A stretch of 40,755 bases of DNA from Candidatus Peregrinibacteria bacterium (GTDB lineage: Bacteria; Patescibacteriota; Gracilibacteria; UBA1369; LOWO2-01-FULL-3). How positions within the stretch are numbered: position 1 is the first letter of the stretch; each line of letters begins with the position of its first letter. The notes beneath the pieces were generated by a model that saw only the letters and a program-made list of their open reading frames with translations, searched no databases and had not been told where the DNA came from. The DNA lies in the NCBI GenBank assembly GCA_030592015.1, contig JAUUZY010000006.1:1-40755 (forward strand), given 5' to 3'. The position numbers and the translations under genes are program-made. Below, in pieces: positions 1-40,755 of the stretch.

Positions 1-10
1 ATGAGATATG

Positions 11-37
11 TTGTCTTTAACTATTATATGCTAAATT
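11..37 (+). promoter_or_regulatory. Possible promoter of tRNA-Val
   Basis: A -35-like TTGTCT at 11-16 is followed 15 nt later by TAAATT at 32-37, preceded by TG at 29-30 as in an extended -10 element. Transcription would start near 44, just ahead of the tRNA 5' end at 48. The spacing is short, so this is a weak call. Confidence 0.3.
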
Positions 38-47
38 AGCCCCACGT

Positions 48-124
48 GGGCGATTAGCTCAGTTGGCTAGAGCGCGTCGTTGACTTCGACGAAGTCAGTG
101 GTTCGAATCCACTATCGCCCACCA
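48..124 (+). tRNA. tRNA-Val (anticodon GAC)
   Basis: A complete cloverleaf can be folded. The acceptor stem is GGGCGAT/ATCGCCC, the D stem GCTC/GAGC, and the anticodon stem CGTCG/CGACG with loop TTGACTT, giving anticodon GAC (valine). The T arm is AGTGG/CCACT with loop TTCGAAT. The 3' ACCA is encoded at 121-124. It is followed by the toxin-antitoxin-like pair with no obvious terminator between. Confidence 0.95.
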
Positions 125-150
125 TTGAAAAGTTAAAAGACGTTTTTCAC

Positions 151-189
151 TTGCACTAACAACGTAAGTGCATTATAATTTAAGTGTAA
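151..189 (+). promoter_or_regulatory. Promoter/operator of the toxin-antitoxin-like pair
   Basis: TTGCAC at 151-156 and a perfect TATAAT at 174-179 are 17 nt apart. A perfect inverted repeat, TGCACT (152-157) and AGTGCA (167-172), spaced by 9 nt, covers the -35 element and spacer. A third related half-site, AGTGTAA, lies at 183-189, 16 nt after the second. Such repeats over the promoter are typical operators for autoregulating ribbon-helix-helix antitoxins. A second -10-like TATAAA at 192-197 lies 7 nt before the ATG and could give a near-leaderless mRNA. Confidence 0.6.
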
Positions 190-204
190 TATATAAAAAT
201 AATT

Positions 205-423
205 ATGACCACTCTAACTATCCGAATTGAAGATAAATTGAAGAAGAAGGCTGCCATAGAAGCTGCAAAGCTTGGCATTCCGCTTACACTAGTCATCAGA
301 AATGCTTTGAAGAATTTTGTAGAAGCTCCAAAAGTCACTATTGGAGAACCGGAGACTATAGTTGTTACTCCTGATATTCAGAAAAAAATGAATAAAATTG
401 GAGAATTATTGTCTAAAAAATAA
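205..423 (+). CDS. Putative RelB/DinJ-type ribbon-helix-helix antitoxin
   Basis: A 72-residue basic protein. The N-terminus (about residues 2-9, TTLTIRIE) reads as the DNA-contacting beta strand of a ribbon-helix-helix fold, followed by two helices (about 10-40) with the sequence pattern KLGIPLTLVIRNALKNF seen in RelB/DinJ-like antitoxins. The C-terminal part (residues 45-72) would be the toxin-neutralising tail. The next gene starts 5 nt downstream, and an inverted-repeat operator lies upstream, both as expected for an autoregulated type II module. Assignment rests on fold-like sequence pattern and context; an orphan RHH regulator is the alternative. Confidence 0.65.
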   Translation: MTTLTIRIEDKLKKKAAIEAAKLGIPLTLVIRNALKNFVEAPKVTIGEPETIVVTPDIQKKMNKIGELLSKK

Positions 424-428
424 TATTT

Positions 429-809
429 GTGAAACTAATTCTTACGGCCTCTATCAGAAAGAGTGAGTTTACTCGTTTAGAAAAAACTTTTTCACTGAGT
501 GTAATTAAAATTGCCGCGAAAAAATCTTTAGAGGGGTTAGGTAAAGAAATAAAAAGTTCAATAAAGATTTCGTGGACAAACTTAATAAAGATATCAATGA
601 CCAGTTCCGGGGGCGCAGGACGTGCCTTATTCTTACTACAAATCAAGGATGAAAAAGCAATTTTGGTGATGCTAAGATTGAAAAATGATAAACAAATTGG
701 AGTTAATATGTCCCTTAAAAACCCTAAATTTAAAAAAATATTGGATAAAAATTTGGCTCTGATCATTAAGGATATTCAAAGCGAAGACTATGAAGAAATT
801 GAGATATAA
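429..809 (+). CDS. Putative RelE/ParE-superfamily toxin (GTG start)
   Basis: A 126-residue protein that probably starts at GTG 429, 5 nt after the antitoxin-like gene stops. Residues about 60-80 (SSGGAGRALFLLQIKDEKA) resemble the GG-R-(V/A)-x-(Y/F) strand of RelE/ParE/Gp49-like toxins, followed by a hydrophobic strand ending in a K-N-D-K segment and a C-terminal helical region. If correct, it would be a ribosome-dependent RNase or gyrase poison neutralised by the upstream protein. I see no certain catalytic residues, so the toxin call rests mostly on size and gene order. No recognised terminator follows. Confidence 0.5.
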   Translation: MKLILTASIRKSEFTRLEKTFSLSVIKIAAKKSLEGLGKEIKSSIKISWTNLIKISMTSSGGAGRALFLLQIKDEKAILVMLRLKNDKQIGVNMSLKNPKFKKILDKNLALIIKDIQSEDYEEIEI

Positions 810-873
810 TTGATTTTTCGCTTAAACAAAAGCACAATCAAGAAACAAGTAGGAAAAGGCTTGTCACCATCAA

Positions 874-902
874 TTGCCCTTAATCGCTTTTCGGGTTAAA
901 AT
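874..902 (+). promoter_or_regulatory. Sigma70-type promoter for the DUF4389 gene
   Basis: TTGCCC at 874-879 and TAAAAT at 897-902 are separated by exactly 17 nt. Transcription would start near 909, giving a leader of about 24 nt to the ATG at 933. That leader holds no Shine-Dalgarno sequence; the start context is CTCCTATGG. Confidence 0.5.
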
Positions 903-932
903 CTTAAGTAATAAAAAAATAACCTCTCTCCT

Positions 933-1526
933 ATGGCTTACCCTGCAAACTTATCATTTAAGCGTCAGAAGAAGAGCTCGCAGTTGTGGGCGTTCTTTAG
1001 TATTTTTCCGGTGAAATATCTTTACTTGTGGCCTCATTTTCTGATGCTATATGGACTCCAGATGGCAGCGGGAGTTGTTGGAGTTGCTGGGATTTTTGTT
1101 GTGCTGTTTACGGGGAAATATCCAAAGACTATGGAAGAGTTTATTATAAATACTGAAAAGTGGCGATGGAGGGTTGGAGCATATGTCTTGGCTATGACCG
1201 ACGAATATCCGCCTTTGAAATTCACTGCTGAATATCCGGCTAAAGTGACTTTTGCTCATGAGAAAAAGAGCTCGCAGTTGTGGGCACTTCTCACATTGAT
1301 TCCTGTAAAATTTATTATCCTGATTCCTCAAATAGCTGTGCTTACGGTCATGGGAATTGTGGGAGCGCTTTTTGCTGTGATTGGATGGATTGGGACAATT
1401 TTTATGGGTAAATATCCGAAAATGTCCGAAGATATTATGGTTACAATTGCAAAATATTCTTTCCGAGTCAGAATGTATGTGTTCTGTCTGACTGATAAGT
1501 ACCCGCCGATCGCTTGGTGGAAGTAA
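933..1526 (+). CDS. Membrane protein with two tandem DUF4389 domains
   Basis: A 197-residue protein made of an internal duplication. Both halves begin with a KKSSQLWA segment (about residues 13-20 and 112-119), continue with two hydrophobic segments, and carry F-x-G-K-Y-P-K, then W/F-R-x-R-x-x-x-Y, and end with L-T-D-(E/K)-Y-P-P. This is the DUF4389 signature (LFTG-(R/K)-YP ... TDxYPP). Four membrane segments in total are likely (about 27-42, 45-62, 125-142 and 143-160). The function of DUF4389 is unknown. The gene has its own promoter, and its 3' end overlaps the 3' end of the convergent HNH gene by 59 bp. Confidence 0.8.
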   Translation: MAYPANLSFKRQKKSSQLWAFFSIFPVKYLYLWPHFLMLYGLQMAAGVVGVAGIFVVLFTGKYPKTMEEFIINTEKWRWRVGAYVLAMTDEYPPLKFTAEYPAKVTFAHEKKSSQLWALLTLIPVKFIILIPQIAVLTVMGIVGALFAVIGWIGTIFMGKYPKMSEDIMVTIAKYSFRVRMYVFCLTDKYPPIAWWK

Positions 1527-2304
1527 ACTCAACGAAGCGCTGATTGATCAAGTTTCTTATATCGTATCTGGGCAATTGTTCATATCCCATATGAATTATT
1601 GTGTGATGCGCTTTGCATAAATGAAGCAATTTGTCCGGGTTGTGCTCTTTTTTTATGGCGAATGGTTCCGTATGGTGAATGTGCTCGCCGGCTTTCTTGC
1701 AGTTTGGGTGCTCGCACAGCCCTCCGGACCTCTCTTTTATGTACCTTTTTATTTTTGCCGGAACTGCACGGCTATTAGTTTTAACGGTTGCGGGCTTTTC
1801 TCTCCCCAATAATTTCTTGATTGCATCATTCAGGTCACCATCCCCTTTTATTTTTTCTAATGCATCTACAATTTCCTTGTCCAGCTCCACTAAAATTTTC
1901 GTCCCGGGACGAGATTCAGTTTTGCGACCTCTCACAAAAGTCGCCAGAGTATGTTTACTCATTTCCTCCGCCTTTTTTGCCCAAAAACTATCCGTTTCCT
2001 TGCTGGCAATTGTTGCGACGGGTCTGACCGAATTTATTCCCTTCATCTTTGCGACTTTCATCAATGCAGGCTTATCCTCAATTTTTCTAATAATCCTCAA
2101 CGAATCATCTACTTTATGCCTACTCATTCCTGCAATTTTCCCCGCATACTCATAAATTGAGCCAAATCCCCTTTTCTTCCAAATACGATTCTTGTCTATT
2201 TCCGGCAGCATCAACACACATTTGTTCATCCATTCTCTCGCATTCTTTCCGTATCTCGAAAACTCCTCATGTATTGTCCTCTCTTTTATTGTCATCTTCT
2301 TCAT
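1468..2304 (-). CDS. HNH nuclease-domain protein (paralogue of 27399-28376)
   Basis: A 278-residue protein. The N-terminal half (about 1-125) is helical and carries E-F-x-R-x-G-x-N-A-R-E-W-M and G-F-G-S-I-Y-E-Y-A-G-K-I-A-G-M. Residues about 185-240 form an HNH/zinc module: C-E-H-P-N-C, then H-I-H-H, then L-C-K-A-H-H-x-x-I-H. The overall layout resembles DUF222/13E12-type proteins whose HNH domain is C-terminal. DNA cleavage is inferred from the domain, and the biological role is unknown. The ATG at 2304 sits 6 nt after a TAAAAT, so the mRNA may be leaderless. A second copy of the same architecture lies at 27399-28376. Confidence 0.8.
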   Translation of the reverse strand: MKKMTIKERTIHEEFSRYGKNAREWMNKCVLMLPEIDKNRIWKKRGFGSIYEYAGKIAGMSRHKVDDSLRIIRKIEDKPALMKVAKMKGINSVRPVATIASKETDSFWAKKAEEMSKHTLATFVRGRKTESRPGTKILVELDKEIVDALEKIKGDGDLNDAIKKLLGREKPATVKTNSRAVPAKIKRYIKERSGGLCEHPNCKKAGEHIHHTEPFAIKKEHNPDKLLHLCKAHHTIIHMGYEQLPRYDIRNLINQRFVEFTSTKRSAGTYQSDRTHTF

Positions 2305-2310
2305 GCCTAC

Positions 2311-2316
2311 ATTTTA
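2311..2316 (-). promoter_or_regulatory. -10 element (TAAAAT) of a leaderless HNH mRNA
   Basis: On the minus strand TAAAAT (2316 to 2311) is followed by 6 nt and then the ATG at 2304, so transcription should start at or within one or two bases of the start codon. No good -35 is visible. Confidence 0.45.
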
Positions 2317-2373
2317 CCTCAAACAAAAGGAAAATCGAGCTTTCCGCCTTGAAGTTTTTGATGAACGTGTCGT

Positions 2374-2391
2374 GGTGAGTGTACGCTCACC
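2374..2391. repeat. 18-bp near-perfect palindrome upstream of the HNH gene
   Basis: GGTGAG and CTCACC flank a TGTACG core, giving an almost perfect 18-bp palindrome about 70 bp upstream of the HNH start. On the plus strand it is followed by CTTTTT and could act as a short terminator. On the minus strand, where both flanking genes lie, no U-tract follows, so an operator is at least as likely. Confidence 0.4.
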
Positions 2392-2408
2392 CTTTTTCGT
2401 TTTGAACT

Positions 2409-3122
2409 TTAGTCGTCCAAAAAAATCAGCCTCGATAAGGACTCCCTAAATTTACGAAATCCCATCCCACTCTCATCTTTCAGCTTCATGGTCAGTTCAA
2501 GTTTTGGAGTCATTTTCTTGAAATCCAGAGCGTTCTCCCAATTTGTAGCTCCATCATTTTTCTTCATATGTTTTACAAATCTTTTAGCCCTCTTCCACAG
2601 TTTTTTAATTTCGTCAGAATCACCATTTAAGAATTCTTCAAATTCTCGATCTAGAGTCTTATATTTTTTCTTAATCTTTTTTGTGCGAACTTTTCTCCCC
2701 TTGGATTTCGAGCTTGCTTCTAGCCTTTCAATTGCATCTAAGTATATTGCTTTGCTCTCCCTGGCGCGCTCTACCATGCACAATACAGCTCTTACCTTGC
2801 CTAAGATCTCAGAAATGTTGTCTTCCATTTCTGCTACAACCATTAGCCTTGAGCCTTTCTCGAGTTCTAGCTTAATACTTAAATTGTTTGCCAATTTTTG
2901 AGTGTCTGTAAGTATTTGTGTTAGTTCACTACTAAGACTATCAATTTCCAAGCTATTAATTTCGATTTCAATCCTAGAGAAACATTCTGACATCATTGCT
3001 CGCACTTCATCTCGAACTCTTAAAATTGGTCGCTGTCCATTCAGCTCAATAATTCCATTCATAGAAACTGTTGAACTTTCAGGTGGTCGCCATCCTCTGG
3101 GAACAATAAATGTCTTATCCAT
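2409..3122 (-). CDS. Hypothetical helical protein
   Basis: A 237-residue protein I do not recognise. After a short N-terminal segment (1-35) with MDKTFIVPRGWRPP, residues about 36-135 read as long amphipathic helices (coiled-coil-like, rich in E, L, I and S). A very basic linker follows at about 136-152 (SKSKGRKVRTKKIKKKYK), then a helical C-terminal region. There is no signal peptide or membrane segment, so it is probably cytosolic and perhaps nucleic-acid associated through the basic stretch. The ATG at 3122 lies 8 nt after a minus-strand TATAGT (3136-3131), consistent with a very short leader. It lies upstream of, and in the same direction as, the HNH gene. Confidence 0.6.
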   Translation of the reverse strand: MDKTFIVPRGWRPPESSTVSMNGIIELNGQRPILRVRDEVRAMMSECFSRIEIEINSLEIDSLSSELTQILTDTQKLANNLSIKLELEKGSRLMVVAEMEDNISEILGKVRAVLCMVERARESKAIYLDAIERLEASSKSKGRKVRTKKIKKKYKTLDREFEEFLNGDSDEIKKLWKRAKRFVKHMKKNDGATNWENALDFKKMTPKLELTMKLKDESGMGFRKFRESLSRLIFLDD

Positions 3123-3206
3123 ATGAGACGACTATACTGTAATTTTAGCGAAAATTAAAATTTTCAATCCCTTCACTTTCTTCATGTATTCGATTACTCT
3201 TTGCTT

Positions 3207-3452
3207 ATGAATTGGCAAGTATACATAGTGGAATGTGCTGATGGGACTCTATATACGGGAATCACAACCGACCTTGATAGAAGACTGTCCGAGCATAATG
3301 ACTCTAAACTTGGTGCGAAATACACGAGTGGCAGAAGACCTGTAAAGCTGGTATATTCACAAGTGATGAACGGAAAATCCGAGGCCTGCAAATGTGAGTA
3401 CCGGATTAAGAAATTATCAAAAGAAGAAAAAATTAACCTAATCAAATCATGA
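3207..3452 (+). CDS. GIY-YIG domain protein (YhbQ/UPF0213-like)
   Basis: An 81-residue protein formed almost entirely by a GIY-YIG nuclease module. V-Y-I-V-E-C-A-D-G-T-L-Y-T-G-I-T gives the paired Y-(I/V)-x ... Y-x-G motif, followed by the conserved R of D-L-D-R-R-L-S-E-H-N, G-A-K-Y-T and the glutamate region E-A-C-K-C-E-Y-R-I-K-K-L. I chose ATG 3207 over the in-frame TTG at 3201 because family members start right before the first strand. The role of this short subfamily is poorly defined; nuclease activity is inferred. Its TGA overlaps the ATG of the next lipoprotein gene (ATGA), so the two are co-translated. Confidence 0.85.
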   Translation: MNWQVYIVECADGTLYTGITTDLDRRLSEHNDSKLGAKYTSGRRPVKLVYSQVMNGKSEACKCEYRIKKLSKEEKINLIKS

Positions 3453-4408
3453 AAAAAATCATTATTCTAGCCATTTTCGGACTTATGCTGTTTGGTTGTT
3501 CGTCTGTAACTGATTCAAAAACTTATGAGGAAACTGCTTCTGCATATGAGCTTGCACTGCTTAATGTTGATAGTAGTCCTGAAGAAATTGCTGAATTAAA
3601 AAAAGAATTACAGGAAAAAATTAATGAGGAAATAGAGGGAGCAGACTTTTATCGTATGTGGAATATTCAGAATGATATAGTTAATAAATGGTGTAAGGAT
3701 AAAACATTTACAAGTGATGAATGTCTAACAATGAGAAAGGCTCTACTGAAGCATGGAGACAAGGTTAAAGATGAGTTTGTTGATTCAATAGATATTACAA
3801 AATTTATGGCAGACACTGAATTTGCCATGATTCTTATAATGCTGAGAGATGGTGAAATGCATACTTTGGACGGCAAAATTGCATATGGATATTTTTCACC
3901 TGACAATGTGAAAGAGGCTATTGCAAAGGTTGAACAAAAGATTCGTGACTATGATGAATATTGGAAGAAGAAGAATGCAGAAACCAGTGCCTCTGCGGAA
4001 AGTCCGGCTCCTGCTGACGATCCTGATCCCGCTGACGATCCGGCCCCTGCTGCCGATCCGGCCCCTGCTGACGATCCGGCTCCTGCCGACGATCCTGATC
4101 CCGCTGACGATCCGGCCCCTGCTGACGATCCGGCTCCTGCTGACGATCCTGATCCCGCGGACGATCCGGCCCCTGCTGACGATCCTGATCCCGCTGACGA
4201 TCCGGCCCCTGCTGACGATCCGGCTCCCGCTGACGATCCGGCTCCCGCTGACGATGGTTTTATCTTTGAAATACCTGGTCCCTTGGAAATACCTTTAGCG
4301 GATGATCTTATACAGATTGAACCATTGGAGATCCCTGTTCTTGTCCCCCCTCCAGTTCCTGAAGGCCCTGGAATACCTGGTCCTATACCTCTTGAGCTAA
4401 ACCTTTAA
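3449..4408 (+). CDS. Lipoprotein with acidic PAPADD/PDPADD repeat
   Basis: A 319-residue exported protein. The signal peptide MKKIIILAIFGLMLFGC ends in a lipobox (L-F-G-C, Cys17), so the mature protein should be lipid-anchored. Residues about 20-180 form an acidic helical domain with a Cys pair (W-C-K ... E-C-L). A proline/alanine/aspartate tract then runs over about residues 186-269 as 14 perfect-length hexapeptides, and a proline-rich tail ends the protein (I-P-G-P, L-E-I-P repeats). The rigid acidic tract probably acts as a spacer between membrane and surface. No enzyme motif is visible. A second lipoprotein with an acidic repeat tail lies at 8354-8848. Confidence 0.75.
   Translation: MKKIIILAIFGLMLFGCSSVTDSKTYEETASAYELALLNVDSSPEEIAELKKELQEKINEEIEGADFYRMWNIQNDIVNKWCKDKTFTSDECLTMRKALLKHGDKVKDEFVDSIDITKFMADTEFAMILIMLRDGEMHTLDGKIAYGYFSPDNVKEAIAKVEQKIRDYDEYWKKKNAETSASAESPAPADDPDPADDPAPAADPAPADDPAPADDPDPADDPAPADDPAPADDPDPADDPAPADDPDPADDPAPADDPAPADDPAPADDGFIFEIPGPLEIPLADDLIQIEPLEIPVLVPPPVPEGPGIPGPIPLELNL
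4004..4255 (+). repeat. 14 tandem 18-bp coding repeats
   Basis: Fourteen consecutive 18-bp units encode P-(A/D)-P-A-D-D (one unit reads P-A-P-A-A-D). Units differ mainly at third codon positions and at A/D of residue 2, forming blocks of the two types. The tract is clearly richer in G+C than its surroundings. Copy number is likely to vary between strains by slippage or recombination; being a multiple of 3, changes stay in frame. Confidence 0.9.
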
Positions 4409-4426
4409 TAAAAAAACTACGTCGCT

Positions 4427-4732
4427 ATGGACAATAGTAAATATAATCCGGGAATAATTGAGAATGATTCTAGGTCAGCCTTGAAAGTTTTCTATATATT
4501 CATTCTAATCTCTGCGGTTTTTTATACCGCCTTTTTGGGAATATCGTTTAATGAATTTTCTGAGACTGAATTGGTGATACAGTCGCACTTTTTGGTGCCG
4601 GCTTATGCCTTTGCTATTGTTGGTTTACAGAGTGGTAGAGATAAAAAATCATTTATTTATGCTGCTATTTCTGCGGCTGTAGCCTTGGTGGCGTTGGTGG
4701 CATTCTTTGATACAATCTGGAGTTCTTTATAA
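4427..4732 (+). CDS. Small three-TM membrane protein of unknown function
   Basis: A 101-residue protein with a polar N-terminus of about 18 residues and three likely membrane segments (about 20-41, 52-66 and 75-96). I do not recognise the family and see no conserved polar or cysteine motif. It lies 18 bp after the repeat lipoprotein gene in the same direction, so it is probably co-transcribed with it and may be membrane-associated in the same context. Confidence 0.6.
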   Translation: MDNSKYNPGIIENDSRSALKVFYIFILISAVFYTAFLGISFNEFSETELVIQSHFLVPAYAFAIVGLQSGRDKKSFIYAAISAAVALVALVAFFDTIWSSL

Positions 4733-4774
4733 ATTTTTAATGGTATTTTAATCTTTGGCCGTTAGGGTGAGGGC

Positions 4775-5455
4775 ATGTCGTTTTTTCTTAATCTATTTTT
4801 CCCCAAGCAGTGTCTCGAATGTCACGCCGATGGAAGTTATCTCTGTAATTCGTGTATGGCTGGCATTGACATCAATAATACGCAGGCTTGCCCTGATTGT
4901 AGGCGCAAAAATCTTTCGGGGTCTTTTTGCAATTCTGACTGTTCTTTCGGATATCATTTTGATCGATTGATTGTTTGCACGCAATACAGGAAAAATTCTG
5001 TAATAAAAAAGCTCATAAGCAGTTTTAAGTATAAATTCTGTGAAGAGATGGCTTCTTTTTTGGGAGAACTTTTGAATAAGGAAATGTATCTAATTCCGAA
5101 CTTATCCAATTCGGTCTTTGTCCCTGTACCAATTCATAAAAAGAGGCTTAAATTTCGTGGATTCAACCAAACTCAGCTTCTGGCCTTTCAACTTTCTCGT
5201 AAATTTGACCTCCCGCTTCTCGACTGTCTTCAAAGGAATCGTTTCAAGGTGGGACAGGCCAAGCTTGCCAGAAAGGAGAGGCTCAAGAATCTAAAGGGGG
5301 CAATATCCTTGAAGGCTGAGCATGAATTGAGTGGCAAATCTGTCATTTTGATTGATGATGTTGCCACTACCGGAAGTACTTTGAATGAGTGCAGCAAGGT
5401 CTTGAAGGAATCTGGGGTAAAGAGAGTCTACGCTTTGGTCTTGGCTAGAGGTTGA
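4775..5455 (+). CDS. comFC: ComFC-like phosphoribosyltransferase-fold protein
   Basis: A 226-residue protein of normal ComFC length. The N-terminal part holds a zinc-ribbon with C-L-E-C, C-N-S-C, C-P-D-C and two later Cys. The C-terminal part has the type I PRTase loop with the PRPP-binding motif V-I-L-I-D-D-V-A-T-T-G-S-T and the upstream V-P-V-P-I-H-K-K-R-L-K-F-R-G-F-N-Q. ComF proteins are needed for uptake and processing of transforming DNA; the exact reaction is not established. It ends with TGA, which shows UGA is a stop here. A promoter for the next gene lies inside its 3' end (5441-5470). Confidence 0.85.
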   Translation: MSFFLNLFFPKQCLECHADGSYLCNSCMAGIDINNTQACPDCRRKNLSGSFCNSDCSFGYHFDRLIVCTQYRKNSVIKKLISSFKYKFCEEMASFLGELLNKEMYLIPNLSNSVFVPVPIHKKRLKFRGFNQTQLLAFQLSRKFDLPLLDCLQRNRFKVGQAKLARKERLKNLKGAISLKAEHELSGKSVILIDDVATTGSTLNECSKVLKESGVKRVYALVLARG

Positions 5456-5470
5456 GGGCTTTGTTAAGAT
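5441..5470 (+). promoter_or_regulatory. Leaderless promoter for the GT4 gene at 5477
   Basis: TTGGCT (5441-5446), an 18-nt spacer and TAAGAT (5465-5470) are followed by 6 nt and the ATG at 5477. This places the expected transcription start on the start codon. The -35 is inside the end of the comFC-like gene. Confidence 0.5.
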
Positions 5471-5476
5471 AGTGAT

Positions 5477-6580
5477 ATGAAGATTGGAATTGATGCATCT
5501 AGGTATGTGGAAGAAGGCGCAACAGGCGTTGAGTGGTACAGCAAACATATAATTGATGGAATTATTGCTGAACTTGCAGGGACTGAGCATGAACTTCTGC
5601 TGTATTCGCGTGAGAAGCTCAAGATTGGTGGTGATTTTTCCAATAAAGTTCTTCCGGCTAAGCGACTTTGGACTCTTTGGACACTATCGCGTGAGATGAA
5701 GAAGAATCCTCCTGATGTTTTGTTTGTGCCGTCGCATACATTGCCGCTTAGATTGCCAAAGAAATCTGTGATCATGATTCATGATACCGCTTTTCGTCAT
5801 TTGAGAGAGGCATATTCATTTTTCCAATACCACTATCTAAATTGGAGCACAAAATTCGCCGTAAAACGTGCCAGCAAGATTATTGTGCCAAGTGAGGCTA
5901 CTGCCGATGACCTTGTGAAGTTATTTAAATGTCCCCGAGATAAAATTATTGTTGTTCAGCATGGATTTAGTCCTCCTGAATTTAGTGAAAGCGAAATTGA
6001 TGAATGTTTTGAGAGCTCTGATGTTTTTGAACTCTATGGAATCAATAAGGACCTTCCTTATCTTTTCTTTGTCGGGCGCTTGGAGAGCAAGAAGAATTTG
6101 GAACGTCTGATTAAGGCTTTTGCCAAAGTTGTTGATGATTTTCCTGACCACAGGCTTGTATTGGCCGGAAAGCGCGGAGTTGGCTTTGATAAGATTCTGA
6201 AAACTGTTAAGGAACTCGGACTTCTGGACCAAGTGATGATGCCGGGTTATGTGGATGAGAAAGAAAAGGCAGCTCTTTATAGAAACTGTGAGATTTTTGC
6301 TTTTCCTTCACTATATGAGGGCTTTGGACTTCCTGTTTTGGAGGCGTTTCATTACAAAAAACCTGTTTTCACTTCTGACTGTAGCTCTATGCCCGAGGTT
6401 GGTGGTGAAGCCGTGGATTATGTGAACCCAAAGGATACTGATGATATTTATAAAGTTATGAAAAAATTGCTCAAGGACGGTGAGCATGCAAAATCCCTTG
6501 TAAGCAAAGGTAGTGAGAGATTAAAATTCTTCTCGTGGAAGGCTGCGGCGAGGAAAACTTTGGATATACTAACTTCATAG
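5477..6580 (+). CDS. Glycosyltransferase, GT-B fold (GT4 family)
   Basis: A 367-residue cytosolic or membrane-associated glycosyltransferase. The N-terminal Rossmann half starts M-K-I-G-I-D-A-S-R-Y with the G-A-T-G-V-E loop. The C-terminal half has L-F-F-V-G-R-L-E-S-K-K-N and the nucleotide-sugar-binding E-x7-E motif in Y-E-G-F-G-L-P-V-L-E (about residues 280-289). This layout is typical of GT4 enzymes that extend surface polysaccharides or glycolipids; donor and acceptor cannot be read from the sequence. The next gene (polX) starts 1 bp after its stop. Confidence 0.85.
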   Translation: MKIGIDASRYVEEGATGVEWYSKHIIDGIIAELAGTEHELLLYSREKLKIGGDFSNKVLPAKRLWTLWTLSREMKKNPPDVLFVPSHTLPLRLPKKSVIMIHDTAFRHLREAYSFFQYHYLNWSTKFAVKRASKIIVPSEATADDLVKLFKCPRDKIIVVQHGFSPPEFSESEIDECFESSDVFELYGINKDLPYLFFVGRLESKKNLERLIKAFAKVVDDFPDHRLVLAGKRGVGFDKILKTVKELGLLDQVMMPGYVDEKEKAALYRNCEIFAFPSLYEGFGLPVLEAFHYKKPVFTSDCSSMPEVGGEAVDYVNPKDTDDIYKVMKKLLKDGEHAKSLVSKGSERLKFFSWKAAARKTLDILTS

Positions 6581-6581
6581 T

Positions 6582-8312
6582 ATGGATAACAAGAAAATTT
6601 CTGAGGTGTTTGAGGAAATGGGTAATATCCTTGATATAAGTGGGGCTGATTTCTTTCGCATAAATGCATATCGAAGGGGGGCAATGATCGTTATGAATAT
6701 GCATCAGGACTTGAGGAAGATGGTGGATGACTGCCCGAATGACATCTCGAAAATTTCCGGTATTGGGAAAGCCTTACAGGAAAAAATCATTGAACTTGTA
6801 CTAACCGGTCATTGTGCTGAGCATGAAAAAATGAAGAAGGGGTTTCCGGCCGGACTTTTAGAAATCTTGAGCTTGCGCGGACTTGGACCGAAAAAAGTGA
6901 AGCTTTTCTATTCAAAACTTGGCATAAAAACTGTGAAAGATCTGAAGAAAGCTGCGGAGCAACATAAGTTGCAAGAACTTGAGAGGATGGGAGCAAAGAG
7001 CGAGAGTGAAATTTTGAAGGCGATTGATGAGCATGCCCGCTTTGATTCTGATAGAAGTCTTATAAGTGAGGCTTTGCAGGAGGCGGAGAGGATTATTGAG
7101 TATATGAAAAAATCCAAAGGGGTTAAACGGATTGAATATGCAGGGAGTTTGAGGAGAGCCCAAGATAACATAGGAGACGTTGATATTTTGGTGACTGTGA
7201 AGGACCCTGAGAAGAGCCGTGAGGCCGTTATCGATCATTTTGTGTCCTACGATGAGGTTTTGACTGTGATCGCTAAGGGGGACACTAAATCATCTCTTAT
7301 TCTAGAGAGTGGTATTCAGGTGGATCTGCGGGTTATAGCTGATGAGAGTTTTGGTGCAGCTATGCACTACTTTACTGGCAGCAAGTCTCACAATATTGCA
7401 ATTCGTGATATAGCCAAGAAAAAGGGGCTAAAAGTTAGTGAATATGGTGTTTTTAAAGGTGAAAAAATGATTGCCGGCAAGACTGAAGAGGATTTGTTCA
7501 AGGCTATTGGTCTTCCATATATCATTCCTGAACTGAGACAAAACAATGGAGAGATTGAATATGCTCTGAAACATAAGAAGTTCCCAAAATTTGTTGAGAT
7601 GGCGGATATCAAGGGTGATCTGCATTGTCACAGCAATTATAGTGATGGAAAGAATACTATTGAAGAGATGGCTAATGCTTTTATCTCTATGGGCTATGAA
7701 TACTTTGCGATTACCGATCATTCGTCACTTGTTGGTATTGTTAACGGAATGGGATCAAAAGAAATAAAGAAGCAATGGAAGGAGGTTGATTCGTTAAACA
7801 AGAAGCTAAAAGGCAAAATCAAGATATTTAAGGGTTGTGAAGTGGATATTTTGAAGGATGGATCACTGGATTTCTCTGATGACATCCTGAAAGAACTCGA
7901 TGTGGTTATTATTAGTGCTCATATGTATGCCAGGTTGGATGATAAGGATCAGACTGCACGGTTGATTGCAGCGATAGAGAATCCTTATTCTACTATAATG
8001 GGGCATCCTACGGGGCGGCTAATCAACAAGAGGCCTGAGATGAATTTTAATATGGAAAAAATTATTGATGCCTGTGTGGAAAATGGAGTTGCGCTGGAAA
8101 TTAACTCTAGCCCTTCGAGGCTGGATTTGGTCGATAAATATCTAAAGATTGCCAAGGATAAAGGGGTTAAATTTGCCATCGGTACTGACTCTCATAGTGT
8201 TGACCAAGTCGATTTTATGAGCTTTGGTGTTGGTATCGCGAGGAGGGGGTGGCTTGAAAGTAACAATATATTGAATACGAAGTCATTATCTAAGTTTGAC
8301 AAGGATTTTTAA
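6582..8312 (+). CDS. polX: DNA polymerase/3'-5' exonuclease PolX
   Basis: A 576-residue protein, the normal length for bacterial PolX. The N-terminus has helix-hairpin-helix segments (I-S-G-I-G-K-A-L, L-R-G-L-G-P-K-K). The polymerase palm carries A-G-S-L-R-R and the metal-binding G-D-V-D-I-L-V, with a third Asp in I-Q-V-D-L-R-V (about residue 248). A PHP exonuclease domain follows from about residue 345: D-L-H-C-H-S-N-Y-S-D-G, I-T-D-H-S, G-C-E-V-D, a histidine in S-A-H-M, M-G-H-P-T-G and G-T-D-S-H-S. The enzyme fills gaps in base-excision repair, which fits with ligA and exonuclease III in the same window. It follows the glycosyltransferase gene by 1 bp. Confidence 0.95.
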   Translation: MDNKKISEVFEEMGNILDISGADFFRINAYRRGAMIVMNMHQDLRKMVDDCPNDISKISGIGKALQEKIIELVLTGHCAEHEKMKKGFPAGLLEILSLRGLGPKKVKLFYSKLGIKTVKDLKKAAEQHKLQELERMGAKSESEILKAIDEHARFDSDRSLISEALQEAERIIEYMKKSKGVKRIEYAGSLRRAQDNIGDVDILVTVKDPEKSREAVIDHFVSYDEVLTVIAKGDTKSSLILESGIQVDLRVIADESFGAAMHYFTGSKSHNIAIRDIAKKKGLKVSEYGVFKGEKMIAGKTEEDLFKAIGLPYIIPELRQNNGEIEYALKHKKFPKFVEMADIKGDLHCHSNYSDGKNTIEEMANAFISMGYEYFAITDHSSLVGIVNGMGSKEIKKQWKEVDSLNKKLKGKIKIFKGCEVDILKDGSLDFSDDILKELDVVIISAHMYARLDDKDQTARLIAAIENPYSTIMGHPTGRLINKRPEMNFNMEKIIDACVENGVALEINSSPSRLDLVDKYLKIAKDKGVKFAIGTDSHSVDQVDFMSFGVGIARRGWLESNNILNTKSLSKFDKDF

Positions 8313-8323
8313 AAATGTATCAT
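8296..8323 (+). promoter_or_regulatory. Promoter of the second acidic lipoprotein gene
   Basis: A perfect -35 TTGACA (8296-8301), a 16-nt spacer and TATCAT (8318-8323) sit at the end of polX. Transcription would start near 8330, downstream of the ATG at 8315 and upstream of the ATG at 8354. This supports 8354 as the true start of the lipoprotein gene. Confidence 0.6.
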
Positions 8324-8353
8324 CGACTTGCTATTTTCTTAACTAATAGAAAT

Positions 8354-8848
8354 ATGAAAAAGCTACTAGTATTATTACTAAGTCTCACTGTTGTGATTTT
8401 CGCTGCTTGCGGAGTTATACGTGACGAAAAGCAATCATTTATTGATGCTACTGTAGAGGCAACTTGTCTTGTATTCGAGGCAGAAGATCTATTTGATCCT
8501 ACTTTGGAAGGAAAAACAAAGGACATTTATTCAAGTTATGGATTTGATGTTAATGATGAGGATGCAATGGAAGCTCTTACTACAAAATATGAAGAAGATG
8601 CTGATGTTCAAGCTGCTATCCTAGGTGCTATCGAAGAATGTAGTGCTGGAATCTTCTCAGATCTTGAAGCTTCATTTGCCGATCTAGAACCAGATGCTGA
8701 TTTAGAACTTGCTGAAGATGGAGAAGTTCCAGAAGATTTAGAAGTTCCAGGACTAGATGCTGCTGATGAAGATGTTCCACCGGTTGAAGCTCCAGTTTTG
8801 GATGCTGCTGATGAGGATGTTCCACCAGTTGAAGCTCCAGTTTTATAA
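8354..8848 (+). CDS. Small acidic lipoprotein with 15-residue repeat
   Basis: A 164-residue protein from ATG 8354. The signal peptide begins M-K-K-L-L-V-L-L-L-S-L and ends in the lipobox F-A-A-C, so it should be a lipid-anchored surface protein. The mature part is strongly acidic and ends in two copies of a 15-residue unit, L-D-A-A-D-E-D-V-P-P-V-E-A-P-V (DNA 8753-8842). A longer reading from 8315 would put 13 residues before the signal peptide and start upstream of the predicted transcript. A rho-independent terminator follows. Function unknown; it parallels the acidic repeat lipoprotein at 3449-4408. Confidence 0.75.
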   Translation: MKKLLVLLLSLTVVIFAACGVIRDEKQSFIDATVEATCLVFEAEDLFDPTLEGKTKDIYSSYGFDVNDEDAMEALTTKYEEDADVQAAILGAIEECSAGIFSDLEASFADLEPDADLELAEDGEVPEDLEVPGLDAADEDVPPVEAPVLDAADEDVPPVEAPVL

Positions 8849-8887
8849 GGAGTCACTTGTAAGAGAACAAAAAATTGAGTAAAGTAA

Positions 8888-8918
8888 AGTGGCGGCCGCA
8901 GGGCTGCCACTTTTTTTT
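8888..8918 (+). terminator. Rho-independent terminator
   Basis: A 9-bp stem, AGTGGCGGC paired with GCTGCCACT (one G-U), encloses a 6-nt loop and is followed directly by a run of eight T. It ends the lipoprotein transcript, 10 bp before the next gene starts. Confidence 0.9.
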
Positions 8919-8927
8919 AAATAAACT

Positions 8928-10016
8928 ATGAAAGTTGCACTAGTTCATGACTTTCTTTTGAAACTGGGAGGCGCAGAACGCGTACTAAAGGTTTTTTCTG
9001 AAATGTTTCCCGATGCCCCTATATACACTTTGTTCTATGATGAGGAAAAGGTGGGAGATGTTTTTCCTGCAGAGCGTATAAGGACATCCTTTCTAAGCAA
9101 ATATCCCGATTTCATCAAGAAGAGATATAGATATCTTACTCACAAAATGCCTGAGGCGGTTGAAGATTTTGATTTTGAGGAATTTGATCTTGTTATCAGT
9201 TCCAGCTCTGCATATGCACATGGAATTATCACCCCACTTCACACAAAACATCTCTGTTATTGCCATTCCCCTATGCGCTACGCGTGGGATTGGTCGAACG
9301 AATATAGAAAGGAGCATGATATTTCAGGTTTGAAAACTTGGCTTTACTCACCACTACTGAAGAGTCTTCGGACCTGGGACAAGATTGCCGCAGATCGACC
9401 TACAAAGTACCTGGCCAATTCGAGAAATGTTCAGAAACGTCTCAAGAAATATTATAGGGCCGATAGTGATATAGTTTACCCTCCTGTTGACTGTGACAGA
9501 TTTAGGGCAAGTGATAAGCATTCTAACTACTTTCTTATAGTTTCTACGCTAACACCTTACAAAAAGATCGATCTTGCAGTTCAATTGTTCAATAAGCTTG
9601 GTAGGCGTTTGGTTGTGATTGGTGATGGTCCGCACAGAAAGTATTTGGAGAATATAGCTGCTGATAATATAGACTTTTTAGGATTCAAGGATGATGATAC
9701 CGTGAAGGAATATATTGAGAATTGTCGCGCCCTTATTTTCCCCGGTGAAGAAGACTTTGGAATAGTTCCTGTGGAGGCCATGGCAGCCGGTAAGCCTGTG
9801 CTTGCTTTTGGGAAAGGTGGTGGAACAGAGACTATTATTTCTGGAAAGACCGGTGAGTTTTTCTTTGAACAAACTGTTGAATCTATGGAGGATGGGCTTG
9901 CACGTTTGCTCTATAATGAAAAATTTTATAAGCCAAGTACTATCCGCCGCCATGCTAAGAATTTCTCAAGGGAAATATTTGAAAAAAAGATTAAACAAAA
10001 GATTAGATCGTGTTAG
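8928..10016 (+). CDS. Glycosyltransferase, GT-B fold (GT4 family)
   Basis: A 362-residue enzyme with the N-terminal signature K-V-A-L-V-H-D-F-L-L-K-L-G-G-A-E-R-V-L, common in GT4 enzymes of exopolysaccharide clusters. The C-terminal Rossmann half has F-L-I-V-S-T-L-T-P-Y-K-K-I-D and the E-x7-E motif E-D-F-G-I-V-P-V-E-A-M-A-A-G. It probably transfers a nucleotide-activated sugar (mannosyl- or rhamnosyl-type enzymes look alike) to a lipid-linked or polysaccharide acceptor at the inner face of the membrane. It starts right after a terminator and is followed 30 bp later by dnaX. Confidence 0.85.
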   Translation: MKVALVHDFLLKLGGAERVLKVFSEMFPDAPIYTLFYDEEKVGDVFPAERIRTSFLSKYPDFIKKRYRYLTHKMPEAVEDFDFEEFDLVISSSSAYAHGIITPLHTKHLCYCHSPMRYAWDWSNEYRKEHDISGLKTWLYSPLLKSLRTWDKIAADRPTKYLANSRNVQKRLKKYYRADSDIVYPPVDCDRFRASDKHSNYFLIVSTLTPYKKIDLAVQLFNKLGRRLVVIGDGPHRKYLENIAADNIDFLGFKDDDTVKEYIENCRALIFPGEEDFGIVPVEAMAAGKPVLAFGKGGGTETIISGKTGEFFFEQTVESMEDGLARLLYNEKFYKPSTIRRHAKNFSREIFEKKIKQKIRSC

Positions 10017-10046
10017 ACTTTTGCTCCAAAATAAAACGAATTTCTT

Positions 10047-11582
10047 ATGGAGCAAGTTTCATTATATCGTAAGTACAGGCCTCATAATTTTGCCAATTTA
10101 GTTGGGCAGGATCATATTAAAACTACCTTGATCAATGCTTTGAAGACTGATCATGTTGCTCATGCATATCTGTTCACCGGACCTAGGGGGACAGGAAAAA
10201 CTTCCTCGGCCAGGTTGGTTGCCAGAGCTCTTAATTGCACAAATTTGGCTGATGACTACGAACCATGTCAGACCTGTGATTTCTGTAAGGACATTAGTGA
10301 CGGAAGGCTCATAGATCTGATCGAGATCGATGCTGCGTCAAACAGAGGTATTGATGAAGTTCGAGACCTGAAGGAAAAAATCAATTTTGCTCCAAGTCAT
10401 GCAAAATATAAAGTTTATATAATAGATGAGGTCCACATGATGACTAAGGAAGCTTTTAATGCGCTACTAAAGACTCTTGAGGAGCCACCAAGTCATGTTT
10501 ACTTTATTTTGGCGACTACGGAAGTACACAAGATCCCCGAGACAATCATTTCCAGATGTCAGCGTTTTGATTTTAGACGAATCTCTCAGGATGACGTATC
10601 AAAGAGACTTCAGTTTATTGCTAAAGAAGAGAAAATCGAGGTGGATCCTGCTGCACTGAAAATAATATCTAAATGTGTTGATGGTGGTCTTAGAGATGCG
10701 ATTGGTCTTTTGGAACAGCTAAATTTTGACGGTAAAGTAACTCTGAAAAAGGTTCAGGAGGTATTGGGAGTTAGCAGTCTTAGCTTGTTGGAGAAAATGC
10801 TTAGCTCTTTGATGCAAAATAATACAGAGGAAGCTTTGAAGGTTGTTCATGAATTGCATATTCAGGGAAGTGACTTGAAGCAGTTCATGCATGAATTCGT
10901 TGATATACTTAGAGAAAAGATGCTTAGTAGTGTGTCCAATGGTAAGCTTGGGGAAACTAGACGATTGATTGAGATGATAGATGTTTTTCTGGATGCGCAA
11001 TCACGGCTTTATACATCCATTCCGCAATTAGCTCTTGAAATAGCAATTATTAGAATTAGTTCGGATTTGGAAAGTGCAAACCCCGCGAAAGCTGTGAAGC
11101 AAGCAGCTGCAGCAGTGCCCGTTGCTGTTGCTCCAACGCCTGTTGCACCCGTTGCTGCTGCGCCAACGCCAGTCACTCCTGCTCCCACAACTGCTGCCGC
11201 GCCGGTGACTGAAAAGGCATTATCCTTAACTCTTGAAACTTTAAAAGATAAATGGCCTCGAATTACCGAGAGAATAAAGACTCCTTCTTTGAGGATGTCC
11301 TTGAAGAGTACTGTACCTGTGAAAATTGATGGTCATGATGTTTCTTTGCAGTTTAATACAAACTTTCACCACAATAATGTGATGAAAAATGATCATAGAG
11401 TAGAACTGGAAAAACTTATAAAGGGGTTTTTTGATGTAAATATAAAAGTTTTGGGAATTATCAAGGAAGTTGAACTAAAGCCTCTTGTAGAGGATGAAGC
11501 TCCCATGCCTGTGCCTCCTCCGATCGACGGACCTATGGTTGATCAGGCCCTTGAAATATTTGGTGGCGAGCTTATGGAATAA
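10047..11582 (+). CDS. dnaX: DNA polymerase III subunit gamma/tau
   Basis: A 511-residue clamp-loader ATPase. Walker A is G-P-R-G-T-G-K-T-S (about residues 45-53). A zinc module with four Cys follows (C-T-N ... C-Q-T-C-D-F-C). Walker B is V-Y-I-I-D-E-V-H-M-M, and sensor 1 with the SRC motif is L-A-T-T-E-V-H-K-I-P-E-T-I-I-S-R-C. A linker rich in A, P, V and T (about residues 345-385) separates the ATPase/collar part from a shorter C-terminal domain that would contact the polymerase. The tail is shorter than in E. coli tau. It is convergent with ligA, and the two stop codons are 2 bp apart. Confidence 0.95.
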   Translation: MEQVSLYRKYRPHNFANLVGQDHIKTTLINALKTDHVAHAYLFTGPRGTGKTSSARLVARALNCTNLADDYEPCQTCDFCKDISDGRLIDLIEIDAASNRGIDEVRDLKEKINFAPSHAKYKVYIIDEVHMMTKEAFNALLKTLEEPPSHVYFILATTEVHKIPETIISRCQRFDFRRISQDDVSKRLQFIAKEEKIEVDPAALKIISKCVDGGLRDAIGLLEQLNFDGKVTLKKVQEVLGVSSLSLLEKMLSSLMQNNTEEALKVVHELHIQGSDLKQFMHEFVDILREKMLSSVSNGKLGETRRLIEMIDVFLDAQSRLYTSIPQLALEIAIIRISSDLESANPAKAVKQAAAAVPVAVAPTPVAPVAAAPTPVTPAPTTAAAPVTEKALSLTLETLKDKWPRITERIKTPSLRMSLKSTVPVKIDGHDVSLQFNTNFHHNNVMKNDHRVELEKLIKGFFDVNIKVLGIIKEVELKPLVEDEAPMPVPPPIDGPMVDQALEIFGGELME

Positions 11583-11584
11583 TT

Positions 11585-13735
<2,151 letters not shown>

Positions 13736-13755
13736 TTAAAAAAGCTTGCAAGTAT

Positions 13756-14139
13756 ATGTCTGATGAAAGCAATCAAAAGTCGGTGTTCGTAGATAAAGAT
13801 ACCCAAAAAAATCTAAATGAACCGCTTCAGGATCCTAGTGGGATTTCAGGGGAAGATGAAAAATTCCTTGAGTTTGTTATGAAATTGATCTCCGATGGAA
13901 AAATAGATTTGTACAAAGCTGAGACGCTGGTCAATCAGGAAGTTTACAAAAACTTGTCAGAAGAACAGCGTGGCAAGGTTGATTTTGAGTCTGTTAATCT
14001 GCTTTCTTCTATCCGTGAAATTCAGGACCTTTATGAAAATGGATTCGAGAAGAGTTTTCAAATCCAAAATCAAGTTCATCGTTTGAGGGAAATAAAGAAT
14101 AGACTTGAGGATGAAAGTGGAGATTTGTTTATAATTTAA
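13756..14139 (+). CDS. Conserved-looking hypothetical protein
   Basis: A 127-residue soluble acidic protein that I do not recognise. After a polar, probably disordered N-terminus (1-30), residues about 33-110 form amphipathic helices (F-L-E-F-V-M-K-L-I-S-D-G-K-I-D-L-Y-K-A-E-T-L). The helix-turn pattern recalls small helical bundle proteins, but no catalytic or binding motif stands out. It is divergent from ligA (68 bp gap) and is followed 13 bp later by another small helical protein, so the two may act together. Confidence 0.6.
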   Translation: MSDESNQKSVFVDKDTQKNLNEPLQDPSGISGEDEKFLEFVMKLISDGKIDLYKAETLVNQEVYKNLSEEQRGKVDFESVNLLSSIREIQDLYENGFEKSFQIQNQVHRLREIKNRLEDESGDLFII

Positions 14140-14140
14140 C

Positions 14141-14146
14141 TATAAT
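14141..14146 (+). promoter_or_regulatory. -10 element of a leaderless mRNA
   Basis: A perfect TATAAT begins 2 nt after the previous stop codon and is followed by 6 nt and the ATG at 14153. The start of transcription should coincide with the start codon. No clear -35 is visible at 17 nt upstream. Confidence 0.5.
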
Positions 14147-14152
14147 CGCCCT

Positions 14153-14590
14153 ATGGCAGATAACACTAGCGCAATAATCGCTGACACAAACAAAACGGCT
14201 GAGCAATACATGACTGAGGCGGAATCTATGTATATAGTTCCAAAGCTTGTTCGTATTAGTTTCCCGGATTTGGTAAAGCTGATTTTTGAAACAGAGTCTA
14301 TGGATGATGAGGAGAGAGAATATTGGCTGCAAATTATGCCAATAATGACCGAGGAGCAAATTAAAAAGTTTAGAGATATTCTTGTAAATGAGCGCAGCCA
14401 GTTAGAGAAATTGGACAATGAATACGATAACGAGATGAAGAAGATCAACAAAAGTCAAAAACCTGTGCGCACTCTTGATGAAGCCAAGATCAAGGAAAGG
14501 TTCAGAGAGATAAAAAGAGCTGAATCTGAAAGTCAGGCCACTGAACAGTCAGCGGAAGATGCACTTCTCGAGAAACTTAAAGGTCTTTAA
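14153..14590 (+). CDS. Hypothetical helical protein
   Basis: A 145-residue cytosolic protein, mostly helical and highly charged. Residues about 23-70 (P-K-L-V-R-I-S-F-P-D-L-V-K-L ... W-L-Q-I-M-P-I-M-T-E-E-Q) may fold as a small domain; residues about 70-145 read as a long charged helix or coiled coil with E-R-S-Q-L-E-K-L-D-N-E-Y. The family is not recognised. A perfect -10 lies 6 nt before its ATG, so it can be made independently of the preceding gene. It is convergent with the sortase gene, whose stop follows directly. Confidence 0.6.
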   Translation: MADNTSAIIADTNKTAEQYMTEAESMYIVPKLVRISFPDLVKLIFETESMDDEEREYWLQIMPIMTEEQIKKFRDILVNERSQLEKLDNEYDNEMKKINKSQKPVRTLDEAKIKERFREIKRAESESQATEQSAEDALLEKLKGL

Positions 14591-15547
14591 TTATCGAATG
14601 ATTTTCCCGCTACTGCTTGGAGACTGATCTTCAACCAGCTTACCCGTTACAATTAGTCTTTTTAGATTTGTGCCCACCGGGGTACAGGTTATTAGAGTTA
14701 CCTGATCGCGGGTGGTTTGCTTCAGAATATCAATGTCATCCGGTAGTACGATTTTTATCTCGTCTACTTCATATGTGTATTTGTCTTGCCCATAATAAAT
14801 CACAAGTTTGTCTCCGATCACTACGTCATGCAGTAGAGCGAATACATCCTTGAACCTCCCCGGATCCCAAGGAAAGTATGAGCTATGTCCTGTTATAACC
14901 ACATTTCCTTCTTGGTCAGGTAAACTTGTACCTGGATAATGAACCACCCCCCCTTTAAGTGCGTCCTGTATATCATTCTCTAGAGCTCCCCAGTCACGTT
15001 TTATCAAGTTTTCGCTACTAACTCTTACAACGGGTATGTTCTGATCTATCCTAGGAATTATCAGCCTGTTTTCGAGTGGTGCAATTTCCAGATTTAGCTC
15101 AGGAATCTGTTTTTTCTGTATTTCAGGGCTATCGCTTGTCAGTAATTTATCAGGCTCTGTAATTTTCATTGTATTGTCTTCTATAAGCTCTTCCAAGACG
15201 TTCTCCTCTCTTACACCAAGATATTTGGAGATTTTGCTCTTTCCTATCTGATAATATGCAGACCAATTCAACAGTAGAAAGCCAATAATCAAAATTATCA
15301 TGCTGGCTGTTATCTGTTTTGCTCCATCTCGAAGTACTGAGCCTACCGATCTTTTCTCCGGTTTCTCAACTTTTGATTTCTTTGCTGAATGAGTCGTTTT
15401 TTTTGGTCTCTCCTCATGATCTATGATCAGTTTGAAGCGATTTGCATCTGTTTTTTTGTGTACTAAAAATTCTTCTTCAAAGGAACTATTTGAAAAGTTC
15501 TCCTCAAATAAATCGTCTTCCTGAAATTCGTTCTGTTTTTCTGTCAT
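14591..15547 (-). CDS. Sortase family transpeptidase (class E/D-like)
   Basis: A 318-residue protein with a charged cytosolic N-terminus (1-78), one membrane segment (about 80-100) and a C-terminal sortase domain. The catalytic triad is visible: His221 in V-V-I-T-G-H-S-S, Cys288 in T-L-I-T-C-T-P, and Arg297 in N-L-K-R-L-I-V-T-G. The enzyme would cleave a C-terminal sorting signal and attach surface proteins to peptidoglycan or to each other. No LPxTG-type substrate is visible among the proteins of this window. A strong promoter lies upstream. The 78-residue acidic-then-basic cytosolic tail is longer than in most sortases. Confidence 0.9.
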   Translation of the reverse strand: MTEKQNEFQEDDLFEENFSNSSFEEEFLVHKKTDANRFKLIIDHEERPKKTTHSAKKSKVEKPEKRSVGSVLRDGAKQITASMIILIIGFLLLNWSAYYQIGKSKISKYLGVREENVLEELIEDNTMKITEPDKLLTSDSPEIQKKQIPELNLEIAPLENRLIIPRIDQNIPVVRVSSENLIKRDWGALENDIQDALKGGVVHYPGTSLPDQEGNVVITGHSSYFPWDPGRFKDVFALLHDVVIGDKLVIYYGQDKYTYEVDEIKIVLPDDIDILKQTTRDQVTLITCTPVGTNLKRLIVTGKLVEDQSPSSSGKIIR

Positions 15548-15568
15548 ATCTAAGTTGTTTTTCTACTT

Positions 15569-15597
15569 ATTATAGCCTGTTTTTACGTTTTTTTCAA
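15569..15597 (-). promoter_or_regulatory. Promoter of the sortase gene
   Basis: On the minus strand TTGAAA (15597-15592), an exact 17-nt spacer and a perfect TATAAT (15574-15569) precede the ATG at 15547. The leader would be about 15 nt and contains no Shine-Dalgarno sequence. Confidence 0.65.
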
Positions 15598-15698
15598 CTG
15601 TTTTGCCCTTTTGCAGCCTATTACAAGTGGCCTCAGGAAAACCTTGACTAAAGTCGGTTTTCTTGTAATAATCCCTTCATGGTTCTGACCCATTACCT

Positions 15699-18065
15699 AT
15701 GGATACTATCTCTCAGAAAAACCATCTAGCTCTTGAGAAGCTTACTAAGGATATTAAAGCTTACTTGCCAAATTTTGATAAAAAGATCTTTCTTAGAGCC
15801 TTTGAATTTGCGGAAAAGGCTCATAAGGGGCAAATAAGGAAGGATGGTATTACTCCATATATAGTTCATCCGGTCAGGACAGTGGAAATACTTGCAAAGC
15901 TTCATGCTGATCAGGATACATTGATTAGTGCCCTTCTTCATGATGTGCCTGAGGATACGGATCACGACATAGCTGAAGTGGAGACTATTTTTGGCAAGAA
16001 TGTTGCCTTTTTGGTTGAAGGTGTCACCAAATTGTCCAAGGTTCATTATCAAAACGATATGCCTGGAAGGAGCATAGAGTCATTGAAAAAACTTTTCATT
16101 CATACTGCCAAGGACCCAAGAGTTATTATCATTAAGCTTGCTGATCGTTTGCACAACATGCGTACCCTGGAGTTTGTAAAGCCTGATAAGCAGGTAAGAA
16201 TAGCCAGAGAGACTCTTAGTATTTATGTTCCTGTTGCAAATTTGCTTGGGATTCAAGAAATTAAGAGACAGTTGGAGGAATTGTGCTTCAAACATTTATT
16301 CCCCACTGAATATGATCAACTATTTACTGAATTTTCTGCGCTGGAAATTAAATCAAAAAAGCTTGTTGATACTTTCCTGAATATTGTGAGAAAAATTTTA
16401 AAAAAAGGTGACGTGAAGGCCAAAGTTTTTCCCCGTAAACATAAGCTCTATAATATATATAAAAAGCTGTCTTCTACTGGGAGGACTATTGATGATATAG
16501 ACAACCGAATACGAATCAGTATCGTTGTTGATAGTATTTCCGATTGTTATCATGTTTTGGGACTCATACATAGTCATTTTGTTCCTAAAACCGATAGGTT
16601 TAGGGATTATATTGCTAATCCAAAGGTGAATGGCTATAGAAGTCTTCATACTGTTGTTTTTGGAATTGATGGTGTCCTGACTGAAGTACACATTTCAAGT
16701 CATGATATGCACTTAGAGTCGGAATATGGTATTGCGGCTCGTTTTTTTGAAAAAACTAATGGGTCTAAAGAGGAAAATGGCACTCTAAACCAAGATAAGA
16801 GATCCCAGTGGGTTACTAAGGTAGTCGACATTGATAAGGGGACTCATCTTGATGACTATATGGAAAATTTGAAGTCAGATTTTTTCCAGGATAGGATTTT
16901 TGTTTTCACTCCCAAAGGAAGCACCATAGATCTACCTAAAGGTGCTACTGCGATAGATTTTGCATATGCCATACATACCGAGGTTGGACGTCATGCCCTA
17001 AAGGCAAAAATCAATGACGAGCTAAGACCCATCACCAGCGGCTTAAAAACTGGTGACGTTGTAAAAATTCTTACACATAAGGAATCTTTCCCTGAGCTTT
17101 ATTGGCTAAATTTCTCAAAGACTCATTTTGCTAAGAATAGGATTAAGGCCTATTTCAAAAGGGTTAGTAAGGAAAAGAAAATAAAGGCGGGTAATTGTAT
17201 TTTGCAAAAAGAATTTGATATTGATGGGCTTGGACTCTTGAGGAACTTTAGCTTCAAGAAGCTTAGGGCTGCATTTCTCAAGCAGCATAATAAGAACTTC
17301 TTAGACTGGAATGAACTCTTTATAGCAATTGGTTCCGGTGATTTAAAAGCAAGTACTGTTGTACATGCTTTGACCCGAGCTAAGCAAAAAGCCGAGGAGA
17401 ATGAAACTAAACTCTTTGGACTTTTTCGTAAAAACAAGACGGAGGGGATGAAAGTTGGTATCAAGATTGTTGCAAAGGACAGATTTGGACTTATGCAGGA
17501 GATTGTGAATATTGTTTATAAATATTCTCTTAATATGACCTATTTCAAGGGTTGGGCTTCAACTCTTTTGGATTATGCTTACTTTTATGCTCAGGTCACT
17601 CTGCCGGATCAGGAAAGTATTAGTAAAGTCTTTGATGAATTGGAGCAGATTGATGGTGTCATGTATGTAAACAGGGTTATCTATAAGGGCTTGTATCTAT
17701 TTTATGCTGTGCTTTTTGCCACTGCCGCTCTATGGCTTTCCCATCCCTATATTTTGAATGCTCTTTTGGAATCCAATTACTTCAGAGCGCATAACTTACT
17801 TTCCACCGTTTTCTTTTACGTTGGGTTCTTCATGCTTTTGCTCATGGTTCTATTTGTTACACACCTTGCAAGAAAATATTTCCCGAGTGTTAGAAACCAA
17901 AAAAGACTGTGGATTATATCCTTCACAGTTTTGACAATTGCAATAGCTGCACTTATAGCTGAACTTTTCTATCTGAAAATGAATATAAGCTGGATTGCTC
18001 TGATGGGTGGAGTATTACTCCTTTATGTTTACCTTGGAATGAACTTTCGAAAAACTAAGTATTAA
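15699..18065 (+). CDS. (p)ppGpp synthetase/hydrolase (RSH) with C-terminal membrane domain
   Basis: A 788-residue long-form RelA/SpoT homologue. The hydrolase HD domain is intact (G-I-T-P-Y-I-V-H-P, H81-D82 in L-L-H-D-V-P-E-D-T, and R-L-H-N-M-R-T). The synthetase domain has D-R-F-R-D-Y-I-A-N-P-K-V-N-G-Y-R-S-L-H-T. A TGS domain follows at about 398-460 (I-F-V-F-T-P-K-G-S-T) and an ACT-like domain at about 587-660. Unusually, the protein then continues with four hydrophobic segments (about 664-681, 700-722, 736-757 and 762-781) ending in R-K-T-K-Y. Both making and degrading (p)ppGpp are predicted, perhaps at the membrane. Its 3' end overlaps ychF (convergent) by 11 bp. Confidence 0.92.
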   Translation: MDTISQKNHLALEKLTKDIKAYLPNFDKKIFLRAFEFAEKAHKGQIRKDGITPYIVHPVRTVEILAKLHADQDTLISALLHDVPEDTDHDIAEVETIFGKNVAFLVEGVTKLSKVHYQNDMPGRSIESLKKLFIHTAKDPRVIIIKLADRLHNMRTLEFVKPDKQVRIARETLSIYVPVANLLGIQEIKRQLEELCFKHLFPTEYDQLFTEFSALEIKSKKLVDTFLNIVRKILKKGDVKAKVFPRKHKLYNIYKKLSSTGRTIDDIDNRIRISIVVDSISDCYHVLGLIHSHFVPKTDRFRDYIANPKVNGYRSLHTVVFGIDGVLTEVHISSHDMHLESEYGIAARFFEKTNGSKEENGTLNQDKRSQWVTKVVDIDKGTHLDDYMENLKSDFFQDRIFVFTPKGSTIDLPKGATAIDFAYAIHTEVGRHALKAKINDELRPITSGLKTGDVVKILTHKESFPELYWLNFSKTHFAKNRIKAYFKRVSKEKKIKAGNCILQKEFDIDGLGLLRNFSFKKLRAAFLKQHNKNFLDWNELFIAIGSGDLKASTVVHALTRAKQKAEENETKLFGLFRKNKTEGMKVGIKIVAKDRFGLMQEIVNIVYKYSLNMTYFKGWASTLLDYAYFYAQVTLPDQESISKVFDELEQIDGVMYVNRVIYKGLYLFYAVLFATAALWLSHPYILNALLESNYFRAHNLLSTVFFYVGFFMLLLMVLFVTHLARKYFPSVRNQKRLWIISFTVLTIAIAALIAELFYLKMNISWIALMGGVLLLYVYLGMNFRKTKY

Positions 18066-19149
18066 ACTTAAACAGCATTACGTCTCCATCGTTTACTCCG
18101 TATTCTTTTCCCTCCAGTTGCATTAGGCCTTTTTCTTTTGCCTTGCTTTCACCTCCCGATTCAACGAAATGATGCCATGGGATCACTTCAGCTTTTATGA
18201 ATCCTTTTTCAAAGTCTGTATGAATAGTTCCCGCTGCTTGTGGAGCCAGTGAATCTTTCCTTATAGTCCAGGCTCGTGTCTCCATTTCTCCGGATGTGAA
18301 GAATGTAATTAGCCCTAAAGTGTCGTATGCGGCCCTGATTAGTGCATCCAGTCCTGTACTATCCAATCCCAGTTCAGTTAAATATTCATTGGCCTCCTCC
18401 GGTGAAAATCCTATCAACTCTTCTTCCACTTTTGCAGATATTGGAATTACGCCTCTTGAGTCAGTCAGTCCAAGCATTTCGGCATATTTTTCCCTATCTA
18501 CATTGCCAATTTCGTTTTCATGAAGATTGATAATGTATAGGTGCGGTTTCATTGTAAGTAAATGTAGGTCCATTACTTGCTCCAATTCATCAGGCGTGAG
18601 AATTATTTGATTTGCCAGTACTCCTTTCATCAAATGATCCATTATGTTTTCCAGTAGTGCTGCGTATTCTATTTTCTTTTTGTCTCCTGATTTTGAGTCC
18701 GATCTAGCCTTATCCAGCCTTTTTTCAAGTGTTTGAATGTCGGCAAGTAAAAGCTCCGACTCGATCACTTCTCGATCTGATTTTGGATTTATATCTCCGT
18801 GAACATGGGTAACATTTGAATCGTTAAAAACTCTTATAATGTGTGCAATCGCGTTGCACTCTCGTATGTTAGCCAAAAACTTGTTTCCCAGTCCTTCTCC
18901 CTGACTTGCCCCTTTTACAAGTCCCGCAATATCTACAAACTCGATTGCGGCAGGGATTATTTTTGATGACCCTGAAACTTCCGATAACTGTGAAAGCCTG
19001 TGGTCCGGCACTTCCACTATCCCCACATTTGGATCAATCGTGCAGAATGGGTAATTTGCCGCCTGTGCGGTTTTTGCTTTTGTTAGTGCATTGAATATTG
19101 TTGATTTTCCAACATTTGGTAGTCCTACTATTCCAATTTTTAGTGCCAT
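18055..19149 (-). CDS. ychF: Ribosome-associated ATPase YchF/OLA1
   Basis: A 364-residue TRAFAC-class P-loop protein of normal YchF length. G1 is G-L-P-N-V-G-K-S-T, G2/G3 show N-Y-P-F-C-T-I-D-P-N and D-I-A-G-L-V-K-G-A-S-Q-G-E-G-L-G. The G4 position reads N-L-H-E rather than NKxD, matching the ATP preference of the family. The C-terminal TGS domain ends with G-D-V-M-L-F-K-F. YchF binds ribosomes and links translation to stress. It is the last gene of a CDF - aroD - ychF operon; its start overlaps the aroD stop by 10 bp. Confidence 0.97.
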   Translation of the reverse strand: MALKIGIVGLPNVGKSTIFNALTKAKTAQAANYPFCTIDPNVGIVEVPDHRLSQLSEVSGSSKIIPAAIEFVDIAGLVKGASQGEGLGNKFLANIRECNAIAHIIRVFNDSNVTHVHGDINPKSDREVIESELLLADIQTLEKRLDKARSDSKSGDKKKIEYAALLENIMDHLMKGVLANQIILTPDELEQVMDLHLLTMKPHLYIINLHENEIGNVDREKYAEMLGLTDSRGVIPISAKVEEELIGFSPEEANEYLTELGLDSTGLDALIRAAYDTLGLITFFTSGEMETRAWTIRKDSLAPQAAGTIHTDFEKGFIKAEVIPWHHFVESGGESKAKEKGLMQLEGKEYGVNDGDVMLFKFNT

Positions 19150-19757
19150 GATTTAATTTCTTTTAATTCTGAAGCAAGAATCTGACCCTTTGCAGTTTTG
19201 TCTTCCTCTTGCAGTGGTGCATACATTAAATAGTTCCCCAATAAATGTCCAGCCGCTCTTGTTATTCTTCCTTCCTCCCCCATAGAAATGCAGATTGATT
19301 TTCTTCCCTTTTGTGACAATTTGTTCAGCAGGTCTATCATACGAATTGTATCTGAGAAGTCTTTGGCGAAAGTGGCGATTTTTACAATATCGGCTCCTTT
19401 TTGATTCATCTCTTCTATTATTTCATCTAAGTTCTCCGGAGTTTTCTCAAAATCATGGAAAGAAAGTATAAGCTCTGTGTTTGACTTCACTTTCTCTATC
19501 GTAGTTTTCTCAGTATCAAGGTCCAAGTCTATGTATTCCACATCAAAGCTCATCACTTTCTCAAGCTTCTCTATATCTCCAGTCGATTTGTATAGAAATT
19601 TCTTAGTTTTTTTTGAAAATATTTTTTCAAGATTCTCCATACTGAAATCTTCCAGGCTATCAAACCATATCTCCACGACGTCTCCCAGTTCTTGAGCTTC
19701 TTTGAGCCTGTTCAAGACCTCTGCTGTGCTTTTCTTGTTTATTGGAATGCAAATCAT
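19140..19757 (-). CDS. aroD: 3-dehydroquinate dehydratase, type I
   Basis: A 205-residue (beta/alpha)8 enzyme of the shikimate pathway, slightly shorter than typical type I enzymes. The Schiff-base lysine is Lys126 in D-I-V-K-I-A, the catalytic histidine is His101 in S-F-H-D-F-E-K-T-P, and the substrate-binding end has S-M-G-E-E-G-R-I-T-R and T-A-K-G-Q-I. The strand that usually reads E-x-R-x-D is E-I-W-F-D here, and the usual acidic E near residue 78 is D (Y-I-D-L-D-L). Activity is still likely. No other shikimate genes are in view. It is translated between the CDF transporter gene (4 bp gap) and ychF (10 bp overlap). Confidence 0.85.
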   Translation of the reverse strand: MICIPINKKSTAEVLNRLKEAQELGDVVEIWFDSLEDFSMENLEKIFSKKTKKFLYKSTGDIEKLEKVMSFDVEYIDLDLDTEKTTIEKVKSNTELILSFHDFEKTPENLDEIIEEMNQKGADIVKIATFAKDFSDTIRMIDLLNKLSQKGRKSICISMGEEGRITRAAGHLLGNYLMYAPLQEEDKTAKGQILASELKEIKSWH

Positions 19758-19761
19758 TTCT

Positions 19762-20970
19762 CTAGCTGTCTAAAATAAGTAATTCCAAAGTCTGTTTTGC
19801 GTTGTTGATATCTGAAAAGTTTGGATAGACCAATATGTGATGTATTCGCCTTAGATTATAGTAGACGAGTGATTTCAATTTGTTGTCGATAAGAATATTC
19901 ACATTCTCTTTTTTCAGGAAATTTGCGAACTCCACAGGTTTTTTGTTCGCCTCACTCAACTTTTTTATGTAATGATTTTTTACTTCCCCATTAATAATTT
20001 CTGCGAATAGATATGCGCTTGTTTCCGGCAGTGTTGACGCTACCTTGCCATCTAGGTCACTCCCCTCTTTTATTGGCACTGCCACTTTAACCTTTTGTGA
20101 TTGTGAAATGTGTGTGTAAATTGCAAAATCTTTTATGTATGGATTTAAATCTTTTATTTCCTCCTGCAAGAGATCCAGTTCCTCCCTTAAATCTTTTATC
20201 CCTGCAAATGGATTTATTTCCAGAAATGCTTCACCAAACACGAATGTTCCCGCCCTTCTGAGGCGAAGCTTTTTAATTTTTAAAACTAAATCCTTTTCCT
20301 TTCTTAGGACCCTCCTGATCTTTCTCTTTAACACCGGGTCACCCCAGTAGTCCAGAAGGAAGAATACGGATTCCTTTGTGCTCATAATTCCAACTTTCAA
20401 TATTATTACTGAGATCATTGCACTTATTATGCCCTCTACGTATGGGATGTTCTGGTAATTCGCAATAATTGATCCAAGAATTGCTATTCCTGCAAATACA
20501 TCCATTTTCTTATCTTTTGCGCTAGCTATCAGTGAAAGTGAATTTGCTTTTCTTCCAGCTTCCCCCAGTTTTTTTGAAAGTCCCAGTGAATGAATTATGG
20601 CAAAAATCGTTGTTGTTAAGGCAAGTGGTCGTAGACTTGCTTCTTCCACTGTTACCATAGTGTTTAAACTTTCCATAAAGATCCTGTAGCCGAGATAAAT
20701 GATTCCAAGTGAAATCACCAGAGCCATGAATGTTTCAATTTTGTAGTATCCGTATTCAAAATTTTTGTCTGCGCTTTTTCTGGAAAGCCTTAGCCCGAAG
20801 TATGATGCCAGTAGTCCCAAAATATCTGCAAAGGTGCTGATCGCATCTGCAAGCATCACCGTCATTCCAGTCACTATGCCTGTAATCAACTTGATAGAGC
20901 CAAGAATCAACAAGTGTATGATGCTTTCCTTTGCTATTCTCTCTCCTTCTTTTATTGCGCTTTTACCCAT
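19762..20970 (-). CDS. Cation diffusion facilitator with C-terminal NifX/NafY-like domain
   Basis: A 402-residue transporter. Residues about 10-210 form the six-TM CDF core, with L-A-D-A-I-S-T-F-A-D in TM2 and A-K-D-K-K-M-D in TM5. The TM5 site is D-x3-D and the TM2 site S-x3-D, rather than the H/D sites of zinc exporters, which hints at a metal such as Mn or Fe. After the cytosolic CDF domain, residues about 294-402 (V-K-V-A-V-P-I-K-E-G ... A-Y-L-F-A-E-I-I-N-G-E) match the dinitrogenase Fe-Mo cofactor biosynthesis (NifX/NifB-C) fold. The first gene of a CDF - aroD - ychF operon, divergent from the UDP-xylose synthase gene. Confidence 0.85.
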   Translation of the reverse strand: MGKSAIKEGERIAKESIIHLLILGSIKLITGIVTGMTVMLADAISTFADILGLLASYFGLRLSRKSADKNFEYGYYKIETFMALVISLGIIYLGYRIFMESLNTMVTVEEASLRPLALTTTIFAIIHSLGLSKKLGEAGRKANSLSLIASAKDKKMDVFAGIAILGSIIANYQNIPYVEGIISAMISVIILKVGIMSTKESVFFLLDYWGDPVLKRKIRRVLRKEKDLVLKIKKLRLRRAGTFVFGEAFLEINPFAGIKDLREELDLLQEEIKDLNPYIKDFAIYTHISQSQKVKVAVPIKEGSDLDGKVASTLPETSAYLFAEIINGEVKNHYIKKLSEANKKPVEFANFLKKENVNILIDNKLKSLVYYNLRRIHHILVYPNFSDINNAKQTLELLILDS

Positions 20971-21016
20971 TTTTATTGTAAAATCTTGATCGTATATTAT
21001 CTGTTGAAAGAAGAAA

Positions 21017-21994
21017 ATGAAAGTTTTAATTACAGGTGGGTCAGGTTTTATTGGTGCGAATCTTTCTGAGCGTTTGCTGGGTGATGGTCATGAAGTTTTT
21101 TGTATGGATAATTTTTATAGTTCGAATAAAAGCAATGTAGAGGACCTTTTGAGTAATCAGAATTTCAAGCTTATCGAGCATGATATTTTGAATGATCTTC
21201 CCGAGGATGTGCATGCTATGGATTTTGATCAGATATACCACTTGGCTTGTCCGGCATCTCCACCTCGTTATCAGAAGGATCACGTTTATACTTTGAGAGT
21301 TAATTTTGATGGAACTTTGAATATGCTGAATTTTGCTAAGGATGTGGCGGCGCGGTCTGGAAAAAGTCCGCGGTTTTTGTTCACGTCTACTTCGGAAGTT
21401 TACGGGGATCCGTTGGAGCATCCGCAGTCCGAGGAATATAGGGGGAATGTGAATCCGAATGGAATTCGCAGTTGTTATGATGAAGGAAAGAGGGTTGCGG
21501 AGAGTTTGGTCATGAATTTTTATCATGCCTATGGACTGGATGTAAAAATTGTCAGAATATTTAATACATATGGACCGAAGATGGACGCAGATGATGGAAG
21601 GGTTGTTTCGAATTTTATCATTCAGGCTTTGAATGGTGAGGACCTTACAATTTATGGAGATGGAAAGCAGACTAGGAGTTTTCAGTATATAGACGACCTT
21701 TTGAATGGAATTATTTCTTATATGGAATTGGATGAGGATTTCCCTGGGCCAATGAATATAGGGACTCCGGATGAATTTACTATCCTCGACTTGGCCGAGA
21801 AAGTTCTTGCAGTGACTGGGCTGGGTGCTGATCTAAAATTTTGTTCACTACCTGGGGATGATCCTCTTCAGAGGTGCCCAAATACTGCATTGGCAAAGCA
21901 AAAGCTTGGATGGGAGGCAAAAGTACCTCTTGATGAAGGGCTAAAGAAAACCATAGACTATTTTAGGTCTCAGGTTGAAAGGCAGGGTAAATAA
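21017..21994 (+). CDS. UDP-glucuronate decarboxylase (UDP-xylose synthase)
   Basis: A 325-residue extended SDR enzyme. NAD binding is by G-G-S-G-F-I-G-A-N at the N-terminus. UXS hallmarks are present: H-L-A-C-P-A-S-P-P-R-Y-Q, T-S-T-S-E-V-Y-G-D-P, H-P-Q-S-E-E-Y, G-N-V-N-P-N-G-I-R-S-C-Y-D-E-G-K-R (catalytic Y-x3-K) and R-I-F-N-T-Y-G-P. It would convert UDP-glucuronate to UDP-xylose in the cytosol, supplying donor for surface glycans. It heads a run with a GT2 and a GT39-like gene. A general dTDP-glucose 4,6-dehydratase-type role is less likely given these motifs. Confidence 0.85.
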   Translation: MKVLITGGSGFIGANLSERLLGDGHEVFCMDNFYSSNKSNVEDLLSNQNFKLIEHDILNDLPEDVHAMDFDQIYHLACPASPPRYQKDHVYTLRVNFDGTLNMLNFAKDVAARSGKSPRFLFTSTSEVYGDPLEHPQSEEYRGNVNPNGIRSCYDEGKRVAESLVMNFYHAYGLDVKIVRIFNTYGPKMDADDGRVVSNFIIQALNGEDLTIYGDGKQTRSFQYIDDLLNGIISYMELDEDFPGPMNIGTPDEFTILDLAEKVLAVTGLGADLKFCSLPGDDPLQRCPNTALAKQKLGWEAKVPLDEGLKKTIDYFRSQVERQGK

Positions 21995-22003
21995 TAGTAA
22001 TAT
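21975..22003 (+). promoter_or_regulatory. Leaderless promoter for the GT2 gene
   Basis: TTGAAA (21975-21980), an exact 17-nt spacer and TAATAT (21998-22003) are followed by 6 nt and the ATG at 22010. The -35 lies inside the end of the UXS gene, so the GT2/GT39 pair can be transcribed separately. Confidence 0.5.
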
Positions 22004-22009
22004 TTTGGT

Positions 22010-22720
22010 ATGAAAAATTTTAATAAGGTTTCCATTGTCATCCCCGTTTATAATGAGGAAAAGACTCTTGAGGAATTAGTTGAGGCTGTAGAAAAGGCAA
22101 AGATCCCTGAAGGGCTTACAAAGGAGATCGTGCTTGTGGATGATGATTCCCGTGATAATACGAGGGAGGTTTTGAAACGATTGGAAAAGAAGCATAGTGT
22201 TCACTACCACGAGGAGAATAGAGGCAAGGGGGCTGCGCTCAGGACTGGATTCAAGCAGGCTACAGGAGATATTATTATAATACAGGATGCTGATTTAGAA
22301 TATGATCCTGGGGAATATATGAAGCTTCTTTCTCCCATAATTAAGGGACAAGCTGATGTTGTTTACGGTTCTCGATTTTTGGGTGCTGGTCCGCATCGCG
22401 TACATTTGTACTGGCACTATCTTGGAAATAAGATGCTTACATGTTTCTCAAATATGTTTGCGAATTTGAATCTGACGGATATGGAGACCTGCTATAAGGT
22501 TTTTACAAAGGATGTTCTAAATAAGATTCTCCCAAGGTTGAAGTCGAACAGATTTGGCTTTGAACCGGAGTTTACGGCTAGAGTTGCTAGAGCGAGATTC
22601 AAAATTTATGAGGTCGGTATTTCCTATCATGGTCGAAGTTATGATGAGGGAAAGAAAATTGGCTGGAGAGATGGAGTTGCTGCAATTTGGCATATTATCA
22701 GATTCAACCTGTTCAAATAA
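22010..22720 (+). CDS. Glycosyltransferase family 2 (DPM1/DPG-like)
   Basis: A 236-residue GT-A enzyme. It has [14 protein letters not shown] at the N-terminus, [20 protein letters not shown] and the metal-binding D-A-D in [10 protein letters not shown]. This pattern fits polyprenyl-phosphate mannosyl/glucosyl transferases, which load a sugar onto undecaprenyl phosphate at the cytosolic membrane face. No C-terminal membrane segments are present. The next gene, an ArnT/PMT-like membrane enzyme, would use such a lipid-linked sugar; its ATG overlaps the stop codon of this gene (TAATG). Confidence 0.88.
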
Positions 22721-24162
22721 TGAAGAAGTCCCTTTTATTTATTTTGTTGTTTGTAATTCTCGCATTCGGGGCATTTTTTAGGCTGTATCACTTGAACGAT
22801 CAAAGTCTTTGGCTGGATGAAGGAGTTACTTATTACAATAGTAGTGCTGATAGCTTTGAAGGTGTTTGGGACAAGACCAGCAATCTGGACCAGTCACCTC
22901 CCGGCTATTATTTTATTATGAATGTTTTTCTGGATATTTTTGGTGAAAATGAATTTGGATTTCGTTTGATTCCTCTGATAATCGGTCTCCTTACAGTGCT
23001 ATTTGTTTATCTGCTCGGGGCCGCCATGTTCAATACTGATACTGGCCTTTTTGCTGCGATACTTTTGGCAATAAATGAATTTCATATAGGATTTTCGATG
23101 GAAAGTAGGATGTATGGCCTTGTTGCCCTTTTGGCTCTTGTTGGATTTTTGTCTCTGTACAAAGCTCTTCAGCATGAGACGAGAGGCTACACATGGTGGA
23201 CTGTTTTTGGATTATCTTCGGTTGCCGGCCTTTACACTCACAACTTTTATGTATTTGTGTTGTTGGCCTTTGCGTTTATCTTTTTGTTTCATATTTTGAC
23301 TGTGGAGAAGATGCTAGGAAAAATTTTGATGGGTACTTTGACTGCTATTCTTGTTGTCGTTGCTTATATTCCATGGATTCCATCTTTCCTGAAGCAACTA
23401 GGTGTCGATAGGTATTGGCTCCCCCTAAATACTTTGTCCGACATGAAGGTGTATTTATTGGACTATGCTGGGGGAAATTTTATTCTTCTCTTGGCCTTTC
23501 TAACCCTTTCTGTCACTGCAGTTATTTGGGGGGTTGTTGCCACTAGATCTGAGGATTACAAGAAGAGTTTTTTGTCTATGACTTCGTTGATTATTTTTCT
23601 GATAATAGGCCTTGGTGCTCCCCTATTTTATTCTATGAAATTTGAGCCAATATTAAAGATTCGATATACGGTTTATATTGTTCCTGTGTTTATGCTTCTC
23701 ACTGCTTACGGTCTCTATGCTTTTAAAAAGATGCATATGGTATTGCCGGCACTTATGCTCTCAGTCTTCATTTATTTTTCGGCACCATGGCAGGTCTCTG
23801 CTTATCCTATGGAATTTGGAGAAGATTTTAGAGGGCTGGTTGAGGAGGTGAAAAAGGATCCGTCTCCTGTCGTTGTACATAGTCCTTCAATTGCTCATGT
23901 AATAAATTTTTACAATAAAGATACTTTTGAGCTTTGGCCTTTCCCGTTTAGTGATGACCTAACTGAATACAATATTGACGAAAGCTTTAAAGGAAAATTT
24001 TTGGATTTGATCCGAAGATTTAATTCCTTCTATCTCGTTGTAAGTCATAGCCATGAAAATCCGTATGGCATGCTAAAAGTATGGAGCGATGGAGAATGTT
24101 TACAAAGCATCGACATCCCAATAAAAGGCATGGAAGTAATCCATTTCAAGAACTGTAAATAG
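22720..24162 (+). CDS. GT39/ArnT-like membrane glycosyltransferase
   Basis: A 480-residue integral membrane protein from ATG 22720, which overlaps the GT2 stop codon. Eight or more hydrophobic segments follow a first luminal loop holding L-W-L-D-E-G-V-T-Y-Y, the D-E motif that serves as catalytic base in PMT/ArnT-type GT-C enzymes, and a second loop with Q-S-P-P-G-Y-Y. The C-terminal part (about 370-480) is a soluble extracytosolic domain. It would transfer a sugar from a polyprenyl-phosphate carrier, presumably made by the adjacent GT2, to protein or glycan outside the cell. An upstream in-frame start at 22687 would overlap GT2 further and is less likely. Confidence 0.85.
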   Translation: MKKSLLFILLFVILAFGAFFRLYHLNDQSLWLDEGVTYYNSSADSFEGVWDKTSNLDQSPPGYYFIMNVFLDIFGENEFGFRLIPLIIGLLTVLFVYLLGAAMFNTDTGLFAAILLAINEFHIGFSMESRMYGLVALLALVGFLSLYKALQHETRGYTWWTVFGLSSVAGLYTHNFYVFVLLAFAFIFLFHILTVEKMLGKILMGTLTAILVVVAYIPWIPSFLKQLGVDRYWLPLNTLSDMKVYLLDYAGGNFILLLAFLTLSVTAVIWGVVATRSEDYKKSFLSMTSLIIFLIIGLGAPLFYSMKFEPILKIRYTVYIVPVFMLLTAYGLYAFKKMHMVLPALMLSVFIYFSAPWQVSAYPMEFGEDFRGLVEEVKKDPSPVVVHSPSIAHVINFYNKDTFELWPFPFSDDLTEYNIDESFKGKFLDLIRRFNSFYLVVSHSHENPYGMLKVWSDGECLQSIDIPIKGMEVIHFKNCK

Positions 24163-24169
24163 GAAGTTT

Positions 24170-24544
24170 CTATACTTCTATTTCTATTTCCTTCATTACA
24201 GGTGCTTCGGCTGTTCGAATAGATTGATGTCTTCTATCTTTCCTAAGCCTAGCCATGTGCTTTTTTAACTGATTCACCAACCTATCTTTTGATAGGTCTA
24301 CAGCCTTAGTTATATGATGACTTGCCTCTGAACTTACCAAGCTCTTAGTAGGAAGTGTTAGACAAAGTTCTACCTGGAAAGCATCATGCTTGGTGAACTT
24401 TTCAATTGTAGCGTTTAGAATGCTTGCATCCTCGGCAAACTTTGTAAGCAAGCTTTCGATAGCCGGACGTTTTTCCTCTACATAGTCAGAAAATTTCTGC
24501 TCCTCTTCTTTACTGAGATTCTTGTGAAAGAATGTGATTTCCAT
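24170..24544 (-). CDS. hpf: Ribosome hibernation factor HPF/RaiA family
   Basis: A 124-residue protein starting M-E-I-T-F-F-H-K-N-L at 24544; an in-frame reading from 24601 would add 19 residues that overlap the promoter. It has the beta-alpha-beta-beta-beta-alpha outline of the S30AE domain, with an N-terminal strand, a helix (L-S-K-E-E-E-Q-K-F-S-D-Y-V), strands with A-F-Q-V-E-L-C-L-T-L and a final helix with A-V-D-L-S-K-D-R-L-V-N-Q-L-K-K-H. There is no long-form C-terminal dimerisation domain. It should bind the 30S decoding centre and stabilise idle ribosomes. A strong promoter lies upstream, back to back with that of a structured RNA. Confidence 0.85.
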   Translation of the reverse strand: MEITFFHKNLSKEEEQKFSDYVEEKRPAIESLLTKFAEDASILNATIEKFTKHDAFQVELCLTLPTKSLVSSEASHHITKAVDLSKDRLVNQLKKHMARLRKDRRHQSIRTAEAPVMKEIEIEV

Positions 24545-24572
24545 ATGAAGGTTTGTTAAAGGATTGGATACA

Positions 24573-24601
24573 AATATAGCATTTTCTCCTAAATGATACA
24601 A
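24573..24601 (-). promoter_or_regulatory. Promoter of hpf
   Basis: On the minus strand TTGTAT (24601-24596), an exact 17-nt spacer and TATATT (24578-24573) precede the ATG at 24544. Transcription would start near 24566, giving a leader of about 22 nt. This excludes the longer reading of hpf that begins at 24601. Confidence 0.6.
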
Positions 24602-24618
24602 TATGTTGGTTTCACCCC

Positions 24619-24647
24619 TTGCTATTACTCTCGAGATGTGGTACTAT
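24619..24647 (+). promoter_or_regulatory. Promoter of the structured RNA
   Basis: TTGCTA (24619-24624), an exact 17-nt spacer and TACTAT (24642-24647) point away from hpf. The expected start is about 24653, exactly at the base of the first RNA hairpin. Confidence 0.55.
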
Positions 24648-24651
24648 ATAT

Positions 24652-24833
24652 GTGCAGTTGAGATAGAGACCTCGTGTTTCCGTTTCGATTGCACGCCTTC
24701 CACTTCTTTAGTCCTCGGACTCTAGGAGCGTGAAGACCCTCCGGTATTCTTTTGATAGCTTCGGCTCTCAAAATTATGCCGCTGAAAGGACCACTCGTGA
24801 ACTTTTTAAGCCCACTTGTGGTCCTTTCTTTAT
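24652..24833 (+). ncRNA. Candidate structured non-coding RNA, about 180 nt
   Basis: The 328-bp gap between hpf and the next plus-strand gene holds no convincing ORF but strong RNA structure. Arm 1 (24652-24694): GTGCAGTTGAGA pairs with TTTCGATTGCAC without interruption; after a U-G and one A-C mismatch, GAGAC pairs with GTTTC around a CUCGU loop. Five of its pairs are G-U, which would be A-C mismatches on the other strand, so the plus strand is the RNA strand. Arm 2 (about 24703-24735) includes AGTC-CTCG-GACT closed by CTTC/GAAG. Arm 3 (24742-24781): CGGTAT/ATGCCG, then TTTTGA/TCAAAA, a mismatch, and AGC/GCT capped by a C(UUCG)G tetraloop. Arm 4 (24784-24828) is a long terminator-like hairpin. 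It could be a trans-acting RNA or a leader of the gene at 24873. I cannot match it to a known family. Confidence 0.65.
24784..24833 (+). terminator. Terminator-like hairpin ending the structured RNA
   Basis: GAAAGGACCAC (24784-24794) pairs perfectly with GTGGTCCTTTC (24818-24828), 11 bp. A further GTG/CAC pairing sits inside the large loop. TTTAT follows the stem. The U-tract is short, so termination may be partial, which would allow read-through into the gene at 24873. Confidence 0.6.
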
Positions 24834-24872
24834 GCCTGTATAATCGGCTCAATACCCATAAACTTAACTCCT

Positions 24873-25112
24873 ATGGACGTCGATAAAATTCCTGTGATCG
24901 GAAAAATCAACAGATCACTAAACATGCTAATACTGAACTTTGTTCTATTGGCTGTTGTATTTCTTGTACTTGGAATACTGATTCCATTCTACCCAGCGAT
25001 TCTGGATATACTTGTTGCGGCACTACTGATCGTTTCTGCAATTATTTTCATGAATATTGCATTTAACATTCACTCGCACAAAAAGAAATATCTAAAGTGG
25101 TTGGATAAGTAA
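24873..25112 (+). CDS. Small two-TM membrane protein
   Basis: A 79-residue protein from ATG 24873 (context CTCCTATGG). After a polar N-terminus (1-16) there are two membrane segments (about 18-38 and 43-65) and a basic tail (H-S-H-K-K-K-Y-L-K-W-L-D-K), giving a hairpin topology with both ends inside. An in-frame GTG at 24816 lies within the RNA terminator stem and is not a credible start. The family is not recognised. It follows the structured RNA by about 40 bp and precedes the ion transporter gene. Confidence 0.65.
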   Translation: MDVDKIPVIGKINRSLNMLILNFVLLAVVFLVLGILIPFYPAILDILVAALLIVSAIIFMNIAFNIHSHKKKYLKWLDK

Positions 25113-25172
25113 GTTTTCCCTAGACTTTAGTGTTATCAAGAGTAAACTGCGTCCATAATTAGCTAAAGGGCT

Positions 25173-26471
25173 ATGTTGACATATATCACCATTGGAATCT
25201 TTCTGCTCGCTTTCTCACTTCTAGTATTTGAGCTGTTTGATAAGTCTCTGATTGCGCTCTTTGGAGCCTTACTCATGATAATTGTTGGTATTTTGAGTCC
25301 TGAAGAGGCTATAGAAGCGATAGACTTTGATACGATATTGCTTCTTTTGGCGATGATGATACTGGTGAATATAGCCGCCAAGAGTGGCATATTTGCTTGG
25401 CTGAACATAAAGATAGCGGCTCTGACCAAGGGCAATCCCCTGGCGCTCTTTTTCTTCTTTTCATTGATTACCGCAATCTTTTCTGCATTTCTAGATAATG
25501 TAACGACAATCATACTTGTCGTGCCTCTTACCATTGAGCTTTTGCGTGGAATGGGACGAGACCCCAAGCCCTATATTTTTGCTGAGATTTTATTTTCCAA
25601 TATAGGTGGTGCGCTGACACTTATTGGTGATCCTCCGAATATTATCATCGGTGGTGCTACAGGATTCAGCTTTTTGGACTTTGTTAGCAATCTTTGGATT
25701 CCTATTTCTATGGTTGCTGTTTTTACGATGTTCGTATTTGTTCTTTTGAATTGGAAAAAGCTGAAACCTATTAGCGCTAGCTTGGTGGACCTTTGTATTG
25801 CGAATATTCTGATAAAAAAGATCCGGCACAAGTTTTTGAAGAAGACTATGCACAGAGATTTTATCTTAAAAGTTATAGCGGTGCTTTTTTTGACGATAAT
25901 GGGGTTTTTCCTTCAGCAGCAGATTGGACTTCCAACATACATCATCGCGTTCACAGCGGCTATTGTGTTGGCCCTGCTGACGGCCAAGAGGGTAAATATT
26001 CATGAGGCTTTTCAGTCTGTGGAATGGACTACCCTGTTTTTCTTTGCGGGGCTGTTTATAATGGTTGGTGGTGTAGAGAAAACCGGAATGTTGGAGCAGC
26101 TTAGTCACTGGGTTGCGAATTCGACGAACAATATTTTTTATCTTTCACTGATCGTTTTATGGGTTTCCGGGTTTGTTTCTATGGTTTTGGACAATATCCC
26201 CTTTGTGACGATTATGATTCCCGTGATTATTGGAATTCAGGCGCAATTCCCAGGTTATGATACTACGATTTTGTGGTGGGCCCTTTCACTTGGCGCCTGT
26301 CTCGGAGGGAACGGTACCTTGATTGGTGCTTCTGCGAATGTTGTGGCTGCAGATATGGCCAAAAAGGAAGGTGTGCACATTTCGTTTCTTAGCTATATGA
26401 AATTCAGTTTTCCGCTAACTATTGGCATGCTGCTTTTGTGTAGTGCTTATTTATTTATTAGAGTTGGATAA
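25173..26471 (+). CDS. ArsB/NhaD/CitM-type ion transporter
   Basis: A 432-residue membrane protein with about 10-12 hydrophobic segments. Two related halves of the ion transporter superfamily can be seen. The first has D-N-V-T-T-I-I-L-V-V-P-L-T-I and G-G-A-L-T-L-I-G-D-P-P-N-I-I-I-G; the second has L-D-N-I-P-F-V-T-I-M-I-P-V and L-G-G-N-G-T-L-I-G-A-S-A-N-V-V. These paired D-N and G-x-x-x-x-G-x-x-x-N hairpins are typical of ArsB, NhaD and CitM. Substrate cannot be fixed: arsenite, Na+/H+ exchange or organic anions are all possible. No arsR or arsC is nearby. The next gene starts 2 bp after its stop. Confidence 0.85.
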   Translation: MLTYITIGIFLLAFSLLVFELFDKSLIALFGALLMIIVGILSPEEAIEAIDFDTILLLLAMMILVNIAAKSGIFAWLNIKIAALTKGNPLALFFFFSLITAIFSAFLDNVTTIILVVPLTIELLRGMGRDPKPYIFAEILFSNIGGALTLIGDPPNIIIGGATGFSFLDFVSNLWIPISMVAVFTMFVFVLLNWKKLKPISASLVDLCIANILIKKIRHKFLKKTMHRDFILKVIAVLFLTIMGFFLQQQIGLPTYIIAFTAAIVLALLTAKRVNIHEAFQSVEWTTLFFFAGLFIMVGGVEKTGMLEQLSHWVANSTNNIFYLSLIVLWVSGFVSMVLDNIPFVTIMIPVIIGIQAQFPGYDTTILWWALSLGACLGGNGTLIGASANVVAADMAKKEGVHISFLSYMKFSFPLTIGMLLLCSAYLFIRVG

Positions 26472-26473
26472 CA

Positions 26474-27415
26474 ATGCAGACAAAAATTGAATTATTTTCA
26501 CAGTTGCTCAGAGAGCTAGAGGCCGATATCGGTACTAGAGATCTCTCTGATTTGGTTTTTGTGGCTCTTATTGAATCTATAAAGTCTTTGGATGTTAAAG
26601 ATTCAAAGAAATTTTCTGCGGAATTTTCTAAGCTTGTTGATATTGTCACCCATACTGAGCCGAAATTTGGAATTCTAAATTATTACCTGACCAATCTTCA
26701 CTGGGAGTTTGAACAAAATATTTGTACAAAGGACGTTGATGATAAAAAGTGGAAGAGGATGGCTATAAACAAGATTAACGCGATACTCAAGAGTATGAGA
26801 AAGCACAAGAAAAAGCTGTTCCATCATGCTGAGAAAATAAATGTAGAGGGCAAGACTATTTTGATTCATGATCATAGTCATACTGTACAAGATGCCCTTA
26901 GGTACTATAGAGGGCAGGGAAAGCATTTTAGAGTGGTTATTGCGGAACAGGACTATGAAAAGACCCATGACAATATTGAGTGCCTTCATGCTGCGAGGAT
27001 TCCATTCCAAGTTGTTCCTGCATATATGATTTCTCATGTGATGGAGAGTATCGATATGGTTTTCTTTGGTGCTTTGACCCTGAAAGATACCATGCATTTT
27101 GTAATGTCTCCGGGGACTCATGGAGTAATTACGGAGTTCCATGCGGAAAAGGTTCCAATCTATGCATTCTTCGATACTTGCAAGTTTAGTTTGTGGAAAT
27201 CAAAGAAGCGTGGGGAAATTTTCATTCACAAACATACAAGAAGCCACTATGCCAAGCCGATTGAATATGAGCGAATCAAATATTCTCATGATCGTGTGCC
27301 GATAAACTTGTTCAAGAAGATTGTTACGGACAAGGGTGTTTTTAGTCCGGCTGAATTGGAAAAGTTATACAAGAAAACTTTTGATGAATACGAGAAGATC
27401 AGGAAAAAGCATTAG
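26474..27415 (+). CDS. eIF-2B alpha/beta/delta-family protein, apparently non-catalytic
   Basis: A 313-residue protein. Residues 1-115 are helical. Residues about 125-290 match the IF-2B fold: T-I-L-I-H-D-H-S-H-T-V, then F-R-V-V-I-A-E-Q-D-Y-E, then A-A-R-I-P-F-Q-V-V-P-A-Y-M, and K-V-P-I-Y-A-F-F-D-T-C-K-F. This fold includes eIF2B subunits, ribose-1,5-bisphosphate isomerase and MtnA. The conserved G-A-D of the active enzymes reads G-A-L (199-201), and the usual catalytic Cys region reads H-D-H-S. It may bind a phosphorylated sugar or nucleotide without isomerising it, or catalyse something else. It is coupled to the transporter gene. Confidence 0.75.
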   Translation: MQTKIELFSQLLRELEADIGTRDLSDLVFVALIESIKSLDVKDSKKFSAEFSKLVDIVTHTEPKFGILNYYLTNLHWEFEQNICTKDVDDKKWKRMAINKINAILKSMRKHKKKLFHHAEKINVEGKTILIHDHSHTVQDALRYYRGQGKHFRVVIAEQDYEKTHDNIECLHAARIPFQVVPAYMISHVMESIDMVFFGALTLKDTMHFVMSPGTHGVITEFHAEKVPIYAFFDTCKFSLWKSKKRGEIFIHKHTRSHYAKPIEYERIKYSHDRVPINLFKKIVTDKGVFSPAELEKLYKKTFDEYEKIRKKH

Positions 27416-28376
27416 CATTAGGCGACCAATAGATCCTGACCTTTTCATCTATTTCCTCTATTACCTGCGATCTCTCTTGTGGCTGCCAGTCCATCTCCCA
27501 ATCTCCGGCTTCATTCAAAAATCCTGCATGTGCGAGTTGATGGTGAGTTCGACAAAGTTTTACCACTCCGTCGTGCGATTTGGTCAGTGCATATCTTTTC
27601 GAATGGTGGAATTCCGTAGCTAGCTCATTACAATCAGCTACACAACATCTATCATTCTGTTTTTCCTCCACTTCCCGCTTCTCACTGACCCGCATCTGCC
27701 GTGTGACTTTTACAATTTTCTTGGTTTTTCTTTTCTTTGGTTCATGGCTTTCTACTCCCTCCAGCAACTTTTTCAATACTTCCCCCATTGTCATCGCTCT
27801 ACCTGCCTTTTTCTCAAGCTCATGTTTTAATTTCTTGAATTGAAATTCTGTCTCCTCATCAACTCTGAATTTCAGCATCGTCCTATCATCAAAATCGGCT
27901 CTATCCGCGCAAGGGGCATTGTCCCCTAAACTCATTCCAACTTGAATACTGCCCTTACTCAAGCTCACATCTCTGCATTGCTTCTCTTCTCCGGGGACAG
28001 ATTTGAATTTTTTCACCAGCTTCTCCAAACCGGACTTTGTGCATCGATTCAAGTTCTCGATCCAGATCTTCTCAGTTTCCGGAGTCACAGCGCAGGCTAT
28101 CACTCTCATTTTGCTCCATCCATGCACTCTGATTTCTTCCCACAACATCGGCATCTCTTCAAACTTCTCCCCCAATCTCAAAACTCGTCCGCATACTTCA
28201 AAGTTCATCCCCGCCACTTTAGCAGCGAATTCATAAATACTCTGAAACCCTTTCATCCTGTGTAAGTCTCTTCTCGCAACTTCCGGCAGATAGTAGGCGA
28301 ATTCTCGCATCCATTTCCGAGCATTCCCCCCGCATTCCTGGCAAAGCTTATACAGTTCTCGATCTGAAATTTTCAT
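27399..28376 (-). CDS. HNH nuclease-domain protein (paralogue of 1468-2304)
   Basis: A 325-residue protein with the same layout as the one at 1468-2304. The N-terminal helical half has G-G-N-A-R-K-W-M-R-E, Y-L-P-E-V-A-R-R and G-F-Q-S-I-Y-E-F-A-A-K-V-A-G-M, nearly matching the first paralogue. A middle region (about 150-215) with a D-E-E-T-E-F-Q-F-K-K-L-K-H-E-L segment differs. The C-terminal HNH/zinc part has C-C-V-A-D-C, then F-H-H-S-K-R, then V-K-L-C-R-T-H-H-Q-L-A-H. DNA cleavage is inferred; the role is unknown. Its 3' end overlaps the convergent eIF-2B-like gene by 17 bp. Confidence 0.8.
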   Translation of the reverse strand: MKISDRELYKLCQECGGNARKWMREFAYYLPEVARRDLHRMKGFQSIYEFAAKVAGMNFEVCGRVLRLGEKFEEMPMLWEEIRVHGWSKMRVIACAVTPETEKIWIENLNRCTKSGLEKLVKKFKSVPGEEKQCRDVSLSKGSIQVGMSLGDNAPCADRADFDDRTMLKFRVDEETEFQFKKLKHELEKKAGRAMTMGEVLKKLLEGVESHEPKKRKTKKIVKVTRQMRVSEKREVEEKQNDRCCVADCNELATEFHHSKRYALTKSHDGVVKLCRTHHQLAHAGFLNEAGDWEMDWQPQERSQVIEEIDEKVRIYWSPNANAFS

Positions 28377-28471
28377 AATATTTTCTTAGTGGATATTGGA
28401 GATTAATTGTATCAAAAATCGCCATCTCAAAACAGACCAAAAGCGCTCATGTATGCAACTATACAACACTT

Positions 28472-28660
28472 TTGCATAGGCTAGGATTGAGTAATGAAAA
28501 AATCGAGAGGCTGGAAGATTTTGATCGTGCTCGTGAACTTCTAGCTGAGAATTTTGCACTGCAATTCGTGAAAATTGTTTCTTCGCTCACAAGGAAAGAT
28601 GAAGACCGAAAAGTAGACACAGAAAAAACTGTCAATTTGAAATTCGCATTAGGCTACTTC
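28472..28660 (+). pseudogene. Possible gene remnant (open frame without a good start)
   Basis: A plus-strand frame is open from about 28380 and reads as plausible protein from TTG 28472 or 28487 (L-S-N-E-K-I-E-R-L-E-D-F-D-R-A-R-E-L-L, then a charged helix) until about 28655. Beyond that it runs antisense to a real membrane-protein gene and loses protein-like character. There is no ATG start. It may be the 5' remnant of a gene whose 3' part was replaced, or a chance frame. Confidence 0.2.
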
Positions 28661-29064
28661 TCGAAGTGGAATGGAATATTGGAGTACATAGATTCCCCTA
28701 GAGCCAGTAGAACTAGGATAGGTATGATAAGAACAATTATCATGACAATAGTTCCGAGGTCTTTTGTTCTTTTGATGAGCCATTTGTACAAGAATATGAA
28801 AGCTGGCACCAATATGATGTATTGGAGGTCTATTAATAATATAACTCCCAGATCCCCTATTCTCATATGCGGGAATAAAAGGGGCAGTAAATAGTCTCCT
28901 AGAAAATAGACTATTGGATTTAGGGTTATCCACAAATATAGAATCCATCCTGGTTCATCAAATAGATACTCTAAGGTAAAAAGTACTATGCTGCTCAACA
29001 AAGTCAGCCCCGCTATCAGAGCGATCGCCAATATCAGAAGTTTTAAATTGATCTTCTTTTTCAT
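28654..29064 (-). CDS. Membrane protein, tandem paralogue B
   Basis: A 136-residue protein with four likely membrane segments (about 8-30, 39-62, 72-96 and 103-124). It is clearly related to the protein of the preceding gene: both begin M-K-K-K-I-N-(L/K)-K-L-L-I-L-(A/T)-I-A-L-I-A-G-L-T and share L-Q-Y-I-I-L-V-P-A in the third segment and a K-R/E-(T/A)-K-(D/E)-L-G loop. The family is not recognised. Its ATG overlaps the stop of the upstream paralogue (ATGA), so they are translated together. Confidence 0.7.
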   Translation of the reverse strand: MKKKINLKLLILAIALIAGLTLLSSIVLFTLEYLFDEPGWILYLWITLNPIVYFLGDYLLPLLFPHMRIGDLGVILLIDLQYIILVPAFIFLYKWLIKRTKDLGTIVMIIVLIIPILVLLALGESMYSNIPFHFEK

Positions 29065-29462
29065 TTGCCTTGGTAATCGAGATCAAACAGCAGGTCCATA
29101 GCTGTATTCCCAGCTAGTGCCAGAATTGAGACTATGGGGAGTAGAAGTAGTAATAATACAACTATTATTCCAAGCTCCTTTGCTCTTTCTATGAGTTTTT
29201 TGCAGAAATAAACTATGGCTGGCACCAATATTATATATTGGAGTGTTATTAGCAGTACTATTCCTATCCCCTCATTTAATTCCCCTACACTATCTACAAA
29301 GCTGCCCACTATAAAAATTATTGGATTTAGGATAATCCAATAATAGTAATAAAACTCGGGTACATTAGGCATCTTGAAAGCCACTGTGCTGCTCAAGAAA
29401 GTCAGCCCTGCTATCAGGGCGATCGTCAATATTAGAAGTTTCTTATTTATCTTCTTTTTCAT
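29061..29462 (-). CDS. Membrane protein, tandem paralogue A
   Basis: A 133-residue protein starting at ATG 29462. Four membrane segments are likely, as in the following paralogue. A longer in-frame reading from 29654 runs straight through the tRNA-Phe gene (S-S-V-V-E-Q-W-I-E-N-P is translated tRNA) and is rejected. The gene lies 41 bp after the tRNA on the same strand with no terminator between, so tRNA-Phe and both membrane genes could share a transcript. Function unknown; there are no conserved charged residues within the membrane segments that suggest transport. Confidence 0.7.
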   Translation of the reverse strand: MKKKINKKLLILTIALIAGLTFLSSTVAFKMPNVPEFYYYYWIILNPIIFIVGSFVDSVGELNEGIGIVLLITLQYIILVPAIVYFCKKLIERAKELGIIVVLLLLLLPIVSILALAGNTAMDLLFDLDYQGK

Positions 29463-29503
29463 TCTCAGTTTTATATTCCGGTGACTCGCAAGCTCGTCAC
29501 TGG

Positions 29504-29578
29504 TGGTGCCGGGGGAGAGAATTGAACTCTCGACACATGGATTTTCAATCCATTGCTCTACCACTGAGCTACCCCGGC
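29504..29578 (-). tRNA. tRNA-Phe (anticodon GAA)
   Basis: On the minus strand the acceptor stem GCCGGGG/CCCCGGC, D stem GCTC/GAGC, anticodon stem ATGGA/TCCAT with loop TTGAAAA (anticodon GAA), and T arm GAGAG/CTCTC with loop TTCAATT form a full cloverleaf. The 3' ACCA is encoded, and a second CCA follows directly in the genome (29503-29501). Confidence 0.95.
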
Positions 29579-29690
29579 ATATTTCAATTAATGCTGGGTC
29601 GATTTTATAGATTCTAAAATTATAAATCAAGTTTGCTTTTGAAGTTTTTCCCAATATACTTTTGACTATTACTCATTATAAAAAAATCCT

Positions 29691-30785
29691 ATGGTAGATA
29701 AGAGAAAACTCAAGAAACTTGCGAAAATTATTGTAAATTATTCTATAGCTGTGAAAAAGGGTGAGAAGATTTTGCTTTCCGGCTATGGATTTGAGGGATA
29801 TCCACTGATAAAAGAAGTCTACGCTGAGTGTATCAAGGCTGGTGCGAGTCAGGTGGAGGTTCGATTTTCAAAGAGTGAACTTGGCAGGGTGTTTTTTGAA
29901 CATGCGAGCGATGAGCAGCTGAAATTCAAGACAAAACTGGATGAGAAAGTGGCTGATAGTTATGATGCGATGGTTCAGATTGTGGCGGATGATAATCCAT
30001 ACGAACTGAGTGGTGTTGATATAAAAAGGAGATACATTACCCAAAAGGCGCGTAAGAAAATCTCTGATATTCTGCACAAAAAGAGATGGTGTCTGTTTTA
30101 TTATCCAAACCTTGCTTCTGCGCAGACTGCAAAGAAGAGTCTGGAGGAGTGGGAGGATTTTGTAATGGATAGTTGCATACAGGATTGGCCGAAAGAGGAG
30201 AAAATGCAGATAAAATTTATAAATCTGATGAAGAAAGTGAAGCATGTACGGATTACTGGTGAGGAAACTGATCTGGAGCTGTCTATTGATGGGCAGATCT
30301 GGAAAACCTGCTGTGGAAAGTGCAATTTGCCGGATGGGGAGATATTTACATCGCCTGTGAAGAATTCTGTAAATGGTGTGATTCGCTACAATATGCCAAC
30401 TCGATATAATGGTCATGATTTTGACTGGGTGAAAGTTACTTTGAAGAATGGAAAGGTTGTGAAAGAGGAGTCGAACAACCAAAAAGCTTTGACTGAGATC
30501 TTGGACACTGACAAGGGATCGCGTTTTTATGGCGAATTTGCCTTTGGTTTGAACAATATGATCAAGGATCCAACCAGACAGATATTGTTTGATGAGAAAA
30601 TGGGGAAAAGTCTGCATATGGCTCTGGGTAAGTGTTATGACGAATGTCCGAACGGCAATGATTCGAATATTCATTGGGATTTGATCTTTAAGTTCAAGCC
30701 GGCTGGTGCGCAGTTGTACTTTGATGGAAAAAAGGTCTATTCAAAGACGAAATGGATAGATAAGAAGTTTGCGTTTTTGAACTAA
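29691..30785 (+). CDS. Aminopeptidase, M29 (AmpS/thermophilic) family
   Basis: A 364-residue cytosolic metallopeptidase, within the family's usual length. The N-terminal domain has L-A-K-I-I-V-N-Y-S-I-A-V-K-K-G-E-K-I and Y-A-E-C-I-K-A-G-A. The C-terminal metal-binding domain shows C-N-L-P-D-G-E-I-F-T-S-P-V (Glu ligand), G-E-F-A-F-G-L-N, K-M-G-K-S-L-H-M-A-L-G (His ligand) and S-N-I-H-W-D-L-I (His and Asp ligands). It would remove N-terminal residues from peptides using two divalent metals. The ATG lies 8 nt after a TATAAA (29677-29682), so the leader is very short or absent. Confidence 0.9.
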   Translation: MVDKRKLKKLAKIIVNYSIAVKKGEKILLSGYGFEGYPLIKEVYAECIKAGASQVEVRFSKSELGRVFFEHASDEQLKFKTKLDEKVADSYDAMVQIVADDNPYELSGVDIKRRYITQKARKKISDILHKKRWCLFYYPNLASAQTAKKSLEEWEDFVMDSCIQDWPKEEKMQIKFINLMKKVKHVRITGEETDLELSIDGQIWKTCCGKCNLPDGEIFTSPVKNSVNGVIRYNMPTRYNGHDFDWVKVTLKNGKVVKEESNNQKALTEILDTDKGSRFYGEFAFGLNNMIKDPTRQILFDEKMGKSLHMALGKCYDECPNGNDSNIHWDLIFKFKPAGAQLYFDGKKVYSKTKWIDKKFAFLN

Positions 30786-30821
30786 GATGTTATAATCAGG
30801 GCTTATCATTTTAGATATTAT

Positions 30822-32018
30822 ATGGGGATTGAAAGCAGAGGATTTTCTGGTCCTGAAACAAACACAAAGCTTGAGGCAGCGGCTCGTACTGCAGCAGTAG
30901 TTAGTTTACTTGTGGCGCAGGTGCTAGCTTCATCTTGTGCTCCGGAATATCGTACTAACAATAAAATAGTTGTGTCTGATGCTGGAACTGAGGATTCTGA
31001 TGATGGTGGAATGGTGGAGGTTGATGCTGTGGTTGATGCAGGGCTAGACTCTGCTGACACTGCCACCGGTGATGTGGAAGTTGATGCTGTGATTGATGCA
31101 ACTAATGAGGTTGTACTTTTGGTTTCTACTATTAGTGGACCTGATAGTTATGAAACTATCCCCTCGGGCGTAGATCATCTTGAGCTTGCCACTATTCAAT
31201 TTAAGGCATCAGGTGGGACTATAGATGTCCACGGACTTGCAATGGGGAGCAGTGGAATTGGGGATGTTGATGATTTTAGTATAGCTCTTCATACTAAGCG
31301 CGCAGAAACTGGTGATTGGTTGCACCAAGAAACTCCATGGGCAGACTTTAGTATTGATGATCAATCAGCTCATTCTTTTTATGACACGGTATCCCTCACT
31401 GATGGTCAAGTGGCAGAGTTTTTGGTAGCTGCAGGTTTTAATTCGGATCTTGATGCCGGAAATATATATAATATTCATCTCGATGCTGATGATATTGATG
31501 CGAGTTCTGATGAGGAATTCACCATTGAGTATGATCAGGATCCAGCTGACCCTATCGGTAGCGTTACTATTACTTCAATTTCTTTTGGTGGGACCATTAA
31601 TATTAGTGATGCGCCTATCCCCTTTTCTACGGTTGGGCCTGGGGAATATTCTGTTGTTCTGAATGCAGATTTGGATATATCCTTAGAGACTGATGTAGAT
31701 TGTTACTTTCTGGTATTTAAGGACTGGGGATCTGTGTCGTTCTGGGATCTTTCGAATGTAAGCCTTTCCCAAAACTTTGGAGGAATGAATTTTCATGTTT
31801 TTCAAGATAGGTTTGGTGTAGTTATGAGTTTGGATGAACCTGTGCATATTAGCGGAGGTGAGAATGTTAACCTGCAAATGGAAGCTACCATTCCACAGGG
31901 AATTCCTGGAACTATTCATCTGAGGTTTTATTCTGCTGAATGTAGAGATACTCGTTATGGATTTTATGTTCCAAGTGTAGCTGGTCATAATGGAGAGACA
32001 ATAACCATCGGCCCCTAA
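30822..32018 (+). CDS. Exported acidic beta-rich protein
   Basis: A 398-residue protein. A 20-residue polar N-terminus precedes a hydrophobic segment (about 22-38, A-A-R-T-A-A-V-V-S-L-L-V-A-Q-V-L-A-S-S-C), which ends in a weak lipobox-like A-S-S-C; it may be a lipoprotein, a signal-peptidase I substrate or a membrane-anchored protein. A strongly acidic stretch follows with two similar V-E-V-D-A-V segments (about 66-90). The rest reads as beta-sandwich surface domains (A-T-I-Q-F-K-A-S-G-G-T-I-D-V-H-G and similar). No sorting signal is visible. A TATAAT at 30791-30796 may drive it. The function is unknown but adhesion-like roles fit. Confidence 0.65.
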   Translation: MGIESRGFSGPETNTKLEAAARTAAVVSLLVAQVLASSCAPEYRTNNKIVVSDAGTEDSDDGGMVEVDAVVDAGLDSADTATGDVEVDAVIDATNEVVLLVSTISGPDSYETIPSGVDHLELATIQFKASGGTIDVHGLAMGSSGIGDVDDFSIALHTKRAETGDWLHQETPWADFSIDDQSAHSFYDTVSLTDGQVAEFLVAAGFNSDLDAGNIYNIHLDADDIDASSDEEFTIEYDQDPADPIGSVTITSISFGGTINISDAPIPFSTVGPGEYSVVLNADLDISLETDVDCYFLVFKDWGSVSFWDLSNVSLSQNFGGMNFHVFQDRFGVVMSLDEPVHISGGENVNLQMEATIPQGIPGTIHLRFYSAECRDTRYGFYVPSVAGHNGETITIGP

Positions 32019-32776
32019 CTCAACTCCAAAACGATAGGACAGTGGTCTGAGCCCATTACTTTGTTTAGGTGGTAGCAGTTTGCGAGTTTACTCTTGATGT
32101 TTTTTGATGCGAAGAAGTAGTCGATTCTCCAGCCGACGTTTCGCTCTCTGGCTGCTGTTCGCATGCTCCACCAGGTATAGTTGTCCGGTTCTTTGTTGAA
32201 TTCGCGGAAGCAGTCGATGTATCCACGTTCGACTAATTTGTCGAGCCAGTCGCGTTCTATCTGTAGGAATCCTGATATGTTTTCGTTTGCCTTTGGTCTG
32301 GCAAGATCGATTTCCTGATGAGCTGTGTTGTAGTCCCCTGCTATGATCAACTTCTTCCCCTGTTTTACCAGTTTTTCAAAATATTCCAGAGACTTGTCGT
32401 AGAAATCCAGTTTGTACTTGAGTCTTTCCGGTCGAGCTTTTCCATTTGGGAAATATATATTGAAGAATATGAAGTCTCCATAGTCTGCGGCTACCATTCT
32501 TCCCTCCTCATCGAATTCTGGGACGCCAAAACCGTTTATCACCTCGATTGGTTGTGTCCTTGTGTAGATAGCCGTTCCGGAATAGCCCGGACGCTGCGCC
32601 GGATTGAAAAAAGTGTGGTAATTTTTTGGTGCCAGTAGTTCCTGGTCTAACTGATGCTCCATAGCCTTGATTTCCTGTAGGCCAAGAATGTCCGGTTTTT
32701 CTTTCTGTAGCCAATCTAAGAAGCCTTTTCGCTGAGCTGCGCGAATTCCATTTACGTTCCAGGAGATTAATTTCAT
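32015..32776 (-). CDS. xthA: Exodeoxyribonuclease III / AP endonuclease
   Basis: A 253-residue enzyme of the Exo-Endo-Phos fold, typical in length. Motifs: S-W-N-V-N-G-I-R-A, L-Q-E-I-K (metal-binding Glu), Y-S-G-T-A-I-Y, F-N-I-Y-F-P-N-G, A-G-D-Y-N-T-A-H, W-R-I-D-Y-F-F-A and the catalytic G-S-D-H-C-P-I. It cleaves at abasic sites and trims 3' ends, preparing gaps that PolX and LigA (both in this window) could fill and seal. It is convergent with the exported protein gene, overlapping by 4 bp, and follows the DUF1622 gene by 3 bp. Confidence 0.95.
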   Translation of the reverse strand: MKLISWNVNGIRAAQRKGFLDWLQKEKPDILGLQEIKAMEHQLDQELLAPKNYHTFFNPAQRPGYSGTAIYTRTQPIEVINGFGVPEFDEEGRMVAADYGDFIFFNIYFPNGKARPERLKYKLDFYDKSLEYFEKLVKQGKKLIIAGDYNTAHQEIDLARPKANENISGFLQIERDWLDKLVERGYIDCFREFNKEPDNYTWWSMRTAARERNVGWRIDYFFASKNIKSKLANCYHLNKVMGSDHCPIVLELS

Positions 32777-32779
32777 ATT

Positions 32780-33115
32780 CTATTTTCCTTTTATTTCCCT
32801 AGTTAAGAAGAAGCTTAGAATTGTTCTTATTGCCATTAAAATTGCTACTTTTCCTAGCTCATCATAAGTCGGGCTTATTACTGTTCGTATAATATCTGCT
32901 GCCAGAAGAAATTCCAAGGAAAGAACTAAAGATAATCCAAATTCATGCCGCAAAGTTATAAATTTTTCACGTTTTTTGTGATGTTTTTCCTTTGAATACT
33001 CTTTGTGTACTAGGTAAGATATGGCTTTAATAGCCCCCCAGGTAACAATAATCACTCCTACTAGTTCAAGTCCTAGGGCTATTTGCTCAATAATTGTAAT
33101 TAGAAATTCGTGCAT
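32780..33115 (-). CDS. DUF1622 membrane protein
   Basis: A 111-residue protein with three membrane segments. The DUF1622 hallmark L-R-H-E-F-G-L-S-L-V-L-S-L-E-F-L-L-A-A-D-I-I-R-T appears at about 54-77, followed by S-P-T-Y-D-E-L-G and I-R-T-I-L-S-F-F-L. The function of the family is unknown. It is probably co-transcribed with the exonuclease III gene 3 bp downstream and is divergent from the DsbA-like gene. Confidence 0.85.
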   Translation of the reverse strand: MHEFLITIIEQIALGLELVGVIIVTWGAIKAISYLVHKEYSKEKHHKKREKFITLRHEFGLSLVLSLEFLLAADIIRTVISPTYDELGKVAILMAIRTILSFFLTREIKGK

Positions 33116-33184
33116 ATTTATTTTTATTCCTAGTATTATTATACATTATTAGCGTGCTTACGTAAATGGCTAAGGCAATTAGTA

Positions 33185-33214
33185 TTGGCTTGGAGATCTC
33201 CTCTAAGGTATACT
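33185..33214 (+). promoter_or_regulatory. Promoter of the DsbA-like gene
   Basis: TTGGCT (33185-33190), an 18-nt spacer and TATACT (33209-33214) suggest a transcription start near 33221, about 32 nt before the ATG. The leader has no Shine-Dalgarno sequence, and the start context is again CTCCTATGG. The rest of the 33116-33252 gap shows nothing else. Confidence 0.5.
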
Positions 33215-33252
33215 CTCGCAGTCGCTTTAAAAAACTTTAACTCAACACTCCT

Positions 33253-34014
33253 ATGGCGAAGAACAATAATAATAACGGTTTAATTCTGGCAATTATTTTT
33301 GCTTCAGTAATTATATCTGCTTCAGTTGTATTTTTTGCAATGCAAACGTCTGGAGGTGGCGTGGACAAAGATGAATTATCAGTAATGATCGAAGATGGTA
33401 TCGAGGCATACATTGCAGGTGTTCAGGCTGAATACGATGCTCAGGCTGCTGCTCAAGCTGCTCCTAGCTTTGTTGATGTTGATATTGCTACTCTTGCTGA
33501 TGACGATGCGTTCTTGGGAGATGCGAATGCGCCTGTCACAATTGTAGAATTCTCTGATTTTGAATGTGCATACTGTGCTACTTTTTATTCTAATGCGTAT
33601 CAGGACATTAAGAGCAACTATATAGAGACTGGTAAAGTTAAACTTGTTTTTAGAGATTACCCTCTAGGTTTTCATGATGAGGCTTTTCCTTCTGCGTTGG
33701 CTACTGAATGTGCACGTGACCAAGCTGGTGACGAAGCTTTCTTTGGAATGCATGACAGAATTTTTGAAGGACAGGCAAGTGGTCTATCAGACGACAAACT
33801 CTATGCATATGCTGCTGAGCTTGGACTTGATGAGGCTAAATTTGATACATGTTTCAAAACTGAAAAATTTAAAGAGGAGATTTATGCTGATATGGCAGCC
33901 GGTCAAGGTTTTGGGGTAAATGGAACGCCCGGGTTTATAATCGGTGGTGAAATAATTTCAGGAGCTCAACCTTTCTCTGTGTTTGAGGCTGCGATCGAGA
34001 AACAGTTAGAGTAA
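33253..34014 (+). CDS. DsbA-family thiol-disulfide oxidoreductase, membrane-anchored
   Basis: A 253-residue protein with one N-terminal membrane segment (about 9-30), an acidic/alanine-rich linker (about 35-85) and a DsbA-like thioredoxin domain. The active site is C-A-Y-C (Cys105, Cys108) in F-S-D-F-E-C-A-Y-C; the cis-proline loop is G-T-P-G-F-I-I-G-G (Pro226). An inserted helical domain carries two further Cys (T-E-C-A-R and D-T-C-F-K). It should introduce or reshuffle disulfides in exported proteins. The next gene overlaps its stop codon and encodes a cysteine-containing membrane protein, the obvious candidate for re-oxidising it. Confidence 0.9.
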   Translation: MAKNNNNNGLILAIIFASVIISASVVFFAMQTSGGGVDKDELSVMIEDGIEAYIAGVQAEYDAQAAAQAAPSFVDVDIATLADDDAFLGDANAPVTIVEFSDFECAYCATFYSNAYQDIKSNYIETGKVKLVFRDYPLGFHDEAFPSALATECARDQAGDEAFFGMHDRIFEGQASGLSDDKLYAYAAELGLDEAKFDTCFKTEKFKEEIYADMAAGQGFGVNGTPGFIIGGEIISGAQPFSVFEAAIEKQLE

Positions 34015-34487
34015 TGAACTTTGCAATTTTAAAAAACCTGGCTAATCCATCTCGCGCGTTAGTTGCGCTGGGGTCTGCTGTTCTGTTTTTTGATCTGAGC
34101 TATTATGCGATGGCATATTTGCCGGGCGAGAAAAATTTAATGTGTGTTATAGGTGCTGGGCTAACTACTGTGAATATGATCTTCAGTTTGATTTTGAGTT
34201 TGATGTTTGGAATTGTGGTTTCTGGAGTTGTCAGTCTGTATAAACAAAGGAAAGTTGGTCTTGCTGCTTCGTCCGCTTCGGGCATTGGATTCGTTGTTGG
34301 TGCCTTTACCGTTTTTTGTACTGCCTGTACCATTCCTGTTTTTACTGTTTTGGGAGCGGCTGTGAGCCTGAGCTTTTTTACGACATATGAACTCTACTTT
34401 AAAATCGTGAGCATGATATTGATGCTCTATGGATTGTATCTTTTGAATAAACAGCTAAAAGAAGAGTGTCAGGTTTGCAAAGTGTAG
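34014..34487 (+). CDS. Four-TM protein with two CxxC motifs; possible DsbA partner
   Basis: A 157-residue membrane protein with four hydrophobic segments (about 16-34, 43-72, 88-118 and 128-145). It carries C-T-A-C (Cys102, Cys105) inside F-C-T-A-C-T-I-P-V-F, a second C-Q-V-C (Cys152, Cys155) at the C-terminus and Cys44 at the start of TM2. It is not a clear DsbB or VKOR by sequence. The ATG overlaps the stop of the DsbA-like gene, and paired cysteines in a four-TM protein fit a quinone-linked oxidase for that protein. The role is inferred. Its 3' end overlaps folA (convergent) by 19 bp. Confidence 0.7.
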   Translation: MNFAILKNLANPSRALVALGSAVLFFDLSYYAMAYLPGEKNLMCVIGAGLTTVNMIFSLILSLMFGIVVSGVVSLYKQRKVGLAASSASGIGFVVGAFTVFCTACTIPVFTVLGAAVSLSFFTTYELYFKIVSMILMLYGLYLLNKQLKEECQVCKV

Positions 34488-34996
34488 AGATAGTATGTAA
34501 ATCTCACTCCATCTTCCTCATCTTCATCGAGTTTTTGCCTTTGTGAGAAATGCTGAGGTATCTCTGGGAAATAGGTATCGCAGTCATATGGTCTGTCCAG
34601 CTTTGTTATGTATAGACCTGTAGTGTAATGATGCTTAAGGCTTTCTTCGAAAATTTGTCCTCCCCCTATTACATGAATTTCTTCTATATCTTCATCCGCG
34701 AGTGCGAGTGCATCCTCGTATGAATGTGCGATAATCGCCCCCTCTGCTTTATAGTCCGGATTTCTTGTAAGGACTACATTTTTCCTGTTTGGAAGTGGTC
34801 GATATTTGTCTGGAATGGACTCCCAAGTAGTTCGCCCCATTATCACCATATTCTTTTTCTCCGGATCCGCCGTTGTGGATGTCAATTCCTTGAAGTATTT
34901 CATTTCCTTGGCCAAATGCCATGGAATGGTTCCGTCCTTTCCAATTCCATTCTCGCTATCAACTGCAACTACAATGTATACTTTGTGATTTGTCAT
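34469..34996 (-). CDS. folA: Dihydrofolate reductase
   Basis: A 175-residue enzyme. Motifs: [21 protein letters not shown] (Met20-loop region and substrate pocket), [19 protein letters not shown] and H-V-I-G-G-G-Q-I-F (NADPH binding). The usual acidic residue (Asp/Glu) of helix B appears as E-M-K-Y-F. It regenerates tetrahydrofolate from the dihydrofolate released by ThyA, whose gene is directly upstream with a 4-bp ATGA overlap. It is the last gene of the grx - gshF - ispG - thyA - folA run. Confidence 0.95.
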
Positions 34997-35808
34997 ACTG
35001 CTATTGGAAATTTGATAAATTTGCCGTGCTCGTAGTCTATCAATTCAAAATCTTCGTATTTTATGTCCCAGAATGGTTTCTTCTCCAGTTTCAGAGTTGG
35101 TAATGCCTTTGGAGTTCTTGTTAATTGCTCTTTCAGTCCTTCTATGTGATTACTGTAAATGTGTGCGTCCCCTAATGTGTGTACGAAAAACCCCGGAGTC
35201 AGACCGCATTCCTGTGCCATCATGACCAACAGTGCTGAGTAACTGGCGATATTGTATGGAACTCCCAATGCGATGTCTGCACTCCTCTGATATAGCTGTA
35301 GATCCAGTCTGCCGTTTACTACATAAAACTGAAAGAAAGCGTGGCATGGTGGCAAAGCCATTTTGTCGATGTCCGCAATATTCCATGCGTTGACTATAAT
35401 CCTTCTGGAGTCCGGTTTGTTCTTTATTAGGTCGATTGTATTTTGGATTTGGTCTATATGCCCCTTCTCGTATTTTCCTTCATCCTCATTCCATGTAAAT
35501 TTCTCCCAAAAACGCCATTGATATCCATATATCGGTCCGAGCTCCCCATCCTCGGCTGCCCATGGATTCCAAATCGGTGTGTACTGAGTTAGTTCGTCAT
35601 TTATGTTGGTTGATCCTTTTAGGAACCAAAGTAGCTCTCGAAGTATTGCCCCGAAACGCACTTTCTTTGTTGTGACCATAGGGAAGCCATCTCTGAGGTC
35701 GTATTTTTTCTGTACTCCGAACACGGAAATTGTCCCCGTACCGGTACGGTCGGTTTTTGTCTCTCCGTTTTCTAGAACTTCCTTAACTAGGTCTAAGTAT
35801 TGTTGCAT
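34993..35808 (-). CDS. thyA: Thymidylate synthase
   Basis: A 271-residue classical (ThyA) enzyme. It shows D-R-T-G-T-G-T, the phosphate-binding R-R-I-I-V-N-A-W-N, the catalytic cysteine in [27 protein letters not shown] and H-I-Y-S-N-H. It methylates dUMP with methylene-tetrahydrofolate, making dTMP and dihydrofolate. Translationally coupled with folA, and 17 bp downstream of ispG. Confidence 0.97.
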
Positions 35809-35825
35809 GTCTTATTTTTATCTGA

Positions 35826-36944
35826 TTATTGATTGGAAATCCCGTATTTTGATTTTACATAATCCTCTAAAATCGTCATAAACTGTTTTCCAATATCTTC
35901 GCCTGTGAGTGTTTTTGTGTATTTGCCGTCCATGTACACTGGTGCCATTTTATCTTCGTTCTTTCCGGGAAGATGAATTGCGATGTCCGCATGTCTGGAC
36001 TCGCCCGGACCGTTTACTATGCATCCCATTACAGCGACTTTCATTTTTTCCACTCCCGGGTAGTCGTTTTTCCAGTCTGACATTTTGTCATCCACAAAAT
36101 CGTTTATTTCTTTTGCCAATTCTTTGAAATAACTGCTCTCGGTCCTTCCGCATCCCGGGCAACTTGTGATCTTTGGTGCGAAATGTCGAAGCCCCATAGA
36201 CTGCAAAAGATTTTTGCATGCTATGACCTCTGCGGTTCTGGCCTGTCCCGGTTCCGGGGTTATGGAAATACGAATTGTGTCCCCTATCCCCTGCTGAAGA
36301 AGTATTGCTAATGCCGCTGCAGAAGAAACCACCCCCTGCATTCCACTACCCGCCTCAGTCAGTCCTAGATGAAGTGCATATCTTCCACCCATTTTGTCTG
36401 AGAGTTCTTTGTATGTTGCGATTAGGTCCTGAACATCTGACATTTTTGCACTAAGGACGATTTTATTTTGAGGGAGGCCGAGTTTTTCTGCTACTGCGGC
36501 TGATTCCAGTACACTCTGCACCATGTCCTTGTCTGTTGACCCCCAATTCAATCCTATCCTCACAGCTTTATCGTTTTCTATCGCTATGGCAATCATTTTT
36601 TCAAAGCCATCGCCGGAATTTCCTGGGTTTATTCGATACTTGTCTAAAGCTTTTGCCATCTCAGGAAAATCTGTAAGAAGCTCGTGTCCGTTATAGTGAA
36701 AATCCCCTATGAGAGGTAGCTCCTCGTATCCTTTCGAGTCCAATATTTCGCGAATGACCGGTACCGCCTTTGCTGCGGCTTCATTATTTACGGTAATCCT
36801 GACCATTTCAGATCCTGCATCCGCCAATTCCATACACTGAGCTGCTGTCGCATTTGCATCCGCAGTATCTGTGTCCGTCATTGATTGAATAGCTACAGGA
36901 TTTCCGCCTCCTATCTCTATTTTTCCTATTTTTACGATTGGCAT
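35826..36944 (-). CDS. ispG: 4-hydroxy-3-methylbut-2-enyl-diphosphate synthase
   Basis: A 372-residue enzyme of the MEP isoprenoid pathway, typical bacterial length without the plant-type insert. The N-terminal TIM barrel starts with [16 protein letters not shown]. The [4Fe-4S] cluster is held by C-P-G-C (S-C-P-G-C-G-R-T) and the cysteine of [11 protein letters not shown]. Start ATG 36944 gives the usual N-terminus. Isoprenoids from this route would supply undecaprenyl carriers used by the glycosyltransferases in this window. No other MEP genes are in view. It lies 33 bp downstream of gshF. Confidence 0.96.
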
Positions 36945-36977
36945 GATTTGATAATTATCCGAGTCAAGATTCTATCA

Positions 36978-39404
36978 TCAAAACCCTAGAAAATCGAGTA
37001 CTGCTGAGCCTACTTCCTGCTTTTCTCCTTTGAATGGGAATGCATGCATTTCGAGGGCCGGGTTGAAGTTGAGTTCTATAATTGCGTAACTGTCAGCCTT
37101 GAGAGATTTCATAATCATGTCTACACCGCATATTTTCGCATTAACTAGCGCTGCGGATTGTAGTGCAATTTTTTTGTACAGCTCCGGCATCTTGTCTGTG
37201 ATGTCGATGGCATCACCGCCTGTGGATACGTTTGAATTTTTCCTCAGGTATATGACTTTTCCTTTTTTTGGAATGGTTTTTACGCTTAAGTTCTGTTTTC
37301 TCAACTCCTCTTTCTCAACTTTCCCTATTCTCATTTTATAAATATTCTTTTCATGCTTGTTTCGAAGGTCTGCCAATTCTTTGATTGTGTGTTTGCCGTC
37401 TCCGGTAACATTTGCAGGATCTCTGCGAATAACTCCCACAACTTTCTTTCCCATTACTAGAAATCTATACTCTGCTCCCTTGATGTATTCCTCAACTATC
37501 ACTTCATCATCATGTTCAAAGGCTTCTCTCACCTTATCTCCGAATTTCTTTTTTTCTCCCGGATCTATGAATGCGATTCCTATTCCGTAGTTTGTGCTGT
37601 TTGGTTTCACGACTACATGCATTTCTGAAAAATAGGCATAGTCCTCGATTGCCGCCTCCGCATTGTAGTATGTTCTGCCGCGTGGGACGCTTATGTCATT
37701 TTCCTCCATGATCTGCTTTGTGACAGTCTTGCTCTCCATTATGAGGTATGTCATGTATGAGTCTCTTGAAGTTTTTGTTGCCTGTTTTATGTACTCGATT
37801 TTCTTCCCCTTCTTTAGCCTTATGAAACTCGCCTTTCTATCAAGCACTTCCACCTTTATTTTTCTTTTCAATGCCTCTCGGATCACCAACTGTGTTGAAA
37901 CTTCCATGTCCTTGTACCCTTCAGTATAGTATTCGCTCTCGAACTCTATGCGTTTTTGGTCCAGGAATGATTGATCCCTTGCCTCATCAAATTTCTTCTG
38001 AAGATTTTTTGGTATTTTTTCCGCCTTTAATGCTTTCTTGTGTTTTTTTGCTAAATTGAGCCCAAATTCGAGTAGGCTTTTTTGCTTCTTTATATCTGCA
38101 AGGATAATTGCCGATGGTGTAAGCTCCGGATCCTCTAATTTCGCCTTCTGTCTTGCCAGATTTTTTACGTAATGACTTTCTGTGAAGTTCTTGTCCAAAG
38201 ACTTCGCAATCGGTGCAAGTTCTTCAAAAATTTCCTCCGCCCAGCCTCTCATTTTTATCTTTTTCTCATTGCGACGTAATTTTAGATTTTTATTTCGTCC
38301 ATTGAGCGCAACCTTCATCTGATTTTCGTTCACTTCCTGATGTTCATCTTTGTCCAGTGGCGGACTCTCTTTCAGCAGACAATATATGCTCAAGAGGTTT
38401 AGGAAGCAGAGTTGTCCCCTGTGAACCCCTGTTGGATTGTATGGATCGTTGTCTACCGAACGTATTTCCAGGTAGTCGACTCCGTCTTCTGTTGTCGTTT
38501 GTTTTGGTCTGATGGTTGCGTAGAATTCGTTTTCCAGTTGGAGAATGTTTGCGTTGAGCTGCTCGCCAAGTTTTTTGTATTTTGGCTTTACGGTTGTTGT
38601 CGCTCTCTTTAGATCTGCCCTGTATTCCTCCAGGCTGTTGAATGAGATTGCCAGCTGAGCCTGTACTTTGCTGTAGTATCCGAACTCGCTCATTCTGAGT
38701 GAAGTGGCGTACTTTCCGTAATATGTGTCTTTTCCAAGTTTTTTCAATTTTCTACTCTTCTTTCTCAGGTAACTTTTGTCGATTGCAGGTGTTGCGCCGA
38801 AAAGATATGTATTGATCCATCCAAATCTTCTGAAGTTTCTGAGCATTTTGAAATATGACTCTGTCTTGAATTGCTTTTTGTCCTGTTTTTTTCCGTATTT
38901 TTTATATAGTAAGTCCCAGAATTCTTCTGAGAATGAAAAATTGTAGTGAATACCCGATACTGTTTGCATTTTTCTTCCATACCTCAATCCTAATCCATTT
39001 CTGTATAGTGTTTTTTTCCTTCCTGTCAGAGACTTTCCATATCTTGCTAATGGAATTTCATAGTCTTTCTTTGGAAGTCTTGTTGGTACGCTAAGTGGCC
39101 AGAGAAGTTCTGGGCCGATGTTCTGACTTGTATAAATTGTCAGCTCCCTCAAAAACTCCAGCACTCTTTTTTCCTGTATGAATGGTGGCGTGATCAACTC
39201 TATTTGTGACTCTGAAAAATCAGTAGTTATGAATGGGTTGGTGAGTGCTTTTCCCAATCCTTTTGGGTGTGGACTTTGCGAAAAAGACCCGTCCATGCCG
39301 ACTCTCAGCCTTTCGATTTCCAAGCCATGCGAAGAATTTTTCAAAAGGCTATATGCCTCCTTCTTAGCAACTACTTCCAGTATTTGTTTAAAACTCCAAG
39401 GCAT
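36978..39404 (-). CDS. gshF: Bifunctional glutamate-cysteine ligase/glutathione synthetase
   Basis: An 808-residue fusion. Residues about 1-400 match GshA: the start resembles G-L-E-I-E-R-L-R-V, then T-N-P-F-I-T-T-D-F-S-E-S-Q-I-E-L-I-T-P-P, W-P-L-S-V-P, G-R-K-K-T-L-Y-R-N-G-L and V-S-G-I-H-Y-N-F-S-F. From about residue 540 there is an ATP-grasp domain with V-V-V-K-P-N-S-T-N-Y-G-I-G-I, E-E-Y-I-K-G-A-E-Y-R-F-L-V, G-V-D-M-I-M and I-E-L-N-F-N-P-A-L. Together they make glutathione from Glu, Cys and Gly, as in GshF. A charged linker (about 385-530) makes it slightly longer than most GshF. The gene overlaps the grx stop region (TAATAATG). Confidence 0.92.
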   Translation of the reverse strand: MPWSFKQILEVVAKKEAYSLLKNSSHGLEIERLRVGMDGSFSQSPHPKGLGKALTNPFITTDFSESQIELITPPFIQEKRVLEFLRELTIYTSQNIGPELLWPLSVPTRLPKKDYEIPLARYGKSLTGRKKTLYRNGLGLRYGRKMQTVSGIHYNFSFSEEFWDLLYKKYGKKQDKKQFKTESYFKMLRNFRRFGWINTYLFGATPAIDKSYLRKKSRKLKKLGKDTYYGKYATSLRMSEFGYYSKVQAQLAISFNSLEEYRADLKRATTTVKPKYKKLGEQLNANILQLENEFYATIRPKQTTTEDGVDYLEIRSVDNDPYNPTGVHRGQLCFLNLLSIYCLLKESPPLDKDEHQEVNENQMKVALNGRNKNLKLRRNEKKIKMRGWAEEIFEELAPIAKSLDKNFTESHYVKNLARQKAKLEDPELTPSAIILADIKKQKSLLEFGLNLAKKHKKALKAEKIPKNLQKKFDEARDQSFLDQKRIEFESEYYTEGYKDMEVSTQLVIREALKRKIKVEVLDRKASFIRLKKGKKIEYIKQATKTSRDSYMTYLIMESKTVTKQIMEENDISVPRGRTYYNAEAAIEDYAYFSEMHVVVKPNSTNYGIGIAFIDPGEKKKFGDKVREAFEHDDEVIVEEYIKGAEYRFLVMGKKVVGVIRRDPANVTGDGKHTIKELADLRNKHEKNIYKMRIGKVEKEELRKQNLSVKTIPKKGKVIYLRKNSNVSTGGDAIDITDKMPELYKKIALQSAALVNAKICGVDMIMKSLKADSYAIIELNFNPALEMHAFPFKGEKQEVGSAVLDFLGF

Positions 39405-39406
39405 TA

Positions 39407-39655
39407 TTATTCTTTAGTTGCATCTAGCAATTTCCCTTCCTGATGCAATTTTTCTATATCCGTAAATCCCCCTAGACACTTATCCCCTACAAAAATCTGT
39501 GGAACAGTCATCAGGCCGGATTTCTCATGAAGTTCAGTCATTTTTTCAGGACTATTTGTTATATCCACTTCGTTATATGGAATTTCCAGAGAGCTAAGTA
39601 GAGTTTTTGCCTTCGTGCAATATGGGCAATAGCTTTTTGAATAAATTGTAATCAT
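39407..39655 (-). CDS. Glutaredoxin
   Basis: An 82-residue glutaredoxin with the dithiol active site C-P-Y-C (Cys10, Cys13), the T-V-P-Q-I-F cis-proline loop and the glutathione-binding C-L-G-G-F-T-D motif. It reduces disulfides using glutathione, which the next gene in the operon (gshF) would make. It is the first gene of the minus-strand run and is divergent from the peroxiredoxin gene, so both may respond to the same control region (39656-39791). Confidence 0.95.
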   Translation of the reverse strand: MITIYSKSYCPYCTKAKTLLSSLEIPYNEVDITNSPEKMTELHEKSGLMTVPQIFVGDKCLGGFTDIEKLHQEGKLLDATKE

Positions 39656-39709
39656 GAAAGTTTTTGATTAGAAATTTCGTATATATTATCGAGGGTTTGA
39701 GTAGAAGTT

Positions 39710-39757
39710 TCAAGTAATATTTATCACTTGATTCTATAGGGGTCTTAGCATTAATCT
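39710..39757 (+). promoter_or_regulatory. Promoter and inverted repeat before peroxiredoxin
   Basis: A perfect inverted repeat TCAAGT (39710-39715) / ACTTGA (39726-39731), spaced by 10 nt, overlaps a -35-like TTGATT (39728-39733). TAATCT (39752-39757) lies 18 nt further on. The arrangement fits a regulator site in the grx/prx divergent region. No PerR or OxyR box is recognisable. Confidence 0.4.
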
Positions 39758-39791
39758 GTATACACTTATATATTTTTAAACTAACTTAGAT

Positions 39792-40346
39792 ATGGATGAG
39801 AACATGATGAGAAGGTGTTGTGAGCAAAAGTTACAAATTGGAAAAACTGTTCCTGGTGTAAAGCTTGAAGGTTACTACAAAGGTGAGATGAAAGATTTTT
39901 CACTCGAAGATTACGAAGGAAAATGGATTGTACTTTTCTTCTACCCACTTGATTTTACTTTTGTATGTCCTACTGAGGTTGTGGGAATAAGTGAGAGACA
40001 TAGTGAGTTTGAAGAGCTTAATGCTCAAGTACTTGGAATAAGTGTTGATAGTGTTTTCTCTCATGAGGCTTGGTGTAAGGAATTGGGAGACTTGAACTAC
40101 CCACTTCTAAGTGATCTTACTAAGCAAGTTAGCCGAGACTACAATGTTCTTTTGGAGGACAAGGGAATGACTACACGTGCTACTTTTATAATTAGCCCGG
40201 ATGGTATTTTGAAGAGCATAATGGTAAATGAACATGATGTTGGTCGAAATGTAGATGAGCTACTTCGTGTAGTAAAAGCATTTCAGACTGGAGAATTATG
40301 TCCTATGAATTGGAAGAAGGGTAAAGAAACTTTGGGAAAAGCTTAA
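39792..40346 (+). CDS. 2-Cys peroxiredoxin (AhpC/Prx1 type)
   Basis: A 184-residue thiol peroxidase. The peroxidatic Cys59 lies in D-F-T-F-V-C-P-T-E and the resolving Cys170 in G-E-L-C-P-M-N-W-K-K-G, with R-A-T-F-I-I-S-P-D-G (conserved Arg) between them. It reduces peroxides, with electrons from a thioredoxin- or glutaredoxin-like donor; a glutaredoxin gene is divergent from it. Unusually, the N-terminus carries a vicinal cysteine pair (M-R-R-C-C-E-Q, Cys9-Cys10). It is followed 20 bp later by a ferredoxin gene, which could be co-transcribed. Confidence 0.95.
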   Translation: MDENMMRRCCEQKLQIGKTVPGVKLEGYYKGEMKDFSLEDYEGKWIVLFFYPLDFTFVCPTEVVGISERHSEFEELNAQVLGISVDSVFSHEAWCKELGDLNYPLLSDLTKQVSRDYNVLLEDKGMTTRATFIISPDGILKSIMVNEHDVGRNVDELLRVVKAFQTGELCPMNWKKGKETLGKA

Positions 40347-40366
40347 ATAATTTAATCCAAATAAAA

Positions 40367-40648
40367 ATGGCGAAAGTAAAATACACAAACACAGGCGAAG
40401 AAGTTGAGGTTGAAAACGGCACGTCGTTGCAAAAAGTTACGCAAGACAAGGGGTGGCATATCCCGTTTGGCTGTGAAGATGGTCTCTGTGGAACTTGCGT
40501 TGTGAAAGTCACTGAAGGCAAAGACAATCTAAGCAAGGTTGAAGAGAAGGAAGAGATGACTCTTACTGCGATGGGTGTCTTTGATGGTGATCACAGACTG
40601 GCTTGTCAATGCAAGATCGATGGTGATATCACTATAGAGACTCACTAA
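40367..40648 (+). CDS. [2Fe-2S] ferredoxin, plant type
   Basis: A 93-residue protein with the beta-grasp ferredoxin fold. Cluster ligands are Cys36, Cys41 and Cys44 (G-C-E-D-G-L-C-G-T-C) plus Cys80 (L-A-C-Q-C), the C-x4-C-x2-C ... C pattern. Cys82 is extra. It is a one-electron carrier in the cytosol. Gene order behind peroxiredoxin suggests a link to redox stress, but no dedicated reductase is visible. Its last bases overlap a small minus-strand ORF (40632-40736). Confidence 0.92.
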   Translation: MAKVKYTNTGEEVEVENGTSLQKVTQDKGWHIPFGCEDGLCGTCVVKVTEGKDNLSKVEEKEEMTLTAMGVFDGDHRLACQCKIDGDITIETH

Positions 40649-40736
40649 TAAATTTTCCTGAGAAAGCCAAGTACATGAGAGTGTTGAAAACTATCAGCGC
40701 TGTTATGAGGAGAATTATTTTTACTGTTTTGTTCAT
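40632..40736 (-). CDS. Possible 34-residue single-TM protein
   Basis: A short frame starting at ATG 40736 encodes a peptide with two basic residues, a hydrophobic stretch (V-K-I-I-L-L-I-T-A-L-I-V-F-N-T-L-M-Y-L) and a short tail. It resembles a small single-pass membrane protein. A perfect TATAAT (40748-40743) lies 6 nt before the ATG, the leaderless spacing seen elsewhere in the window. It overlaps the ferredoxin 3' end by 17 bp. The family is unknown and it is too short to judge coding bias. Confidence 0.4.
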   Translation of the reverse strand: MNKTVKIILLITALIVFNTLMYLAFSGKFISESL

Positions 40737-40742
40737 GTTGCA

Positions 40743-40748
40743 ATTATA
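40743..40748 (-). promoter_or_regulatory. -10 element of a leaderless small ORF
   Basis: A perfect TATAAT on the minus strand is followed by 6 nt and then the ATG at 40736. Only 7 bp remain to the window edge, so the -35 cannot be seen. Confidence 0.4.
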
Positions 40749-40755
40749 CATAAAT

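Follow-up and report, generated by a model that had tools for sequence, protein, structure and literature searches.

With trans-encoded type I antitoxin RNAs, two unlinked loci share a short stretch of complementarity dedicated to each other. In Campylobacter jejuni, RNase III acts on the RNAs of the CJnc190/CJnc180 system, an sRNA and its cis-encoded antagonist RNA (PMC8687705), and in Caulobacter, CrfA, which was found among Hfq-associated RNAs, is a sponge of SisA-D (PMC12559287). The raiA motif RNA, or ModT (RF03072), is found chiefly in Bacillota and Actinomycetota (PMC11706538). Regulatory small RNAs have hardly been explored in the Candidate Phyla Radiation, and our text searches of the literature returned no paper that mentions both Peregrinibacteria and noncoding RNA. 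Here, we analyze a window of 40,755 nucleotides (the whole stretch of DNA under study) from Candidatus Peregrinibacteria, which contains a structured RNA, RNA1, whose candidate partner, RNA2, lies elsewhere in the same genome. We consider it probable (about 0.72) that the two form a trans-encoded pair of sRNA and antisense RNA (sponge or target) acting without Hfq, a reading that rests on structure, conservation, strand, complementarity, compensatory changes, joint absence, and the lack of Hfq.

RNA1 folds at −78.1 kcal/mol compared to −42.4 ± 4.3 kcal/mol for dinucleotide shuffles (z = −8.3; 0/200 shuffles as good), with the reverse strand of the same interval reaching a z of −5.5 (Table 1). 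Together with homologs and covariation (see below), this bears out a sequence-only reading of the stretch, which had proposed a structured plus-strand RNA with at least three strong helices, a C(UUCG)G tetraloop, and a terminator-like hairpin; the computed fold consists of four consecutive hairpins, P1, P2, P3, and the terminator hairpin, with the tetraloop forming the loop of P3. In the predicted fold, the first six letters of the conserved core (ACCCUC) are unpaired, forming a toehold, and the remainder is the 5′ strand of P3. The 17-nt-spaced promoter claimed before the first helix is also present, its −10 element stopping four bases ahead of P1; with 8/12 consensus matches it is weak alone and stays under the cut-off of a generic scan, and most homologs keep TTGnnn-17-TATTAT at equal distance. 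The earlier strand argument from G-U pairs was right in kind, with 7 such pairs in the minimum-energy fold, and in nearly all of the 17 RNA1 copies the margin by which the fold beats its shuffles is larger on this strand than on the opposite one (the exception being L013). No ORF is conserved among the 17 copies, and since the helices covary and no ORF is shared, we conclude that RNA1 is non-coding and lies on the plus strand. The peptide AEAIKRIPEG, which the reverse strand would encode in several genomes, was rejected, its frame not being kept and a stop interrupting it in L026. The sequence-only reading had matched RNA1 to no known family, in agreement with our Rfam searches, which returned two tRNAs only for the whole window at gathering score and nothing beyond chance matches for 24400–25200 at E ≤ 10. 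These results confirm RNA1 as a real, uncatalogued, multi-hairpin small RNA of Candidatus Peregrinibacteria that is predicted to be independently transcribed.

Table 1. Features of the RNA1 locus and of its candidate partner (window positions unless a contig is named)
Feature	Position	Strand	Basis or remark
S30AE-domain (hpf-like) gene, divergent from RNA1	24170–24544	−	Pfam PF02482, 26.2 bits
RNA1 promoter, TTGCTA (24619–24624)-17 nt-TACTAT (24642–24647)	24619–24647	+	Sequence; spacing and position alike in most homologs
RNA1, ~182-nt structured RNA	24652–24833	+	Fold z −8.3; homologs in 16/30 family genomes
RNA1 hairpin P1	24652–24694	+	Fold; in all homologs except G028/L049
RNA1 hairpin P2, variable	24697–24735	+	Absent in L015 and L026; row of hairpins instead in L046
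RNA1 conserved core ACCCUCCGGUAUUCUUUUGA, complementary to RNA2	24736–24755	+	Alignment, partner search, duplexes
RNA1 hairpin P3, C(UUCG)G loop	24742–24781	+	Fold; duplicated in L009 and L011
RNA1 terminator hairpin (24784–24828) and U-rich tail	24784–24833	+	Structure kept, sequence differs between genera
Promoter of membrane-protein gene, TTGTGG-17-TATAAT	24816–24844	+	−35 inside 3′ arm of RNA1 terminator
Small membrane protein, 79 aa	24873–25112	+	Weak YrhC-like match below cut-off
RNA2, ~55 nt: core-complementary 20-mer and terminator hairpin	Same genome, C43:15376–15426 (L155, L165), outside the window	+	Upstream of ytxH-like gene

With respect to the distribution of RNA1, all genomes compared are metagenome assemblies. 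A DNA search of related genomes gave three short matches, all in P3, and reading of these places revealed whole homologous RNAs near an S30AE gene. Scanning the S30AE loci of 30 family genomes for the core yielded twelve RNA1 copies near the S30AE gene, to which a core covariance model (R1) added G028 as well as copies elsewhere in G001, G018, and G019. Across the class, RNA1 was found in 16/353 genomes, all belonging to one family (16/30) and none to the other 323 genomes; the organism labels within this family are Candidatus Peregrinibacteria, Peribacteria, or Gracilibacteria. Two RNA1-carrying records, JAACEU010000113.1 (L084) and JAUVQE010000001.1 (L113), belonging to G010 and G026, are labelled Nitrospirae/Nitrospirota and are likely mislabelled assemblies. 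Weak R1 matches outside the family were inspected or judged to be chance, with L050 and L124 sitting inside genes.

The RNA1 copies share a common plan of promoter, P1, optional P2, conserved linker with P3, and terminator, with a 5′ stretch resembling UUGCAAUUG in many of them. P2 is missing in two copies and P1 in one, and P3 is doubled in two (G010 and G021). One copy, L046 (G001:C2, ~1340–1590), carries, ahead of P3, several similar UUCG hairpins in a row whose internal loops are CU-rich, which suggests module multiplication, and L048 (G019:C121, ~175–610) holds two complete tandem RNA1 genes, each with promoter and terminator. The helix sequences differ greatly among copies, with pairing retained. 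Covariation was assessed in genus-level alignments instead of a full-length RNA1 covariance model because helix lengths vary. In genus g13, 7/44 pairs show changes on both sides compared to 3.2 in shuffles (0/500 shuffles reach this; slid controls, 0 to 3), and for the window together with genus g11, the count is 8/63 pairs (37/500 shuffles reach this; slid controls, 1 to 2). P3a shows 95% paired cells across 12 sequences. Conservation and covariation in relatives, which the sequence-only reading had named among its checks, are thus both observed.

Most genomes with RNA1 contain a second instance of the core motif. In the genome of the window it lies at C43:15377–15394, with the RNA1 sense on the minus strand, and a one-mismatch search of this genome for the core complement returned two places only, RNA1 and RNA2. 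Read on the other strand, the second site gives UCRAARGAAUAYURGAGGG, followed by a few purine-rich bases, a terminator hairpin, and a U-run. Since the terminator stems at five RNA2 loci (L155, L135, L137, L140, and L146) contain G-U pairs, which the opposite strand would turn into A-C, the RNA2 strand is the complement of RNA1; these pairs, together with promoters and position, rule out the site being a second same-sense copy of RNA1 and establish it as antisense. We searched a covariance model of RNA2 (R2) in the family and beyond, with convincing matches within the family only, adding G018, G008, G027, and G002. Matches near E = 0.0005–0.001 (G014, G020, and G028:C1) lie within coding sequence and were discarded. 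G016 has a diverged RNA2 form at the equivalent position. Downstream of RNA2, ytxH (PF12732) follows in nearly all loci; RNA2 as a ytxH leader was rejected as first choice, most genomes having a promoter-like −10 for ytxH after the RNA2 terminator. As a separate observation, L158 (G019:C8, ~1150–1460) carries a promoter-led RNA of ~294 nt, possibly 6S-like, that folds into a single, very long hairpin with interruptions (−91 kcal/mol), has a terminator behind it, and holds a near-copy of the RNA1 core motif.

RNA1, reading 5′-CCCUCYGRUAUUCYUUUGA, is complementary to RNA2 over ~20 bases, with a computed duplex energy of −30.7 kcal/mol in the genome of the window. Mean duplex energies are −29.4 kcal/mol for genus-cognate, −23.3 for non-cognate, and −9.3 for shuffled combinations, a complementarity that is partly by selection because most RNA2 sites were found using the RNA1 motif. 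Sites found independently, by the R2 model or by position, are those of G018, G008, G016, G027, and G002, with weaker pairing in G027, G002, and G016. When genera are permuted, 85/40320 assignments are as good as the real one, related genomes being non-independent observations in these pairing statistics. Upon cofolding, P3 opens and the duplex forms, with a gain of 14–19 kcal/mol in four genomes and 6.9 kcal/mol in G016. Both-side changes that keep pairing are seen at core positions 1, 3, 7, 9, and 18: C-G becomes U-A at position 3 in G028 and at position 7 in g13, U-A becomes C-G at position 18 in G001 and G019, position 1 is G-C or A-U (g11, G028, and G008 versus two g13 genomes), and position 9 is A-U or G-C. 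Position 8 is G in all RNA1 copies and U in 10/11 RNA2, giving a steady G-U. The pairs of G010, G026, G028, and G008 contain one or two mismatches, and G018, misregistered by one base in the position table, pairs over 12 bp in the duplex computation. Extended complementarity between RNA1 and RNA2 is therefore kept by compensatory change, as for a pair of sRNA and anti-sRNA. The core complement GAAUACCGG also resembles what we take to be a conserved 16S stretch; complementarity of the core to 16S rRNA was set aside as an explanation, variants such as GAUAU not fitting, and no 16S gene was found in the assembly of the window.

The two RNAs also tend to be absent together. Three genomes (G017, G020, and G023) keep SLH-ytxH and have neither RNA, G020 belonging to a genus that includes three RNA1-positive genomes, and three more (G004, G006, and G007) have ytxH with neither RNA2 nor RNA1. 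The exception is G003 (170 contigs), where RNA2 is present and no RNA1 was found; in G021 and G025, RNA1 is present and the region upstream of ytxH is absent from the assembly. Neither RNA was found outside the family. Hfq (PF17209) was found in 0/30 family genomes, with control genomes positive, which sets RNA1 and RNA2 apart from the class of Hfq-dependent sRNAs.

In agreement with the sequence-only reading, RNA1 lies back to back with an hpf-like gene, the divergent neighbor being the S30AE-domain gene. The proposed link to hpf holds as a common neighborhood and fails as a defining one: most RNA1 copies are near an S30AE gene, and those of G001 and G018 lie elsewhere in the genome. The link is frequent, not essential, and the trans-encoded antisense partner is the better functional lead. 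Elsewhere in the window, a 325-aa ORF without a Pfam match (27399–28376, minus strand) has a C-terminus that reads HNH-type endonuclease-like (CCVADCNE..HH..CRTHHQLAH). Gene starts at 24544 (minus strand) and 24873 (plus strand) and at the ytxH and hpf loci of the family lack a Shine-Dalgarno sequence, and many family genes instead have TTAACC-like letters a short distance ahead of the start codon.

The neighborhood bears on the suggestion, made in the sequence-only reading, that RNA1 might serve the small membrane protein at 24873 as leader or attenuator. The membrane-protein gene does follow in the same direction in several genomes, but in the window it has a promoter of its own behind the RNA1 terminator, and in several family members that lack RNA1 it is the immediate divergent neighbor of hpf, so that RNA1 is a unit of its own; some RNA1 copies, moreover, adjoin other neighbors. 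A leader is hence very improbable. Equally little speaks for a type I toxin-antitoxin system with RNA1 as toxin mRNA and RNA2 as antisense antitoxin: trans-encoded RNA antitoxins with ~18–20 nt of complementarity are known, but a conserved ORF is found in 0/17 RNA1 copies, which largely excludes this reading and makes it the least credible of those considered. RNA1 could instead cover the Shine-Dalgarno sequences of many mRNAs with its CCCUCC, RNA2 being a decoy, as would suit an unpaired CCCUC and a GGAGGG carried by RNA2. This is unlikely here because a Shine-Dalgarno sequence is present at 0/10 gene starts inspected in the window; furthermore, conservation of the core extends well past CCCUCC, and only one extended partner is found in the genome of the window.

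If the 19-bp motif common to both loci were bound as DNA by a transcription factor or recombinase, with no RNA-RNA pairing involved, the co-change would be accounted for as well, since a changing DNA-binding protein would also make the two sites of a genome change together. We nevertheless find this improbable, given that the G-U at core position 8 would be two different bases as DNA and that the motif is fixed within RNA features, namely the 5′ strand of P3, a hairpin that covaries, and the place directly before the terminator stem. A further possibility, tentative and in our view doubtful, is that RNA1 is a regulator acting on RNA2 as a target within the 3′ UTR of whichever mRNA lies upstream, mostly that of an S-layer-homology (SLH) protein, with pairing beside the terminator altering mRNA stability. 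An SLH gene is upstream of RNA2 in most genomes, its stop shortly before the site, and RNA2 promoters there are weak or none is clear, with the terminator always present, so that RNA2 beside SLH genes may be only a 3′ UTR. In the genome of the window, however, the upstream gene is divergent, and in three others it is Maf, where RNA2 has its own near-consensus promoter (11/12, 10/12, and 10/12); RNA2 also goes with ytxH rather than with SLH.

We thus return to the trans-encoded pair. In this model, the RNA1 core (unpaired ACCCUC and 5′ strand of P3) would pair with RNA2, a single antisense RNA encoded in trans and dedicated to it. RNA2 would dock with its GGAGGG end on the CCCUC that RNA1 leaves unpaired, P3 would then be opened by strand exchange, and a ~20-bp duplex would form, which may silence or destroy one partner, most likely via RNase III-type cleavage by analogy with a described pair (PMC8687705). 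RNA2 would be a sponge or anti-sRNA of RNA1, or RNA1 would repress the transcript bearing RNA2; expression, in vivo pairing, the direction of control, the RNase III step, and downstream targets are predictions of the model. More speculatively, and with some doubt on our part, the pair might represent a natural toehold-type RNA switch of ultra-small bacteria lacking Hfq: RNA2, short and encoded in trans, would invade one hairpin of the modular, structured RNA1 and open it. Such a switch would link the S30AE and ytxH stress loci, and its hairpin modules would be multiplied in certain lineages (the UUCG row of G001, the doubled P3 of G010/G021, and the tandem gene of G019). RNA1 is a concrete, alignable RNA family, and because the partner is predicted letter by letter, including the compensatory changes, Hfq-free RNA-RNA regulation in this group of bacteria becomes directly testable with two synthetic RNAs.

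Compared to described systems, RNA1 shares with raiA/ModT the association of a structured non-coding RNA with a neighboring ribosome-hibernation gene, after which that class is named (PMC11706538). In contrast to it, RNA1 is divergent from the gene, is not always near it, and belongs to a different phylum, and its predicted fold is accounted for by a simple row of nested hairpins. A pseudoknotted core with P1–P8 is a feature of the raiA motif. RF03072 gave no match in the window (gathering score, and E ≤ 10 on 24400–25200) or at ten homolog loci (E ≤ 0.5); with no model match, another phylum, and another orientation, RNA1 is not a raiA/ModT RNA. Trans-encoded type I antitoxin pairs differ in that a toxin ORF is absent from RNA1. 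The CJnc190/CJnc180 system resembles RNA1/RNA2 as an sRNA with an antagonist RNA pairing to it, but its antagonist is cis-encoded, whereas RNA2 is encoded at a locus far from RNA1, with pairing limited to ~20 nt. CrfA and similar trans-encoded sponges are alike in base-pairing with another sRNA; CrfA, however, is Hfq-associated, and RNA2, a candidate sponge from a family in which no Hfq was found, consists of a bare complementary 20-mer and a terminator. RNA1 constitutes a new family whose partner, encoded in trans, is a bare complement; our literature search found no pair of this kind for the group, and by analogy we predict that the two RNAs work like the known pairs of sRNA and anti-sRNA (PMC8687705, PMC12559287).
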